Positions 1 to 64,000 of a DNA stretch of 64,000 nucleotides are shown piece by piece. The stretch spans positions 7,557,001-7,621,000 of the forward strand of contig NC_017249.1 in the NCBI RefSeq assembly GCF_000284375.1. The letters are read 5' to 3'. This DNA is from Bradyrhizobium japonicum USDA 6 (lineage in GTDB: Bacteria; Pseudomonadota; Alphaproteobacteria; Rhizobiales; Xanthobacteraceae). The position numbers were made by a program, and so were the translations under genes. Within the stretch, counting starts at the first letter, position 1, and each line of letters opens with the position of its first letter. The notes beneath the pieces are model-generated. The model saw nothing but the letters and a program-made list of their open reading frames with translations, ran no database searches and had not been told where the DNA came from.

Positions 1-1424
1 CCGCCCAGCGCGAGCTGAACGTCGCGCGCGAGCGCCATGCCACCGCCGAGCGCGAGATCAGCCGCCGCGCCGCGCGCAAGGCGACGCTGTCGGAAGCCCA
101 TAGCCGTCTCGCCGCCGACCGCGCCGAGGCCGAGGCCGCGTACGAATATGCCGCCGCCGGCATCACCGAACTGCCGTCGAGCGAGGACACCGAAACCCGT
201 CTCGCCGCCGTCCGCAGCGATATCGAAGGCCATCGCCGCATGGCCGCCCAGGTCCGCGCCGAGGCGCAGGCGCTGGCGCGCGAGGCGGAACTCGCCGACC
301 GGCGCGTGCAGGCGATCCTCGCCGAGCGCACCGAGTGGCAGAACCGCAAGGAGAGCGCGGCCTCTCACATCGACACCATCCAGACCCGCATCACCGAGGT
401 CTCGATCGAGCGCAGCGATCTCGAAAACGCGCCCGCCGTGTTCGCCGAGAAGCGCAGCGCGCTGATCACCGAGATCGAATACGCGGAAAACGACCGCCGC
501 ATGGCCGCCGACGCGCTCGCCTCGGCCGAGACCGCGATGGCCGAAACCGATCGCGTCGCCAAGCTGACACTCGAAGCGCTGTCGAGCTCCCGCGAGGCCA
601 CCGCCCGCGCCGAGGAACGCATGGAAGGCGCACGGCGCCGGCTCGAGGACATCGAGCGCGAGATCCGCGACATGCTGGAGGTCGAGCCGCAGGCCGTTGC
701 CGGCCTCGCCGAGATCGAGCCCGGCGCCGAGCTGCCGCCACTGCACGACATCGAGGAAGACCTCGAAAAGATGCGCCGCGACCGCGAGCGTCTGGGCGCC
801 GTCAACCTGCGCGCCGAGGAAGAGCTGCGCGAGGTCGAGACCCAGCATACGGGCCTGGTCACCGAGCGCGACGACCTCGTCGAAGCCATCAAGCGGCTGC
901 GCCAGGGCATCCAGAGCCTCAACAAGGAAGCGCGCGAGCGCCTCCTGACCTCGTTCGAGGTCGTCAACAACCACTTCAAGCGCCTGTTCGTCGAGCTGTT
1001 CGGCGGCGGCGAAGCGGCGCTGCACCTGATCGAGAGCGACGATCCGCTGGAAGCCGGTCTCGAGATCATCGCAAAGCCGCCGGGCAAGAAGCCGCAGACG
1101 CTGTCGCTGCTTTCGGGCGGCGAGCAGGCGCTGACCGCGATGGCGCTGATCTTCGCGGTGTTCCTCACCAACCCCTCGCCGATCTGCGTGCTGGACGAAG
1201 TCGACGCACCGCTCGACGACCACAACGTCGAGCGCTACTGCAACCTGCTGCACGAGATGACCGGCTCGACCGACACCCGCTTCATCATCATCACGCACAA
1301 CCCGATCACGATGGCGCGGATGAACCGGCTGTTCGGCGTCACCATGGCCGAACGCGGCGTCTCGCAGCTGGTGTCGGTGAGCCTGGCCGAGGCCGTGGAC
1401 ATTCTCGACCAGAACGTGGCTTGA
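1..1424 (+). CDS. smc: Chromosome segregation ATPase SMC, C-terminal part (5' truncated by window edge)
   Basis: SMC proteins form the condensin-like complex that organises and segregates the chromosome. The open frame runs in from the window edge (codon phase at base 3), leaving about 473 residues. Most of it is a Glu/Arg/Ala-rich coiled coil. The C-terminal ATPase head follows, with the ABC signature [11 protein letters not shown] near 1100-1130 and the Walker B and D-loop stretch [11 protein letters not shown] near 1186-1218. The N-terminal Walker A half and the hinge lie outside the window. The head motifs are unambiguous, so the family call is firm. Confidence 0.95.
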
Positions 1425-1454
1425 GCCTCCGGTCGTTCCACACCCATTGACGTC

Positions 1455-1496
1455 ATCATCCGCCTTGTGCGCAAATTGCGCGCCGGGGCGGATGAT
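1455..1496. repeat. Intergenic hairpin element downstream of smc
   Basis: The arms ATCATCCGCC (1455-1464) and GGCGGATGAT (1487-1496) are perfect reverse complements around a GTGCGCAAATTGCGC core. The core closely resembles the hairpin at 55366-55415, so this is probably a member of a dispersed palindromic repeat family. It could also act as a transcript 3' end for smc. Confidence 0.6.
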
Positions 1497-1574
1497 CCAG
1501 TGAGCCGCGGCTTCTCGGTTGACGGCACTATCTCGGAGTACTGGATGCCCCGACTTCGCGGGGCATGGCCGCGG

Positions 1575-2555
1575 ATGATGATCTCACCCACCCTCCCCAC
1601 CGAACTGAAAGCCGCCCTCGACGGCAAGCTCCAGGGCTTCTCCCGCACCGACGCCGCACAGCGCTCGCAAAAAATCTCGACCGCCTATCGCGCAGGTGGC
1701 ACCTCCGGCACGATCAAGTCCGACGCCGACGCGCTTGCCTATGCGCTGGCGCGGATGCCGGCGACCTATGCGGCCGTGGCGGCCAGCCTGAATGCGCTGA
1801 CCGAGATGGCGCCGGACCTCGCCCCGGAAACCCTGCTCGACGTCGGCGCGGGCCCGGGCACCGCGAGCTGGGCCGCTGCCGAGGCCTTTCCGTCGCTGCA
1901 GGATTTTACCCTGCTCGACGCCAACGCCACACTCAGCCGTCTCGCGCTCGAACTGGCGCGCGACAGCACGCGGCTCGCCGATTGCCGCTATCTGCCTGGC
2001 GACGCCGGCGCCAACCTCGCCGAGGTCTCGCAAGCCGATCTCGTCGTCGCGAGCTACGTGATCGGCGAGCTCAGCGAGACCGATCAGCGCAAGCTGGCGG
2101 AAACGATGTGGGCGAAAGCACGCCACGCGCTGGTCGTGATCGAGCCCGGCACACCGGCAGGCTACGCGCGCATCCTCGCGCTGCGCCAGCAGCTGATCGC
2201 GCTCGGTGCCTATGTCGCCGCGCCCTGCCCGCACGAAAAGCCGTGCCCGCTCACCGCACCCGACTGGTGCCATTTCAGCCAGCGCCTGCCGCGCTCGCAG
2301 GCACATCGGCAGATCAAGGGCGCCGACGTGCCGTTCGAGGACGAGCGCTTCATCTACATCGCCCTGACCCGGACAGCGCCCGCAACACGTGCCGCGCGCG
2401 TGCTGGCGCCAGCGGATGTCGGCAAGGCCGAGATCACAGCGAAGCTCTGTACGGAGGGCGGCCTCGCCATCACCAAGGTCCCGCGGCGCGACAAGGCCGC
2501 CTATGCAAACGCCCGGCGCTGGCGCTGGGGCGACGCGGTCATTGCCGAAAGTTAA
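1575..2555 (+). CDS. Rsm22-like small-ribosomal-subunit SAM methyltransferase family protein
   Basis: About 326 residues from the ATG at 1575; the longer in-frame start at 1467 runs through the hairpin region and is less likely. A SAM-binding motif LLDVGAGPGTASW sits about 90 residues in. Near residue 220 there is a Cys/His cluster, PCPHEKPCP followed by DWCHF. Rsm22 proteins combine this fold with such a Cys cluster and act in mitochondrial or bacterial small-subunit biogenesis. The bacterial substrate is not established here; the family call is by motif, the ribosomal role by family knowledge. Confidence 0.8.
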   Translation: MMISPTLPTELKAALDGKLQGFSRTDAAQRSQKISTAYRAGGTSGTIKSDADALAYALARMPATYAAVAASLNALTEMAPDLAPETLLDVGAGPGTASWAAAEAFPSLQDFTLLDANATLSRLALELARDSTRLADCRYLPGDAGANLAEVSQADLVVASYVIGELSETDQRKLAETMWAKARHALVVIEPGTPAGYARILALRQQLIALGAYVAAPCPHEKPCPLTAPDWCHFSQRLPRSQAHRQIKGADVPFEDERFIYIALTRTAPATRAARVLAPADVGKAEITAKLCTEGGLAITKVPRRDKAAYANARRWRWGDAVIAES

Positions 2556-2692
2556 CTTCGTCGGACGCTTTTGCCTTGAACTCGGATGGTTCCCCATTCG
2601 ACCAAGTCTTACCTTCCTCTGCGCCGGGCTCTCGTCCTGCGCCAATTTTGGTCTAGGCTGCGCCCGCCTTCTTCCCCCTTCAGGAGTTCTCC

Positions 2693-3253
2693 ATGTCGAC
2701 CGGCTGGATCGTTCTCGGCGTCATCGTCGTCCTCGTGTTCCTGGCGTTCAGCGCCTACAACCGGCTGGTGGCGCTGGGCCAGCGCGTCGGCCAGGCCTTT
2801 GCCGACATCGACGTGCAGCTCAAGCAGCGCCACGATCTGATCCCGAACCTGGTCGAGACGGTGAAGGGCTATGCCTCGCATGAGCGTGGCACGCTCGACG
2901 ACGTCATCAAGGCGCGCAACTCGGCGATGTCGGCGCAGGGACCGGCACAGGTATCCGCCGCCGAGAACCAGCTCTCCGGCGCGCTCGGCCGGCTGATCGC
3001 GCTGTCCGAGGCCTATCCGGACCTCAAGGCCAACGCCAACTTCCAGCAGCTCGCCAGCGAGCTCTCCGACCTCGAGAACAAGATCGCGGCGAGCCGCCGC
3101 TTCTTCAACAACGCGGTCCAGGAATACAACACCGGCATCCAGCAGATGCCCGCCGCCCTGTTCGCCGGCATGTTCGGCTTCACCAAGAAGGACTTCTTCG
3201 ATCTCGGCGCCAGCCGCACCGAGGTCGAGGCAACGCCGCAGGTGAAGTTCTGA
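2693..3253 (+). CDS. lemA: LemA family protein
   Basis: 186 residues with an AGGAG ribosome site just upstream of the ATG. Residues 5-22 form an N-terminal membrane anchor (IVLGVIVVLVFLAF). The family motif follows: DVQLKQRHDLIPNLVETV with GYASHE after it. A helical domain ends in EYNTGIQQMPAALFAG, typical of LemA. The protein is expected to be membrane-tethered with a periplasmic helical bundle; its biochemical role is unknown. It lies 32 bp upstream of an M48 metalloprotease, a common LemA partner, so the two are probably one operon. Confidence 0.93.
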   Translation: MSTGWIVLGVIVVLVFLAFSAYNRLVALGQRVGQAFADIDVQLKQRHDLIPNLVETVKGYASHERGTLDDVIKARNSAMSAQGPAQVSAAENQLSGALGRLIALSEAYPDLKANANFQQLASELSDLENKIAASRRFFNNAVQEYNTGIQQMPAALFAGMFGFTKKDFFDLGASRTEVEATPQVKF

Positions 3254-3285
3254 GTTGAGCCGATAGGCCGGCAGGGCATCGCGTC

Positions 3286-4488
3286 ATGGCCGCGTATGGT
3301 CTCTACACGCACATCGCCTCGAACAAGTTTCGTTCGATGCTGCTGCTCGCCGGCCTGTTCACGCTGGTCTACGTGCTGGTCTATGCCGGCGCGCTGGTCG
3401 CGGAAGTCGTCATCAACAGCAATGGCACTGTCGCCTACTATCTGAGCCGCGCTTTCCACGACCTCATCGTCGCCGCGCCGTTCGCGACGATCGCGGCGGC
3501 GGCCTGGATCGTCATCGCCTATTTCTTCCACCAGTCGATGATCGATGCCGTGACCGGCGGCCACGACGTCACCCGGCAGGAAGAGCCGCGACTCTACAAT
3601 CTGCTCGAAAACCTCTGCATCTCGCGCGGCATCACCATGCCGAAGCTGAAGATCATGGAGAGCCCGGCGCTGAACGCGTTCGCGACCGGCCTCAATCCGC
3701 GGCAATATTCGATCACCGTGACCACGGGTCTCCTCGATGCGCTTGATGACAAGGAGATCGAGGCGGTGCTGGGCCACGAGCTGACCCACATCAAGAACGG
3801 CGACGTCCAGCTCATGGTGGTCGCCGTCATCATCGCCGGCGTGGTCGGCTTCTTCGGCGAGTTGTTCTTCCGTCTGTTCACGAGCTTCAACTGGAGCTCC
3901 GGCTCCGGCGGCTCGTGGTCGTCTGGCTCGTCCTCATCGTCGCGATCATCCTCGTCATCGAGCGACAGCAAGAGCTCCGGCGGCGGCGCGGTGATCGTGA
4001 TCATCATCGCGGTCGTGTTGATCGTGGTGGCGTGGCTGTTGTCGCAGGTGGTGAAGCTCGCGCTGTCTCGTTCGCGCGAATATCTCGCCGACGCAGGCTC
4101 CGTCGAGCTGACGAAAGATCCGGACGCCATGATCTCGGCACTGCGCAAGATCGAGAACCGCGGCGAGCTGCCGGGCGCGACCTCGGCGGTGATGGAGCTC
4201 TGCGTCGACAATCCGCGCGAGGGCTTTGCCGATTTGTTCGCGACCCATCCCTCGGTGCAATCCCGGGTCGACGCGCTGGTCAAGTTCGCCGGCGGCCATG
4301 ACCCCGGCCCGCTGCCACCGCCCGACGAGACGGACGGGCCTGAGGCACAGGTGGAGCGGCAGGACGGCCCGCCGCCGTTGCGCCAGGGGCCTTGGGACGA
4401 TGCAGGCGGCTCGGCCAGTCCGCCGCCCGTGCCCGCCCCCTCCGGAACTGCAGCCGGCAATCCGATGGGTCCTTGGGGCCGTCGTTAA
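3286..4488 (+). CDS. M48 family membrane metalloprotease (LemA-associated)
   Basis: 400 residues. Two N-terminal membrane segments (about residues 17-43 and 61-83) precede the zinc motif HELTH at residues 164-168. The probable third ligand is the Glu of SREYLAD. Between the two halves of the catalytic domain lies a Ser/Gly-rich insert (about residues 205-236) and another hydrophobic segment. The C-terminus is Pro-rich. It resembles HtpX-like peptidases that degrade misfolded membrane proteins but is longer than HtpX; a separate HtpX is at 59443-60399. Its link to lemA suggests envelope quality control. The low-complexity serine insert is unusual. Confidence 0.9.
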   Translation: MAAYGLYTHIASNKFRSMLLLAGLFTLVYVLVYAGALVAEVVINSNGTVAYYLSRAFHDLIVAAPFATIAAAAWIVIAYFFHQSMIDAVTGGHDVTRQEEPRLYNLLENLCISRGITMPKLKIMESPALNAFATGLNPRQYSITVTTGLLDALDDKEIEAVLGHELTHIKNGDVQLMVVAVIIAGVVGFFGELFFRLFTSFNWSSGSGGSWSSGSSSSSRSSSSSSDSKSSGGGAVIVIIIAVVLIVVAWLLSQVVKLALSRSREYLADAGSVELTKDPDAMISALRKIENRGELPGATSAVMELCVDNPREGFADLFATHPSVQSRVDALVKFAGGHDPGPLPPPDETDGPEAQVERQDGPPPLRQGPWDDAGGSASPPPVPAPSGTAAGNPMGPWGRR

Positions 4489-4617
4489 AGGGCGGGATTT
4501 TAAGCGACTTGCGAAGGGTTGCGTTGCGATTGGGAAAAACCTCGGAAATTGCCACAACCAGAGGCCGAGGATTTGAATTCTCCCTTGTTTCTGCCATGTT
4601 CGCGCCCAACAGCAGAC

Positions 4618-4650
4618 TTGGGACATCCTTGGGGCATCCTTGGGACATCG
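4618..4650 (+). repeat. Three tandem 11-bp units upstream of the ParA-like gene
   Basis: TTGGGACATCC, TTGGGGCATCC and TTGGGACATCG follow each other without gaps and differ by one or two bases. They lie in the 218-bp gap between the M48 protease and the ParA-like gene, about 57 bp before its start. An iteron-like regulatory role is possible but unproven. Confidence 0.6.
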
Positions 4651-4663
4651 ATTTGGGGCCCGG

Positions 4664-4685
4664 CCGATTGCGACCTCGCAATCGG
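4664..4685 (+). promoter_or_regulatory. Perfect 10-bp inverted repeat before the ParA-like gene
   Basis: CCGATTGCGA and TCGCAATCGG are exact reverse complements separated by CC, ending 21 bp before the ATG at 4707. With almost no loop this is better read as a dimeric protein site than an RNA hairpin. No binding protein is known from this sequence. Confidence 0.55.
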
Positions 4686-4706
4686 AGGGCGCGTTAGGGG
4701 ACAGCA

Positions 4707-5459
4707 ATGGCAAAGCCGGCAGTGGTTGTGGTGGGCGCGGACAAGGGCGGGGTGGGCAAGACCACGGTGTCGCGCACCTTGCTCGATTATTTTTCCGCCA
4801 ACAACGTACCGACGCGCGCCTTCGACACGGAGTCGCCGCGTGGAACCCTGAAGCGCTTCCACCCCGAGATCACCGAGATCGTCGACATGATGACGACCGC
4901 GGACCAGATGAAGATCTTCGACACGCTCAACGCGGCGAGCCCGTCGGTGACCGTGATCGACGTCCGCGCCGGCCTGCTCTCGCCCGCGCTGGCCTCGCTG
5001 CGCGACATCGGCTTCCTCGACGCCGCCAAGGCCGGCCAGATCACCTTTGCGGTGTTCCACATCCTGGGCCCCTCGATCGCGTCGCTCGACGAAATCGCCG
5101 AGACCGCGGGCTTCATGGGCGGCGCAAAATATTTCCTGGTCAAGAACTTCATCAACGACACCCAGTTCTTCCAGTGGGACCAGGCGACCTACAATTCCTA
5201 CTTCCACCGCATCAAGGACGCGACCGAGCTGACCATCCCCAAGCTCAACGAAATGGCCTATGAGCAGGTCGAGGTGTCCTCCGTCCCGTTCCTGAAATTC
5301 GTTGCCAACAAGGGTCTCAACGACGAGGCCGCGAACTATTCCTTCGTGCTGCGCGGCTATGTCCGGCACTGGCTGGCGAATGTCTGGAGCGAGTTCGACC
5401 GGATCCGGCTGACCGACATCGTCGGATCGAAACCCGCCACGCGCAGCAGCGAAAAATAG
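4707..5459 (+). CDS. ParA/MinD-like ATPase (first of a pair)
   Basis: 250 residues. The N-terminus carries a deviant Walker A motif GADKGGVGKTT (residues about 10-20) with the signature lysine of the ParA/MinD/MipZ class. Switch-like acidic segments follow (FDTESP; VIDVRAG). These proteins dimerise on ATP and position cargo or division machinery. The protein lacks an N-terminal HTH, so it resembles the short ParA type. No ParB is adjacent. Its immediate partner is a second P-loop protein 60 bp downstream, and the two probably form one unit. The cargo is unknown. Confidence 0.8.
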   Translation: MAKPAVVVVGADKGGVGKTTVSRTLLDYFSANNVPTRAFDTESPRGTLKRFHPEITEIVDMMTTADQMKIFDTLNAASPSVTVIDVRAGLLSPALASLRDIGFLDAAKAGQITFAVFHILGPSIASLDEIAETAGFMGGAKYFLVKNFINDTQFFQWDQATYNSYFHRIKDATELTIPKLNEMAYEQVEVSSVPFLKFVANKGLNDEAANYSFVLRGYVRHWLANVWSEFDRIRLTDIVGSKPATRSSEK

Positions 5460-5519
5460 TTGCAGAGCCCGGGCTGATACGGCTGGATTGGGCGCTGAGT
5501 TCGCCTGATATAGCTGCCG

Positions 5520-6188
5520 ATGCCCGCGACGCCCCTTTACATCATCTGCTCGCCCCGCCCGCAGGTCGGCAAGACGCTGCTGGCGCGGCTGTTGAGCGAA
5601 TTTTTGCTGCTCAAGAACGGCGACGTCGCGGCCTTCGACGTCAACCTGAAGGAGCCGTCGCTGCTCGACTATCTGCCGAAGGTCACCGAAACGGCTGATG
5701 TGATCGACACCTACGGCAAGATGCAGCTGATGGACCGCGTCATCGTCGATGACGGCCTTGCCAAGGTGATCGACCTCGGCTTCCACGCCTTCGACGAGTT
5801 CTTCAAGATGACCGACGAGATCGGCCTGTTGAAGGAGGCCGCGCGCAGCCACGTCGCGCCGATGATCCTGTTCGTCGCCGATACCGATCGCGTCTCGGCC
5901 CGCGCCCACGAGATGCTGCGCGCGCAGATCCCCCGGGTGAACCTGATCACCGTGGACAATGAGCACGTCGTGCGCGGCGAGCTGCCGGCCGCGATGGCGA
6001 CCGGGCGGCTGTTCCGCCTGCCCGCGCTGCCCGGCTTCCTCAAGACCTATATCGACCGGCTGAACTTCTCCTTCACCGGCTACCTGCGCCAGGAGAAGGA
6101 CGCCTCCACCGAGCTGCATCAGTGGACCCGGCGGAATTACCTCGCCTTCCGCGAGCTCGAGCTCAGCCTGATCCTGCAGCGCTCCTGA
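5520..6188 (+). CDS. P-loop ATPase, ParA-like partner lacking the deviant-Walker lysine
   Basis: 222 residues with a P-loop SPRPQVGKTLLA near the start. The GKT is kept, but the KGG that would place the signature lysine in ParA/MinD is replaced by SPRPQ. FDVNLKEPSLLDYLP follows at the position equivalent to the substrate-sensing segment of ParA proteins. The C-terminus is less conserved. Downstream of the ParA-like gene and in the same direction, it may be a heterotypic partner. Function is not recognisable from sequence alone. Confidence 0.65.
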   Translation: MPATPLYIICSPRPQVGKTLLARLLSEFLLLKNGDVAAFDVNLKEPSLLDYLPKVTETADVIDTYGKMQLMDRVIVDDGLAKVIDLGFHAFDEFFKMTDEIGLLKEAARSHVAPMILFVADTDRVSARAHEMLRAQIPRVNLITVDNEHVVRGELPAAMATGRLFRLPALPGFLKTYIDRLNFSFTGYLRQEKDASTELHQWTRRNYLAFRELELSLILQRS

Positions 6189-6282
6189 GGCGATAATTTT
6201 ACCCGGATAATATTGACTGTGGGCCCGACCAGGCCTATTGAGAGGCGGACATCGGTATCCCTCTCAGCAAGGTCCCACCCCC

Positions 6283-6615
6283 GTGAGCATCGACCGGAAG
6301 GCAGCCATCGCCGCCTACAAGGAGCGCAAGACCATTGCGGGCATCTACGTCGTCCGCTGTGCGGCATCGGGCGAGGCCTGGGTCGGCCAGGCGCCGAACC
6401 TGCAGACCATCCAGAACCGCATCTGGTTCTCGCTCCGCCAGGGCAGCCACACCTGCCCTACCCTCCAGGCTGCCTGGAACGCGCATGGCGAGGCAGGCCT
6501 GACGTTCGGCGAATGCGAGCGGCTGGACGATGAGGAGACGGACTACGTCAGGAACGCGCTCCTGAAGGAGCGCATGCTGCACTGGCGGTCGGCATTGAAC
6601 GCCGAGGCGATCTGA
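6283..6615 (+). CDS. GIY-YIG nuclease family protein
   Basis: 110 residues from a GTG at 6283 (VSIDRKAA); an in-frame ATG at 6238 would add 15 unconserved-looking residues. The motif GIYVVRC followed by GEAWVGQA matches the GIY...YIG core, with YIG changed to WVG. An Arg in the NRIWFSLR stretch sits where the catalytic arginine is expected. Short stand-alone GIY-YIG proteins of this size are common in rhizobia and their DNA target is unknown. The loss of tyrosine in the second motif leaves nuclease activity open. Confidence 0.7.
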   Translation: MSIDRKAAIAAYKERKTIAGIYVVRCAASGEAWVGQAPNLQTIQNRIWFSLRQGSHTCPTLQAAWNAHGEAGLTFGECERLDDEETDYVRNALLKERMLHWRSALNAEAI

Positions 6616-6618
6616 CGA

Positions 6619-6634
6619 TCGCCGGGCCCGGCGA
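6619..6634. terminator. GC palindrome between convergent genes
   Basis: TCGCCGGGCCCGGCGA is a perfect palindrome in the 25-bp gap between the convergent GIY-YIG gene and apt. It has no U-tract on either strand, so a bidirectional terminator is only a possibility. Confidence 0.35.
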
Positions 6635-6640
6635 CGCGGC

Positions 6641-7180
6641 TCAATGCCCTTCGAACGTCATCAGCGTTCGCACCGGCACGTCCATCGCACGCAGCTTGGC
6701 GGCGCCGCCGAGATCGGGCAGATCGACGATGAAGCAGGCGGCGACCACATTGGCGCCGATCTGGCGCAGCAGTTTCACCGCGCCCTCCGCAGTGCCGCCG
6801 GTGGCGATGAGATCGTCGACCAGGATCACGCGCTCGCCGGGCCGGATCGCGTCGACATGCATCTCCATCTCGTCGATGCCATATTCGAGAGAGTAAGCGA
6901 TGCGCACGGTGGTGTGCGGCAGCTTGCCTTTCTTGCGGATCGGCACGAAGCCGGCTGAAAGCTGGTGCGCCACCGCGCCGCCGATGATGAAGCCGCGCGC
7001 CTCCATGCCGGCGACCTTGTCGATCTTGTTGCCGGCCCAGGGATTGACCAGCTCGTCGACCGCGCGGCGGAACGCGCGCGCATCCGCGAGCAGGGTCGTG
7101 ATGTCGCGGAACAGGATTCCCGGCTTGGGATAGTCGGGAATGGTGCGGACGCTCGCCTTCAGATCGTGGTCAAAAGTCAT
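6641..7180 (-). CDS. apt: Adenine phosphoribosyltransferase
   Basis: 179 residues. It salvages adenine with PRPP to AMP in the cytoplasm. The PRPP-binding motif [14 protein letters not shown] is intact, as are the early [13 protein letters not shown] segment and ARGFIIG typical of Apt. Its start lies 9 bp after the stop of trpE(G), and the ribosome site GAGAGG overlaps that stop, so the gene is probably cotranscribed and translationally linked with trpE(G). Both enzymes sit at PRPP or purine/tryptophan branch points. Confidence 0.96.
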
Positions 7181-7189
7181 TGGTGCCTC

Positions 7190-9355
7190 TCAATCAACGC
7201 GCGCATCCAGCCGGAACGCATTCTCGACAATCCTCAGGCCCACCTCGCCGCTGAGCGACATCAGCGATTCCGGGTGGAACTGCACGCCGGCAACCGGCAG
7301 GGTCTTGTGCTCGAGCGCCATGGCGACACCATCCTCGGTGCTGGCGGTGACATCAAGCACCTCCGGCATGCTGTCGCGCTCGACATAGAGCGAGTGATAG
7401 CGGCCGATGACGATCTCGTTCGGCAGATTGCGCATCAGGCGTCCGCCCCGGACCTGCACCCGCGAGGGCCGACCGTGGGCGGGATGGGTGAGCTGGCCGA
7501 GCTCGCCGCCGAAATATTCGCCGATCGCCTGCACGCCGAGACAGACGCCGAACACCGGCAGCTTGTTCTCCAGCGCCGCGTCGATGGTCTTCTTGATCCC
7601 GAAGTCCTCAGGTCTGCCTGGTCCGGGTGACAGCACCAGCAAATCCCACCTCTTCCGCTTGAGCATGTCGAGCGCATGCACATGGCGGACCACGGTGACG
7701 TCGGCGCCGACCTGGCGGAAATAATCGGCCAGCATGTGCACGAAGCTGTCGTCGTGATCGATCAGCAGCACCTGCTTGCCCGAGCCGGTCGCATCGGGCG
7801 CGAAGGCCGACAGCGGCTTTGGCGGATCGCCGCGCAGCGCCTGGAACAGGGCTGCAGCCTTGACCTGGCACTCGCGGTCTTCGGCCGCGGGATCGGAATC
7901 GAACAGGCAGGTGGCACCGACGCGCACCTCGGCCAGACCATCCTTCATGCGGATGGTGCGGATGGTGAGACCGGTGTTGATGCTGCCGTCGAAATTCACC
8001 GCGCCGATCGCACCCGCATACCATCGCCGCGGCGAGCGCTCGTGATCCTCGACGAACTGCATCGCCCAGAGTTTGGGCGCGCCGGTTACCGTCACCGCCC
8101 AGGCATGGGTGAGGAAGGCATCGAGCGCGTCGAAGCCGGGACGCAGCATGCCCTCGACGTGATCGACGGTGTGGAACAGTTTTGAGTAGGTCTCGATCTG
8201 CCGCCGCGCCAAGACCTTGATCGTGCCGGGCACGCAGACGCGCGCCTTGTCGTTGCGGTCGACGTCGGTGCACATGTTGAGCTCGAACTCGTCCTTCTCC
8301 GAGTTCAGCAGCTGGCGGATCTGCTCGGCATCGCCGATCGCATCGGTGCCGCGCGCGATCGTGCCCGAGATCGGGCAGGTCTCGACGCGGCGGCCGTCCG
8401 AGCGCACGAACATTTCCGGCGAGGCGGAGACGAGGAACTCGCCCTCGCCGAGATTCATCAGGGCGCCGTACGGCGACGGGTTGATGACGCAGAGGCGCTG
8501 GAACACTTCCGCCGGCGAGCGATCGCAGGGCTCGGCGAAGAGTTGTCCGGGCACGGCCTCGAACAGATCTCCGCGCGCGAAAGCCGCGCGCGCGGTCTCG
8601 ACGGTGGCCTGATATTCGCCGGGCGCGTGATCGGCAAAGCCCTGCCGCGGCGTCTTCAGATACGGGCTCTCGACGGTCTCGCGCGGCAGGCCTTCGGTGG
8701 ACTTGCCCTTCCACGCAAAATCGTAACTCAGCACCACGCCGCGGCCGGTCGCACGGTCATAGGCGAGCAGGCGATCGGGGACATAGAGCACGATGTCGCG
8801 CTGGTCCTGCTCGCGTGCGCGCTTCTGCACGAGGTCCTCGATCTGGAACACGAGGTCGTAGGCGAAGGCGCCGAACAGGCCGAGCAGCCCGTCGTCGTTG
8901 GCGGAGAAGGCGGCGACGAGATCGCGCACCAGCGACATCACGCTGGCGCGCCGCGTGCGCTGGTCTTCCTCGACCGGCGCATCGCCGCGGATGATGTGGC
9001 CGGCAAGCCACGTGGCGCTCTTCTCGGAGATCACGACGCAGGGCTCGCGCAGCACGTCGGCGAGGAAGGCGATCAGCACCTGCCCGCGTTCATTGAGCGC
9101 TTCCAGCTTGAAATTGACGCCAGTGGTCTCGAGCTTGACCGGCGGGTCGGAGAAGCCGAGGTCAAAGCTCTCGTAGCGGCCGGGCACGGTCGTGCCCGAG
9201 GACAGCACCACGCCGCGGCGGCGATCGAGCAGGTTGATGAGATCGTCGAGCCTGTTGGCGCCGCCGGTGAACTGCTCCGCCACACGCGTGATCGCGAGAC
9301 CGCCGCGGGTCAAATAGTCGCTTCGAGCCGGGAGGGCAAAGACTGTCCTGTTCAT
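7190..9355 (-). CDS. trpE(G): Fused anthranilate synthase, components I and II
   Basis: 721 residues. It makes anthranilate from chorismate and glutamine, the first step of tryptophan synthesis. The N-terminal two thirds is the chorismate-binding TrpE part (PISGTIARG, and GAIGAVNFDG further on). The last 200 residues are a class I glutamine amidotransferase with the nucleophile Cys in GVCLGVQAIGEYF and a late HPES. This fusion is typical of rhizobia. A 15-codon leader with two adjacent Trp codons lies upstream, indicating attenuation control. apt follows almost immediately. Confidence 0.97.
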   Translation of the reverse strand: MNRTVFALPARSDYLTRGGLAITRVAEQFTGGANRLDDLINLLDRRRGVVLSSGTTVPGRYESFDLGFSDPPVKLETTGVNFKLEALNERGQVLIAFLADVLREPCVVISEKSATWLAGHIIRGDAPVEEDQRTRRASVMSLVRDLVAAFSANDDGLLGLFGAFAYDLVFQIEDLVQKRAREQDQRDIVLYVPDRLLAYDRATGRGVVLSYDFAWKGKSTEGLPRETVESPYLKTPRQGFADHAPGEYQATVETARAAFARGDLFEAVPGQLFAEPCDRSPAEVFQRLCVINPSPYGALMNLGEGEFLVSASPEMFVRSDGRRVETCPISGTIARGTDAIGDAEQIRQLLNSEKDEFELNMCTDVDRNDKARVCVPGTIKVLARRQIETYSKLFHTVDHVEGMLRPGFDALDAFLTHAWAVTVTGAPKLWAMQFVEDHERSPRRWYAGAIGAVNFDGSINTGLTIRTIRMKDGLAEVRVGATCLFDSDPAAEDRECQVKAAALFQALRGDPPKPLSAFAPDATGSGKQVLLIDHDDSFVHMLADYFRQVGADVTVVRHVHALDMLKRKRWDLLVLSPGPGRPEDFGIKKTIDAALENKLPVFGVCLGVQAIGEYFGGELGQLTHPAHGRPSRVQVRGGRLMRNLPNEIVIGRYHSLYVERDSMPEVLDVTASTEDGVAMALEHKTLPVAGVQFHPESLMSLSGEVGLRIVENAFRLDARVD

Positions 9356-9470
9356 GTCGTCCTCTTACGAAACTTGCCGAGGAAACGCCACACAGGACAA
9401 ACGATCAGGCCGCCGCACTGCGTGGCGACCTTCGACGATTTTGAGAAATGAAATCGCACCGGCCACCTCT
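9356..9470 (-). promoter_or_regulatory. trp attenuator region between the leader ORF and trpE(G)
   Basis: The transcript from the leader stop to the trpE(G) start contains several competing stems. CACCTC at the leader stop pairs with GAGGTG five bases later. GTGGC just after it can pair with GCCAC some 45 bases on. GGCCG can pair with CGGCC before the ATG. This arrangement fits ribosome-mediated attenuation. A clear U-run terminator is not evident by eye, so the exact terminator and antiterminator stems need folding. Confidence 0.6.
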
Positions 9471-9518
9471 TTAGGAGGTGCGCCACCAAAGACGGGCTGG
9501 GCGGACGGCGGTGCTCAT
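9471..9518 (-). CDS. trpL: trp operon leader peptide TrpL
   Basis: A 15-residue ORF reads MSTAVRPARLWWRTS on the minus strand, 115 bp before trpE(G). Two consecutive Trp codons sit five codons from the end. An in-frame ATG six codons upstream (9534-9536) could give a 21-residue version. Rhizobial trpE(G) genes are known to have Trp-rich leaders that sense tRNA-Trp charging and release a small RNA. The placement and Trp codons make this the obvious counterpart. Confidence 0.88.
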   Translation of the reverse strand: MSTAVRPARLWWRTS

Positions 9519-9583
9519 GGGGCGGATACTCACCATGGCGCGGGGACGGCGTCAAGGGTGCCCCCGCGACCCGGGAATAGCGA

Positions 9584-10258
9584 TTAGCCCAGGTGCTTTC
9601 TGAAAAACTCCGTCGCCCTGCCCCAGGCGAGCTCGGCGGCTTCGCGGTCATGCACGGCCTGGCGCTGCTCGTTGACGAAGGCGTGTTCGGCATCATAGCG
9701 GAACAGCTCGAGCGACTTGCCGGCGGCCTTCATGCCGTTTTCAAAACCATCGACCAGTTGCGGCGTGCACCAGTCGTCCTTGTTGGCGAAATGGGCCTGG
9801 AGCGGGATCTTGACGTCGGCGGGCTTGGCGGCCTGCTCCGGCGGGATGCCGTAGAACACGACGCCGGCCGCAAGCTCCGGAATCTTGGTCGCGCCGATGA
9901 TGGTGACGGCGCCGCCGAGGCAGAAGCCTGTCAGCCCTACCTTGGCGCCGTTGCGCGACAGATATTGCGTGGCGCCGCGCACGGTCTGCGTGGTGGCGTC
10001 CATGAAGTCCAGCGAGTTCATCTCTTTGCCGGCGGCGTCCATGTCGTGATACGGCACCACCTTGCCCTTGTAGAGATCGGGCGCCAGCGCATCGAAGCCG
10101 GCGAGCGCAAAGCGGTCGCACAGGCCCTTGATCTGATCCGACAGGCCCCACCATTCCTGGATCACGACCACGCCCGGCGCGTTGCCGCGCGCGGCGTTGG
10201 CGAGATAGCCCGAGGCGTCCTTGCCGTCAGGGCGCTTGAAGGTGATGGCGGTTCCCAT
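9584..10258 (-). CDS. Dienelactone hydrolase family protein
   Basis: 224 residues from the ATG at 10258, which has a GGAGGA ribosome site; the long upstream frame crosses repeats and is not coding. It is an alpha/beta hydrolase with the nucleophile Cys in GFCLGG, an Asp in NKDDW and a His in AEHAF, giving the Cys-Asp-His triad of dienelactone hydrolases. EEWWG-like context (QEWWGLSDQIK) is also typical. The natural substrate is not evident; no catechol pathway genes are adjacent. The gene stands alone. Confidence 0.88.
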   Translation of the reverse strand: MGTAITFKRPDGKDASGYLANAARGNAPGVVVIQEWWGLSDQIKGLCDRFALAGFDALAPDLYKGKVVPYHDMDAAGKEMNSLDFMDATTQTVRGATQYLSRNGAKVGLTGFCLGGAVTIIGATKIPELAAGVVFYGIPPEQAAKPADVKIPLQAHFANKDDWCTPQLVDGFENGMKAAGKSLELFRYDAEHAFVNEQRQAVHDREAAELAWGRATEFFRKHLG

Positions 10259-10482
10259 GGTGTCCTCCGATGAGTTTCTGGGGGAGCGGTTGGCGGTATT
10301 TTGGCCGCTGGGAGCGCGATAGGCAATCGCGCCAAACAACACACTCTCGTGCCCCGGATGCAATGCAGCGCGCCGCCCTTTGCGGCGTGGTGCGTTGCTG
10401 ATCCGGGGCCCAGCCACAAGCATGCTGGATCCCGGCTCTGCGCAGCAGCGTTGCAAGCTGCAGCGCGTCCGGGACACGGGCA

Positions 10483-10508
10483 ACAAAAAGCCCCCTCGCG
10501 GGGGCTTC
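10483..10508 (-). terminator. Rho-independent terminator of fbcFH
   Basis: On the minus strand a 7-bp stem (AGCCCCC / GGGGGCT at 10489-10506, loop of four) is followed by TTTTTG, starting 25 bp after the fbcH stop. This is a classic intrinsic terminator. Confidence 0.85.
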
Positions 10509-10530
10509 TTCATGTCTCGTCTTGCACCGC

Positions 10531-12594
10531 TCAGTGAGAGTCGGCCCAGACCTTTTTCTTCGTGAAGTACATCAGGCCCGCGAAGATGATCAGGAACACG
10601 AACACCTGGAAGCCGAGGCGCTTGCGCGCTTCCATGTGGGGTTCGGCGGTCCACATCAGGAACGTGGTGACGTCCTTGGAATATTGCGCGACCGTGGTCG
10701 GCGAGCCGTCGTCATAGGTCACCTGGCCGTCGCTGAGCGGCTTCGGCATCTTGATGGCGTGACCCGGGAAGTACTTGTTGTAGTAGGAGCCTTCCGGGAT
10801 GGTGACGCCCTCAGGCACCTTGTCCTCAAAACCCTGGAGCACCGCCGCGACATAGTCCGGGCCCTGCTCCTGGTACTGGGTGAAGAAGTCGAAGATGAAC
10901 CAGGGGAAGCCGCGGCCGTAGGAGCGCGCCTTGGTGATCAGCGACAGATCGGGCGGCGCCGCACCGCCGTTCGCCGCACGGGCCGCCTGCTCGTTCGGGA
11001 ATGGCGAGGGGAAATAGTCCGCCGGCCGGCCCGGGCGCTCGAACATGTCACCCGCATCGTTCGGGCCGTCCTTGACCTTGTACTCGGAGGCAAACGCCGC
11101 TGCCTGCGCCACCGAATAGCCGGGGCCGCCGGCTTCCGCGAGGTTGCGGAAGGCGATGAAGGACAGGCCATGGCAGCTCGAGCAGACCTCCTTGTAGACT
11201 TTCAGGCCGCGCTGGAGCGCACCGCGGTCGTACTTACCGAAAGGGCCGGAGAACGACCATTTGTTGCCCGGCGGCCTGTCGCTGCCTTCGGAGGCGCGAG
11301 CGTCCTGAAGGCTGCCGAAGAACAGCGCGCCGGCGGCAACGAGCGCGATGGCGACCGAGGCCACCGCCTTGCCGCCCTTGGCCAGGATCGCCTCCGAGAT
11401 CGAGTTCGGCACCGGCCGCGGCGTCTCGATGCGCGAGAGCAGCGGCAGCACGATCAGGAAGTAGGCGAAGTAGCAGACGGTCAGGACCCGGCCGGCGATC
11501 ACGTAGATGCCTTCCGGCGGCTGCGCGCCGAGATAGCCGAGCAGGATGCAGACCGCGACGAAGATCCAGAAGAACTGCTTGGCCAGCGGCCGGTACTTCG
11601 ACGACCTGGTCTTGGCGGCATCGAGCCAGGGCAGGAAGCACAGGATGATGATCGCCGAGAACATCCCGATCACGCCCGCGAGCTTGTTCGGGATCGAGCG
11701 CAGGATCGCGTAGAACGGCAGGTAATACCATTCCGGCACGATGTGCGGCGGCGTCACGCCCGGGTTCGCCGGGATGTAGTTGTCGGCGTCGCCGAGATAG
11801 TTCGGCATGTAGAAGATGAACCAGGCGTAGAGCAGCAGGAAGCAGGCGACGCCGAACCCGTCCTTGATGGTCGCGTGCGGCGTGAACGGCACCGTGTCCT
11901 TTTCCGTCTTCGGCTCGACGCCGTCAGGATTGTTCTGGCCGGCGACATGCAGCGCCCAGACGTGGAGCACGACGACGCCCGCGATCAGGAACGGCAGCAG
12001 ATAGTGCAGCGAGAAGAAGCGGTTCAGCGTCGGGTTGCCGACCGAATAGCCGCCCCACAACAGCGTCACGATGCTCTCGCCGACATAGGGAATGGCGGAG
12101 AACAGATTGGTGATGACGGTGGCGCCCCAGAAGCTCATCTGGCCCCACGGCAGCACGTAGCCCATGAAGCCCGTCGCCATCATCAGGAGGTAGATGATGA
12201 CGCCGAGGATCCACAGCACCTCGCGCGGCTCCTTGTAGGAGCCGTAATAGAGGCCGCGCAGCATGTGGACGTAGACCGCGAAGAAGAACATCGACGCGCC
12301 GCAGGCATGCATGTTGCGCAGCAGCCAGCCGTAGTTCACGTCACGGACGATCAGCTCGACCGACTTGAAGGCGAGATCGGCGTGCGGCGTGTAGTGCATC
12401 GCCAGGACCACGCCGGTCAGGATCTGCATCCCCAGCATGAAGGAGAGGATGGCGCCGAAGGTCCACCAGTAGTTCAGGTTGCGCGGGGTGGGATAGACGA
12501 CGAAGGAGGAATGGACGAGACCGATGATCGGCAGACGTCGCTCGATCCATTGCAGGGCCGGATTGCTCGGCTGGTAGTCGGATGGTCCGCTCAT
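10531..12594 (-). CDS. fbcH: Cytochrome b / cytochrome c1 fusion precursor of the bc1 complex
   Basis: 687 residues. Residues 1 to about 400 are cytochrome b with paired haem-ligand histidines H96/H197 and H110/H211 and the Qo-site PEWY at 287-290. A second hydrophobic segment ending in DARA (about 411-434) looks like an internal signal sequence. Cytochrome c1 follows, with CSSCHG at 471-476 and a C-terminal anchor. In B. japonicum this gene is known to be translated as one precursor and cut into the two subunits. It oxidises ubiquinol and reduces cytochrome c in the cytoplasmic membrane. It lies 62 bp after fbcF. Confidence 0.97.
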
Positions 12595-12656
12595 GATGCG
12601 ATCCTGAGGAAATAGTACGACGAGACGGCGCGAAGCTTCGGGCGAAGGCCCGAAGC

Positions 12657-13187
12657 TCAGCCGATCTGGATTTTGGTGTCGGAAACGAACTGGTACGGCG
12701 GCACCGGCAGGTTCGCGGGCGCGGGCCCCTGGCGGATGCGGCCGGACGAATCGTACTGCGAACCATGGCAGGGGCAGAAGAACCCGTCGTAATTGCCCTC
12801 ATGAGCGATCGGGATGCAGCCGAGATGGGTGCAGATGCCGATCACGACCAGCCACTGCTCGTGGCCGGGCTTGACGCGGGCCTCGTCGGACTGCGGATCG
12901 GGCAGGCTCGCCACGTTGACGGCGCGCGCCTCGTCGATCTGCTTCTTGGTGCGGTGGCTGACGTAGATCGGCTTGCCGCGCCAGAACACCTTGATGTCCT
13001 GCCCCTCGGCGATCGGGCTGAGATCGACCTCGATCGGCGCACCGGCGGCGATGGTCGACGCATCAGGATTCATTTGAGAGATGAAGGGCCAGAGCGCAGC
13101 TGCGCCCCCTACTGCTGCAGCTGCCCCCGTTGCAACGAATAAGAAATCACGGCGTGTCGGATGGTCCGCCGAAGACGCTGTCGTCAC
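12657..13187 (-). CDS. fbcF: Ubiquinol-cytochrome c reductase Rieske iron-sulfur subunit
   Basis: 176 residues. The N-terminus has a twin-arginine signal ([11 protein letters not shown]) leading into a membrane anchor at about residues 14-36. The 2Fe-2S motifs CTHLGC (119-124) and CPCHGS (138-143) are complete, including the disulfide cysteines. The length and position before fbcH match the fbcFH operon. The protein moves electrons from ubiquinol at the Qo site to cytochrome c1. Confidence 0.97.
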
Positions 13188-13475
13188 GATTCCAACCCTT
13201 TCTTCTTATGCTGCCGACGGAACCGTTCCGGGAGCCCCCAAGGTCCCCAAAACAGTGTGCCGGCGCCCGCGGCCCCCGCGGCGGCAGAACTTCACTTGTC
13301 CCCACCGAACAGGGCGAAAACAGCAGTCCAGAATCGTTCTATTGGCACCCTTGCCGGGCGAGCGCAAGCCCGCTAACGGCGTGGGGGCGTGCAATGCACG
13401 AATTCCGCAGCCAGCGATGTTTTATTGAGACATTTCCGGCCCGCACCGCCCCCGATACAGCCCTTGCACAATCCC

Positions 13476-13934
13476 ATGCAGATAGCGCTTTTCCAACCCG
13501 ACATCGCCCAGAACACCGGCACGATTCTCAGGCTCTGTGCCTGCCTCGGCATGGCCGCCCATATCATCGAGCCAGCGGGCTTCCCGTTCTCCGACCGCTT
13601 GTTCCGCCGGGCGGGAATGGACTACCTCGATCATGTCAGCGTGACCCGCCACGACTCCTGGTCGAAATTCGAGGACTGGCGTGCGACACAGGGCTACCGC
13701 CTGCTGCTATTCACCACCAAGGCCGCCACCGATTACCGCGATTTTCATTACCAGACGTCGGACATCCTGCTATTCGGGCGCGAGAGCGCCGGCGTCACCG
13801 ACGCGGTGGTCGAGGCTGCGGATGCGCGGCTGGTGATCCCGATCACGGCGGGGCTGCGGTCGCTCAATGTCGCCATGACCGCGGCGATGGCCGCAGGCGA
13901 GGCGCTGCGGCAGCTCCGGAACCCGCAAGTTTGA
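13476..13934 (+). CDS. trmL: tRNA (cytidine(34)-2'-O)-methyltransferase
   Basis: 152 residues from the ATG at 13476 (MQIALFQPDIAQNTGT), the family's usual start; an upstream in-frame start adds 29 residues not expected. It is a SPOUT methyltransferase: the trefoil-knot motifs ILLFGRESAG and IPITAGLRSLN are present. It methylates the wobble ribose of tRNA-Leu species. It lies 18 bp before queE, another wobble-modification gene, and is probably cotranscribed. Confidence 0.92.
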   Translation: MQIALFQPDIAQNTGTILRLCACLGMAAHIIEPAGFPFSDRLFRRAGMDYLDHVSVTRHDSWSKFEDWRATQGYRLLLFTTKAATDYRDFHYQTSDILLFGRESAGVTDAVVEAADARLVIPITAGLRSLNVAMTAAMAAGEALRQLRNPQV

Positions 13935-13952
13935 TATGTTGAGGAGAGACCA

Positions 13953-14585
13953 TTGAGTTACGCGGTCAAGGAAGTCTTCCTGACCCTGCAAGGCGAAGGC
14001 GCACATGCCGGGCGCGCGTCCGTGTTCTGCCGTTTTGCCGGCTGCAACCTCTGGAGCGGCCGCGAGGCTGACCGCGAGGCCGCGACCTGCAAATTCTGCG
14101 ACACCGATTTCGTCGGCACCGACGGCACGCTCGGCGGCCGCTATGCCTCGGCCGCGGAACTCGCCGACACCATCGCCGCGCAATGGACCGCTACCGCCGA
14201 CAACCGTTATGTGGTGCTCACTGGCGGCGAGCCGCTGCTCCAGGTCGATGCCGCCCTGATTGACGCCCTCCACGCCCGCGGCTTCGAGATCGGCGTCGAG
14301 ACCAATGGCACGATTGCAGCACCTGAGGGGCTCGACTGGATCTGCGTCAGCCCCAAAGGCGGCAGCGAGCTCGTCCAGCGCCGCGGCCACGAGCTGAAGC
14401 TGGTCTATCCGCAGGCCCTCGCCACGCCGGAGACCTTCGAGGGCCTCGCCTTCGAGCGCTTCTCGCTGCAGCCGATGGACGGACCCGAGGTTGCCCAAAA
14501 CACCGTGCGTGCGATCGACTATTGCCTGCATCATCCGCAATGGCGGCTGAGCGTGCAGACGCATAAATCGCTCGGCATCAGATAG
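13953..14585 (+). CDS. queE: 7-carboxy-7-deazaguanine synthase (radical SAM)
   Basis: 210 residues from a TTG start that has GAGGAGAG upstream. It converts carboxytetrahydropterin to 7-carboxy-7-deazaguanine in queuosine synthesis. The cluster cysteines are C31, C46 and C49, a Cx14CxxC spacing in place of the standard Cx3CxxC; this variant is known for QueE of the Burkholderia type. The early QGEG motif and TGGEPLLQ are present. queD follows almost directly, so the two steps are encoded together. Confidence 0.94.
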   Translation: MSYAVKEVFLTLQGEGAHAGRASVFCRFAGCNLWSGREADREAATCKFCDTDFVGTDGTLGGRYASAAELADTIAAQWTATADNRYVVLTGGEPLLQVDAALIDALHARGFEIGVETNGTIAAPEGLDWICVSPKGGSELVQRRGHELKLVYPQALATPETFEGLAFERFSLQPMDGPEVAQNTVRAIDYCLHHPQWRLSVQTHKSLGIR

Positions 14586-14602
14586 GATTGGTTTTCGAAC
14601 AG

Positions 14603-14968
14603 ATGTGGGAATTGACGAAATCGTTCCGCTTCGAGGCGGCGCACTCATTGTCGGGAACGACCTTTGGCGCCGCGAGCGAAGAGATCCACGGCCACTCCTT
14701 CCGCGCCGAGGTGACGTTGCGCGGCACGCCCGACCCCAAGACCGGCATGGTGGTCGATCTCGGCCTCGTCCAGCGCGCGATCGAGGACGTGCGGCTCACG
14801 CTGGACCACAAATACCTCAACAAGATCGAGGCGCTGGGCACACCGACGCTGGAAAACCTCTCACGCTTCGTCTGGGAGCGGCTCCAGCATATCGGCAAGC
14901 TCACCCGCGTCAGCATCCACCGCGACAGTTGCAACGAGAGCTGCTCCTATTACGGTCCGCAGGGGTGA
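14603..14968 (+). CDS. queD: 6-carboxytetrahydropterin synthase QueD-like
   Basis: 121 residues from the ATG at 14603; a TTG at 14588 would add five residues. It is a PTPS-fold protein with zinc-ligand histidines in FEAAHSL and IHGHSF. The expected catalytic cysteine before HGH is absent; the segment reads FGAASEEIHGH. Cysteines occur only near the end (SCNESCSYYG). Next to queE it most likely makes the QueE substrate from dihydroneopterin triphosphate, but the missing Cys suggests an alternative catalytic residue or altered chemistry. Confidence 0.85.
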   Translation: MWELTKSFRFEAAHSLSGTTFGAASEEIHGHSFRAEVTLRGTPDPKTGMVVDLGLVQRAIEDVRLTLDHKYLNKIEALGTPTLENLSRFVWERLQHIGKLTRVSIHRDSCNESCSYYGPQG

Positions 14969-14972
14969 AATT

Positions 14973-15062
14973 CGTAGGGTGGGCAAAGCGCAGCGTGCCC
15001 ACCATTCAGGACGACAATGAAGTTGGTGGGCACGGCGCAAGAGCGCCTTTGCCCACCCTACG
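14973..15062. repeat. Long inverted-repeat element between queD and hemF
   Basis: A 90-bp element bounded by CGTAGGGTGGGCAAAG and its exact reverse complement, with inner arms GTGCCCACC/GGTGGGCAC. It fills nearly the whole gap between queD and hemF. It looks like a dispersed repeat of the REP/BIME kind. A folded transcript would form a strong hairpin separating the two genes. Confidence 0.8.
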
Positions 15063-15083
15063 AGACCGGTTTTGGAATTGGAT

Positions 15084-15971
15084 ATGGACATCTCGACAAT
15101 CGAAGACCGCAAGACGCGCGCTCGCGCCTGGTTCGAGGCTTTGCGTGACCACATCTGCGCGAGCTTCGAGCGGCTGGAGGATGAGGCGCCGGAAAGCCTT
15201 TATCCGGGCGAGGCCGGCCGCTTCAAACGTACGCCCTGGCAGCGCACCGATCATACCGGCGCACCCGGCGGCGGCGGCGTGATGTCGATGATGTCCGGCC
15301 GTCTGTTCGAGAAGGTCGGCGTGCATTGCTCGACGGTGCACGGCGAATTCGCGCCCGAGTTTCGCGCCCAGATTCCGGGCGCGGCGGACGACCCCAGGTT
15401 CTGGGCCTCCGGCATCTCGCTGATCGCGCATCTGCGCAATCCGCACGTGCCCGCCGTGCACATGAACACCCGCTTCGTCGTCACCACAAAAGCCTGGTTC
15501 GGCGGCGGCGCCGATCTCACGCCGGTGCTCGACCGCCGGCGCACGCAGGACGATGCCGACACGCTCGCCTTCCACGCCGCGATGAAGGAGGCTTGCACGG
15601 GCCCGAACGGCGTTGCCGACTACGACAAGTACAAGAAATGGTGCGACGAGTATTTCTACCTGCCGCACCGCAAAGAGGCGCGCGGCATCGGCGGCATCTT
15701 CTACGACTGGCACGACAGCGGCGACTGGGACGCCGACCTCGCCTTCACCCAGGATGTCGGCCGCGCCTTCCTGAAAATCTACCCCGACATCGTCAGGCGC
15801 AATTTCGCGAGCGCCTGGACCGCTGAGGACCGCGAGGAGCAATTGATCCGGCGCGGACGCTATGTCGAGTTCAACCTGCTCTACGACCGCGGCACAATCT
15901 TCGGGCTCAAGACCGGCGGCAACGTGGACTCGATCCTGTCGTCGCTGCCGCCGGAGGTGAAATGGCCATGA
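15084..15971 (+). CDS. hemF: Oxygen-dependent coproporphyrinogen III oxidase
   Basis: 295 residues from ATG 15084; a TTG at 15072 is an alternative. It decarboxylates coproporphyrinogen III to protoporphyrinogen IX with O2 in haem synthesis. Family blocks are all present: [38 protein letters not shown], and near the end [16 protein letters not shown]. The stop overlaps the start of a HAD phosphatase gene. The O2-dependent form fits an aerobe; an anaerobic hemN, if any, is not in this window. Confidence 0.96.
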
Positions 15972-16711
15972 GCACCGCGATGCCTCCGCTGCCGCGCGCC
16001 ATGCTGATCGACATGGACGACACCATCCTGTCGGCCTACGGCCGGCCCGAGATCGCCTGGAATACGATCGCAGAAGAATTTGCCGACGAGCTCGCACCGC
16101 TGCCGCCGCAGCAGGTCGCGACCGCAGTTTTGGCCTTCGCACGAAACTTCTGGGCCAATGCGGAAGCCGCGTGGCGGATGAAGCTTGGCGAGGCACGGCG
16201 GCTTACGGTGCGGGGCGGCTTCGCCGCGCTCGCCGCCGACGGCCACCGCGCCCTCTCCGACGATCTCGCCGATCGCCTCGCCAACCGCTTCACGACCTAT
16301 CGCGAAGAAGCGATCTTCGTGTTCCCCGGCGCGCATGATGCGATCGACGCGTTCAAGGCACGCGGCGTCAAGCTCGCGCTGGTCACCAACGGCGCCGCCG
16401 ACATGCAGCGCGCCAAGGTCGAACGCTTCGAGCTCACGCATCGCTTCGACCACATCCAGATCGAGGGCGAGCACGGTTTCGGCAAGCCCGAGGAGCGCGC
16501 CTATCTGCACGCGATGGAGGCGCTGGGCGTCACCGCGAAAGACACCTGGATGATCGGCGACAATCTGGAATGGGAAGTCGTGACGCCGCAGCGCCTCGGC
16601 ATCTACTCGATCTGGATCGACGTGCATGGCGACGGCCTGCCCGAAGGCTCGGCCGTCAAGCCCGACCGCATCATCCGCTCGCTGACCGAGCTCGTGCCGG
16701 ACCCGACCTAG
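15962..16711 (+). CDS. HAD superfamily hydrolase
   Basis: 249 residues. The nucleophile motif is IDMDDT near residue 16, with LVTNGAA as motif II and [10 protein letters not shown] as the acidic motif. The cap region is helical. GGAGGTGA lies just before the two candidate ATGs (15962 and 15968), and the second forms ATGA with the hemF stop, implying coupled translation. Substrate is unknown; HAD enzymes of this subtype dephosphorylate small metabolites. Confidence 0.88.
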
Positions 16712-17042
16712 CCAAGGCGCAAAAACAAAACATCGAAAACAACCCCATGCACAGTAGCCGGCCGCTGCAATTTCAACAGCTTGCCGCAAACCCATTGCAT
16801 TGCTGATTTTACGAAATCATTTGACGCGTCGGGCAAAACAGGCGCATGATGCCATCATCGCCGCGCCCGGGACGGAATAGCCCCTGGTGACCTCGAGCGA
16901 TCCCCCACGCGAACCTCTGCCATCGACGTTTCGGCAGCCTGCGCAAGCCGCAGCAAATTCACGGGTCCCCGAGCCCGTGATCGGCCTGTCATGACGGCTT
17001 GCTAGCCTCCCCTCTCGTCGATCAACCCCGAAAGGACCATCC
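16712..17042. other. 331-bp intergenic region without a recognisable gene
   Basis: I see no convincing ORF, tRNA or terminator here. The end nearest 17043 has a GAAAGGA ribosome site for the following small gene. The middle has scattered GC-rich short inverted stretches of the kind common in this window. Confidence 0.4.
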
Positions 17043-17249
17043 ATGGAACTGAAAACCGGCGACGTCGTGATGCTGAAATCCGGCGGCCAGCCGCTGACCG
17101 TCGCAGAGGTGAAAGGCGACGACATCCTCTGCCTCTGGATGGGCCCGGAAGGCGATCTGTTCCGCGAGACGCTGCCGCTGGCCGCGCTCGATCGACTGGA
17201 AGTGGAAGACGACGAGGATGAGGACGACGAAGACGAGGATGACGAGTAG
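17043..17249 (+). CDS. DUF2158 (YodC-like) small protein with acidic tail
   Basis: 68 residues. The N-terminal part matches DUF2158: GDVVMLKSGGQPLTV and a C.W block. The last 17 residues are almost entirely Asp and Glu. The fold is a small beta barrel of unknown role. GAAAGGA precedes the ATG at a good distance. The gene stands alone. Confidence 0.8.
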   Translation: MELKTGDVVMLKSGGQPLTVAEVKGDDILCLWMGPEGDLFRETLPLAALDRLEVEDDEDEDDEDEDDE

Positions 17250-17303
17250 GCCCGCGTAAGGTCGCATCCGAATTAGATCGGAGCATTCTCCTCCGGCGCG
17301 TCC

Positions 17304-17345
17304 GATGTCCGCTTCGCCGCCAAGAACGGCGCGATAGCGGACATC
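17304..17345. repeat. Hairpin repeat, copy 1, after the dioxygenase gene
   Basis: Arms GATGTCCGC (17304-17312) and GCGGACATC (17337-17345) are exact reverse complements. A similar copy in the same orientation is at 18538-18580, on the other side of the TauD-type gene, and the sequences after both hairpins (CGCCaGGTGC / CGCCGGATGC and TTCGAA) are also alike. Confidence 0.65.
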
Positions 17346-17362
17346 GCCAGGTGCTTCGAACG

Positions 17363-18436
17363 TCAATCCAGCGGAACGTTCAGACTGGTCCCTTTGGTGA
17401 TAATGCCGCCACGGTTGCCGATCTCGATCGAGCCATAACGCTGTTTGAAGCAATTGGGCAGCGGCCGGTCGCCTTCCATGCTGAGCCAAAGGCGCAACAA
17501 GTGACGCTTCTGGCCCGCGTTAGGCCAATCGCGGAATCCGGTCCGATCATGCAGCAAAGCATGATTGTAAACGAACTGCATGTCACCCGGCTGAAGCCGC
17601 ATGCCAAAATGCAGCGTGGGGTCATTTGCGAGCGCGTCGAAGAGATCGAGCGCTTCGACGTGAGCCGGCGTCAGTCTTGGCGCATCGGGAAAGCGCTGCG
17701 CACTATCGATATACTGGCGCTGATAGAACCCGGTCAGGAACCCCGCATGCCAATTCAGCACCGGGATTTCGAGATATGGCTTTTCGTTCTCCGGCACCTC
17801 GCCGCGCCGGTCTGTCGCGATTGGATCGAACAGGAGGGCGGCAAGATCGGGACGTCTGTCGAACATCTCGTTGTAGATGGCCGTCGTACTGACGAGGAGA
17901 GAATCGCCTCCCTCCATTGCCTCGCGAATGCATAACAGTCCAACCACGTCGGACGAATCCGTGTGGAATGTTTGCCGTTCCGACGTTTGATAAATGCGGG
18001 TGTTCGGATCCCTCGCATCGGCGCCTGTGTCCCGGACGTGACCGAGAATATGACCCGCCGCATTTTGGGACCGCGCCGATCCGAGATGCGCGCCCACCCC
18101 GCAAAATATCGTAGCGGCAAACTCCTGGCTATAATTTGCCACCGGCAAACCGCGCATGACTTCGAAGCCAAGGCCGGCCAGAAGCTTTGCCTTGAGTTCT
18201 TCCAAGTGCGCGCCGAAGCGGGGAAGCGGAAAGCTTTCCTTCGTGATGTCGGCGATTTTCTTGCTTCTGCCGAGATATGATTGAGCCGCGCTCTCAAGCT
18301 CCGCGACCTCGCTGGCGGCAAGCGATATCAACCATCGATCAGGATTGACCTTCATCTCGGCGCCCAGCCAGGCCGATGGGATATCGATCTTCCCCGGAGG
18401 GCGATCTATCCCGCCGGGCGCCGAGAGCGCGTTCAT
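17363..18436 (-). CDS. TauD/TfdA-family Fe(II)/2-oxoglutarate dioxygenase
   Basis: 357 residues. The iron-binding HTDSSD block (H-x-D) and a distal His in NHALLHDRTGF fit the TauD/TfdA fold, with an Arg after it for 2-oxoglutarate. The N-terminal 60 residues have no recognised motif. The substrate is not identifiable; no sulfonate or herbicide genes are adjacent. It lies between two similar hairpin repeats and its base composition is lower in GC than its neighbours, so it may have been acquired separately. Confidence 0.82.
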   Translation of the reverse strand: MNALSAPGGIDRPPGKIDIPSAWLGAEMKVNPDRWLISLAASEVAELESAAQSYLGRSKKIADITKESFPLPRFGAHLEELKAKLLAGLGFEVMRGLPVANYSQEFAATIFCGVGAHLGSARSQNAAGHILGHVRDTGADARDPNTRIYQTSERQTFHTDSSDVVGLLCIREAMEGGDSLLVSTTAIYNEMFDRRPDLAALLFDPIATDRRGEVPENEKPYLEIPVLNWHAGFLTGFYQRQYIDSAQRFPDAPRLTPAHVEALDLFDALANDPTLHFGMRLQPGDMQFVYNHALLHDRTGFRDWPNAGQKRHLLRLWLSMEGDRPLPNCFKQRYGSIEIGNRGGIITKGTSLNVPLD

Positions 18437-18537
18437 ATTGTCGGTTCCTGAGAAAATTGGTCGTCAGAATGAGCGTCGGATCATCGACGATATTGCGCCG
18501 ACCGCTTGTTTGCAACTTGGCCAGGCCAATGCCGCCC

Positions 18538-18580
18538 GATGTCCGCTTCTCTGCCGGCAACGGCGCAACTCGCGGATATC
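18538..18580. repeat. Hairpin repeat, copy 2, before the dioxygenase gene
   Basis: Arms GATGTCCGC (18538-18546) and GCGGATATC (18572-18580), one mismatch. It is a diverged direct copy of the element at 17304-17345. Confidence 0.6.
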
Positions 18581-18704
18581 GCCGGATGCCCGGCACTTTC
18601 GAATTTCAGGGCAAGAACCGGAGTTTGATGTGGGGGGACAACGCCTAGACATTGCAGCGATCGAAGGTCGATCCACGATTCCTGCAAATGAAAGGTGTTT
18701 TTCG

Positions 18705-19157
18705 ATGAGCAAGCAAGATGAGAACAAGGCCGTCGTCGGTCGTTGGTTCACCGAATTCTGGGGCAAATCCGTCAATCTTGGCGTCATCGACGAGATCGCC
18801 GCTCCCGACATGCTGCTCAAATATTCGCTGCATGAACCGCGTCGCGGCCGCGCCGATATCAAGGCGTTCATGACCGACTTCCGCGCCGCGTTTCCCGATC
18901 TCAACTTCTGGGGCACCGCGGACCTGATCGCCGAGGGCGACTATGTCGTTGGTCAATGGGACGGCGGCGGCACTCACACTGGCCCGGCGTTCAACGACTT
19001 CCTGATCGGCGGCCTCCCGGCTGCGACCGGGCGCAAGATGCGCTTCACGGGCACCACGGCGCTCAAGGTCATCGACGGCAAGATTGTCGAGGAGATCGGT
19101 CTTGATGACGGCGTCACCGCACTGACCCAGCTCGGCTTACTCAAGGCGGCGGCCTGA
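18705..19157 (+). CDS. SnoaL-like / ester cyclase family protein
   Basis: 150 residues from ATG 18705; the open frame continues upstream through the hairpin repeat but that part is not protein-like. The core pattern (AAPDMLLKYSLHEPRRGR, FPDLNFWGTADLIAEGDYVVGQW, and FTGTTALKVIDGKIVEE) is typical of SnoaL polyketide-cyclase-like alpha+beta barrels. Many such proteins have no known substrate. There is no polyketide context. Confidence 0.8.
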   Translation: MSKQDENKAVVGRWFTEFWGKSVNLGVIDEIAAPDMLLKYSLHEPRRGRADIKAFMTDFRAAFPDLNFWGTADLIAEGDYVVGQWDGGGTHTGPAFNDFLIGGLPAATGRKMRFTGTTALKVIDGKIVEEIGLDDGVTALTQLGLLKAAA

Positions 19158-19371
19158 TCGGAACGCTACCGCACCATCGGCACATCCGATGCCGTTGAAC
19201 GAGGCTCGCACGTGGTGGGAGCCTCGTCTGCTCTTACGCACCGGACGTATCATCTTTTTCACATCGTCAATCTGGTTCGCGCGGTCCGATCCTTCGCCAG
19301 CCTTCGATTCGAACGGAAGGACCAGAGTTGCCGTCGGAAATCGGGTGGCAACGCCTCCGGCATCGTGGAGA

Positions 19372-19917
19372 CTAGGGCGTGGACTCATAACGGGCAGCCA
19401 GCCATAGCCGGATAGATGCGAGTTGGACGAAGGCGAGGTAGTTTCCCGCAAGCCTGTCGTAGCGCGTCGCCACTCGACGACATTGTTTGATCCTGTTGAA
19501 GAATCGTTCGACCTGGTTACGAGCGCGATAGAAATACGGACTGAAGCAGATCGGATCGCTGCGGTTGCTTTTCGGCGGGATGTTGGCCCATGCGCCCTTT
19601 TTCATGGCAAGCGCTCTTATCCAATCGGCAAGCAGCATTGACCCGAACCTCAGGCGCGAAAGCAATTTTCCGGCAAGTCGAATATCGTGCGCCTCGCCGG
19701 GGCTCAGCGCAAGCCGTACCGGTAAGCCATTGCTATCGACCACCGCGTGTATTTTGCTGGTCAGGCCACCGCGTGACCTTCCCATCGATTGGCGCTGGTT
19801 TCTTGTGATGCAGGCCCCGTGCTGATGCACGCGGACAATCGAGGTGTCGATCATCTGGACCGCGGCATTATGGGCAGCGGCAAGCGCGACTGGACGGAAC
19901 AAGAGCGCGCAAAATGA
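19372..19917 (-). pseudogene. IS5-family transposase remnant
   Basis: The C-terminal half of an IS5-type transposase is readable: an AAAHNAAVQMIDTSIVR stretch, QSMGRSRGGLTSKIHA, and ARNQVERFFNRIKQCRR. The N-terminal third is missing and replaced by unrelated sequence. In addition, the usual DRGYDADW is shortened to ADW (reading SMLLADWIRAL), so the second catalytic Asp region is lost. The remnant cannot be active. It ends about 290 bp before the repeat-rich outer-membrane gene, which runs the other way. Confidence 0.85.
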
Positions 19918-20202
19918 CCAGATGAAACTCCAGATTTGGTCAGTGTCACTGACCACTGCGTGGCTCAATTTCCACAACAAGCGGGAAATTGCCCCACCGT
20001 TTGTTGTCGGCCACACTTATGGCAAATCCGGTGACGAAACATTTACAGCGTGTAGTGTTGGTCCATTTGCAACCAGCGTCAGTACCTGGGTTTGGCGGCG
20101 CTCCGCCGTTCGCGTCCGCGGCAGGGGCGGCCGAACCATCTGACGTGTCCCGACCTTTCATTGTTGCCTTTGCCGATGTGACAACTGTTCTCGGGGGCGG
20201 GG

Positions 20203-20784
20203 ATGAAGTTTGGGTTGTGTCGCTTTGCGCGATTTCCTGTCGCACCGCTTGCGATCTGCTGGTTTTCGAAGCCGGCTCGCGCAGGCGCTGTTACCCCAGT
20301 GCAAGGATTGCACCGCCGCGCCACGGTGTGGACGGCAGTTATGGGCGTGCTGATCGCGTTCTTGTTCGCCAGCCCGGCGTCTGCGCAGCTGCGCGGGCAG
20401 AATGATCCGACGCTTGCCAAGTCGTTCGGGGCGGGGACGATCTCGGTCGGCAGCAGCACGACGCTGACATTCGTCGTCACCGCCGCCAACTTGGGAAACA
20501 GCGGCGTAAACTTCACAGACACTCTGCCCGACGGACTTGTTGTCGCTACCCCCAGCGGCCTGACCAACACCTGCGGCGGCAACGCAACCGCTGGCGGCAA
20601 CAGCATCAGCTTGGCGAACGTCTCCCTGACATCGAACCAGACGTGCACAGTCGTGGTCAACGTGACGGCTACGTCCGCTGGCACGAAGCACAACGGTCCG
20701 GTCAAGCTCTTCTCCGATCAGGGGCCCGGCAACGCCGCAAATGCAAATCTGAATGTAATCGCCGCGCCCCCTTCACCCCCATAA
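20203..20784 (+). CDS. N-terminal part of a frameshifted repeat-rich surface protein (signal peptide + first repeat)
   Basis: 193 residues. A long N-terminal extension ends in a hydrophobic segment and a cleavage-like SPASAQ at about residues 59-64. One repeat follows (LAKSFGAGTISVGSSTTLTF ... TNTCGG ... NVTATSAGTK), the same unit that recurs five times in the next frame. The frame ends at TAA (20782-20784) right after a C5 tract, while the downstream gene continues the same repeat pattern in another frame and has no signal peptide. Adding one C in the tract at 20776-20780 joins the two. Confidence 0.8.
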   Translation: MKFGLCRFARFPVAPLAICWFSKPARAGAVTPVQGLHRRATVWTAVMGVLIAFLFASPASAQLRGQNDPTLAKSFGAGTISVGSSTTLTFVVTAANLGNSGVNFTDTLPDGLVVATPSGLTNTCGGNATAGGNSISLANVSLTSNQTCTVVVNVTATSAGTKHNGPVKLFSDQGPGNAANANLNVIAAPPSPP

Positions 20785-22666
20785 TCGCCAAGAGCTTCGC
20801 GCCTTCGTCGATTCCACTCGGCGGCACATCGGTGCTCACTTTCTCGATCAACAATCCCAATGCTTCGGCAGCGCTCACGGGCGTCGCGTTCACCGATACG
20901 TTTCCCGCTGGGCTCACGGTCGTGGCCCTTCTGAGTAACACCTGCGGCGGCACCGCGACCGCAGGCGGCGCCAGCGTCAGCCTTTCTGGCGCAACCCTCG
21001 CGGGCTCCGCGTCCTGTACGATCTCGGTCAACGTGACCGGCACCACCATCGGCACGAAGGTCAATGCCAGCTCGAACGTCACCTCGACCAATGGAGGGAC
21101 CGGCAACAACGCCAGCGCGTCGCTCGAGGTGACCGCACCGGCTCCTCCTGCAATTGCCAAGAGCTACACGCCTACATCGATTATCCCGGGCGGCCTCTCG
21201 ACACTCAGGTTCACGATCACCAACCCAAATGCTTCGACGGCACTCACGGGGGTCGCGTTCACTGACCCGATTAACCCCCTGCTCACAGTCACGAGCGGCC
21301 TGACCAACACCTGCGGCGGCAACGCGACTGTAGGCGGCGGCAGCGTCAGCCTCTCGGGCGCGACCATCGCGGCCGCCTCATCCTGCACGATCTCGCTCAC
21401 CGTGACCGGCGCCACCCCCGGCAACTATACCAACCTGACCTCAAGCGTCACCTCGACCAACGGAGGGACCGGAAACACTGCAGGTGCGACGCTTACTGTG
21501 AGCGGCCCAGGCGTAGTGCGCCCTCCAGGAATTGCCAAAAGCTTCACGCCTGCATCGATTGCCGCCGGCGCCACCTCGACGCTCGCCATCACGCTCGTCA
21601 ATCCAAATGCTTCGACGGCACTCACGGGGGTCGCGTTCACCGACACTTTTCCCGCGGGGCTCCAGGTCGCGACGCCCAACGGCCTGACCAGCAACTGCCC
21701 CGGGATTGTCTCCGCGCCTGCTGGCGGCAGCAGCGTCAGCCTCTCGGGCGCGACCCTCCCGGCCGGACCAACGGCCTGCTTGATCTCGGTCACCGTGACC
21801 AGCGCTACCCCCGGCAACTATAACAACACCTCGAGCGTCGCCTCGACCAACGCAGGGACCGGCAACACCGCAAGCGCGACGCTCCAGGTGACCACACTGG
21901 CTCCCCCTGGACTGTCCAAGAGCTTCGCGCCTTCGTCGATTGCAGTCGGCGGCACGTCGACGCTCACATTCATGATCAACAATCCCAATCCTTCGACGGC
22001 GCTCACGGGCGTCGCGTTCACCGATGCGTTTCCCGGCGGGCTCCTAGTTGCGACACCAAACGGCCTCACGAACTCCTGCGGCGGCACCCTCACCGCGCCT
22101 GCCGGCGGCGGCAACCTCAACCTCTCGGGCGCGACCCTCGCGGCCGCCTCGTCCTGCACGATCTCGGTCACCGTGACCGGTACCACCATCGGCCCCAAGA
22201 TCAATGCCAGCTCACCGGTCAGTTCGACCAATGCAGGGACCGGAGACAACGCCAGCGCGACGCTCACGGTCAACCCCAATACAGCGGTCTCTCCGAGTGT
22301 CCAAAAAGCCTTCGGCAGCACCTCGATTTCGGCGGGCGGCACAACCTCGCTAACGTTCACCGTCATCAATCCCAACGCGAGTTTGGCGCTCACGGGCGTC
22401 GCGTTCACTGACACGTTCCCGGTGGGGCTCCAGGTTGCTAACCCTACCGGCCTGACCGGGACATGCGGTGGAGGCGCCATCACGGCGGCCGCAGGCGGCG
22501 GCAGCGTCAGCCTTTCCGGCGCAACCCTCGCGGGCTCCGCGTCCTGCACATTCTCGGTCAACGTCACGGGAACGACCGTCGGGTCGCTGACCAACGTCAC
22601 CGACCCCGTCACGTCCACCAACGGCGGAACAGGCAACAGCGCAACCGCCGCCATCACGATCAAGGT
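20405..22666 (+). repeat. Six tandem DUF11-like coding repeats, about 370-386 bp each
   Basis: Unit starts are about 20405, 20778, 21148, 21524, 21905 and 22291. Each begins with an AKSF/SKSF/QKAF motif and contains TLTF..NPNAS, LTGVAFTDTFPAGL, TCGG, SVSLSGATL, SCTISV and TGN. The unit spanning the frameshift is the first. Internal units are more alike at the DNA level than the first and last, as expected for duplication. Confidence 0.85.
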
Positions 22667-24404
22667 GCCGGAGGACAGCCAGCGCTTGCGCGACCTGCAA
22701 CTCATCGTCACCAAGCTTGAAGCCCAGACCTCGGGCGCCGCGGTCTCCGGCGCGGTCGATGAGGCGATCGGGGATGGCTTTACCGAGTGCGCCGGCCCGC
22801 CGATGCCAGTCAAGGCGAACGGTGGCGGCCTGCGCTTCAACTTCGGCTGCGAAGAGCAGACCCGGCCACGACCCCCGGGAATGTCAACCAAGGCGCCCCC
22901 GGAGGTCGTGTACGTGCCGAGACCATTGCAGTTCTGGGCCGACGTGCGCGGCAGCGACTGGAACACCAGCCAGCAGACCGGCGACATCCGCGGCGGACAG
23001 ATCAACGCGCTGTTCGGGGTCACACGTCGCCTCGCGCCCGATCTCCTGATCGGCGCATTCGGCGGCTACGAGAACTTCGACTACACCTCGCAACTCCTCG
23101 ACGGCCGACTCAAGGGGGACGGCTGGACCGCGGGCGGATATTTTGGCTGGCGTTTCCTGCCGGGGCTGCGCTTTGACGCCAGCCTGGCGCGCTCGGTCAT
23201 CAATTATAACGGCGTCGCCGGCACGGCGGCTGCGACCTTCCCGGGGCAGCGCTGGCTCGCGACCGCGGCGCTGATCGGAACCTATAAGAACTACGGCTTC
23301 GAGCTCGAGCCCTCGCTCAAGGTCTATGCCTTGATGGAGCACGAGAACGGCTACACGGACAATCTGGGCACCACGCAGAGCGAACGCAACTTCTCGAACG
23401 GCCGCGCGAGCGCTGGCGCAAAGATCGCGTATCCGTGGCAATGGACGACCACGGTTACCCTCAAACCCTATGTCGGCGTGTACGCCGACTATTATTTCGA
23501 CCGCGACGACGCGGCGCTGCCGACCGCGACGCCGTTGCCGCCGATCCAGACCCTGCAAGGTTGGTCGGCGCGGGTCACGAGCGGCCTCGGCGCGACGCTG
23601 GCAGACGGCCAAAGACTGTCGGTCGATGGCGAACTCGGCGGGCTCGGGAGCAATCAGTTCACCGTATGGTCGCTGCGCGGACGCGCGGCGATACCGTTCG
23701 ATGCGGCCGGTCTTCCAGCAGGCGCTTATCCCAAGGCCGCCGTTGTGACGTCCCCATTCCATGATTGGAGGAGTGGCTTCTACTTCGGCATCAACGGTGG
23801 TGGTGGCTTCGCCCGCAAATGCTGGGATCTTGTTGCGGATGTTTTTGCCAACCTGCCTGGGCCGGAAGGTTGCCATAGCCCGTCCGGCGATACCCTCGGT
23901 GGTCAGATTGGTTACCGCTGGCAGTCAGCCAATTGGGTATTCGGAGTCGAGGGCCAGGGCAACTGGGCCAATTTCAGCGGCAGCAATGTGAGCATGCTGT
24001 TTGCGCCGGATTTCAATCGTACACGCGTGGATGCGTTTGGTTTGATAACTGGTCAGATCGGCTATGCCTGGAACAACGTCTTGCTCTACATGAAGGGCGG
24101 GGCTGCGGTGACCAGCGATAGCTATCACGCCTTCAGTGGCACGACTGGCCTTGCGCTGGCCTCTGCGCGCGAAACCCGTTGGGGCGGCACCGTCGGCGCG
24201 GGCGTGGAATTCGGGTTCGCGCCGAACTGGTCGCTCGGCGTCGAATACAACCACCTGTTCATGGGCACTCGCAACGTCAATTTCACGGACCCGACCGGCG
24301 CCTTCTTCCAGACAGAAAGTATCAGTCAAGGCGTCGATATCGGTCTGGCGCGCCTGAATTATCGTTTCAGCGAATGGGGCGCGCCCGTCGCGGCCCGCTA
24401 TTGA
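20643..24404 (+). CDS. Repeat-rich autotransporter with a second Omp25-type barrel (continuation after frameshift)
   Basis: The meaningful reading begins near 20778, where it takes over from the previous frame; the codons before that are the out-of-frame shadow. Five DUF11-like repeats of about 125 residues span 20778-22666. A linker then leads to an autotransporter beta-barrel (about 22920-23700) whose last strand ends in WSLRGRAAIPF, a proper barrel-terminal Phe. After a short linker a second barrel begins (WRSGFYFGINGGGGF) and ends with IGLARLNYRFSEWG, the pattern of Omp25/RopB porin-like proteins. Two barrels in series are unusual. It would be exported through the Sec system into the outer membrane, exposing the repeats. 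Confidence 0.82.
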   Translation: MHSRGQRDGYVRWHEAQRSGQALLRSGARQRRKCKSECNRRAPFTPIIAKSFAPSSIPLGGTSVLTFSINNPNASAALTGVAFTDTFPAGLTVVALLSNTCGGTATAGGASVSLSGATLAGSASCTISVNVTGTTIGTKVNASSNVTSTNGGTGNNASASLEVTAPAPPAIAKSYTPTSIIPGGLSTLRFTITNPNASTALTGVAFTDPINPLLTVTSGLTNTCGGNATVGGGSVSLSGATIAAASSCTISLTVTGATPGNYTNLTSSVTSTNGGTGNTAGATLTVSGPGVVRPPGIAKSFTPASIAAGATSTLAITLVNPNASTALTGVAFTDTFPAGLQVATPNGLTSNCPGIVSAPAGGSSVSLSGATLPAGPTACLISVTVTSATPGNYNNTSSVASTNAGTGNTASATLQVTTLAPPGLSKSFAPSSIAVGGTSTLTFMINNPNPSTALTGVAFTDAFPGGLLVATPNGLTNSCGGTLTAPAGGGNLNLSGATLAAASSCTISVTVTGTTIGPKINASSPVSSTNAGTGDNASATLTVNPNTAVSPSVQKAFGSTSISAGGTTSLTFTVINPNASLALTGVAFTDTFPVGLQVANPTGLTGTCGGGAITAAAGGGSVSLSGATLAGSASCTFSVNVTGTTVGSLTNVTDPVTSTNGGTGNSATAAITIKVPEDSQRLRDLQLIVTKLEAQTSGAAVSGAVDEAIGDGFTECAGPPMPVKANGGGLRFNFGCEEQTRPRPPGMSTKAPPEVVYVPRPLQFWADVRGSDWNTSQQTGDIRGGQINALFGVTRRLAPDLLIGAFGGYENFDYTSQLLDGRLKGDGWTAGGYFGWRFLPGLRFDASLARSVINYNGVAGTAAATFPGQRWLATAALIGTYKNYGFELEPSLKVYALMEHENGYTDNLGTTQSERNFSNGRASAGAKIAYPWQWTTTVTLKPYVGVYADYYFDRDDAALPTATPLPPIQTLQGWSARVTSGLGATLADGQRLSVDGELGGLGSNQFTVWSLRGRAAIPFDAAGLPAGAYPKAAVVTSPFHDWRSGFYFGINGGGGFARKCWDLVADVFANLPGPEGCHSPSGDTLGGQIGYRWQSANWVFGVEGQGNWANFSGSNVSMLFAPDFNRTRVDAFGLITGQIGYAWNNVLLYMKGGAAVTSDSYHAFSGTTGLALASARETRWGGTVGAGVEFGFAPNWSLGVEYNHLFMGTRNVNFTDPTGAFFQTESISQGVDIGLARLNYRFSEWGAPVAARY

Positions 24405-24925
24405 CCAAGTCTCCTCCTCGTCGAAGAGCGAGCGCCCGACGGTTACAAGGTCGTCACCGACGTGCTGTCGCAGAAGGAGTTGGAAGACATCGCCGCCAAC
24501 TACAAGCGCTGTCGCCGGTTTCCAGGTCGAGGCGTTGAATGCGAAACCGCCTATCGTTGGCGCCGATGTGAAACGCCCGAGCGCTTGAGACACTGGCACA
24601 TCCCCCTCTCCCCTTGCGGGAGGCTCGAGCGGACTGCCGTGCCATCGCATTCCGGGCTGGTGATGCGGTCCGATGGTATGCTCCAGGCGGGCCCCAAGTC
24701 CGGGATCCGGGCAAATACAGACAGTGTCGGCGGTTGTGGTCGAGCTTCAGCAGCTGTTGCCACCTCGGGCGAGGTGAGGAAGACGTCGGAGCACACGTAG
24801 GGTCATCCGGCACACTGCGATTGGCTCATCCCCTGCTCTTCGGCCTGATGGCGTCGACGGTTCCCTGTATCGCTACCAAAATCGCAGCCAAACTGACTGA
24901 AAACGGATGCTGGTCGATCACGACG
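24405..24925. other. 521-bp intergenic region with gene relics
   Basis: No intact gene is visible. Early on, a short coding-like stretch reads DGYKVVTDVLSQKELEDIAANY (about 24439-24504) and then decays, so it looks like a remnant of unknown origin. Near the end, 24826-24871 copies the 3' end of the PQQ dehydrogenase gene located 3 kb further on. Confidence 0.5.
24826..24871 (-). repeat. 46-bp copy of the PQQ dehydrogenase gene 3' end
   Basis: The segment matches 27951-27996 with five mismatches, in the same orientation. On the minus strand both encode QGTVDAIRPKSR at the end of the dehydrogenase. The copy here is cut off from any dehydrogenase body, and is directly before the amidase stop. 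Confidence 0.8.
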
Positions 24926-26392
24926 TTAGATCGCACGCGACTCTGCGCCCAAAATGCGTTCGATGCCGCGGGCAAGGTTTAGAAGCCCCCGGTCGCTCCC
25001 TAACGGGGCATCCAACTCGAGCCCAATCGGCAGCCCCGCGCGAGACAAGCCAACAGGAAGGCTGACACCGGGCAACCCCACGCTGCTTGCCGACAGGGTG
25101 TGGTTCGCCAAAGCGAGGTCGCTGACTTCCTGCCCCGCGATATGGACGGTCGCCTGCTCCTCGATCAAAGGCGCCGTGCGGGGCGTGGTCGGTTGCAGAA
25201 TGACCAGCGCCCCATGAGAGACGAACGCCGTGTTGAGCCGGCGCTGGATTTCCGGCCGGCTCACGTCGAGCGCCGTCTGATAGGCCTCTGCCGAGGTAGC
25301 ACCTGCACCACCCGGCAGTACGATGTGCCCCCACGCCTGCCGAAGTTGGGGCTTAAGGCCCTCGTAAATGGCCTCGAACGTGGTCGGGATGTCATGGCGG
25401 CGAAGAAACTCCGAAATTTCGCCCATCGTCTCATGAGCGAAGATGCCCCATGTTGCGGTTTGGACGAGGGAATTGAAATCGTCGCCAAGGTCTACTTCAA
25501 CGATCTCGGCGCCGGCGTCCTGCAAGCGCCGAACCACCTCGCGGAAGCGGGTCTCGACTTCTGAATCCACCAGTTCCAGGAACTGTCGCGGCGCGAAGGC
25601 CAGCCGGGCTCCCTTCAGGCCGTAGCCGCCGTCGGAGGACTCCGCAGCCTGTTCGCCGGTCACGACCTGATCCACCAGGATGCAGTCCTCAACGCTTCGG
25701 GCGAACACACCCGTCGTGTCGAGCGTATGGGAGATCGGCGCAACGCCGCGGCGCGGCCAACGCCCGGTGGTTGGCTTGAATCCCACGACGCCACAGAACG
25801 ATGCGGGGACCCGGATGGACCCAACGGTGTCACCGCCCAAGGACGCGGGAACGAGGCCAGCGGCCACGGATGCGGCGGAGCCACTCGAGGAGCCGCCCGA
25901 CACGCGATCTCGTGCGTGCGGATTCTTCACCTGGCCGTAACGCGCGTTGTGACCGGTCAAGCCGTACGACATCTCGACGAGGTTGTTCTTGCCGAAGACC
26001 AAAGCGCCCGCCCCCTTAATGGCCCGGACAGCGTCGGCATCTTCGCGCGGCACGAAGTGAGCGAGACCTTCGACGCCCAGGCTGGTAGGTAGCCCTTTCG
26101 TCAAATAACTGTCCTTCACCCCGAGCGGCACGCCAAGGAGCGGGGCCGCCGATCCGGCCGCACGCGATTTGTCTGCGGCCCTTGCGGCCGCCAGCACCCC
26201 GGCCTCGTCGATGGTGATGAAGGCGTTCAGTTCGGCAAGCGCTCGGGCGCGCTGTAAAAGCGCCGCGGTGTAGGCCTCCGAGGTGATGTCGCCGTTGCGA
26301 ACCGCCGCTGCAGCGGCTGCCAGCCCAAGCGAGGCGACATCTGTGGTTGCTCGCGATGCGATGTGGCGTGAAGCCGTGCTCGTCTCGTCCAT
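24926..26392 (-). CDS. Amidase signature family hydrolase
   Basis: 488 residues from ATG 26392 (MDETSTASRHIAS). The amidase signature GGSSSGSAASVAAGLVPASL is complete, containing the Ser-cisSer pair, and the catalytic Lys is in GVPLGVKDSYLT. It resembles mandelamide and indoleacetamide hydrolases, which cleave aryl amides to acids; B. japonicum is known to have an indoleacetamide hydrolase (bam), but I cannot assign this gene to that function. It has two operator-like palindromes upstream and no regulator beside it. Confidence 0.9.
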   Translation of the reverse strand: MDETSTASRHIASRATTDVASLGLAAAAAAVRNGDITSEAYTAALLQRARALAELNAFITIDEAGVLAAARAADKSRAAGSAAPLLGVPLGVKDSYLTKGLPTSLGVEGLAHFVPREDADAVRAIKGAGALVFGKNNLVEMSYGLTGHNARYGQVKNPHARDRVSGGSSSGSAASVAAGLVPASLGGDTVGSIRVPASFCGVVGFKPTTGRWPRRGVAPISHTLDTTGVFARSVEDCILVDQVVTGEQAAESSDGGYGLKGARLAFAPRQFLELVDSEVETRFREVVRRLQDAGAEIVEVDLGDDFNSLVQTATWGIFAHETMGEISEFLRRHDIPTTFEAIYEGLKPQLRQAWGHIVLPGGAGATSAEAYQTALDVSRPEIQRRLNTAFVSHGALVILQPTTPRTAPLIEEQATVHIAGQEVSDLALANHTLSASSVGLPGVSLPVGLSRAGLPIGLELDAPLGSDRGLLNLARGIERILGAESRAI

Positions 26393-26459
26393 GAAATCCT
26401 CGCTATGAGCTGTTTGGCGGCACGCGGCCGCCGCCCAACCGCGGCATCGGCCTGATGCC

Positions 26460-26492
26460 ATTACGATCATAATATTAAATTACGATCGTAAT
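26460..26492 (-). promoter_or_regulatory. Tandem operator-like palindromes before the amidase gene
   Basis: ATTACGATCGTAAT (26479-26492) is a perfect 14-bp palindrome. ATTACGATCATAAT (26460-26473) is the same site with one mismatch. Their centres are 19 bp apart, about two helical turns. The AT-rich spacer could hold the -10 of the amidase promoter, whose start codon is 68 bp downstream on the minus strand. This is the usual layout for cooperative binding of a dimeric repressor. Confidence 0.75.
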
Positions 26493-26893
26493 TCAATAGA
26501 AGCTGCGGCCTCGCCGGGGACACATGAGCGTGAGCCTGTCGGCGGCTCCGCAGGGCTATCGCATATGACATCGGACGGCTGCCGGAAAGCTCGGCCTGCA
26601 TGGTTCGAGACGCCCGCTTTGGCGGGCTCCTCACCATGGGGTTTGATATCTCGCCGTAAAACGCGACCGATCTGAGGGCTCGTGAGGGCTCGCCGCAGGC
26701 GGGCGCCTCGAAGGATGGCCGCAGGCGCGCTTTCCAGCCGCGTTGTCTTCATTGCGATAGCCCCGTGCTGCCCCGGACCTCGCGTTCCGTCCACCTTCAT
26801 TTGAAGGATGACGAGACAATTCGCCGCTGAATGATGGCGAGACAATTCGCCGCAACCACTTTCCACCGAAAGACCCGAATGAGGTCGGGAGAG
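26493..26893. other. Intergenic region with a REP-like hairpin
   Basis: No gene is evident. At about 26602-26637 GAGACGCCCGC and GGCGGGCTC flank TTT with further partial pairing, a form repeated in many places in genomes of this group. Further on there are short GC-rich repeats (CGCCGCAGGCGGGCGCCT). The GGTCGGGAGAG ribosome site of the next gene is at the end. Confidence 0.5.
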
Positions 26894-27901
26894 ATGAGCA
26901 CTTGTCCAGCATGCGGCAGTGGATCAACTGCCAAATTGTTTGAAGTGACCGCAGATCAGGCCTCTCGATCCTTCGTCAGTCCGCGCCAATATCCGGATCG
27001 CTCTCGAAAGTTAATAAGCCACCTGTCGCTGCTCTGGGGCCGCGACACCTGCGATATCCGCAAATGCGCGGATTGCGGATTCGGATTTGCAGATCCGTTC
27101 GTCGCGGGCGGCGCCGAGTTTTATAACCTGGCGGCGCCGCACCCTTCCTATCCAACCATGAAATGGGAGTATGCGAGGACGATCGAGGAGCTGAACGGCC
27201 TCGGCACTTCAGGAAAAACGGCAATCGATGTCGGGGCCGGGTTTGGCTATTTTCTCGATCACATCAAGGACAAACTCTTTCGCGCGTCCGATCTTTACGC
27301 GGTCGACTACAACGAAGCAGCGCAACAGGCATTGCGATCGAAAGGCTACAAGACCTTTTCGGTCGACCTTCGGGAGGATGGCTTCACCCCGATGAAGGAG
27401 GCCTTCGACGTCATCTTCATGTTCCAGGTGTTCGAGCACATGGACCGGGTGGATGACGTCTTCGCGCGGTTGAAATACCTTCTCAAGGCGCACGGCTCCG
27501 TCTTCATCGCCGTGCCGAATGATATCCGAACGCACTACATGGAGGGCCACGGATCGCTCATCGACATGCCGCCGAACCACATCGGCCGCTGGACGAAGGA
27601 AGCGTTTGATGCGGTCTGTCGACGACACGGCCTGCAATTGAGCATTTGCGAGCGGGAGCCATTCAACCTCCTGAAGTTTCTCAGGGAAGACATCGTGGAC
27701 AGCTTTTTGCGCAGGGCGGAGAAACCGGGCAGCGTCAGTGAGTTCGTGCGCGGCCTGCCGCGAAGCAAAGCGCAGCGGATCGGGCAAGCCGTGATCGCAC
27801 TTGCGCTTTCACCGTCACGCTTGCCGGCATGGGCCTACGCGGCCAGGAACTCCTCGACGCTGGGAAATGCGCTCTGGGTGAAGATCGACAAAGGCGCGTG
27901 A
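26894..27901 (+). CDS. Class I SAM-dependent methyltransferase with N-terminal zinc-ribbon-like motif
   Basis: 335 residues from ATG 26894 (MSTCPACGS). Cysteines in CPACG and, about 55 residues later, KCADCGFGFADP look like a zinc ribbon. The SAM site is AIDVGAGFGYFLDHI, with an acidic VDYNE after it and FEHMDRVDDVFA later. This arrangement is found in methyltransferases that act on sugars or surface glycans (the C-methyltransferase type). The substrate is unknown. It stands alone in an accessory stretch. Confidence 0.82.
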   Translation: MSTCPACGSGSTAKLFEVTADQASRSFVSPRQYPDRSRKLISHLSLLWGRDTCDIRKCADCGFGFADPFVAGGAEFYNLAAPHPSYPTMKWEYARTIEELNGLGTSGKTAIDVGAGFGYFLDHIKDKLFRASDLYAVDYNEAAQQALRSKGYKTFSVDLREDGFTPMKEAFDVIFMFQVFEHMDRVDDVFARLKYLLKAHGSVFIAVPNDIRTHYMEGHGSLIDMPPNHIGRWTKEAFDAVCRRHGLQLSICEREPFNLLKFLREDIVDSFLRRAEKPGSVSEFVRGLPRSKAQRIGQAVIALALSPSRLPAWAYAARNSSTLGNALWVKIDKGA

Positions 27902-27954
27902 CGGGCAGCCACGGTCGAACGGGGCCGCTCGCTGCCGCAGCGCCTGCCGGCTGA

Positions 27955-30133
27955 TCACCTGCTCTTCGGTCTGATGGCGTCAACAGTTCCCTGTATGAAG
28001 GCCTGGAGTTTCACGACGTCTCCTTCCGTCAACTTGCCGCTGAAATCCGGCATGCCCTGATCGCGGAATGGACCGTGGAAGAGGATATGCCTCAGACTGG
28101 TGATCTCTTCGGCGCTGACGTAGCCGAGATTGATGATGTTGCCGCCGCGGCCGACGCCAGGCACACCGTGGCAGGCGACGCAGGCTGCTGCGACATAGAT
28201 CTCGCCGCCTTCCCTGATGTCCTTCGGATCGTACTTCACGCCCTGCAGCAGACCATCGGTTTGATATTTGACGAACGCTGGCAGCTTCGCCGTGCCGCCG
28301 AGTGCGTATGTGTAAATCGTTCCCGGGTTCTGGTACTCGGTCGCGCGGTGCGTCAGGCCGTAGGAGCCGCCCCAGCCGACCGCAATCGAGATGTATTGCC
28401 TGTCGTCGACCATGTAGGTTGCGGCGGCCGCCACCGCGCCGGTGCCGGTCGGCATTTCCCACAGCTTGGTTCCGTTTGCCGCATCATAAGCGACGAAGCG
28501 GCCATCCGCCGTCCCCTGGAAAACCAGATTGCCGGCGGTGGTCAGCGTCCCGCCGTTCCAACGGCGACACGTGCTCGACGCGCCAGACTTCCTTTTGATG
28601 CACCGGATCCCAGGCGAGCAGACGTCCGAATGGGGCCGACTTCGGAGGGTTGAAAACGAAGCCGATATTCCCGCCCAGCAAGCCGCCGAGCTTGCCCGGC
28701 GCAGCAGCATTCTGCACGAACGACTTTTCCGGCGACAGATTGACCGGGATGTGCTGCGCCGGAAGGTAGACGAGGCCGGTCAGCGGATTGAACGACATCG
28801 GCTGCCAATTGTGAGCCCCGTCCGGTCCCGGAATCGACTCGTATTGATCTGCGTCGCGCGCCGCCGGCAGTTCGATCGGCCGTCCGTTGGCATCGTATCC
28901 CGTCGCCCAATTCACATCGACGAAGTTCTTCGCCGAGATGAACTTGCCGTTGGTGCGATCGATGACGAAGAAGAAGCCGTTTTTCGGCGCGTGCAGGATC
29001 ACCTTGCGCGGCGCACCGTCGATCTTGATGTCGGCGAGGATCATCGGCTGGGTCGATGTATAGTCCCAATTGTCGCCGGGCGTCTCCTGATAGTGCCAGA
29101 TATATCGGCCCGTGTCGGCGTTGAGCGCGACGATCGAGCCCAGATAGAGATTGTCGCCACCCGACGGACTGCGAAGCTTGCGATTCCAGGGACCGCCGTT
29201 TCCCGTGCCGACATAGACCATGTTCAGATCGGGATCGAACGTGATCGAGTCCCATGGCGCGCCACCGCCGCCGTTGATCCAATACTTCCCTGAGGGATCC
29301 CAGGTCTTCGCCGCGGCTTCCATCGAGGCGTCTTCAAACGGCTTCGATGGATCGCCGGGCACGGTGAACCAGCGCCAGAGCTGATGACCGGTCTCGCTGT
29401 CGTAGGCCGTGACGTAGCCGCGCACACCATATTCGGCACCGCTCTGGCCGATCACGACCTTGCCGTTGAAGACACGCGGCGCGCCGGTGATCGTGTAGGA
29501 ATGCTCATGGTCGATCAGCGTGTCCGTTTCCCAGAGCTTGGCCCCGGTCGTGGCATCGAGCGCGATCAGGCGTCCGTCATAGGCGGCGACGAAGACCTTG
29601 CCCTTGTAGAGTGCGAGGCCACGGCTGACAGCGTCACAGCACCCGCGATAGGTCTTTGACCGGTCAACACCCGGATCGAACGACCAGATTTTTGTACCGG
29701 TCCGCGCGTCAATGGCATGGACCACATTCCAGGGGGCCGACTGATACATGATGCCGTCGACGACGAGGGGCGTTGCCTCGATGCCGCGCGATGATTCCAG
29801 ATTGTAACTCCAGACGAGCCCGAGATCCCTGACGTTGTCGGTGTTGATCTGGTTGAGCTTGCTGAACCGCGTTTCGGCGTAGTCGAGGCCGACGGTCGGC
29901 CAATTCCTTGATGTCTTCGTATTGGCTTCAATGAAGTCGCTGTCGACTCTCGAGATAGTCGCCTTGATGCGGTCCGGCTTCGCATCGGTCCCGCTCTGCG
30001 CCCATGCACTGGACGGGAGGGAAAGGCCCATAAGGGCAAGAGCGACACTGATCTCGCGGAGGGCAATCTGAATCCTGGACCGGTCGCCCGGCTTTTTTTC
30101 AAGCGAATGGCATTCTGCGTTGGATCGTCCCAT
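27955..30133 (-). pseudogene. PQQ-dependent alcohol dehydrogenase with cytochrome c domain, frameshifted
   Basis: The first frame (30133 to about 28562) carries a signal peptide ending SSAWAQSG, the vicinal Cys pair in RGCCDAVSRG, and the beta-propeller repeats of quinoproteins. The second frame (about 28561 to 27955) continues the last propeller blades and a cytochrome c motif CVACHG. A single extra base near 28561 (TTGGAACGG read on the minus strand) splits VEHVSP from WNGGTLTTAG. Together they would give a type II quinohaemoprotein alcohol dehydrogenase that passes electrons to the respiratory chain from the periplasm. It may be a true pseudogene or a sequencing error. No PQQ synthesis genes are near. 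Confidence 0.88.
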
Positions 30134-30278
30134 GCCTCACCTTCCTCCATGCACGCCGAGACCACGATGCGTGCGCATGCTTTCGTTGGATATGAAGCGT
30201 CAAACCTGCCTCGACGGTGCTACTGAAGCATTTCAGTCCTGACATGCCCGATTGCAGTTGTAAGAAAGCGTCCTGCGC

Positions 30279-30321
30279 CGGCGCAGCGGCACGCTCAGGA
30301 TCAGCATGGAGCCGATCACGA
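30279..30321 (-). repeat. 43-bp exact copy of part of the TSUP permease gene
   Basis: 30279-30321 equals 32161-32203 base for base, in the same orientation, while the flanks differ. The second copy is inside the sulfite-exporter-like gene; this copy is in the intergenic DNA between the PQQ dehydrogenase and the VOC gene, and carries no gene of its own. Confidence 0.9.
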
Positions 30322-30421
30322 TCGCATTTGTGCAGATCGCATCGTGTACTGCTGACAGAATGCTGTCAGCAGGAGGGCGATAGTTTTCCCAGCGCTGAAT
30401 GCATTAAGAAGGGATTGAGTT

Positions 30422-30820
30422 GTGAAGTTTGCTTCCACACGTCTGGTCGCCCGCGATATCAAAGCCGTCGTAGGTTTCTACGAAAAGGTAACAGGCAAGA
30501 GGGCAGATTGGCTCGCGCCGGTCTTTGCCGAGATCGTCACCCCGGCCGCCACGATCGCCGTTGGAAGCACCGAGACGGTCGCTCTCTTCAAGGAAGGAAG
30601 CGCCGAGCCGGCCGCCAACCGGACTGCAATCATCGAATTTGAAGTGACGGACGTGGAGGCCGAGTTTGCGCGATTGAAGGACCACGTCGAAGTGGTGCTC
30701 GAACCCAAGATGTTGCCATGGGGCCATTGCGCGGCCCAGTTCCGCGACCCTGAAGGCACGCTGGTTAGTCTGTACACCCCAGTTACCGACGCCGCAAAGC
30801 AGCGGCTCGGATCTCGCTGA
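30422..30820 (+). CDS. VOC (glyoxalase/bleomycin-resistance) superfamily protein
   Basis: 132 residues from a GTG start at 30422. The fold is indicated by RLVARDIKAVVGFYEKVTGK at the start and by FRDPEGTLVSLYTP at the end, with one beta-alpha-beta-beta-beta module on each side. Metal-ligand positions are not clear. VOC proteins act as isomerases, dioxygenases or resistance proteins; no substrate can be assigned. A small mobile element sits right after its stop. Confidence 0.8.
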   Translation: MKFASTRLVARDIKAVVGFYEKVTGKRADWLAPVFAEIVTPAATIAVGSTETVALFKEGSAEPAANRTAIIEFEVTDVEAEFARLKDHVEVVLEPKMLPWGHCAAQFRDPEGTLVSLYTPVTDAAKQRLGSR

Positions 30821-30824
30821 TTGG

Positions 30825-30911
30825 GGAGTTACGGTGACAGTGCTGGACTGCACCCCTGAAGTGAGACACGCTAATTGCGGTGACAGTTGAGTGCACTGTC
30901 ACCGTAACTCC
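30825..30911. mobile_element. 87-bp element with perfect 18-bp inverted ends (MITE-like)
   Basis: GGAGTTACGGTGACAGTG (30825-30842) is the exact reverse complement of CACTGTCACCGTAACTCC (30894-30911). The 51-bp inside has GCGGTGACAG, a partial copy of the end. It carries no ORF. It lies 4 bp after the VOC stop and truncates the 3' side of the adjacent IS481 transposase remnant. No target duplication is apparent. Confidence 0.75.
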
Positions 30912-31203
30912 AGAGAGATGCCGAGCTCGGGCGCGTTCTGCCAGCCAACGTAACGCTGCCGGCGCAACGCCTCGACGGCTGTGCATCTGTCAGGCAGGGT
31001 TTGGCTCGGCAATGAATGGGGCCGTGAAGAGCGATCACGCAACCCATCAACACCTTCGTCCCGGAAGCGCTTGACCCACTCGGCCACCGTCTCCGCTGTC
31101 ACGTTGAATTGGAGCGCGGCTGCGGCCTTCGTCAGCCCGCCCTCGACAACGCTACGCACCCTGGCCTCTCGCCTTTCGGCGTCTGAGGCGCATTCTTATG
31201 GGT
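30899..31203 (-). pseudogene. IS481-family transposase N-terminal remnant
   Basis: From ATG 31203 the start MGTHKNAPQTPKG matches the usual start of this transposase group. The frame is lost soon after and resumes in another frame as RSVVEGGLTKAAAALQFNVT, the helix-turn-helix, then GVDGLRDRSSRPHSLPSQT. It ends at the inverted end of the 87-bp element, so the catalytic domain is missing. A decayed insertion sequence. Confidence 0.82.
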
Positions 31204-31302
31204 GCCCATTTGGTCCTCCGGGGTTGGCTAAAGCTTCGACAACTTCAGCTTCCTCGTTCAGGACCGGATGGACAACTTCCTGAAAGCTCGCATCTAGCCA
31301 AG

Positions 31303-31563
31303 CTACTTAGCTGTCCCCGTCGTAACTCCCGGCGCCGTCGTAACTCCGCGCCGCACTTCGCGCGCGTCACGGCGACCCTCGCGGCGCACCTGGCGCGCGT
31401 CGCGGCGATCCTCGCGGCGCTCGCGGCGCCCCTCACGTCGGTCTTGACGCCTTTCCATACCAACGGTCTGCGCCTCCGCGTCAGGGACCATCAGCACGGT
31501 CGGGAACGCGGCTATTGCAGTCGCCAAGCCCAAAGAAGAAAGAAGCTTCCGTCGAGAGATCAT
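31303..31563 (-). CDS. Small secreted Arg-rich repeat protein
   Basis: 86 residues. The N-terminus (MISRRKLLSSLGLATAIAA) is a signal peptide with a twin-arginine-like start, cleaved near AEAQ. The mature part is built of short RRE/DRR units (for example RREGRRERREDRRDARQVRR), highly basic and alternately charged, expected to be helical or disordered. The C-terminus GVTTAPGVTTGTAK is unrelated in composition. The role is unknown. Possible functions include binding of nucleic acids or anionic envelope polymers, but this is inference. Confidence 0.7.
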   Translation of the reverse strand: MISRRKLLSSLGLATAIAAFPTVLMVPDAEAQTVGMERRQDRREGRRERREDRRDARQVRREGRRDAREVRRGVTTAPGVTTGTAK

Positions 31564-31757
31564 GACTGTCTCCCTAGCTGGACTGCCCCAAGGCTTAATA
31601 GTTTACTCGCTCTGCCCGTCCTCGTCTTGATCTATGTCATCGACCGGATGCACTCACATCCGCCATCCACTTCCGGCCTGGACCTGGAAGGCCATGTTTA
31701 CGAGTACGAGGCTCGATCCGCGGCCCAGGCGCGAAGGCCCAATCGGGTCGGGATCGT
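31564..31757. other. Intergenic DNA, nothing recognised
   Basis: 194 bp between the Arg-rich protein gene and the TSUP gene. No ORF, hairpin or terminator stands out. Confidence 0.3.
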
Positions 31758-32528
31758 CTACGCGATGAGCTGCCTCGCAGCGGCCGAGATCATCACCAGC
31801 CCGCCGGTGATCACCGCGACGTCGAGGATCGCCGTGTGGATATGCAGGGGCATCCGCTCGACGAAGGCCTTGGCCAGGAACGCGCCGGGGATCGCAATTG
31901 CGCCGATCAGCAGCGCAAAGGCCAGCACCTGCGCGGTGACGGCGCCGGCTAGGCCAAACACCGAGATCTTGATGAGGCCGGTGCCGAGCGAGATCATCGC
32001 ATCGGTCGCGATCACGGGGGCGCCTTCGAGGCCCGCGGCCATCAAGAGCGACAGCAGGATCACGCCGGAGCCGGAGGTGCCGCCGACCAGCACGCCGTAA
32101 CCGACGGAGCCGGCGGCAAGGCCGGTGTCGCCGATCCTGACCTGGCGGCGGCGGAGCACGCGGCGCAGCGGCACGCTCAGGATCAGCATGGAGCCGATCA
32201 CGAGCGCGGCGCCCGCATTGGTCAGCCGCGTGTAGCCGTAGGCGCCGAGCGCGGTCGTCAGCGCCGCACAGGCCAGCACGATCAGCGCGCGCCGGCGGTC
32301 GGCATAGCGCAGATAGGCGAGCGCGCGGCTCGAATTGGTGAAGATCGCGGAGATCGCGATGATCGGCACCACGGGCTCGGCGCCGACCAGTGGCACCAGC
32401 ACCAGCGGCATCAGGGCGCCGGTGCCGTAGCCGGCGAGACCACCGATGATCGAAGCAAACAACGCCATCAACGCGACCAGCAGGAGCTGAAGGATCGAGA
32501 TGTCGGCGAAGCCTGAGACGATGGTCAC
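31758..32528 (-). CDS. Sulfite exporter TauE/SafE (TSUP) family permease
   Basis: 256 residues with about eight hydrophobic segments. The two halves carry the TSUP pattern: GGLAGYGTGALMPLVLVPL in the first and VGGTSGSGVILL in the second. These permeases export sulfite, sulfoacetate or other small anions. It is last in an operon with the CCA-adding enzyme, whose stop it overlaps (bases 32525-32528), but that link is probably not functional. It contains the 43-bp segment copied at 30279. Confidence 0.88.
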   Translation of the reverse strand: MTIVSGFADISILQLLLVALMALFASIIGGLAGYGTGALMPLVLVPLVGAEPVVPIIAISAIFTNSSRALAYLRYADRRRALIVLACAALTTALGAYGYTRLTNAGAALVIGSMLILSVPLRRVLRRRQVRIGDTGLAAGSVGYGVLVGGTSGSGVILLSLLMAAGLEGAPVIATDAMISLGTGLIKISVFGLAGAVTAQVLAFALLIGAIAIPGAFLAKAFVERMPLHIHTAILDVAVITGGLVMISAAARQLIA

Positions 32529-33781
32529 GTTCTCTCATCGCGGCTGACGCGTGCCGCTGCTTGATCGGCGATGGAAGCGAGCGCGGCTTCCTCTAGGGGA
32601 AAATCCGCCGCAAGCCAAGCGTCCTCGGCAAGCGTCAGCACGTGCCCGAGCGCGGGTCCTTCCGCCATGCCGCGGGCGATGAAGTCGGCGGCGCGAAGCG
32701 GAAATTTCGGCGCAGTCCAGCGCTGCGGCAGCTCGGCGAGCGCACGCCAGCGCGACGATCCGACGTCGCCGCCGGCCCGCGCCCAGCCGAGCAACACGCG
32801 ATCGTGATAGCGCTCCGCGCCCAGCCGGTAGAGCAACCGCCGCGCATGGGCCTCGTCCTTGGTGGCAAAGCGCCACCAGCGATGCCCCATCGAATCCAGC
32901 GCCTTGGCCTCCGCGTTGGAGAGCCGCAGGCGCGTGGCGACGCGCTTGGCATCTTCGGTCACGGCGACCGTCAGGGCGGCGAGCCGCCGCGTGCTGCTTG
33001 CCGGCAAGCCAAGCTCTGCCTCGATCGCGATCATGGCCGACAGCGGCCCGGTATAGACGACGCCTCCGCTCAACGCTTGCAGCAACCCGCCATCGGCCAT
33101 CGCGAGCGCGGCGTCGGAGGCACCGTGAGCGACCAGCAGCTTCAGCATCTCCATGCGCACCCGCTCGGCCGACAGGCTCGCAAGACCCGCGCGTCCCCGG
33201 ATGCAGGCGAGATAGCCGTCGCGGTCGGGCTCGCCGGCCCCGAAGGCGGCGTGGATGCGGAAGAAGCGCAGGATGCGCAAATAGTCCTCGGCGATGCGCT
33301 GGTCGGGATCGCCGATGAAGCGCACGCGCCGCGCGGCCGCATCCGCGATCCCGCCGACATAGTCGTAGACGACACCTCGCGCATCGGCCGACAATCCGTT
33401 CATGGTGAAGTCGCGGCGCTCGGCGTCCTTCACCCAGTCGCGGCCGAACGCGACCCTGGCCTTGCGGCCGAAGGTCTCGGTGTCCTCACGCAGCGTCGTG
33501 ACCTCAAAGGGATGGCCGTCGATGACCAGCGTGATGGTGCCGTGGTCGATGCCGGTCGGCACGCTCTTGATGCCGGCTGCCTTGGCGCGGCGGATCACCT
33601 CGTCGGGCAACGCGGTGGTCGCGATGTCGATGTCGCCGGGCACGAGACCGAGCAGCGCATTGCGCACGGCGCCGCCGACCACGCGCGCTTCCTCGCCGTT
33701 ACCGGTGAGCAGCGCCAGGACGCGCGCCGTCCCGCCGGAGGTCAGCCAGGGCACATTGGCGAGTAGCGGCTCTGCGCTCAT
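32525..33781 (-). CDS. cca: CCA tRNA nucleotidyltransferase / poly(A) polymerase family
   Basis: 418 residues. The polymerase-beta fold is marked by VVGGAVRN (34-41), GDIDIAT (49-55) and DFTMNGLSAD. RRDFTMNG and LRILRFFRIHAAFG are typical for CCA-adding enzymes. It adds CCA to tRNA 3' ends. It lies downstream of the DUF6111 gene with 10 bp between them, in an operon with a Nudix hydrolase. Confidence 0.93.
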   Translation of the reverse strand: MSAEPLLANVPWLTSGGTARVLALLTGNGEEARVVGGAVRNALLGLVPGDIDIATTALPDEVIRRAKAAGIKSVPTGIDHGTITLVIDGHPFEVTTLREDTETFGRKARVAFGRDWVKDAERRDFTMNGLSADARGVVYDYVGGIADAAARRVRFIGDPDQRIAEDYLRILRFFRIHAAFGAGEPDRDGYLACIRGRAGLASLSAERVRMEMLKLLVAHGASDAALAMADGGLLQALSGGVVYTGPLSAMIAIEAELGLPASSTRRLAALTVAVTEDAKRVATRLRLSNAEAKALDSMGHRWWRFATKDEAHARRLLYRLGAERYHDRVLLGWARAGGDVGSSRWRALAELPQRWTAPKFPLRAADFIARGMAEGPALGHVLTLAEDAWLAADFPLEEAALASIADQAAARVSRDERT

Positions 33782-33791
33782 GGCCCAGCCC

Positions 33792-34055
33792 CTATTTTTC
33801 CACGCCAGGCACGAGCCTGCCGTTCTCGATATGGGCGGGAACGTAGGTCGAATCCGGTGCGGCGCCGGAGAAATGCGCGAAGCCGATCAACCCCGCGATG
33901 ACAAGCACGAGCGCGGCCAGGACCAGGCGCGCCACGACGGTGACCGGCCAGGACGATCGCGCGAACAGGCCGGAGCGGGTGGCGGCCAGGAACAGCGCAT
34001 AGACGGCAAAGGGGATGAGGAAGATTCCGATCTCGGTCAGAACCGGCCGGATCAT
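33792..34055 (-). CDS. DUF6111-like small membrane protein
   Basis: 87 residues with two membrane segments (IGIFLIPFAVYALFLAA and VVARLVLAALVLVIAGLIGF). A short soluble tail with YVPAHIENGRLVPG follows. It lies between the Nudix gene (4-bp overlap) and cca. The family is largely rhizobial and of unknown function; conserved order with cca is known in this group from memory only. Confidence 0.75.
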   Translation of the reverse strand: MIRPVLTEIGIFLIPFAVYALFLAATRSGLFARSSWPVTVVARLVLAALVLVIAGLIGFAHFSGAAPDSTYVPAHIENGRLVPGVEK

Positions 34056-34723
34056 GATGAGTAGATCCGCTCATACAGCACACGCAGCATCCCGGCCGTC
34101 GCACCCCAGATGTAGCGTTCCGCGAACGGCATCGCGTAGTAGAACCGCTCCATGCCGCGGAATTCCTTGCTGTGCACCTGGTGGTTCACCGGGTTCATCA
34201 GGAAGGATAGCGGCACCTCGAAGGCATCATCAACCTCCGAATGGTTGATGGTGAGCTCGAAGCCGGGCCGCACCTTGGCGACAGTCGGCAGGATGCGGAA
34301 GCCGAAAGCGGTGCCGTAGAGATCGAGATAGCCGATCGGCTCGACGAAGTCTCTGGACAGGCCGACCTCCTCCTCGGCCTCGCGCAAAGCGGCATCGAGC
34401 GGCGAGGCGTCGGTCGCGTCGATCTTGCCGCCGGGGAAGGCGATCTGGCCGGCATGGTCGTTGAGATGCGCCGAGCGCTGCGTCAGCAGGATCGTCGGCT
34501 CGGGACGGTCGACCACGGCAATCAGGACCGCAGCCGGCCGCACCGGCTGCTCGCGCGCGACGATCTCGAGCATCTTGTCGGTGCCGGGATCGCCCGAGGC
34601 GGGGATGATGTTCGGATCGTAGAGGCCGGGCGGCACGTCGAAGCCGAGCCTCGCCTGGGATCGGGCGAAGAAATCGGCCGCGCCGATCACGACCGGACCG
34701 CTCTTCAGGATAGGCTTGTTCAA
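34052..34723 (-). CDS. Nudix hydrolase, CoA pyrophosphatase type
   Basis: 223 residues. The Nudix box GGKIDATDASPLDAALREA followed by EEEVGL is complete. LLTQRSAHLNDHAGQIAFPGG just before it fits the NUDT7/CoAse group that hydrolyses CoA and its esters. Its start overlaps the DUF1285 gene stop by 4 bp and its stop overlaps the DUF6111 start, so translation is coupled. Confidence 0.92.
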   Translation of the reverse strand: MNKPILKSGPVVIGAADFFARSQARLGFDVPPGLYDPNIIPASGDPGTDKMLEIVAREQPVRPAAVLIAVVDRPEPTILLTQRSAHLNDHAGQIAFPGGKIDATDASPLDAALREAEEEVGLSRDFVEPIGYLDLYGTAFGFRILPTVAKVRPGFELTINHSEVDDAFEVPLSFLMNPVNHQVHSKEFRGMERFYYAMPFAERYIWGATAGMLRVLYERIYSS

Positions 34724-35331
34724 AGTGCGGCCCTCACCTGCTCCGCGTCGGCCATGGCGAAGAATTCGCCGGCCGACTCGACGCCGAACATCGGCTGGCC
34801 ATCGACCATCCGCTCCTCACCCATGTCAACCAGATCGTAGTAGAGCGCCCGGGTGACCTTGGCCCAGAGATCGGCGCGGACATGCAGGTACGGCGTCAGC
34901 CCGCCCTCCCTGGCCTGCTCGAAGCGCAGCCCGTGCGCGGCATCGCAGGTGACCCAGTCGTCGACATTGGTGCGGAAGCGGAGCACGCGATGGTTGTCCT
35001 CGCCGTCCTTCTGCATCTCGACCGCCATGAACGGCGCGTCGTCGACGCGAATGCCGACCTTCTCCACAGGGGTGACGAGGAAATGCTTGTCGCCTTCGCG
35101 CTTCAGGACCGTCGAGAACAGGCGAACCAGCGCAGGGCGGCCGATTGGCGTGCCCATGTAGAACCAAGTACCGTCGGCAGCGATTCGGATGTCGAGATCG
35201 CCGCAAAACGGCGGATTCCACAGATGCACCGGCGGCAGGCCCTTCGTGGCACCTTCGGCATTGGCGGCACTTTTGGCGGCGGCAGTCAGCCCCTCAAGAC
35301 CTCGATCGGCGCTCTGCCCTTGGTTCGCCAT
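34720..35331 (-). CDS. DUF1285 domain protein
   Basis: 203 residues. The first 35 are Ala-rich with no motif. The core pattern FCGDLDIRIAADGTWFYMG, then TPVEKVGIRVDDAPF and NVDDWVTCDAAHGLRF, is that of DUF1285. Function unknown. It is the first gene of the minus operon and is divergent from the MoxR gene; 257 bp of shared upstream DNA probably holds both promoters. Confidence 0.88.
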   Translation of the reverse strand: MANQGQSADRGLEGLTAAAKSAANAEGATKGLPPVHLWNPPFCGDLDIRIAADGTWFYMGTPIGRPALVRLFSTVLKREGDKHFLVTPVEKVGIRVDDAPFMAVEMQKDGEDNHRVLRFRTNVDDWVTCDAAHGLRFEQAREGGLTPYLHVRADLWAKVTRALYYDLVDMGEERMVDGQPMFGVESAGEFFAMADAEQVRAAL

Positions 35332-35588
35332 GGTTTACCCTGACTTTGTCCGTTGGCACGATTGGTGCACGTTTTACGTTGTACCCGGGTGCGCGGTTCC
35401 ACTCCGGATTAGCCCGGTGTGGAGGTCGCCACTTCGTGATGCCCTACATATCCCTAAGCCGATAAGGTGGGGATAGGTTAATTCAACGAATACATGGCCT
35501 TCCTGCAAGTCTAGCATAGGGCCCATGTGCGACTTTTGATGACTTGACGACGCAAGCGGGCCGCGTGGCGGACTTAAGGAGCTGACGG

Positions 35589-36587
35589 ATGGCGGAAAGT
35601 GTCGAGAAACTGGAAGACGGAATCGTCCGTTCGGCCGAGCAGGTGTCGAGCCAGATCCGCGCGGCGAAAGACGCAATCGCGTCCGTCATCTTCGGCCAGG
35701 ATCGGGTGATCGAGAACACGCTCGTCACCATCCTCTCCGGCGGTCATGCGCTGCTGATCGGCGTGCCCGGCCTCGCCAAGACCAAGCTGGTCGAGACGCT
35801 CGGCGTCACGCTGGGTCTCGACGCCAAGCGCATCCAGTTCACGCCGGATTTGATGCCGTCGGACATTCTCGGTGCTGAAGTGCTCGACGAGAGCACCGCC
35901 GGCAAGCGCTCCTTCCGCTTCATCTCCGGTCCCGTGTTCGCGCAGCTCCTGATGGCTGACGAGATCAACCGCGCCAGCCCGCGCACGCAGTCGGCGCTGC
36001 TCCAGGCGATGCAGGAGCAGCACATCACCGTCGCCGGCGCGCGTCACGACCTGCCGAAGCCGTTCCACGTGCTCGCCACGCAAAACCCGCTGGAGCAGGA
36101 AGGCACCTATCCGCTACCGGAAGCCCAGCTCGACCGCTTCCTGATGGAGATCGACGTCGACTATCCCGATCGCGACGCCGAGCGCCGCATCCTGTTCGAG
36201 ACCACGGGTGCCGAGGAGACGCTGGCGAGAGGATCGATGAACGCAGAAGCGCTGATCACCGCGCAGCGGCTGATCCGCCGTCTGCCGGTCGGCGATTCCG
36301 TGGTGGAGGCGATCCTGTCGCTGGTCCGCTCGGCCCGTCCGGGCGAGGAGAGCGGCGAGACCGGCAAGTTCATCGCCTGGGGTCCCGGCCCGCGCGCCAG
36401 CCAATCCTTGATGCTCGCCGTGCGCGCACGCGCGCTGATCGACGGACGCCTGGCGCCCTCGATCGACGACGTGCTCGACCTCGCCGAGCCCATATTGAAG
36501 CACCGCATGGCGCTGACGTTCCAGGCGCGCGCCGAAGGCCGCACGATTCCGGACGTGATCAAGCAATTGAAGGCTCGGATCGGTTGA
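35589..36587 (+). CDS. MoxR family AAA+ ATPase
   Basis: 332 residues. The Walker A is GVPGLAKTKLV, Walker B LLMADEINRASP, and the sensor block VLATQNPLEQEGTYPLPEAQ is typical of MoxR. MoxR ATPases act as chaperones, often for VWA-domain partners. It starts a four-gene operon with DUF58, DUF4159 and a large membrane protein, with ATGA overlaps at 36584 and 37528. This is the usual MoxR-Bat-like set of alphaproteobacteria. Confidence 0.95.
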   Translation: MAESVEKLEDGIVRSAEQVSSQIRAAKDAIASVIFGQDRVIENTLVTILSGGHALLIGVPGLAKTKLVETLGVTLGLDAKRIQFTPDLMPSDILGAEVLDESTAGKRSFRFISGPVFAQLLMADEINRASPRTQSALLQAMQEQHITVAGARHDLPKPFHVLATQNPLEQEGTYPLPEAQLDRFLMEIDVDYPDRDAERRILFETTGAEETLARGSMNAEALITAQRLIRRLPVGDSVVEAILSLVRSARPGEESGETGKFIAWGPGPRASQSLMLAVRARALIDGRLAPSIDDVLDLAEPILKHRMALTFQARAEGRTIPDVIKQLKARIG

Positions 36588-37531
36588 TGGCCGCAGACAA
36601 CGGGCACACAGCGAAGGAGATTATCGCGATCCGACGTGCCGATGGCGAAAGCCGTACGCTCGCCGCTTCGCTGCCACGCCTGGTGCTCGAGGCCCGCCGT
36701 ATCGCTGCCAACGTCATCCACGGCCTTCACGGGAGGCGCCGTGCCGGTTCCGGTGAGAATTTCTGGCAATACCGCCGCTTCGTCTCCGGCGAGCCGGCGC
36801 AGAACGTCGACTGGCGCCGCTCGGCGCGCGACGACCATCTCTATGTCCGCGAGCTTGAATGGGAAGCCTCGCACACGGTGTGGATCTGGCCCGACCGCTC
36901 GCCCTCGATGGCGTTCGCCTCCAAGACCGCGCGCGAATCCAAGCTCGAGCGGACGCTGATCGTTGCCTTCGCGCTGGCCGAGCTGCTGGTCTCGGGCGGC
37001 GAACGCGTCGGCATTCCCGGACTGATGGCGCCGACCGCGAGCCGCAGCGTCATCGACAAGATGGCGCAGGCGATGCTGCATGACGATACCGACCGGCTGA
37101 GCCTGCCGCCGTCCTTCGTGCCTTCCGCGCTCTCCGAGATCATCGTGCTGTCGGATTTCTGGTCGCCGGTCGCGGAGATCAAATCCATGCTCGCGGGCCT
37201 GTCCGGCTCCGGCGCGCATGGCACGATGGTGCAAGTGGTCGATCCCGCCGAAGAGTCCTTCCCTTATTCCGGCCGCATCGAGTTCGTCGAGCCCGAGGGC
37301 TTCGGCGTGATCACGGCGGGCCGCGCCGAGAGCTGGGCGCAGGACTACACCGCGCGGCTCGCGCTGCACCGCGACCAGATCCGCGCCGAGACCAGCAGGC
37401 TAGACTGGCTGTTCACGACCCATGCGACCGACCGCTCCGCCGCCGAGCTCTTGCTGTTCCTGCATGCCGGCATGCAGGTGAGCAAGTCGGGCACCCGCAC
37501 CACGACGATCAAGGTGGGGCCGGCCGCATGA
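36584..37531 (+). CDS. DUF58 domain protein
   Basis: 315 residues. The DUF58 signature GSGENFWQYRRFVSGEPAQNVDWR is split across an early block, followed by a VWA-like region with WPDRSPSM and IIVLSDFW. Proteins of this kind partner with MoxR ATPases. Start overlaps the MoxR stop; stop overlaps the next start. Confidence 0.92.
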   Translation: MMAADNGHTAKEIIAIRRADGESRTLAASLPRLVLEARRIAANVIHGLHGRRRAGSGENFWQYRRFVSGEPAQNVDWRRSARDDHLYVRELEWEASHTVWIWPDRSPSMAFASKTARESKLERTLIVAFALAELLVSGGERVGIPGLMAPTASRSVIDKMAQAMLHDDTDRLSLPPSFVPSALSEIIVLSDFWSPVAEIKSMLAGLSGSGAHGTMVQVVDPAEESFPYSGRIEFVEPEGFGVITAGRAESWAQDYTARLALHRDQIRAETSRLDWLFTTHATDRSAAELLLFLHAGMQVSKSGTRTTTIKVGPAA

Positions 37532-40341
37532 TGGGATTGCCGCTCGCCTTCACCGAACCGCTGCTCCTGATCGGCCTCGTCAGCCTGCCCGTGCTGTGGT
37601 GGCTGCTGCGCGTGATGCCGCCGCGGCCGCGCCGGATCGAGTTTCCGCCGACACGCCTGCTGTTCGACATCGCACCTCGCGAAGAGACGCCCTCGCGGAC
37701 GCCGTGGTGGCTGACCGCGCTGCGGCTCCTGGCTGCAGCCCTCGTCATTTTCGCCGCCGCCGGCCCGATCTGGAATCCGCAAACGGGCGCCGCCGGCAGC
37801 AAGGCGCCCCTGATGATCATGTTCGACGACGGCTGGAGCGCCGCATCGCACTGGGATGTCAGGGTCAGGGCCGCCGACGAGCTGATCGCCAACGCCGACA
37901 ACGACCGCCGCGCCATCGCGCTGGTGCCGCTGTCCGAGCCGAACCGCGACATCACCCTGATGCCGGCGGGTGCGGCGCGCGTCGCACTGCGCCAGCTCGC
38001 GCCAAAGCCCTACTCGATCGATCGCGTTGAAACCCTGACCGCGATCGACCGTTTCCTGAAGGCCACCGGCGACTGCGAGATCGCCTGGCTGTCGGATGGC
38101 GTCGATACCGGCCGCGGCGAGGACTTCGTGCAAGGCCTTGGCAAGACCATCGGAGATCGCAGCCTGACGGTGTTCGAAGGCGGCACGTCCTCCCCGCTGG
38201 CGCTCGTCGCCGCCGAGAACGCCGCCGCCAAGATGACGGTGAAGGTGCTGCGCACCGACAGCGGCATCGCCGTCGGCACCGTGCGCGCGCTGGACCAGAA
38301 GTCCTCGCCGATCGGCGAAGCGCGTTATTCGTTCGGCCCGCAAGACAAGGAAACCGAAGCCTCGTTCGACCTTCCGGTCGAGCTGCGCAACGACATCACG
38401 CGGCTCGACATATCGGGCGAGCGTTCGGCCGGCGCGGTGCAACTGCTCGACAAGCGGTGGCGCCGCCGCGCCATCGGCATCGTCACCGGCACGACCAGCG
38501 AGACCGCGCAGCCGCTGCTGGCCCCGACCTTCTACCTGACCCGTGCGCTGGCGCCGTTCGCCGACGTGCGGCTCGCCGACCGAGGCTCGCCGCAGCAGGG
38601 CATCACGCAATTCCTCGACCAGAAGCTGCCGATGATCATCCTCGCCGATGTCGGCACCGTCGCTCCTGAAATCCGCGAGCGCCTCAACGCCTGGATCGAC
38701 CAGGGCGGCGTGCTGGTGCGCTTCGCCGGACCAAGGCTGGCACAGGCCGAGGACGATCTCGTGCCGGTCAAGCTGCGCAAGGGCGGCCGCACGCTCGGCG
38801 GCAGCCTGACCTGGGAGAAGCCGCAGCATCTCGCCGCCTTCGCGGCGAACGGCCCGTTTGCCGGCGTCGCAGTCCCCAAGGACGTTACCGTGAACCGCCA
38901 GGTGCTGGCCGAGCCCGACGCGGTGCTCGCCACCAAGAGCTGGGCCTCGCTGGAAGACGGCACGCCGCTCGTCACCGGCGAGCATCGCGGCAAGGGCCTG
39001 GTCAGCCTGTTCCACGTCAGCGCCGACATGCGCTGGTCTGACTTGCCGATGTCGGGCACCTTCGTCGAAATGCTGCGCCGGGTCGTCGACATGTCCGGCT
39101 ACACCGCCAAGCCCGGGCCGGGGGTCGCGGCCGAGGCGAGCACCGAGACCGTGGCGCCGCTGCACATCCTCGACGGCTTCGGCGCATTCGGTCCGCCGCC
39201 GGCCACCGCAAAGCCGCTGCCCGCGGATTATCGCGACCGCGCTACGCCCGATCATCCGCCCGGCTTCTATGGTCCGGCAGAAGGACCGCTCGCCGTGAAC
39301 ACGCTCGCAGCTTCCGACCGCATCGCAGCGCTAAACACCACAGGCCTGCGCGCCCGGCACGCGACCTACACCAATGCCGAACCGCGCGACCTGCGCGGCT
39401 GGCTGCTGTCGACGGCACTCGCGCTGTTCCTGATCGACGCCATCATCGTCGCAGTGCTCGGCGGCGGGATCGCCGCGCTGCTGCGCCGGCGCGCCGCGAC
39501 AGCCATGATCGTCGTCGGGCTGGCGCTTGCAGGCCTGGTGTCGCTTGCGCCGGCGCCGTCGCGCGCCGATGGCGCCTCCGACGAGTTCGCCATGAAGGCG
39601 GTGTCGCAAACCCGCCTCGCCTATGTCGTCACCGGCAATGCCGACGTCGATTCCATCGTCAAGGCCGGCATGTCCGGTCTGACCCAGTTCCTGGCGCAGC
39701 GCACCGCGCTGGAGGCCGGCGATCCCGTCGGCATCGATCCCGGCCGCGACGAGCTTGCCTTCTTCCCGCTGATCTACTGGCCGATCGTGCCGGGCGCGCC
39801 CAAGCCGCCGCAGGATGCCATCAACAAGATCGACGCCTACATGAAGCAGGGCGGCACCGTGCTGTTCGACACCCGCGACGCGATCGAAGCGCCGCCCGGC
39901 GAGAACGGCGCCGCGCAGACCCCGGGCATGCAGACGCTGCGCGAGATCCTGTCGTCGCTCGACGTGCCCGAGCTCGAGCCGGTGCCGCGCGAGCACGTCC
40001 TGACCAAGACTTTTTATCTGCTGCGCGACTTCCCGGGCCGTTTCAGCACCGGCCAGACCTGGGTCGAGGCCCTGCCGCGCGATGAAGATGACGACAGCGC
40101 GCAGCGGCCGGCCCGCGGCGGCGACGGCGTCTCGCCGATCATTATCACCTCGAATGACCTGGCCGGCGCCTGGGCGCAGCGGCTCGACGGTCAGTTCATG
40201 CTGCCGATGTCCGGCGGCGACGCCCGCCAGCGCGAATTCGCCTACCGCGCCGGCGCCAACATCGTGATGTACACCCTGACCGGCAACTACAAGGCCGACC
40301 AGGTGCACGCACCGGCCCTGATCGAACGGTTGGGGCAATGA
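37528..40341 (+). CDS. Membrane protein with BatA-like N-terminus and DUF4159 domain
   Basis: 937 residues. Residues 1-80 have two membrane segments flanking PRPRRIEFPPTRLLFDI, as in BatA N-terminal domains. A VWA/GATase-like region follows. Two further membrane segments lie around residues 630-680. The C-terminal 220 residues are DUF4159 (AYVVTGNADVDSIVKAGMSGL..., LAFFPLIYWPI, YMKQGGTVLFDTRD). The stop codon is inside a repeated palindrome. Function unknown; probably envelope stress or metal/oxidation-related chaperoning with MoxR. Confidence 0.9.
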   Translation: MMGLPLAFTEPLLLIGLVSLPVLWWLLRVMPPRPRRIEFPPTRLLFDIAPREETPSRTPWWLTALRLLAAALVIFAAAGPIWNPQTGAAGSKAPLMIMFDDGWSAASHWDVRVRAADELIANADNDRRAIALVPLSEPNRDITLMPAGAARVALRQLAPKPYSIDRVETLTAIDRFLKATGDCEIAWLSDGVDTGRGEDFVQGLGKTIGDRSLTVFEGGTSSPLALVAAENAAAKMTVKVLRTDSGIAVGTVRALDQKSSPIGEARYSFGPQDKETEASFDLPVELRNDITRLDISGERSAGAVQLLDKRWRRRAIGIVTGTTSETAQPLLAPTFYLTRALAPFADVRLADRGSPQQGITQFLDQKLPMIILADVGTVAPEIRERLNAWIDQGGVLVRFAGPRLAQAEDDLVPVKLRKGGRTLGGSLTWEKPQHLAAFAANGPFAGVAVPKDVTVNRQVLAEPDAVLATKSWASLEDGTPLVTGEHRGKGLVSLFHVSADMRWSDLPMSGTFVEMLRRVVDMSGYTAKPGPGVAAEASTETVAPLHILDGFGAFGPPPATAKPLPADYRDRATPDHPPGFYGPAEGPLAVNTLAASDRIAALNTTGLRARHATYTNAEPRDLRGWLLSTALALFLIDAIIVAVLGGGIAALLRRRAATAMIVVGLALAGLVSLAPAPSRADGASDEFAMKAVSQTRLAYVVTGNADVDSIVKAGMSGLTQFLAQRTALEAGDPVGIDPGRDELAFFPLIYWPIVPGAPKPPQDAINKIDAYMKQGGTVLFDTRDAIEAPPGENGAAQTPGMQTLREILSSLDVPELEPVPREHVLTKTFYLLRDFPGRFSTGQTWVEALPRDEDDDSAQRPARGGDGVSPIIITSNDLAGAWAQRLDGQFMLPMSGGDARQREFAYRAGANIVMYTLTGNYKADQVHAPALIERLGQ

Positions 40342-40388
40342 GCATGATCCGGAAAAGTGGGAACCGGTTTTCCGAGGAGATCATGCTC
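40340..40388. repeat. 49-bp palindromic repeat, copy A
   Basis: Arms GAGCATGATC (40340-40349) and GATCATGCTC (40379-40388) close a hairpin around GGAAAAGTGGGAACCGGTTTTCC. A reverse-oriented copy with three mismatches is at 51618-51666. It overlaps the last two bases of the DUF4159 gene stop. Confidence 0.85.
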
Positions 40389-40408
40389 TCACTGAATAGA
40401 AGATCGAC

Positions 40409-42472
<2,064 letters not shown>

Positions 42473-42542
42473 TTGCCTGAACGACACATCGCGCGGCCAC
42501 CCGCGTGAGATCGTCTGACTTCCGTTGACATAAGCTGACCGT

Positions 42543-42573
42543 TCCTGCGATGTTACATTATAACATCGCAGGA
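42543..42573 (+). promoter_or_regulatory. Perfect 13-bp inverted repeat, Zur-box-like
   Basis: TCCTGCGATGTTA and TAACATCGCAGGA are exact reverse complements around CATTA. The core GTTACATTATAAC is close to Zur sites of rhizobia (ATGTTA..TAACAT). It lies 44 bp before the DUF2946 gene, ahead of a ZnuD-like receptor. By position and sequence it is likely a zinc-dependent operator. Confidence 0.72.
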
Positions 42574-42617
42574 AGCCGAGGGGATCGGCGCCTCGCGATG
42601 TGGGGTGGCTTTTCCAG

Positions 42618-43022
42618 ATGAAGTGGTTCCGGTCGAATATCAGGCACGGCGCCCGGCTCGCGTTGTTCGCGATGCTGGTGCAGTTCGCGCTGACGTTCGG
42701 CCACAGCCATTGGTTCGCCCAGGCCGCTCCCCTCGCCCAGTCCTTGCTCCAGCAGACCGACAGCGGCGAGAGCATCGCTTCGATCGACCGCGCCGCGGTC
42801 CAGAAGCAATCGCCCGCCGGCCCCGACCGGGACCAGCCGGGCGAGGACTATTGCGCGATCTGCGCCGTGGTCGCGATGGCGGGTACCGTCGTATCCGCGA
42901 CGCCGCCTGTGCTCCTGCTGCCGCAGGCGATCGAGCTGCTTCACCTCACCACCGATGCCGAATTCGTCCATCTGAAATCGGCCGGCACAGCGTTCCAGCC
43001 CCGCGCCCCTCCCGCGTCCTGA
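42618..43022 (+). CDS. DUF2946-like small protein
   Basis: 134 residues from ATG 42618; an ATG at 42600 would add six. An N-terminal membrane segment or signal (RLALFAMLVQFALTFGH) precedes a Cys pair in DYCAICAVVAMAGT, typical of DUF2946. These small proteins often accompany metal-uptake TonB receptors. It is between the Zur-like box and the receptor gene. Confidence 0.75.
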   Translation: MKWFRSNIRHGARLALFAMLVQFALTFGHSHWFAQAAPLAQSLLQQTDSGESIASIDRAAVQKQSPAGPDRDQPGEDYCAICAVVAMAGTVVSATPPVLLLPQAIELLHLTTDAEFVHLKSAGTAFQPRAPPAS

Positions 43023-43169
43023 CTTCCAACAGCGCTTGATCACACCCGGCTCGCCGCTTTCAGGCGAACGCACGGGAGCAGTTGAAGTCGAATTCCGTCG
43101 CGCTGCGACGGCAGGCCGCCTCCGATCAGCACCAAATCTCGCGGACGGCGCCTGACTGGAATCAGGACC

Positions 43170-45569
43170 ATGTCATTTGAATTGCGACGCGTGCAGCGCC
43201 TGGGTGGAGCCAGCCTGCTCCTGCTCGGCGCCGCCGCCACATCGGCGCTCGCCCAAGAGCCGGTACAACAGCCGGTACAACAGCCTGCGCAGGATAAATC
43301 ATCGACCGAGATTCCCTCCGTCACCGTGACGGCGCCGAGCCCGATCGTGCGCAGGGTGGTGCCGACCCGCAGCCCGGTCCATGTCGCGCGCACCGGACGG
43401 TCGCGCAGCCAGCAACGCACGGCGGAGGCAACGCCGGCAGCGCCGGCGACGGCCGTCACGCCCCAGCAGGGCGTGCTGCCGATCGTGACCAACCAGTTCG
43501 CCACCGTCACCGTGGTGCCGAACGAGGAGATCCGCCGCGAGGGCGGCGGCCAGCTCGGCGATCTGCTGTTCTCCAAGCCGGGCATCACCGGCTCGAGCTT
43601 TGCGCCCGGCGCCTCCAGCCGGCCGGTCATCCGGGGTCTCGACGTCAACCGTGTCGGCATCGTCGAGAACGGCACCAATTCGAACGGCGCATCCGATCTC
43701 GGCGAGGATCACTTCGTTCCGGTCGATACGCTCGCAACCAACCAGGTCGAAGTGGTGCGCGGGCCGGCTGCCTTGCGCTATGGATCGACCTCGATCGGCG
43801 GCGTCGTCAGCGCCACCAACAACCGGATTCCGGATGCGCTGCCGAGCTGCGGCAGTCAGCCGTTCCAGACCTACGGCATGCCGGTCAAGGCACCGCTCGC
43901 AAGCGCCGCGACGACGCCTTGCGTTACCGCCGAGACCCGCAGCGCGTTCAGCTCAGTCGATCGCGGTGTCGAGAGCGGCGTGCTGCTCGACACCGGTGCC
44001 GGCAACTTCGCGTTCCATGCCGACGTCTATGGCCGCAACACGACGGATTACGGCATCCCGAGCTACCCCTATTTGACCGACCAGACCCGGCCCGTCGTAA
44101 ACGGGCGCCAGCCCAATTCGGCGACGCGCACGGACGGTGCCTCGATCGGCGGCTCCTACTTCTTCCAGGGCGGCTATATCGGCGCATCGATCACGCAGAA
44201 CGACTCGCTCTACCACATCCCCGGCATCGACGGTGCCGACCACAACACACGGATTGACGGCCACCAGACCAAGATCAACATCAAGGGCGAGTACCATCCC
44301 GACGCCGCCGCGATCGACGCCATCCGCTTCTGGGCTGGCGCCACGGATTATCGACACAACGAGATCGGCCTTGCCGACCCCGCCGATCCCAACACCGACG
44401 GTGTGCGGCAGACCTTCACCAACAAGGAGCAGGAGATCCGCACCGAGGTGCAGCTGATGCCGTTCAACGCGCGCTTCGCCGAAGTGACGACGGCGCTGGG
44501 CTTCCAGGTCGGGCATCAAGAACTGACCGCGCCGAGCCCCGACAATCCCGGCACACTGTTCAACGGCCTGTGGGACCCCAACAACAACACCCGCGTTGCC
44601 GCTTACGCCTTCAACGAATTCAAGTTCACGGATGCGACGCGAGCCCAGATCGCCGGCCGCATCGAGCATGTCGAGCTGCACGGCACGACGCCGAATTTCC
44701 CGGCCGACTACCTACCCGACGGCACGCCGCAGGTGGCGATCGCGCGCAATCCCTCCTTCACGCCGAAGAGCGGCAGCATCGGCCTGTTGCAGGACCTGCC
44801 GGGCGGCATGGTCGGCAGCATCACCGCGCAATATGTCGAGCGCGCGCCGAAGGCGGCCGAGCTGTTTTCCCGCGGCGCCCATGACGCGACGGCGACGTTC
44901 GACATCGGCAATCCGAACCTCACGATCGAGACGGCTGAGTCAGTCGAGGTTGGACTGCGCAAGGCGACGGGGCCGTTCCGATTCGAGGCGACCGTCTACT
45001 ACACGCATTTCGACAATTTCATCTTTCGCCGCCTCACCGGCGTGATGTGCGACGACAGCTTCGCGTCCTGCGGCACGCCGGGCGCCGAGTTGAACCAGGC
45101 TGTCTATTCGCAAGCCAACGCGAATTTCCGCGGCGGCGAATTCCAGTCCCAGCTCGACGTCGGCGCATTCCAGGGCGGCATCTGGGGCATCGAGAACCAG
45201 TTCGACGTGGTCCGCGCCACCTTCACCGACGGCACCAACGTGCCGCGCATTCCGCCCTTGCGGTTGGGCGGCGGCGTGTTCTGGCGCGACGACAACTGGC
45301 TGATGCGCGTCAACCTGTTGCACGCCTTCGCGCAGAACAACGTCGCCGTCATCGCGGAGACGCCGACGGCGGGCTACAATCTGCTGAAGGCCGAGGTCAG
45401 CTACAAGACCAAGCTCGATCCGCGTCTGTTCGGCGCGCGCGAGATGACGGCCGGCATCGTCGGCAACAATCTCCTCAACGAAAACATCCGCAACTCGGTG
45501 TCCTACACCAAGGACGAGGTTCTGATGCCCGGCATCGGCGTTCGGGCGTTCGCCAACTTCAAGTTCTAG
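43170..45569 (+). CDS. TonB-dependent outer-membrane receptor, ZnuD-like
   Basis: 799 residues. Signal peptide to about residue 29 (SALAQ). A Pro/Gln-rich stretch contains a duplicated PVQQ. The plug domain has QLGDLLFSKPGITG, RPVIRGLDVNRVGI and VEVVRGPAALRYGSTSIGG, the usual TonB receptor plug blocks. The barrel ends in Phe (ANFKF). RAPKAAELFSRGAHDATATF and IGNPNL are close to ZnuD. It would import zinc across the outer membrane. The Zur-like box upstream supports that. His-rich loops common in ZnuD are not evident. Confidence 0.88.
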   Translation: MSFELRRVQRLGGASLLLLGAAATSALAQEPVQQPVQQPAQDKSSTEIPSVTVTAPSPIVRRVVPTRSPVHVARTGRSRSQQRTAEATPAAPATAVTPQQGVLPIVTNQFATVTVVPNEEIRREGGGQLGDLLFSKPGITGSSFAPGASSRPVIRGLDVNRVGIVENGTNSNGASDLGEDHFVPVDTLATNQVEVVRGPAALRYGSTSIGGVVSATNNRIPDALPSCGSQPFQTYGMPVKAPLASAATTPCVTAETRSAFSSVDRGVESGVLLDTGAGNFAFHADVYGRNTTDYGIPSYPYLTDQTRPVVNGRQPNSATRTDGASIGGSYFFQGGYIGASITQNDSLYHIPGIDGADHNTRIDGHQTKINIKGEYHPDAAAIDAIRFWAGATDYRHNEIGLADPADPNTDGVRQTFTNKEQEIRTEVQLMPFNARFAEVTTALGFQVGHQELTAPSPDNPGTLFNGLWDPNNNTRVAAYAFNEFKFTDATRAQIAGRIEHVELHGTTPNFPADYLPDGTPQVAIARNPSFTPKSGSIGLLQDLPGGMVGSITAQYVERAPKAAELFSRGAHDATATFDIGNPNLTIETAESVEVGLRKATGPFRFEATVYYTHFDNFIFRRLTGVMCDDSFASCGTPGAELNQAVYSQANANFRGGEFQSQLDVGAFQGGIWGIENQFDVVRATFTDGTNVPRIPPLRLGGGVFWRDDNWLMRVNLLHAFAQNNVAVIAETPTAGYNLLKAEVSYKTKLDPRLFGAREMTAGIVGNNLLNENIRNSVSYTKDEVLMPGIGVRAFANFKF

Positions 45570-45581
45570 CCGCGCTTCAGT

Positions 45582-45599
45582 CGGGGCCCGCGGGCCCCG
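45582..45599. terminator. GC hairpin after the TonB receptor gene
   Basis: CGGGGCCC and GGGCCCCG flank GC. There is no U-run, so it may stall transcription between the convergent genes rather than be an intrinsic terminator. Confidence 0.35.
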
Positions 45600-45652
45600 G
45601 CACCCGCGCGTTGAGTGAACCGTAGCCCGGGTGGCGCGGAGCGAAATCCAGG

Positions 45653-46138
45653 CTACCGGCTGCGCGTCAGCCGCTTCTCGAAGCGCCATTGATCGACGGG
45701 GAACGGCCCGTTCGAGGTGTCCGTCATCATCACGAAGGTGCCGGCGTTGCGCCACCCGCTCTTCTCGTAGAACCGCGCAGCGCGCGCGTTGCCGACGGCG
45801 CAGGCCAGCCACGCCAGCTCCACGCCGCGCGCGGCTAGGCGGGCCTCTGCGTCGGAGATCAGCGCCGCGGCCACGCCCGCGCCGTGCGCCTTCGGCGATA
45901 CGAAGAGCTGATACAATTCGTCAGCCCTGACGGCGCAGAAGCCGAGCGGCGCGCCGGCCGGGCCGACGACGCGGATGTCGGGAAGCATGACCGCCAGCCG
46001 ATCGCGAAAATTCGGGAGCGTGCGGAGGCGGACCAGTTCTGGCGGCGCAAGCGAGGCATGCGACCCATGCCAGGCATCGTGCCACAGCTGAGCGAGATGA
46101 TCGACTTCACCGGCATCAACGGGCCGCACCTGCATCAT
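45653..46138 (-). CDS. GNAT family N-acetyltransferase
   Basis: 161 residues. The acetyl-CoA motif (motif A) appears as LFVSPKAHGAGVAAALI, with an ARFYEKSGWRNAG late block typical of the fold. Substrate unknown. Convergent with the TonB receptor gene. Confidence 0.88.
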   Translation of the reverse strand: MMQVRPVDAGEVDHLAQLWHDAWHGSHASLAPPELVRLRTLPNFRDRLAVMLPDIRVVGPAGAPLGFCAVRADELYQLFVSPKAHGAGVAAALISDAEARLAARGVELAWLACAVGNARAARFYEKSGWRNAGTFVMMTDTSNGPFPVDQWRFEKRLTRSR

Positions 46139-46197
46139 GGATACTCCGCAAGAGGTATCGTAGCCAGGATGGAGCGCAGCACAATCCGCGAACGACC

Positions 46198-46716
46198 CTA
46201 CCCCGCCCGCGCCTTGCTCCAGTCGGGCGTGACCTGCCCCGACACGTCCTCGAAAGCGCCGTCGACGAGCTCGAACACCAGCACGCGCGCGGCGTCGACC
46301 GGGCCCGGCATGGTGACGCGGCCCTTCGGCACCGGCTTGAAGCCGACGCGGCTGTAATAGGGCTCGTCGCCGACCAGCAGCACCAGGCGGTGGCCTTTCT
46401 CCTTGGCGTCCTTCAGCGCGCGCTCCATCAGGAGACGGCCGATGCCGCGGTCGCGGAACGGCGGCTCGACGGTGAGCGGCCCGAGCAGCAGGGCCTGCGT
46501 CTCGCCGACCAGCACCGGCAATTGCCTGACCGAGCCGACCAGCAGCGTGCCGATGCGGGCCGTGAAGGACACGTCGAGCAGATGGTCGACGTGCTCGCGA
46601 ATGCGGTAAGCGCTGAGCACGAAACGGCCGGGGCCGAAGGTGCGCTCGTGCAGTCGTTCGATCGCCTGGGCGTCGCCGGCGGCTTCCGGAAGGATGGTGA
46701 GCGAGAGATCGGTCAT
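46198..46716 (-). CDS. GNAT family N-acetyltransferase (YhbS-like)
   Basis: 172 residues from ATG 46716 (MTDLSLTILPEA); the open frame continues upstream without protein-like sequence. Motif A reads VEPPFRDRGIGRLLM with PLTVEP before it, as in YhbS-type acetyltransferases. YYSRVGFKPVP is the typical end. Substrate unknown. Confidence 0.86.
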   Translation of the reverse strand: MTDLSLTILPEAAGDAQAIERLHERTFGPGRFVLSAYRIREHVDHLLDVSFTARIGTLLVGSVRQLPVLVGETQALLLGPLTVEPPFRDRGIGRLLMERALKDAKEKGHRLVLLVGDEPYYSRVGFKPVPKGRVTMPGPVDAARVLVFELVDGAFEDVSGQVTPDWSKARAG

Positions 46717-46769
46717 GTCGGCATGCGTCTTCGAGCGAAGTGGTTTCTGGTTCGCGTCAGGAAAACGCG

Positions 46770-47948
46770 TCAATGCGAGATGCGGGATAACATCTCAGAC
46801 GGCCGCGGTCCATCGGCCTCGTGGGCGACAAAACCCTGTGCCGGGCCGCGGCTGAGGACGGCCGCGAACAGCAGCGTCCAGAGCGACAGCATCAGGATCG
46901 GGATGACGTAATACTGCGTGAAGACCGGATGCGTGGCAAAGAACGCCAGATTCAGCGCGAGATTGCCCGCCACCAGCAACGCGAGTTTCCTGACGCCGCC
47001 AAGGCCGGCGAAACGCCACAACAGCGCGGTCCCGACGCAGGCAATCACGATCAACGGGAACTGGGTGTCGCGGAGATAGGCCTGCAGCACGGCCGGGTCG
47101 AGGCTCGGCGGGGCCGTATCCTGGCCGCCATAGGCCGAGACCAGCGGATTGCCCGAGTTGACCAGGTTCGCCGCGAACACCGGCAACAGCCCGACGAGGA
47201 ACGAAAGGCCGAGCACGAGACCCGAGACGAACGTCTCGCGGCTACGCCAGATCAGGAACGACAATCCGAAGAACAGGAAATAGCCGGCCGACAGAACCAC
47301 GTTCGCGATCCGAAAGCTCGCGGACAGGCCGAGCAGCACGCCGACGGCAGCGACCATCAGCAGGCGGCGCCGGCCTTCATCAACGAACAGTCTTGCGGTC
47401 AACAGACCCGCCAGCGCGCAGACGACCATGGTCGGCGCCATCGAATAGCTCGCCTTGGTCGGATTGATCATGAAGTAGATCGAGAGCGCGCCGAGCAATG
47501 CGGCTGATGTCAACGACAGCGGCTCCCGCGCACGCCACAGCCCGTACAGTGCAAAGCCGGCGATGATCAGATTCGCGACGACGTAGAGCGGCACGACCTG
47601 GAACCCTTCGGGGAACAGCCCGAGCACGAAGCCCGTTCCCGGCGGCGGCGTCATCACCCTTTTGCTGCCGTCCGCGGTCTGCGTGTGACAGGGCGCCAGG
47701 GTCGGCTCGTTCCAGTTCGGATAACCGATACTGCGCAGCTTGGCCGCGAGGTAGCCGTCGGTTTCCCGAGCGAGGCTGGTGTCGAGCCCGTGCCAGCCGA
47801 AGCGCTGGAACAGATGCGCCTGCCTGAGATAGCAGATGTCGTCATAGACGCCGCGGCTCTCGCTCCAATGCGAGATCAGCCTGATATTGCTGGCCAGAAT
47901 TGCCAGAAACACAATTGAAAAAAAGACTTTGACAACTCTCATCGACAT
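46770..47948 (-). CDS. Multi-pass membrane protein, glycosyltransferase-39-like
   Basis: About 392 residues from ATG 47948 (MSMRVVKVF), with roughly nine membrane segments. An early soluble loop has WSESRGVYDDICYLRQAHLFQRFG, with the DD pair often seen after the first membrane helix in GT-C enzymes. No closer family is evident. It is divergent from a GT2 gene, 109 bp apart at these starts, and may use a lipid-linked sugar made by it. Confidence 0.65.
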   Translation of the reverse strand: MSMRVVKVFFSIVFLAILASNIRLISHWSESRGVYDDICYLRQAHLFQRFGWHGLDTSLARETDGYLAAKLRSIGYPNWNEPTLAPCHTQTADGSKRVMTPPPGTGFVLGLFPEGFQVVPLYVVANLIIAGFALYGLWRAREPLSLTSAALLGALSIYFMINPTKASYSMAPTMVVCALAGLLTARLFVDEGRRRLLMVAAVGVLLGLSASFRIANVVLSAGYFLFFGLSFLIWRSRETFVSGLVLGLSFLVGLLPVFAANLVNSGNPLVSAYGGQDTAPPSLDPAVLQAYLRDTQFPLIVIACVGTALLWRFAGLGGVRKLALLVAGNLALNLAFFATHPVFTQYYVIPILMLSLWTLLFAAVLSRGPAQGFVAHEADGPRPSEMLSRISH

Positions 47949-48057
47949 TCGCCGGGGCGGCCCCGCACAGCTTGAAATGGCTCGCCGCCTGTACAGGAAA
48001 AGCATCGGCAAGTATAGCAAGGGTGGGCAGTCAGGAGGTGAGGCGGACGTGGCCGAT

Positions 48058-48840
48058 ATGGGCTTGGGTACGGGTATAAATACGGACTTGGCTTCGACCG
48101 ACACGTGCCGGGATGGTGCCGCCGCACCGCCGGTCGCGGCGTTGCGGATCCTGCTCGTCATTCCCTGCTTCAACGAGGAGGCCTCAATCGGCGCTCTGCT
48201 GAGCGAGATCGCGGCAACCGGCCGTGGCTACCACACCCTGGTCGTCGACGACGGCTCGTCGGACGCGACGGCCGCGGTGGCAAGCTGCCGCTCGCCGGTC
48301 GCTCGCCTCGCGCAGAATCTCGGCATCGGCGGCGCCGTGCAGACCGGCATCAAATACGCGGCCCGTCAGGATTTCGATTTCTGCATCCAGATCGACGGCG
48401 ATGGGCAGCATGATCCGCGCGCCATCGAGATGCTTCTGGACGCCCATCGCAAGGACCCGACCAACATCACCATCGGAAGCCGCTTCATCGACCATGCCGG
48501 TTTCTGCTCCACGCGCATGCGGCGCGCCGGCATCAGGTTGATCGTGCTTGCGCTCAACAGTCTTTTCAGAGGCGGCGGCCGCATCACCGATCCGACCAGC
48601 GGCATGCGCTTGCTCGACCGTTCCGCCATCGCCTTCTTCGCAAAAGCGTATCCGGCGGATTTTCCGGAGCCGATCTCGCTGGCCTGGGCCATGCGCGCAG
48701 GCCTCACCGTCAGCGAAGTTCCGGTCGAGATGCGGGCGCGGGAGACCGGCGTCAGCTCGATCGACGGATTGAAGTCGGCGAGCTACATGATCCGCGTCCT
48801 CGGTTATATCCTGCTCGCGCGCCTCGTGAGGGCGTCATGA
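48058..48840 (+). CDS. Glycosyltransferase family 2 (dolichol-phosphate-sugar-synthase-like)
   Basis: About 260 residues from ATG 48058; an ATG at 47887 is unlikely because it runs through the divergent gene. GT2 motifs are CFNEEASIGALL, VVDDGSSDAT and the catalytic QIDGDGQHDP. No C-terminal membrane domain is present. DUF2304 follows 64 bp later. GT2 plus DUF2304 pairs are common and thought to make polyprenyl-phosphate sugars. Confidence 0.85.
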   Translation: MGLGTGINTDLASTDTCRDGAAAPPVAALRILLVIPCFNEEASIGALLSEIAATGRGYHTLVVDDGSSDATAAVASCRSPVARLAQNLGIGGAVQTGIKYAARQDFDFCIQIDGDGQHDPRAIEMLLDAHRKDPTNITIGSRFIDHAGFCSTRMRRAGIRLIVLALNSLFRGGGRITDPTSGMRLLDRSAIAFFAKAYPADFPEPISLAWAMRAGLTVSEVPVEMRARETGVSSIDGLKSASYMIRVLGYILLARLVRAS

Positions 48841-48904
48841 CGCCGAGCGTCCCCGTTCCGATTTGTGGTCTCATCATCTCGTCGAACATTCCGAGGAGGC
48901 AGCC

Positions 48905-49282
48905 GTGACAGATGCCCTTCCAAGTCCGGAGACGATCGTCGTCATCTCCGCCTTTGCGCTGATCTACATGCTGGTGCTGCTGCGCAAGACGCTGCAAGGC
49001 AAGTTCGATCTCTATGACTTCCTGATGCTGTCCATGGTGGCGATCATCCCCGCGGGCTTCACGCTGTTTCCGACACTGGCCTATCTCGTCAGCCATCTGA
49101 CCGGCGTCGTGTTTCCGTTCGTCGTGATGTTCGGCGCCCTGTTCCTGGTGGTGTTCGCGTTCATGCACAACATGACGGCGCGCCTGCACAGGCTGGAGCG
49201 GCAGAACTGCGCGCTGATCCAGGAGCAGAGCCTGCTGGCGCTGGAGCTGCAGGCGAAGGAGGGCGGGCAGTCGAGCGGTTGA
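48905..49282 (+). CDS. DUF2304 family membrane protein
   Basis: 125 residues from a GTG start at 48905 with a strong GAGGAGG ribosome site. Three membrane segments (IVVISAFALIYMLVLL, LMLSMVAIIPAGFTLFP, VVFPFVVMFGALFLVVFAF) and a short helical end with RLHRLERQNCALIQEQ. DUF2304 proteins accompany GT2 glycosyltransferases, as here. Confidence 0.85.
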   Translation: MTDALPSPETIVVISAFALIYMLVLLRKTLQGKFDLYDFLMLSMVAIIPAGFTLFPTLAYLVSHLTGVVFPFVVMFGALFLVVFAFMHNMTARLHRLERQNCALIQEQSLLALELQAKEGGQSSG

Positions 49283-49286
49283 GCGT

Positions 49287-49778
49287 TCAGCGCCACGTCG
49301 CGGTCAGCGGCTGGCCGTCCAGCACTTCCGCGAGCCTTTGCCGCGTGCCTGACGTGGTGCCCTCGGGCAGCGCCGTGATCGCGAAGAATCCGCATTCGAC
49401 GATCTCGTGGTTGGGCTGAGGGACGCGATCCTGCCTGAACTGCCTGACCACATAGACCGCGACGTGGTCGCGGCGGGAAACGTGGCTGTTGAGGAAGATG
49501 CCGTGCAGCACCGCGTCACCGGTGAGATCGATGTCCCCCTCCTCCTTGAGCTCGCGCCGCATCGCCTGCTCCATGGTCTCGCCAAGATCGACGCCGCCGC
49601 CGGGCAGATACCAGCCGGTGATGTAGCTGTGCCTGACCAGGAACACACGGTTCTCGGAATCCAGCACCACGGCGCGGACGCCGAGCGTCATGCCGCGGAC
49701 AAGCAGGAAATAGGCGTGGAAGATTCGCCGCAGCAGCGGTTCGAATGTCCGTCGGACGCTGTTCAGACGATCCCCCAT
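49287..49778 (-). CDS. NUDIX hydrolase
   Basis: 163 residues from ATG 49778 (MGDRLNSVRRTFE). The Nudix box GGGVDLGETMEQAMRREL followed by KEEG is complete. The alternative start at 49865 would add 29 residues coded by 12-bp tandem repeats (GSFL repeats) and is unlikely. A GGGAG ribosome site lies 6 bp before 49778. Substrate unknown. Confidence 0.87.
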   Translation of the reverse strand: MGDRLNSVRRTFEPLLRRIFHAYFLLVRGMTLGVRAVVLDSENRVFLVRHSYITGWYLPGGGVDLGETMEQAMRRELKEEGDIDLTGDAVLHGIFLNSHVSRRDHVAVYVVRQFRQDRVPQPNHEIVECGFFAITALPEGTTSGTRQRLAEVLDGQPLTATWR

Positions 49779-49780
49779 CA

Positions 49781-49840
49781 GGCTCCCAAAAAAACTCCCG
49801 AGAAAACTCCCGAGGAAACTCCCAAGAAAACTGCCATGAA
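49781..49840 (-). repeat. Five tandem 12-bp units before the NUDIX gene
   Basis: Units begin at 49781, 49793, 49805, 49817 and 49829, based on AACTCCCGAGAA with a few changes. On the minus strand most units carry GGGAG, a ribosome-site-like sequence, with the last used by the gene. Being a multiple of three, unit number changes would not shift the longer alternative frame. Confidence 0.8.
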
Positions 49841-49918
49841 GCCCGGGTCCGGGCCCCGCTTGCACAGTCCTCGCGACCTTGCCATTACAGCGGACGAATA
49901 GCGAGGCAATCGCGCGCC

Positions 49919-50800
49919 ATGGCCCCCTTCACGCTCGCCCATCTGTCCGACCCGCATCTGCCGCCGTTGCCGAAGCCACGGCTGATCGAGCTCGCGGGCA
50001 AGCGCGCGCTCGGCTACGTCAACTGGACGCGCAACCGCCACAAGTACCAGCGCCGCGAGGTGCTCGACGCGCTCGTCGCCGACGTCCAGGCGCAGACGCC
50101 CGACCACATCGCCGTCACAGGCGATCTCGTCAATCTGGCGCTGGAGGCGGAGTTCGCACCGGCGCGTGCCTGGCTCGACGGCGTCGGTCCGCCCGACCGC
50201 GTCACCACCATTCCCGGCAATCACGATGCCTATGTCCGCGCCACCTCTCACCGCTTCGGCGAGACCTTTGCACCCTATCTTGCAGGCGACGACGGCAGCA
50301 TCGGCTTTCCGGGCGTGCGCCGGCGCGGGCCGCTCGCGCTGATCAGCCTGTCCACGGCGGTGCCGACCCTGCCGCTGATGGCGACGGGCACGCTCGGCCG
50401 CGATCAGCTCGCATCCCTCGAAGCGGTCCTCGACCGCCTCGCCGCCGAAGACGCCTTCCGCGTGCTGCTGGTGCATCATCCGCTGAAGTCGGGCGCGCGC
50501 CAGAAACGGATGACCGATGCGGCTGCGCTGCTGGCACTGATCAAGCGTCACGGCGTCGAGCTGATCCTGCACGGGCACGACCACATTCATTCGACGATGT
50601 GGTTCGAGGGCCCCAACGGCAACATCCCCGCGGTCGGCGTGCCGTCGGCCTCCGCGCTCGCCCACGGGCGCTACCCGGCGGCAGCGTATAATTTGTTCAC
50701 GATCGAGAAAGACAATTCCGGCTGGCGCTGCGAGCAGACCGTGCGGGGCCTCGGATCCGGATTTCAGATCCGGCAGATCAAGCAGGCAAGGTTGATCTAG
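49919..50800 (+). CDS. Metallophosphoesterase family protein
   Basis: 293 residues from ATG 49919. Motifs are HLSDPHL, GDLVN, PGNHD, VLLVHHP and LHGHDHIH, a complete calcineurin-like dimetal site. The substrate is not identifiable. The ATG is preceded by AGCGAGG. It runs divergently from the Nudix gene with the 12-bp repeats between. Confidence 0.9.
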   Translation: MAPFTLAHLSDPHLPPLPKPRLIELAGKRALGYVNWTRNRHKYQRREVLDALVADVQAQTPDHIAVTGDLVNLALEAEFAPARAWLDGVGPPDRVTTIPGNHDAYVRATSHRFGETFAPYLAGDDGSIGFPGVRRRGPLALISLSTAVPTLPLMATGTLGRDQLASLEAVLDRLAAEDAFRVLLVHHPLKSGARQKRMTDAAALLALIKRHGVELILHGHDHIHSTMWFEGPNGNIPAVGVPSASALAHGRYPAAAYNLFTIEKDNSGWRCEQTVRGLGSGFQIRQIKQARLI

Positions 50801-50847
50801 TTCGCCGTCATTGGTGAATATCGACAGCAATGACGGCGGAGGGCGTC

Positions 50848-51402
50848 TCACCAGCTCCGCAGGGCCGCCAGCACGGCGAGGCCGAACAAGGCGGCCGCGC
50901 CGAAAATGAATCCGAACACGAACGGCCAGACGCGCGAGCGGCGCGGCGGCTCGGCGGCCACGGGCTTCGGCTCGGGCGGGACCACCATGGCGTGCTCGCG
51001 TTCGATCATGCGGCGAGCGACGTAGTCGGTCACGGCTTCGACGATCATTGCGGTGTCGTGCGATTCGGCGAGCACGATGCGGCCGAAGCGGGTGTCCTGG
51101 ACGAAGCGGTACATCCGCTTGTCGCGCCCCATCATGATGTGTGCGACGACATCGATCCAGAGTCTGGGCGTATCGCCCTGGCTGATACCGCGATCGAACA
51201 GGTCGATCTGGTCGGGCACCTGCGCGAACAGGGGATCGAGCGCGTCGTTGAGGATCTCCAGCCGCGCCACCTCCGCGTCGCGCAAATCGACGACCACACC
51301 GGTCCGGTCGGCGGCCTCGATCCGTGCGCGCAGCAGCGCGTCGCGCAGCCGCACCGGGCGCGGCTGGCTGGGATGGGTCCCGCTGGTCTCAGGCTCTGAC
51401 AT
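50848..51402 (-). CDS. Hypothetical protein with C-terminal membrane anchor
   Basis: 184 residues. The soluble N-terminal part (about 1-140) has VVVDLRDAEVARLEILNDAL and a later MMGRDKRMYRFVQDTRFGRIVLAES. A Pro-rich stretch leads to a membrane segment (VFGFIFGAAALFGLAVLAAL) at the end. I do not recognise the family. It would sit in the inner membrane facing the cytoplasm. Confidence 0.6.
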   Translation of the reverse strand: MSEPETSGTHPSQPRPVRLRDALLRARIEAADRTGVVVDLRDAEVARLEILNDALDPLFAQVPDQIDLFDRGISQGDTPRLWIDVVAHIMMGRDKRMYRFVQDTRFGRIVLAESHDTAMIVEAVTDYVARRMIEREHAMVVPPEPKPVAAEPPRRSRVWPFVFGFIFGAAALFGLAVLAALRSW

Positions 51403-51617
51403 TGTCGGCCTCGTCCTCGACTTTCCCCCATTAACCTATCAGCAACCAAACCCTCCGCAAAGGGTCCACAATTCCAGAGACTTACGGCGCCCACAGCCGA
51501 TTGACCTGTACCAAAAACAGACGATCCCACCCGGCTTGCGCCGGATGGGACCCTCCGTCCTTGGACGTTTCTTGATCCGATCGTGATGCGATCACGCATC
51601 ACGGTCTAATTTTGTTT

Positions 51618-51666
51618 GAGCCTGATCTTCTCGGAAAACCGGTTTCCACTTTTCCGGATCATGCTC
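51618..51666. repeat. 49-bp palindromic repeat, copy B
   Basis: Reverse-oriented copy of 40340-40388 with three mismatches. It follows the DUF4170 gene stop and could serve as its transcript end. Confidence 0.85.
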
Positions 51667-51677
51667 TCAGGCAGCCG

Positions 51678-51887
51678 TCAGGCCGAGACCCGCGACGGCT
51701 CTTCCACGATCGAGAAGCGGACACCGGCCTTGTGGCGGTTCTCTTCCGAGACCGAGCGCCAGGCATCCTCGGCTTCCTTGCGGGTCTTGAACGGACCCTG
51801 CACCTGGGCCGAGCCTTCCACGAGCTTGTGGAAGTTCATCGAACCGAACTCGCCGCCGATCACCCAGAAATTGCTGCCTTTGGTCAT
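51678..51887 (-). CDS. DUF4170-like small protein
   Basis: 69 residues. NFWVIGGEFGSMNFHKLVEG, then GPFKTRKEAEDAWRS, is the DUF4170 pattern. Function unknown. A GAGGAGAC ribosome site precedes it. It lies 30 bp downstream of aceA in the same direction, so it may be cotranscribed with isocitrate lyase. Confidence 0.75.
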   Translation of the reverse strand: MTKGSNFWVIGGEFGSMNFHKLVEGSAQVQGPFKTRKEAEDAWRSVSEENRHKAGVRFSIVEEPSRVSA

Positions 51888-51917
51888 TGTCAGTCTCCTC
51901 TTGGATAGCGTGGTGCG

Positions 51918-53552
51918 TTAGCCGAACTGGTTCATCGTGTTGTGGGCGCCGCCCGCCTTCAGGGCAGCCTCGCCGGCGAAGTATTCCTTGTGGTCGTCGC
52001 CGATGTCGGAGCCGGCCATGTTCTGATGCTTGGCGCAGGCGATGCCCTGGCGGATCTCGGCGCGCTGCACGTTCTTCACGTAGCCGAGCATGCCCTGGTC
52101 GCCGAAATATTCCTTCGCCAGATTGTCGGTCGAGAGCGCCGCCGTGTGGTAGGTCGGCAACGTGATCAGGTGATGGAAGATGCCGGCGCGCTTGGCTGAA
52201 TCGGCCTGGAAGGTGCGGATGCGCTCGTCGGCTTCCTTCGCCAGCGGCGTATCGTCGTATTCCGGCTTCATCAGCTCGGCGCGGTTGTACTTGCTGACGT
52301 CCTGGCCGGCTTCCTTCATCGCGTCGTAGACCTGCCAACGGAAGTTGATGGTCCAGTTGAACGACGGCGAGTTGTTGTAGGCCAGCTTCGCGTTCGGAAC
52401 CACCTTGCGGATCCGGTCGACCATCTTGGCGATCTGCTCGATATGCGGCTTCTCGGTCTCGATCCAGAGCAGGTCGGCGCCGTTCTGGAGCGAGGTGATG
52501 CTGTCGAGCACGCAGCGGTCTTCGCCGGTGCCCGGGCGGAACTGATAGAGATTGGACGGCAGCCGCTTCGGACGCATCATCTTGCCGTCGCGGTTGATGA
52601 TGACATCACCGTTGCGGGCGTTCCCGGCCGTGACTTCCTCGCAATCCAGGAAGCTGTTGTAGAGGTCACCGAGGTCGCCGGGCTTGTGGCTGACGGCGAT
52701 CTGCTGCGTGAGGCCGGCGCCGAGCGAGTCGGTGCGGGTCACGATGACGCCGTCTTCGACGCCGAGCTCGAGGAAGGCGTGGCGGCAGGCGCGGATCTTC
52801 GCGATGAACACCTCGTGCGGCACGGTGACCTTGCCGTCCTGGTGACCGCACTGCTTCTCGTCCGAGACCTGGTTCTCGATCTGCAGCGCGCAGGCGCCCG
52901 CTTCGATCATCTTCTTGGCGAGCAGATAGGTCGCCTCGGCGTTGCCGAAGCCGGCGTCGATGTCGGCGATAACAGGCACGACATGGGTCTGGAAGTTGTC
53001 GATCTTCTCGATCAGCTCCTTCTCCCTGGTCTTGTCGCCTTCCTTGCGCGCCTTGTCGAGGCTGCGGAAGATGTCGTTCAGCTCGCGCGAGTCGGCTTGA
53101 CGCAGGAAGGTATAGAGCTCCTCGATCAGGGCGGGCACCGAGGTCTTCTCGTGCATCGACTGGTCGGGCAGCGGCCCGAACTCCGAGCGCAGCGCCGCGA
53201 TCATCCAGCCGGACAGGTACAGATAGGTGCGGTCGGTCTTGCCGCCGAAGTGCTTCTTGACCGAGATCAGCTTCTGCTGGGCGATGAAGCCGTGCCAGCA
53301 GCCCAGTGACTGCGTGTACTTGGTCGGATCGTTGTCATAGGCCGCCATGTCGGCCCGCATCAAAGCCGCGGTGTAGCGGGCGATGTCCAGGCCGGTCTTG
53401 AAGCGGTTCTGCAGCCGCATGCGCGCGACGGCCTCGGCCGACACCCCGTTCCAGGTCGGCTGGGTCTTGAGGAGCGCCTGCGCCGCCTCAACCTCGCTCT
53501 GATACGAGGCCGGGCCCTGAAGGGTGCTGATGCCACGGGGCTGGTAATTCAT
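51918..53552 (-). CDS. aceA: Isocitrate lyase
   Basis: 544 residues, the longer isocitrate lyase form. It splits isocitrate into glyoxylate and succinate in the glyoxylate cycle. The active-site loop reads QCGHQDGK with KKCGH changed to KQCGH as in this subfamily. IADIDAGFGNAEATYLLAKK and NNSPSFNW are present. The regulator of the RamB/ScfR type is divergent with 357 bp between, so expression is probably tied to acetate or fatty-acid use. Confidence 0.95.
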   Translation of the reverse strand: MNYQPRGISTLQGPASYQSEVEAAQALLKTQPTWNGVSAEAVARMRLQNRFKTGLDIARYTAALMRADMAAYDNDPTKYTQSLGCWHGFIAQQKLISVKKHFGGKTDRTYLYLSGWMIAALRSEFGPLPDQSMHEKTSVPALIEELYTFLRQADSRELNDIFRSLDKARKEGDKTREKELIEKIDNFQTHVVPVIADIDAGFGNAEATYLLAKKMIEAGACALQIENQVSDEKQCGHQDGKVTVPHEVFIAKIRACRHAFLELGVEDGVIVTRTDSLGAGLTQQIAVSHKPGDLGDLYNSFLDCEEVTAGNARNGDVIINRDGKMMRPKRLPSNLYQFRPGTGEDRCVLDSITSLQNGADLLWIETEKPHIEQIAKMVDRIRKVVPNAKLAYNNSPSFNWTINFRWQVYDAMKEAGQDVSKYNRAELMKPEYDDTPLAKEADERIRTFQADSAKRAGIFHHLITLPTYHTAALSTDNLAKEYFGDQGMLGYVKNVQRAEIRQGIACAKHQNMAGSDIGDDHKEYFAGEAALKAGGAHNTMNQFG

Positions 53553-53570
53553 CTGCTCGATCCTTTCGCT

Positions 53571-53697
53571 GATGACAACTCAATTTGTCATCGACATTTT
53601 TGACAGTGCATTGCGAAATGCGTGTCATGAGCTAAACGCCAGAAAGCGAAGTTCGTACAGAGGCCTTGTATTTGAATGGTGATGTCATGTAACATCA
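53571..53697. promoter_or_regulatory. Cluster of inverted repeats between aceA and its likely regulator
   Basis: Three sites: GATGACA-8-TGTCATC (53571-53592), TGACA...GCATTGCGAAATGC...TGTCA (53601-53627, imperfect), and TGATGT-6-ACATCA (53680-53697). The DNA after them is AT-rich. They are good candidates for binding by the divergent regulator or its own promoter. Confidence 0.6.
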
Positions 53698-53748
53698 GAA
53701 CATGTAATAGATGTTATTTTGTAAATCTTGTAAAGAATATAGGTCAAT

Positions 53749-53910
53749 ATGACTGTCCTTGATGCGCCTGTAATTCCCTGGGGAGATCTGAAAATGCCCG
53801 CCGAGTCCGATTTCTTCTCCCTCTCCCCGTCCTTACAGGGGCGCGACGAGCTTCGTTCGCGCTGGGAGCGTCGGGGTGAGGGGCTCTCTCCGCGCGCGGG
53901 GAGAGGCTGA
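53749..53910 (+). CDS. Possible 53-residue upstream ORF coupled to scfR
   Basis: ATG at 53749 opens an uninterrupted frame whose TGA overlaps the scfR ATG by one base (TGATG). The start MTVLDAPVIPWGDLKMPAE is not repeat-derived, but the rest (SLQGRDELRSRWERRGEGL) is translation of a GC-rich repeat. AGG is 5 bp before the start. It could be a leader whose translation opens the ribosome site of the regulator, or noise. Confidence 0.35.
   Translation: MTVLDAPVIPWGDLKMPAESDFFSLSPSLQGRDELRSRWERRGEGLSPRAGRG
53884..53905 (+). promoter_or_regulatory. Hairpin covering the scfR ribosome binding site
   Basis: 53884-53892 pairs with 53897-53905 (nine pairs, one G-U, loop CGCG). The 3' arm contains GGGGAGAGG, the ribosome binding site of the gene starting at 53910. 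The stem derives from a common GC-rich repeat. Confidence 0.55.
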
Positions 53911-55355
53911 TGCCCGCCGCCTCGGGGAAAAAGCTGTTCGTCGGCCCGCGCTTCCGGCGGATCCGGCAGCAATTGGGGCTGTCGCAGACCCAGATCGCCG
54001 AGGGGCTCGGGATCTCGCCGAGCTACGTCAACCTGATCGAGCGCAACCAGCGCCCGGTGACGGCACAGATCCTGCTGCGGCTGGCCGAGACCTATGACCT
54101 CGACCTGCGCGACCTCGCGACCGCTGACGAGGACCGCTTCTTCGCCGAGCTGAACGAGATCTTCTCCGATCCGCTGTTCCGCCAGATCGACGTTCCCAAG
54201 CAGGAACTGCGCGACCTTGCCGAGCTCTGTCCCGGCGTCACCCATGCGCTGCAACGGCTCTATGCCGCCTATGCCGAGGCCCGCCAGGGCGAGACCTTGG
54301 CCGCGGCGCAGATGGCCGACCGCGACGTCGGCACGCGCTATGAGGCCAATCCTGTCGAGCGCGTGCGCGAGCTGATCGAGGCCAACCGCAACTATTTTCC
54401 GGAGCTGGAGCAGGCCGCGGAGACTCTTCGCGACGAACTGAACGTGCCGGCCGAAGGGCTCTATGCCGCGCTCGCCGCACGCCTTCGCGAAAAGCATTCG
54501 ATCCAGACCCGCATCATGCCGGTCGACGTGATGCGCGAGACGCTCAGGCGTTTCGACCGCCATCGCCGCCAGCTCTTGATCTCCGAGCTGGTCGATCCGC
54601 CCGGCCGCGCGTTCCAGCTCGCCTTCCAGCTGGGCCTCGGTGAATGCGCGCAAGCCCTGGAGACCATCATCGGCCGCGCCGGTCCACTCGACGACGCGCC
54701 GCGCCGCCTGTTCCGCATCACGCTCGCCAACTATTTTGCGGCGGCCGTGATGATGCCCTACCCGGCCTTCCTCGCCGCAGCGGAGGCCTTGAACTACGAC
54801 ATCCACGTGCTGGCGCAGCGCTTCAATTCCGGCTTCGAGCAGGTCTGCCATCGCCTCACCACGCTGCAACGGCCGAACGCGCGCGGCATTCCGTTCTTCC
54901 TGCTGCGCGTCGACAATGCCGGCAACGTGTCGAAACGCTTTTCCTCCGGCACGTTCCCGTTCTCGAAATTCGGCGGCACCTGTCCGCTATGGAACGTGCA
55001 CTCGACCTTCGACACGCCGGATCGCCTGTTGAAGCAGGTGATCGAGCTGTCCGACGGCACGCGCTATTTCTCGATCGCGCAGATGGTGCGCCGCCCCGTC
55101 GCGCCGCATCCACTGCCGCAGCCGCGCTTCGCGATCGGCCTCGGCTGCGAGATCCGCCACGCCGCCCGCCTCGTCTACGCCTCCGGCCTGGATTTGGAGA
55201 AAACGGAAGGCACGCCGATCGGCGTCAACTGCCGCCTCTGCGAACGCGAAAACTGCGCCCAGCGCGCCGAGCCGCCGATCACGCGCACGCTGATTTTGGA
55301 CGAAACGACAAGGCGGGTGTCGAGTTTCGCGTTCTCGAATGCACGGGAGTTGTGA
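53910..55355 (+). CDS. RamB/ScfR-type short-chain-acyl-CoA-responsive regulator (HTH-XRE + C-terminal zinc domain)
   Basis: 481 residues. An XRE helix-turn-helix spans about 12-66 (LGLSQTQIAEGLGISPSYVNLIERNQ). A peptidase-like middle part follows (PGRAFQLAFQLG). The C-terminal domain ends with a Cys set CRLCERENCAQR. This matches regulators of the glyoxylate/acetate response. It is divergent from isocitrate lyase, which fits that role. The ligand is not proved here. Confidence 0.88.
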   Translation: MPAASGKKLFVGPRFRRIRQQLGLSQTQIAEGLGISPSYVNLIERNQRPVTAQILLRLAETYDLDLRDLATADEDRFFAELNEIFSDPLFRQIDVPKQELRDLAELCPGVTHALQRLYAAYAEARQGETLAAAQMADRDVGTRYEANPVERVRELIEANRNYFPELEQAAETLRDELNVPAEGLYAALAARLREKHSIQTRIMPVDVMRETLRRFDRHRRQLLISELVDPPGRAFQLAFQLGLGECAQALETIIGRAGPLDDAPRRLFRITLANYFAAAVMMPYPAFLAAAEALNYDIHVLAQRFNSGFEQVCHRLTTLQRPNARGIPFFLLRVDNAGNVSKRFSSGTFPFSKFGGTCPLWNVHSTFDTPDRLLKQVIELSDGTRYFSIAQMVRRPVAPHPLPQPRFAIGLGCEIRHAARLVYASGLDLEKTEGTPIGVNCRLCERENCAQRAEPPITRTLILDETTRRVSSFAFSNAREL

Positions 55356-55365
55356 GGGGGCTCCG

Positions 55366-55415
55366 CTGTCATGCCCCGCCTAGTGCGCAATTGCGCACGG
55401 GGCGGGGCATGACAG
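55366..55415. repeat. 50-bp near-perfect palindrome after the regulator gene
   Basis: Arms CTGTCATGCCCCGCC (55366-55380) and GGCGGGGCATGACAG (55401-55415) are exact complements around GTGCGCAATTGCGCAC. The core matches the element at 1455-1496. It probably forms a strong hairpin at the transcript end. Confidence 0.8.
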
Positions 55416-55449
55416 TGAAGAATGTGGCCTGACTGACCCGCCTCGCACG

Positions 55450-55743
55450 TCACGCCAGCGTATGCACGATCACAGGCCCCGCGGCAGCGCTCGCATGCCC
55501 TGCAAGCAGCGGCCCCAGATCCTTCTCGATCCAGGCGATCGCACGCCGGTTCGCCTCCTCCGCCTGCTCGAACTTGTCGAAGATGGAGATCGCGGTGACC
55601 GTGTCGTCGCCGGCATAGACGACGTAGTAGGCCCTGAAGCCGTCGACGTCGCTGATGATCGGAACGGCGCCGTCCTTGATGCGGCGCGCCAGCTCTTCGG
55701 CGCTCCCGCTTTTCGCCTTGGCCTGACGGATGGCGGCATACAT
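55450..55743 (-). CDS. Small protein resembling antibiotic-biosynthesis-monooxygenase-fold proteins
   Basis: 97 residues. A ferredoxin-like alpha/beta pattern is suggested by AYYVVYAGDDTVTAISIFDKFEQAEEANRRA. Proteins of this kind act as small cofactorless oxygenases or are of unknown role. No partner genes are near. Confidence 0.6.
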   Translation of the reverse strand: MYAAIRQAKAKSGSAEELARRIKDGAVPIISDVDGFRAYYVVYAGDDTVTAISIFDKFEQAEEANRRAIAWIEKDLGPLLAGHASAAAGPVIVHTLA

Positions 55744-55967
55744 GGCATCCTCCTCCGGCTATTGCTGTCGGGCATGTGCCCGGCTTCGATCCTACGCCGA
55801 AGCGCGCGACCAATCCACGCTTGGTTAACCCGGCACTAATCCGTCTCCGCGATCTGCAACCAACGGTTAAGCACGCCTCAACATCGGTGCCTTAGTCTCG
55901 CCCCACTCACTTTTCGCAAACGGCGACGGCCTATTCTGCCGGGTGAAGTGACATCAGGGGGTTCACC
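55744..55967. other. Intergenic DNA without a recognisable gene
   Basis: 224 bp between divergent genes. No hairpin or terminator stands out. The GAAGTGACATCAGGGGGTT before 55968 contains the ribosome site of the next gene. Confidence 0.35.
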
Positions 55968-56774
55968 ATGCGCGTAGCGCTGCTGCTGACTGCGACCGTT
56001 GTGGGCGCGCTCTTCGCCAATCCATCCCATGCCGGATCGCTCGACGCGTCGGCCGGGGCAGCGCAGGCGCTGCCGCCGGGCTTCCAGAGCTACCGCGGCT
56101 ACATGTTCGACCTGACGGAGAATTCCGAGCGCAAGGACGTCGACAAGCTCACCGACAATCTGAAGCAGCAGATCGACGTCGTCGAAGCTTCCGGCCTGTC
56201 GCCGCGCGTGCTGCGCTTCTTCCACACCGTTCCGATCGTCGCGAGCGAGCTCGCCTGCCTCGACGAAGGCGCCGCGACCGCATGCTACGGCCGGGTCACG
56301 CCGGACATCCAGCGCACCGCACCCCGGGCGCTGACGGTCTGGGACCCTGACAAGCAGCGCTGGACCAATCCGAACGCCGTCGACCTCGCGGTCGATTCGG
56401 GCCTCGGCGTGATCATGCTGCGGCCGGACATGATGCGCTACGAGAAGGAAGCCGTGCTGCTGCACGAACTGCTGCACGCCTATCACGCGCGGCTGCTGCC
56501 GGACGGCTACGCCAACAAGGGCGTGATCGGCTATTTCGCCCTTGCCAAGTCCAAGGACCTGTTGCCCAAGGAATCCTATGCGATGAAGAATCCCATGGAA
56601 TTCTTTGCCGTGACTGCGAGCATCTTCCTGGCTGGCAAGAGCGAATTCCACGACCCGAAGTCGCGCGAGGCGCTCAAGGAGAAGATGCCGGACTATTACA
56701 AATATCTGGTCGGCGTGTTCGGCTTCGACCCCGATCCGGCACCGGCGAGCGGTCCGGTTGCCTCGCTGAAATAA
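55968..56774 (+). CDS. Secreted HExxH metallopeptidase-like protein (anthrax-lethal-factor-like fold)
   Basis: 268 residues with a signal peptide cleaved near SHAGS. The zinc motif HELLHAYH appears in LLHELLHAYHARLL at about residues 163-176. A third ligand fits in MKNPMEFFAVTASIFL, about 40 residues later, the pattern of ATLF-type (M34-like) peptidases. Function in this organism is unknown; the expected site is the periplasm. A strong terminator follows. Confidence 0.72.
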   Translation: MRVALLLTATVVGALFANPSHAGSLDASAGAAQALPPGFQSYRGYMFDLTENSERKDVDKLTDNLKQQIDVVEASGLSPRVLRFFHTVPIVASELACLDEGAATACYGRVTPDIQRTAPRALTVWDPDKQRWTNPNAVDLAVDSGLGVIMLRPDMMRYEKEAVLLHELLHAYHARLLPDGYANKGVIGYFALAKSKDLLPKESYAMKNPMEFFAVTASIFLAGKSEFHDPKSREALKEKMPDYYKYLVGVFGFDPDPAPASGPVASLK

Positions 56775-56800
56775 GGCGTCTGCGCCAAGCCATCCCAGAA

Positions 56801-56827
56801 AGCCGCGCAAAAATGCGCGGCTTTTTT
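56801..56827 (+). terminator. Rho-independent terminator after the HExxH protein gene
   Basis: AGCCGCGCA and TGCGCGGCT (56801-56809 and 56814-56822) form a 9-bp stem with AAAA loop, followed by TTTTT. Confidence 0.93.
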
Positions 56828-56936
56828 GGTTTGGGTACCGGAAGCTGCGGATGACGCACCGCCGGGAATTGCCAAGGCGGGGCCCGATCTGCATAGTCCC
56901 GCCCGCATCGATACCGTTTTAAGAGGATAGAACAAC

Positions 56937-57284
56937 ATGGCGGACGCCGACCTGGATGTCGTGATCCGGCAACTGGCCAGACAGCTGCATACGGGCCTTT
57001 TGACCCGCGCCAAGGAGCGCCGGGATCGCTTCAACGGCCTTGCGGCCAAGGCCAAGGGCAAGGAGACCGGCGACCGCTTCAAGATGATGGCCAAGGCCAC
57101 CATGGAGCAGGCCACCGCCGCCGCCAAGCGCCTCCAGATGTCCGCCGACAACGTCGCCGACAGCTACGCCCGCTCGATGCGCCTCGCCGCCAGCACGCCG
57201 ATCCCGACCAAGGTGGAGAAGGCGAAGGAGAAGCTGGTGAAGAAGGCCAAGGCGAAGAAGGCGAAAGCCAAGAAAGCGAAGTAA
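56937..57284 (+). CDS. Small helical protein with histone-like Lys/Ala tail
   Basis: 115 residues. Residues 1-85 are helical and charged (VVIRQLARQLHTGLLTRAKERRDRF). The last 25 are Lys/Ala repeats (KAKAKKAKAKKAK), like histone H1 tails and bacterial HU-like DNA-binding extensions. The family is not recognised. It lies 88 bp before an intact insertion sequence. Confidence 0.55.
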   Translation: MADADLDVVIRQLARQLHTGLLTRAKERRDRFNGLAAKAKGKETGDRFKMMAKATMEQATAAAKRLQMSADNVADSYARSMRLAASTPIPTKVEKAKEKLVKKAKAKKAKAKKAK

Positions 57285-57315
57285 GCGCGCACTTTCTTCC
57301 TTCTCCCCTTGCGGG

Positions 57316-58434
57316 GCTGTTGCGTAATTCGTCAATTGTGATTCCCTAGGGCAAAGCCTTGGAGGGTAGCGATGGCGGTCAAGCGGACGGGACAGCCGAG
57401 CTTTGTGGAAGCGCTGATGCCGAAGGGGGCCGGCGCCAATGCGGCGCTGGATCGGCTGGCTGGCCTGGTCAAGTGGTACCGGTTCGAGAAGCTGATCGGC
57501 CATTTGCGGGATGAAGGGAGCCCCGGTCGACCAGGCTATCCGGTGTTGGTGCTGTTTCGTGCTGTGCTGTTGCAGTCGCTGTATGGTCTTTCGGAGCGCG
57601 AACTCGAGGAAGCGCTGGGCGACCGGTTGTCGTTCAAGCGCTTCGTCGGTTTGAGCCTTGAGGATGCGACGCCCGACCACACGGTCCTGAACCGCTTCCG
57701 GAACCAGCTCGTTGAACAGGGCCTGCTGGAGAAGCTGTTTGGCGAATTGGATCGTCAGCTTGAGAATGCTGGCGTGATCCTCAAGCGCGGCACGATGCTG
57801 GATGCGACCTTGATCCAGGCAGTCTCGGCTCCGCCCAAGGAGGATCGCCCCTCAAACGACCCTGATGCCCGGTTTGCCAAACGGCAGGGCAAAAGCGGCT
57901 CGACCTTCGGTTACAAGGCCCATGTGGGTGTGGACGAAGGATCCGGCTTGATCCGCGCGGTGCTGACCACACCCGCTAACGTCAACGATACGACACCTGC
58001 GGACGCTTTGATCCGGGGCGATGAAGCTGCGGTGTGGGCCGATGCGGCTTACGACACCCATGCCCGACGGGCCCGGCTGAAGGCGGAGGGCAAGAAACCC
58101 CGCATCGCTCGTCGGCCCAACAGACATCATCCGGAACTGCCGCCCAGGCTCAAACGCTACAACCTCCTCATCGCGCGCCGCCGAGCCCAGGTCGAGACCA
58201 CCTTCGCTACTCTCAAACGCCGCATGCGGCTGACCTGCATCCGCTACGTCGGTCTGATCAAGGCGACCGGGCAAGTCGTGCTCGCCGCGATCGCCTTCAA
58301 CATGAGGCGGTGGGCCACAATCGCCGCGTGAGCCACCCTCCGAGGGCGACAACTACAGATCTTGGCAGGCAATTGCCGGGACCAAGGCCTTCGTTCCTGA
58401 CGTCTTCAGCCTCAAGAGCTGATAACGCAACAGG
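57316..58434 (+). mobile_element. Intact IS5-family insertion sequence
   Basis: The ends are similar inverted repeats: GGGGCTGTTGCGTAAT on the left and, reverse complemented, GGGGCCTGTTGCGTTATC on the right. CCCCTTGCGGG occurs at 57305-57315 and again at 58435-58445, overlapping or next to the ends, consistent with a target duplication within a palindromic CTCCCCTTGCGGGAG-type repeat. The exact ends are uncertain by a few bases. Confidence 0.8.
57372..58331 (+). CDS. IS5-family transposase
   Basis: 319 residues, full length. The DDE residues are in GTMLDATLIQ, WADAAYDTH and QVETTFATLKRR. The N-terminal helical region with PGYPVLVLFRAVLLQSLYGLS is the family's. It appears functional. Confidence 0.95.
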   Translation: MAVKRTGQPSFVEALMPKGAGANAALDRLAGLVKWYRFEKLIGHLRDEGSPGRPGYPVLVLFRAVLLQSLYGLSERELEEALGDRLSFKRFVGLSLEDATPDHTVLNRFRNQLVEQGLLEKLFGELDRQLENAGVILKRGTMLDATLIQAVSAPPKEDRPSNDPDARFAKRQGKSGSTFGYKAHVGVDEGSGLIRAVLTTPANVNDTTPADALIRGDEAAVWADAAYDTHARRARLKAEGKKPRIARRPNRHHPELPPRLKRYNLLIARRRAQVETTFATLKRRMRLTCIRYVGLIKATGQVVLAAIAFNMRRWATIAA

Positions 58435-58445
58435 CCCCTTGCGGG

Positions 58446-58650
58446 AGAAGGTGGCATAGGCGGCCTTCGGCCGCCGTTCTTGAGAACGCCGAAGCCAAGC
58501 TTCGGCTGTGGCGCCGGATGAGGGGTTGTTTCCGCGCACAACACTGTTCGTGAGGATAGATACCCCTCACCCGTCTCGCCGCTATCGCGGCGAGCCACCC
58601 TCTCCCGCAAGAGGAGAGGGTTGCAGCGGCGAATGCGGCTCTAGATATCT
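58446..58650. other. Intergenic DNA with REP-like hairpins beside the insertion sequence
   Basis: Small palindromes such as GGCGGCCTTCGGCCGCC and GAAGCCAAGCTTCGGC, and GGGAGAAGG/CCTCTCCC-type stretches, are repeated. They resemble other hairpins in the window. No gene is evident. Confidence 0.5.
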
Positions 58651-59292
58651 CTACCGCCTTGGCGCGGGGGCCTGGTTCGGCTCGGCGCTCGCGAGCTCGG
58701 CGAGCTTGGCGCGGGCTGCGTCGCGGGTGCGGCCGTCCTTACCGGCCGGCAGCGCGAGAGCGGCTTCGAAATCGGCGCGTGCGTCGTCGGCCTGGCCGCG
58801 GGCGAGGAATGCAAGGCCACGGTCGAGCCGGGCCTGCGCATCCGACGGGTCGAGACGGACCGCTGTGTTGTAGCTCAGGATGGCGCGATCGAGATCGCCG
58901 GTAGCGGCGAGCGCAAGACCGCGCTGGTGATAGGGCGCGGCGTGCCTGGGATCATGCGCGATCGCCTCGTCGTAATCCTCGATGGCAAGCTCCAGGTCGC
59001 CGTTCTGCCGGCGCGCCTGCGCCCGGTCGCGATACAGCGAGGCGCGGTTGGGATTGAGGTGGATGGCCTCGTCGAAATCCGCGATCGCCCGCTGCCAGTC
59101 GCCGTGGCGCAACGCGATCCGCCCGCGCCCTTCATAGGCGAACGCGATCAGCGATCCGCGCAGCGGCGAGAAGCCGATCACCGCCGAGCAGATGTCGGGC
59201 TCGTCCTCATCCCCGCAATTGACGACCGTGTGCGTGGACAGGCCAATGAGCACGCCCAGGACGATCAGCAATGGTACCGCAGCTTTGGTCAT
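58651..59292 (-). CDS. Tetratricopeptide repeat protein
   Basis: 213 residues. A membrane anchor or signal covers residues 5-19. Four TPR units follow, with the 34-residue pattern (for example GDWQRAIADFDEAIHLNPN, GDLELAIEDYDEAIAHDPR, GDLDRAILSYNTAVRLDPS). The C-terminus is Ala/Pro-rich. It probably mediates protein contacts in the periplasm or at the membrane. Next to htpX but no functional link is evident. Confidence 0.88.
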   Translation of the reverse strand: MTKAAVPLLIVLGVLIGLSTHTVVNCGDEDEPDICSAVIGFSPLRGSLIAFAYEGRGRIALRHGDWQRAIADFDEAIHLNPNRASLYRDRAQARRQNGDLELAIEDYDEAIAHDPRHAAPYHQRGLALAATGDLDRAILSYNTAVRLDPSDAQARLDRGLAFLARGQADDARADFEAALALPAGKDGRTRDAARAKLAELASAEPNQAPAPRR

Positions 59293-59442
59293 CTTCGACC
59301 GTGGCAGGCAGAGGACCGGCCACGCATCCCCTTTCGAAGGAACAGTCTCGCCATGGTGTTAACACCGGCCGGGACCATTCCTGTGTGCGCCAGGTCACAA
59401 AAGCTGGTCACAAAGCCGGGCGCAATTCCGGCCGGTTCCGCG

Positions 59443-60399
59443 TCAACCCCAAGGTCCACGCGAGGGGCCACGTGAAGGACCGTTCGAGGACGACTGCCCC
59501 CATGGGCTCCGCGGCGGATAGTTTTCGTTGGCACCGACCGACGGAGATGCCTGCGCACCGAGCTCGGCCGCGAGCTGCTGGAGCGCCGCGATGCGGTTCT
59601 GCGTCGAGGGATGGGTGGCGAACAGATTGTCCACGCCATGGCCCGACAGCGGATTGATGATGAACATGTGCGCGGTCGCGGGATTGCGCTCGGCATCATA
59701 GTTCGGGACCTGATGCGCGGCGCCTTCGATCTTCACCAGCGCCGACGCCAGCCACATCGGCTGACCTGCAATGCGCGCGCCGAGATTGTCCGCGGCATAT
59801 TCGCGGGTGCGACTGATCGCCATCTGCACCAGCATGGCGCCGATCGGGGCGAGGATCATCATCAGGATCGAGCCGACGATGCCGGGGCCGTTGTTGTCGC
59901 GATGGCCGCCGAAGAACATGCCGAACTGCGCCAGCATCGAGATCGCGCCGGCGATGGTCGCGGTAATAGTCATCAGCAGCGTGTCGTGATTCTTGATATG
60001 GGCGAGCTCGTGCGCGATCACGCCGGCCAGCTCCTCGCGGCTGAGCTGGTTCATCAGGCCGACGGTGACGGCAACAGCGGCATTCTGCGGGTTGCGGCCG
60101 GTCGCGAACGCATTGGGCTGCGCCTCGTCCATCACGAACACGCGCGGCATCGGCAAGCCCGCGCGGCCCGCAAGCTCGGCGACGAGCCCGACCAGCTCCG
60201 GCGCGCTGGCGCGGTCGACCTCATGGGCCCCGTACATGTTGAGCACCATGCGGTCGGAGTTCCAGTAGGTGAAGAGATTGGTCGCGGCGGCAATGACGAG
60301 CGCGATCATGGCGCCGGTGGCGCCGCCGATCAGATAGCCGACGCCCATGAACAGGGCGGTGAGGCCGGCGAGCAGCATTGCGGTACGCAGATAGTTCAT
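59443..60399 (-). CDS. htpX: Protease HtpX
   Basis: 318 residues. Two N-terminal membrane segments, the zinc motif HELAH (130-134) with IKNHD after it, two further membrane segments and a later Glu in SREYAAD-like RTREYAADN. The C-terminus is Pro/Ser-rich. It degrades damaged inner-membrane proteins, typically under heat or envelope stress. The whole set is that of HtpX. Confidence 0.95.
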
Positions 60400-60667
60400 G
60401 GCCGTCTCCCGGGGCGGCCGCAGGCAAAACCTCTGGCCGGCGCCTTCGAGGTATGAATGCTGCCTGATACTGCAAGGTTCATGCGTCGCGGAGCCGCAGA
60501 CCCATGGCAGCTACATGGCGGCGCGGCCAGCCTTTCCCGCCTCGCTAAAGCTTGACCGGGATTTGCGCAAAAACACACGCGGACGTTTAGCAACCTGGAA
60601 AGCGCAGCTTCGGCTTAATCCGCGTAACCGGGCACACCGCGCGGCCCTCGCGCATTGACCGGTTCCG
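60400..60667. other. Intergenic DNA between htpX and the HlyD-like gene
   Basis: 268 bp holding both divergent promoters. No motif or hairpin is clear by eye. Confidence 0.3.
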
Positions 60668-60694
60668 TTGGCTTCCGTCAGCAAGGTGACCGTC

Positions 60695-62041
60695 ATGGTA
60701 GACCGCTCGCGCGCCGCTTCCGTCGACCCGGCATCCGCTCCCTCCCCTCACGACAGCAAGACTGACGCGAAAGGATTGCAGGAGGCGCTGCAGGAACAGC
60801 TGTTCGACAATGACGAGTCCGGCCACGCCCCCGAGGCGCCGACGGCATCGGAGTCAGGGCACCGCTGGCCGCATCTGCGGCGCGGCGCCAAGATCGCGAT
60901 CGGGCTTTCCATCATCGCCGTGTTCGGCTGGCTGCCGCTGCGCGCGATCTGGGAATATTCAAGCGTCGAGGCCGTGCTGAACTCCCGCCTCGTCACCCTG
61001 CGCACGCCGATCGGCGGCCGCGTGGCAGCCGCTCAACGTGTCGCCGATCAAGCCAGGCTCGACGCCGGAACCGTGGTCCTGCGCGTCGTGAATTCGCGCG
61101 GCGATCGCACCCGGCTCGACGATCTCCGGCGGCAGAAATCGCGGATGGAAAACGAGCGGCCGAGCCTTGCCGCCAAGCTTGCGTCGGCCCAGGCCGCGCA
61201 AAAGGACCTGGCGCGGCAGGCCACGCAATTCCGCGAGGGGCGCGTGCTGCAGCTGGAGGCGCGGATCGCCGAGATCCAGACCTCGATCGAGGCGGCAGCC
61301 GCGCGGCGGGACGAAGCCAGCGCCGCGGTCGAGCGCGCATCCTCGCTGGCGAAATCCGGCAATGTCTCGACGGTCGAGCTGGCGCGGCTGACGCGGGAGC
61401 TGTCCGTGTCGCAGCAAACCGAGCTCGGCGCCCGCAAGCGGCTGGATGCCGCGAAGGTCGAGCTTGCCGCGGCACAGAACGGCTCGTTCCTCGGCGACAG
61501 CTATAACGACCGCCCAAGCTCGGTGCAGCGCGAGGAGGAGATGCGCCAGCGCGCCGGCGATCTCGAGGCAGATCTCGCGCGCACCGACACCGAGATCGCC
61601 TGGCTCGCCAACGAGATCATCATCGAGGAGGTGCGCTTCGCCGATCTGTCCGAAGCCAACATCACGACACCCGTCGCGGGCCGCGTCTGGGAGATGATGA
61701 CCTCGCCGGGCGAGGACGTGCAGGCCGGCCAACCCCTGCTCAAGGTGCTCGATTGCAGCGGCGCCGTCATCACGGCCAATGTCACCGAGAGGGTCTACAA
61801 CCGCCTGCAGCTCGGCGACCGCGCCAGCTTCGAGCCGAACGACGGCGGCGAGCCGATCTCCGGCACCGTGGTCAATCTGACCGGCGCCGCCGGCGCGCCC
61901 GCCAATCTCGCCATCAATCCGGATGCGCTCAGCAAGGAGCCCTATCGCGTGACCGTGGCGCCGCGCGATGCCGCCGCCCACGGCTGCACCGTGGGGCGCA
62001 CCGGCCGCGTCGTGTTTGCCCGGCTCGAGACCGCGCCGTGA
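60695..62041 (+). CDS. HlyD-like periplasmic adaptor (secretion/exopolysaccharide machine)
   Basis: 448 residues from ATG 60695 with AAGGTG upstream; a TTG at 60668 is an alternative. Residues 1-65 are low-complexity, then a membrane segment (about 66-85). A long coiled coil of Ala/Gln/Glu/Arg follows, then the beta-barrel/lipoyl-type region (ITTPVAGRVWEMM, PLLKVLDCSG). It resembles the membrane fusion proteins and Alg44-like subunits. Its stop overlaps the start of the synthase gene (ATGA), so they are translated together. Confidence 0.85.
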   Translation: MVDRSRAASVDPASAPSPHDSKTDAKGLQEALQEQLFDNDESGHAPEAPTASESGHRWPHLRRGAKIAIGLSIIAVFGWLPLRAIWEYSSVEAVLNSRLVTLRTPIGGRVAAAQRVADQARLDAGTVVLRVVNSRGDRTRLDDLRRQKSRMENERPSLAAKLASAQAAQKDLARQATQFREGRVLQLEARIAEIQTSIEAAAARRDEASAAVERASSLAKSGNVSTVELARLTRELSVSQQTELGARKRLDAAKVELAAAQNGSFLGDSYNDRPSSVQREEEMRQRAGDLEADLARTDTEIAWLANEIIIEEVRFADLSEANITTPVAGRVWEMMTSPGEDVQAGQPLLKVLDCSGAVITANVTERVYNRLQLGDRASFEPNDGGEPISGTVVNLTGAAGAPANLAINPDALSKEPYRVTVAPRDAAAHGCTVGRTGRVVFARLETAP

Positions 62042-63978
62042 TGATGGCGTTGACGCCAGGCCTGATTGTGCTCGGCGCCTTCATGGCGGTCGTGCCGCTG
62101 CTCAGGCGCGACAGCGCAATGGCGCGCTCGTTCCTGGCCATCGTGTCGCTGGTATTCCTGTTCCGCTATCTCTACTGGCGCGTCACGGCGACGCTCCCGC
62201 CGCCGCATCTGACGGCCGATGCCGTGATCGGGTATCCCTTCATGCTGCTGGAGGCGGCCTCGCTCGTCGCGGTCGCGTTGTCCCTGCTGTTTCTGAGCCG
62301 GACCATCGACCGCACCGGTGCGGCAAGGATCGACGGCCGCGCCACCGATCCGTACGCGCCGCTGATCGACGTCTTCATCTGCACCTACAACGAGGAACGA
62401 TCGATCCTCGAGCGCACGATCATCGGCGCGACCGGTATGGAGTATGGCAACTATCGCGTCTGGGTGCTCGACGACGGCCGACGGCCGTGGCTGCGGCGGC
62501 TCGCAGGCGAACTCGGCTGCCATTATCTGACGCGGCCCGACAACCACCATGCCAAGGCCGGCAACATCAACCACGCACTCCGGCACGTCGGCAAGCTGCC
62601 GGAGTCGCCCGCCTTCGTCGCCATCCTCGACGCGGATTTCGTGCCGCGGCCCGACTTCCTCGCGCGCACCATCTCGCTGATGGACGATGCGTCGGTCGGC
62701 GTGGTGCAGACACCGCAGCACTTCATCAATCCCGATCCGATCCAGACCAACCTCGCCGCGACGGACGTGTGGCCCGACGAGCAACGCTTCTTCTTCGACA
62801 TCCTGATGCCGGCGAAGGACGCCTGGGGCGTCGCCTTCTGCTGCGGCACCTCATCTCTCATCCGCTACCCCGGGCTGATGCGGATCGGCGGCTTTCCGAC
62901 CGATTCGGTGACGGAAGACTATCTCGTCACGCTGCGCCTGAAGGAGTACGGCCTCACCACGATCTATCTCAACGAGCGGCTGACGATCGGGCTCGCGCCG
63001 GAGGGGCTGAAGGAATACATCACCCAGCGCGCCCGCTGGTGCCTCGGCTTCATGCAGATCATCCGCGGCCGCAGCGGACCGTTCTCGCGGGAGTCAAAAC
63101 TCTCCTTCATCGACCGGCTCTCGCTGGTCGATGCTTTCATGAGCTGGTCGGCGGTCTACACGTCGAAGGTCGCGGGTCTCGTCGTGCCCTGGCTGTTCCT
63201 GCTATTCGGCATCAAGGCGGTGCAGGCGGACCTCACTGAGCTCTTACGCTTCTTCCTGCCGTTCTACGTCTGGCACGGGCTCAGCATGGCCTGGCTGTCG
63301 CACGGCCGTTCGCTCGCCATGATGACCGACGTCTCGCAACTCATCGCCGCGCCCGCGGTGCTCAGGGCGGTGGTAGCCGGCCTGGCGAAGCCGAAGGGAC
63401 ACAAATTCAAGGTCACGGCAAAGGGCGGCGACCGCGACAGGCGATTCGTCGAATGGCCGCTGCTGCGAATCTATGGCTGCGCGCTTCTCATCACGCTCAC
63501 GGCCATTGCCTATGCCTTCATCCTGCACCAGCGTGGCGAGAACATCGCCTATGGCGGACTGGCCCTGGCCTGGAGCCTCTACAATGCGCTCATCCTCACC
63601 GTGGTCTGCTTCGTCTGCATCGAGCAGCCACGCAAGCGCAAGGCGGAACGCTTCAATCGCAACGAGCCGGTCCTGTTGCGTCAGGACGGCAAGTCACATC
63701 TCGCGCGGCTCGCGGACATCTCCATTACCGGCGCCCGGCTGATCGATCCCGATCCGCCGCTCCCCGGCAGCACGATCGAATGCCGGATCTACGGCCGCGC
63801 GATCGCGGCCATCGTGGTGCGGCGAACGACGGATGGATTCGCAGTCCGCTTCGAGGAAGGCATGGACACGCGCGTGCATGCGATCCGGGCGTTCTATGCC
63901 GGCGAATATGTCCGCGCCTATCGCGGCGTCAGAGCGCTCCCGGTCGGAAAGGCGCTGCTGATGCGCCTGTTCGGCTAG
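62041..63978 (+). CDS. Cellulose-synthase-like family 2 glycosyltransferase with C-terminal PilZ domain
   Basis: 645 residues. Several membrane segments surround a GT2 domain with DVFICTYNEE, LDDGRR, ILDADFVP, TEDYLVTLRL and the QRARW motif, the processive-synthase set (D,D,D,QxxRW). The C-terminus is a PilZ domain, with RFNRNEP and the DISITGARL (DxSxxG) motif for c-di-GMP. It likely makes a beta-linked polysaccharide at the inner membrane under c-di-GMP control, with the HlyD-like partner for export. The polymer is unknown. Confidence 0.9.
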   Translation: MMALTPGLIVLGAFMAVVPLLRRDSAMARSFLAIVSLVFLFRYLYWRVTATLPPPHLTADAVIGYPFMLLEAASLVAVALSLLFLSRTIDRTGAARIDGRATDPYAPLIDVFICTYNEERSILERTIIGATGMEYGNYRVWVLDDGRRPWLRRLAGELGCHYLTRPDNHHAKAGNINHALRHVGKLPESPAFVAILDADFVPRPDFLARTISLMDDASVGVVQTPQHFINPDPIQTNLAATDVWPDEQRFFFDILMPAKDAWGVAFCCGTSSLIRYPGLMRIGGFPTDSVTEDYLVTLRLKEYGLTTIYLNERLTIGLAPEGLKEYITQRARWCLGFMQIIRGRSGPFSRESKLSFIDRLSLVDAFMSWSAVYTSKVAGLVVPWLFLLFGIKAVQADLTELLRFFLPFYVWHGLSMAWLSHGRSLAMMTDVSQLIAAPAVLRAVVAGLAKPKGHKFKVTAKGGDRDRRFVEWPLLRIYGCALLITLTAIAYAFILHQRGENIAYGGLALAWSLYNALILTVVCFVCIEQPRKRKAERFNRNEPVLLRQDGKSHLARLADISITGARLIDPDPPLPGSTIECRIYGRAIAAIVVRRTTDGFAVRFEEGMDTRVHAIRAFYAGEYVRAYRGVRALPVGKALLMRLFG

Positions 63979-64000
63979 GCCGGCGCGACATCCGCTCGCT

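What the first reader, a model, noticed from the sequence alone, without database searches (positions are those of the whole stretch)
20203..24404. A C-tract frameshift splits a secreted repeat protein, possible phase variation
The signal peptide and first repeat are in one frame; the other five repeats and both barrels are in another and have no export signal. The switch falls at the C5 tract at 20776-20780, with another C5 at 20767-20771 and an immediate TAA. One extra C restores a single protein of about 1,390 residues with a signal peptide. Surface proteins with homopolymer tracts can switch on and off by slippage, but a sequencing error or a real pseudogene would look the same.
Basis: partly seen in the sequence, partly recalled or inferred. 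Interest (0 to 1): 0.75.

Follow-up and report, generated by a model that had tools for sequence, protein, structure and literature searches.

The report
Frame-split autotransporter gene with two barrels
A soil bacterium that lives with soybean carries a gene for a large surface protein whose reading frame is broken once near its start; the break is there in the deposited sequence but is more likely a recent loss or a sequencing miscall than an on/off switch.

Summary
An exported-type fragment (20203-20784, one DUF7933 domain) ends at TAA right after two C5 runs. The rest (five DUF7933 domains, autotransporter barrel, second barrel; to 24404) is open in another frame without an export signal. 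By length the genome is Bradyrhizobium japonicum USDA6T. Two close relatives were found among 265 genus genomes: G187 has one uninterrupted frame of 1,175 codons, and G024 is open across the site. So the break is derived. It is the only lesion seen, and the downstream part looks constrained (dN/dS 0.23-0.42 against G024). Phase variation is not supported: C5 is commonplace (182 C-runs of 5 or more in 464 kb; nine in this gene), the relatives differ at the site by substitutions as well as length, and no strain pair was available. It is not excluded, since a C6 run switches bvgS in Bordetella. USDA6T was read mainly by 454 pyrosequencing, so a miscall seriously rivals a recent real break. The less expected feature is the architecture: an autotransporter barrel fused to an OmpA/OmpX-type barrel, shared with G024 and absent from G187.

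The parts
20203..20784 (+). Frame A: export-type N-terminus plus DUF7933 repeat 1, ending at TAA 20782-20784
20203..20385 (+). Signal-peptide-like N-terminus (about 61 residues), by inspection; hydrophobic core and small-residue end conserved in G024 and G187
   Evidence: no predictor run
20407..20757 (+). DUF7933 (PF25564) repeat 1, full-length profile match 1-123
20767..20784 (+). Break region: two C5 runs and the stop codon; differs from both relatives by one base of length and three substitutions
20643..24404 (+). Frame B ORF as listed (GTG start, 1,253 aa); open stop to stop for 1,332 codons; no export signal seen
20787..22672 (+). DUF7933 repeats 2-6 in frame B (outer limits approximate)
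22932..23630 (+). Autotransporter beta-domain PF03797 (profile 1-254 of 255)
23775..24365 (+). Second barrel: long strands, pLDDT mostly above 90, OmpA/OmpX/OmpW-like; Pfam OMP_b-brl
19372..20016 (-). Transposase ORF (DDE_Tnp_1) just upstream; its DNA recurs elsewhere in the genome; DNA shared with G024's upstream region begins at about 19917

Best explanation
The locus is the gene of a large autotransporter-type surface protein: an export signal, a stalk of six DUF7933 domains, an autotransporter barrel, and a fused second outer-membrane barrel of the eight-strand type. In the deposited USDA6T sequence it has one recent, derived, unprogrammed frame change at the linker between repeats 1 and 2. 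If that change is real, the cell would make at most a 193-residue exported single-domain fragment, and the stalk and both barrels, lacking an export signal, would not reach the envelope. Shown: the domains, the split, the open frames in two relatives, and no second lesion in the stretches compared. Inferred: that the break is present in the living strain, that it abolishes surface display, and that the intact protein is an adhesin-like stalk.
For: Domains of one family on both sides of the break. G187 has one uninterrupted frame of 1,175 codons with six repeats by motif, and G024 is open across the site. No stop in 1,205 downstream codons, where 3.3-3.8 would be expected if neutral along a branch of d 0.045 (2.2-5.0 over the range 0.03-0.06). 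dN/dS window vs G024 is 0.42 just after the break (71 codons), 0.29 for last repeats plus first barrel, 0.23 for the second barrel. If the length difference were only a tract miscall, the adjoining codon would still carry a bulky residue at a place that is A, G, S or T in 14 of 14 other repeats found by the pattern; this mildly favours a real event. Isolated one-base indels inside ORFs are not rare here: 14 in 266 kb aligned to both relatives. A second gene of the window is also split near 28560 relative to G150 and G088. The gene lies in a variable region beside a transposase and no close copy was found in the three nearest relatives.
Against: The genome was read mainly by 454 pyrosequencing at 28.7-fold, whose typical error is homopolymer length (recalled; starts of two abstracts in the listing agree). 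Selection on the window's branch is not significantly weaker than on G024's (18 syn/22 nonsyn vs 28/21, Fisher p 0.29), which an intact living gene would also give. No second strain of the species was available.
Confidence: 0.5

Rival explanations
1. Sequencing or assembly miscall: the living strain has an intact gene and the deposited consensus is one base out at a homopolymer.
For: 454/GS-FLX was the main data source. The site is a homopolymer region, there is no other lesion in the stretches compared, and the downstream frame is constrained. Isolated lineage-specific one-base indels number 41 for this genome against 18 and 11 for two relatives; inside ORFs 14 against 8 and 7; of those in runs of 3 or more, 9 of 14 against 2 of 8 and 3 of 7. 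The unfiltered count showed a larger excess (115 coding one-base events against 47 and 36), but in clusters.
Against: The run-location excess is not significant (Fisher p 0.14), and events on the shared stem of the two relatives are counted on this genome's side. Sanger BAC and cosmid end reads and Consed editing were used. The flank also differs by substitutions, with the adjoining codon changed at a residue that is small in the 14 other repeats matched.
Confidence: 0.38
2. Phase variation: reversible slippage in the C tract switches the surface protein on and off.
For: Surface protein, intragenic C run, single-base break, otherwise intact and constrained gene. A run as short as C6 switches bvgS in B. 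pertussis (PMC1891110, passages seen).
Against: C5 is ordinary here: 182 C-runs and 120 G-runs of 5 or more in 464 kb, nine C5 in this gene. In the Bordetella survey C/G tracts were in excess only above 8 bases. The window and the two relatives differ at the site by substitutions as well, not length alone. A search for Bradyrhizobium with phase variation gave 43 papers; by title none of the 12 shown is about phase variation in this genus.
Confidence: 0.07
3. Programmed frameshifting joins the two frames at the ribosome.
For: The frames overlap, and the second is open for more than 370 nt before the stop. A stop codon follows a run of proline codons.
Against: The relatives need no shift at this site. 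The required shift is -1 and the site is not a standard X XXY YYZ heptamer (rule recalled). The 91 nt downstream fold no better than shuffles, z 0.41.
Confidence: 0.02

Closest known systems
Classical (type Va) autotransporters with PF03797 barrels
   Same: Export signal, repetitive passenger, full-length autotransporter beta-domain
   Different: A second barrel follows the autotransporter barrel, and in this strain the signal and barrels are in different frames
Isopeptide/CLIPPER-type stalk domains of fibrillar adhesins (DUF11 and others; DUF7933 is named among isopeptide-domain families in PMC12617251, passages seen)
   Same: Tandem DUF7933 repeats, with cysteines recurring by inspection, in a long surface-type protein; NCBIfam TIGR04226 isopeptide-domain hit, 40.4 bits against a cut-off of 30
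   Different: Bond-forming residues and disulfides were not tested here
Bradyrhizobium outer-membrane beta-barrel proteins (PF13505; the name Omp25/31-like is recalled)
   Same: Second barrel 55-59 percent identical to three free-standing copies of the same genome; OmpA/OmpX/OmpW-type fold matches
   Different: Here it is fused behind an autotransporter barrel, without its own signal peptide
Phase-variable surface genes with homopolymer tracts (Bordetella, Campylobacter)
   Same: Intragenic C run at a frame break in a surface protein gene
   Different: Tract not unusual in length for this genome; no alternative frame state seen within the species

Membership tests
Type Va autotransporter | N-terminal export signal | tested here: inconclusive
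   Present by inspection and conserved in G024 and G187, but in another frame from the barrel; no predictor run
Type Va autotransporter | Autotransporter beta-domain PF03797, full length | tested here: met
   Profile 1-254 of 255, E 6e-17
Type Va autotransporter | Barrel is the C-terminal end of the protein | tested here: not met
   About 257 residues with a second barrel follow; met in the G187 relative
Phase-variable gene by tract slippage | Tract longer than expected by chance | tested here: not met
   C5 common: 182 C-runs of 5 or more in 464 kb, nine in the gene
Phase-variable gene by tract slippage | Tract-length polymorphism between close strains or within a culture | not testable with these tools
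   One genome per species held; G024 and G187 differ by substitutions too
Old pseudogene | Further disabling mutations | tested here: not met
   Single-frame matches to G187 (residues 43-1028 of frame B) and G024 (508-1253); no stop in 1,205 codons
Old pseudogene | Relaxed selection on this branch | tested here: inconclusive
   Constraint detected (22 nonsynonymous of 40, p 0.007 against neutral) but the ratio is nominally higher than on the sister branch, p 0.29
Programmed -1 frameshift | Stimulatory RNA structure downstream | tested here: not met
   z 0.41

The most novel reading that the evidence does not exclude
A double-barrel surface protein, with an autotransporter barrel fused to an OmpA-like barrel and both inserted in the outer membrane from one chain, is switched on and off in a plant symbiont by slippage in a very short C tract.
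Probability: 0.05. Interest if true: 0.75.

Novelty: new variant of a known kind. Interest (0 to 1): 0.33.

Why it matters
If the break is real, the type strain of B. japonicum lacks a large stalk-like surface protein that relatives keep, which bears on comparing strains for root attachment. If it is a miscall, the annotation of this gene needs correction. The autotransporter-plus-second-barrel fusion, constrained between two species, would give a test case for how the BAM machinery handles two barrels in one chain.

Tried and rejected
Old pseudogene: rejected for lack of other lesions in the stretches compared and for continuing constraint. Programmed frameshift: rejected (and open frames in relatives). 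Miscall excess: looked for in 464 kb of this genome, of which 266 kb aligned to both G149 and G150. The first count (one-base events inside ORFs 115 for this genome, 47 and 36 for the relatives) was dominated by clustered gaps, so I replaced it with isolated events in well-aligned flanks (41, 18 and 11 in all; 14, 8 and 7 inside ORFs of 200 aa or more). Suggestive of an excess, not decisive. Longer tracts as better phase-variation candidates: one C10 and one G8 in the same 464 kb; at the C10 both relatives differ by more than length, and the G8 had no match in the relatives' stretches. Promoter and terminator consensus scan: one promoter-like site, on the minus strand, against 0.6 expected; four terminator-like sites against 4.0 expected. 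PHROGs: no hit for either frame. Structure: the second barrel was modelled well (fragment residues 361-570); the autotransporter barrel came out under pLDDT 50, because the 40 other aligned rows cover the second barrel only, so two barrels in one chain rests on Pfam, not on a model. Protein database search: switched off, so wider distribution is unknown. PDB by sequence: no match at E 0.001. Papers on double-barrel chains: searches listed, by title, nothing on such a fusion; those searches were narrow.

Full report
What is there. Frame A (20203-20784, 193 codons) holds a signal-like N-terminus and one DUF7933 domain, and stops at TAA 20782-20784, one base after the second of two C5 runs. Frame B is open from about 20406 to 24404 and holds five more DUF7933 domains, an autotransporter beta-domain and an OMP_b-brl barrel.

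Which genome. The window's contig has 9,207,384 bases, the length given for B. japonicum USDA6T in the abstract of PMC3927601 (seen in the listing). Passages of that paper say 28.7-fold 454/GS-FLX reads, assembled with Sanger BAC and cosmid end reads, edited in Consed and closed by primer walking. Of the 72 named loci, all but two (Afipia, Tardiphaga) are Bradyrhizobium. A section of PMC4070871 counts four autotransporter genes in USDA6T and six in strain 5079; it gives no gene names, so it does not tell which count includes this locus.

Relatives. A DNA search with 22680-23900 hit 61 of 265 genus genomes, this genome included, mostly over part of the autotransporter barrel. Two are close: G024 (93% DNA) and G187 (82%). 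G187 has one uninterrupted frame of 1,175 codons with an export-type start, six repeats by motif, the autotransporter barrel and then a stop. G024 is open from its start through the site into repeat 2; further on its draft sequence has a stray N and a block of Ns inside the repeats, so its full frame cannot be judged. More distant G173 and G106 also carry repeats plus barrel in single open frames of 875 and 788 codons, without a second barrel. At the site the window differs from both close relatives by one base of length and three substitutions within nine alignment columns. The gap therefore cannot be placed uniquely inside the C tract. The surrounding 888 columns are 84% identical to G024, so three nearby substitutions are not remarkable in number. 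They matter for the miscall reading, because the codon next to the tract in frame B would keep a bulky residue where 14 of 14 other repeats found by the pattern have A, G, S or T.

Is it a pseudogene? No other disabling change was found: matches to G187 (residues 43-1028 of frame B) and G024 (508-1253) each run in one frame. Pairwise dN/dS with G024 is 0.28 (145 codons before the break), 0.42 (71 codons just after it), 0.29 (511 codons, last repeats and first barrel) and 0.23 (236 codons, second barrel). Split by branch with G187 as outgroup, synonymous/nonsynonymous changes are 18/22 on the window's side and 28/21 on G024's in the 511-codon block (23 ambiguous sites left out), 8/7 and 19/16 before the break, and 7/8 and 7/8 just after it. 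The window's ratio in the large block is below neutral (p 0.007) and not different from G024's (p 0.29). Had the 1,205 downstream codons been neutral for a branch of d 0.045, 3.3-3.8 stops would be expected (2.2-5.0 over the range tried); there are none. So the break is probably recent, or not real.

Is it a miscall? In 266 kb aligned to both G149 and G150, isolated lineage-specific one-base indels number 41 for this genome, 18 for G149 and 11 for G150. Inside ORFs of at least 200 aa the numbers are 14, 8 and 7, of which 9, 2 and 3 lie in runs of 3 or more. Events on the shared stem of G149 and G150 are counted on this genome's side, so the excess is only suggestive (Fisher p 0.14 for run-location). 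The rate of 14 in 266 kb would put 0.22 such events in 4.2 kb, whatever their cause. A second gene of the window, a PQQ-type dehydrogenase, is split near 28560 relative to a 730-codon ORF in G150 and a 459-codon ORF in G088; G149's ORF there is also short, 554 codons.

Is it phase variation? The 464 kb read hold 182 C-runs and 120 G-runs of five or more; this gene alone holds nine C5 and three G-runs. In Bordetella C/G tracts were in excess only above 8 bases, yet a C6 run switches bvgS (PMC1891110, passages), so shortness alone does not exclude switching. What is missing is any pair of strains that differ only in tract length; the relatives at hand are other species.

Programmed frameshifting. 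The required shift is -1, the site is not a standard slippery heptamer (recalled), the 91 nt after the stop fold no better than shuffles (z 0.41), and the relatives need no shift at this site.

Locus. The gene sits in a region (17260-26828) that differs between this genome and G149, G150 and G088, the three nearest of 265 by one 2.2-kb gene (97, 97 and 96% identity). No close copy was found in them: G149 had no match, G088 was not among the 61, and G150 had only a 65% barrel match; in their syntenic stretches only a 27% match to the second barrel appears. The amidase at 24926-26470 is kept in G088. A transposase ORF (19372-20016, minus strand) lies upstream; two longer copies of its DNA (84 and 86%) and shorter pieces occur elsewhere in the genome. 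Beyond the gene and about 300 bp upstream, the fetched flanks in G024 and G187 match neither the window nor each other, so the gene appears to have moved between contexts.

Architecture. DUF7933 is named among intramolecular-isopeptide domain families in PMC12617251 (passages), and a TIGR04226 isopeptide-domain hit agrees; a stabilised stalk is a fair inference. The second barrel is 55-59% identical to three free-standing outer-membrane barrels of the same genome. Its model has long strands with pLDDT mostly above 90 and matches OmpA, OmpX and OmpW structures (E 3.5e-08 for OmpX 1qj9; TM by target 0.55-0.69 for OmpX and OmpA entries), among many other barrels. The first barrel could not be modelled. 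The fusion is shared with G024 and absent from G187. Among the rows listed only this genome and G024 run from the first barrel into the second; a DNA search would miss diverged fusions. A protein query across the junction in 391 family genomes found no other full-length stop-free match among the rows shown; G192 and G034 span part of the junction with stops (neither G024 nor G187 is among the genomes shown there, and more rows were not listed).

Verdict. A true observation with an ordinary likely cause. I put 0.50 on a recent real break, 0.38 on a miscall, 0.07 on phase variation and 0.02 on programmed frameshifting.

Noticed in passing
window 27955-30133, minus strand: A PQQ-type dehydrogenase ORF matches only positions 1-335 of a 595-position profile and is frame-split near 28560 relative to a 730-codon ORF in G150 and a 459-codon ORF in G088; G149's ORF there is 554 codons.
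   Followed up: partly
window 22932-24401: Autotransporter barrel fused in frame to an OmpA/OmpX-type barrel; fusion shared with G024 and absent in G187.
   Followed up: partly
window 17260-26828: Variable region between conserved flanks; G149 and G150 carry 5.6 and 12.3 kb of other DNA there, G088 8.6 kb that includes the amidase.
   Followed up: partly
window 19372-20016, minus strand: Transposase ORF about 190 bp upstream of the gene's ATG, with related copies elsewhere in the genome.
   Followed up: partly
L159:10691-10700: A C10 run, the only C or G run over 8 in the 464 kb read; G149 and G150 differ there by more than tract length.
   Followed up: partly
L132:4737-4920 and window 20203-20385: G187 and the window share a long export-type N-terminus of about 60 residues; G024 has a much shorter one.
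   Followed up: no
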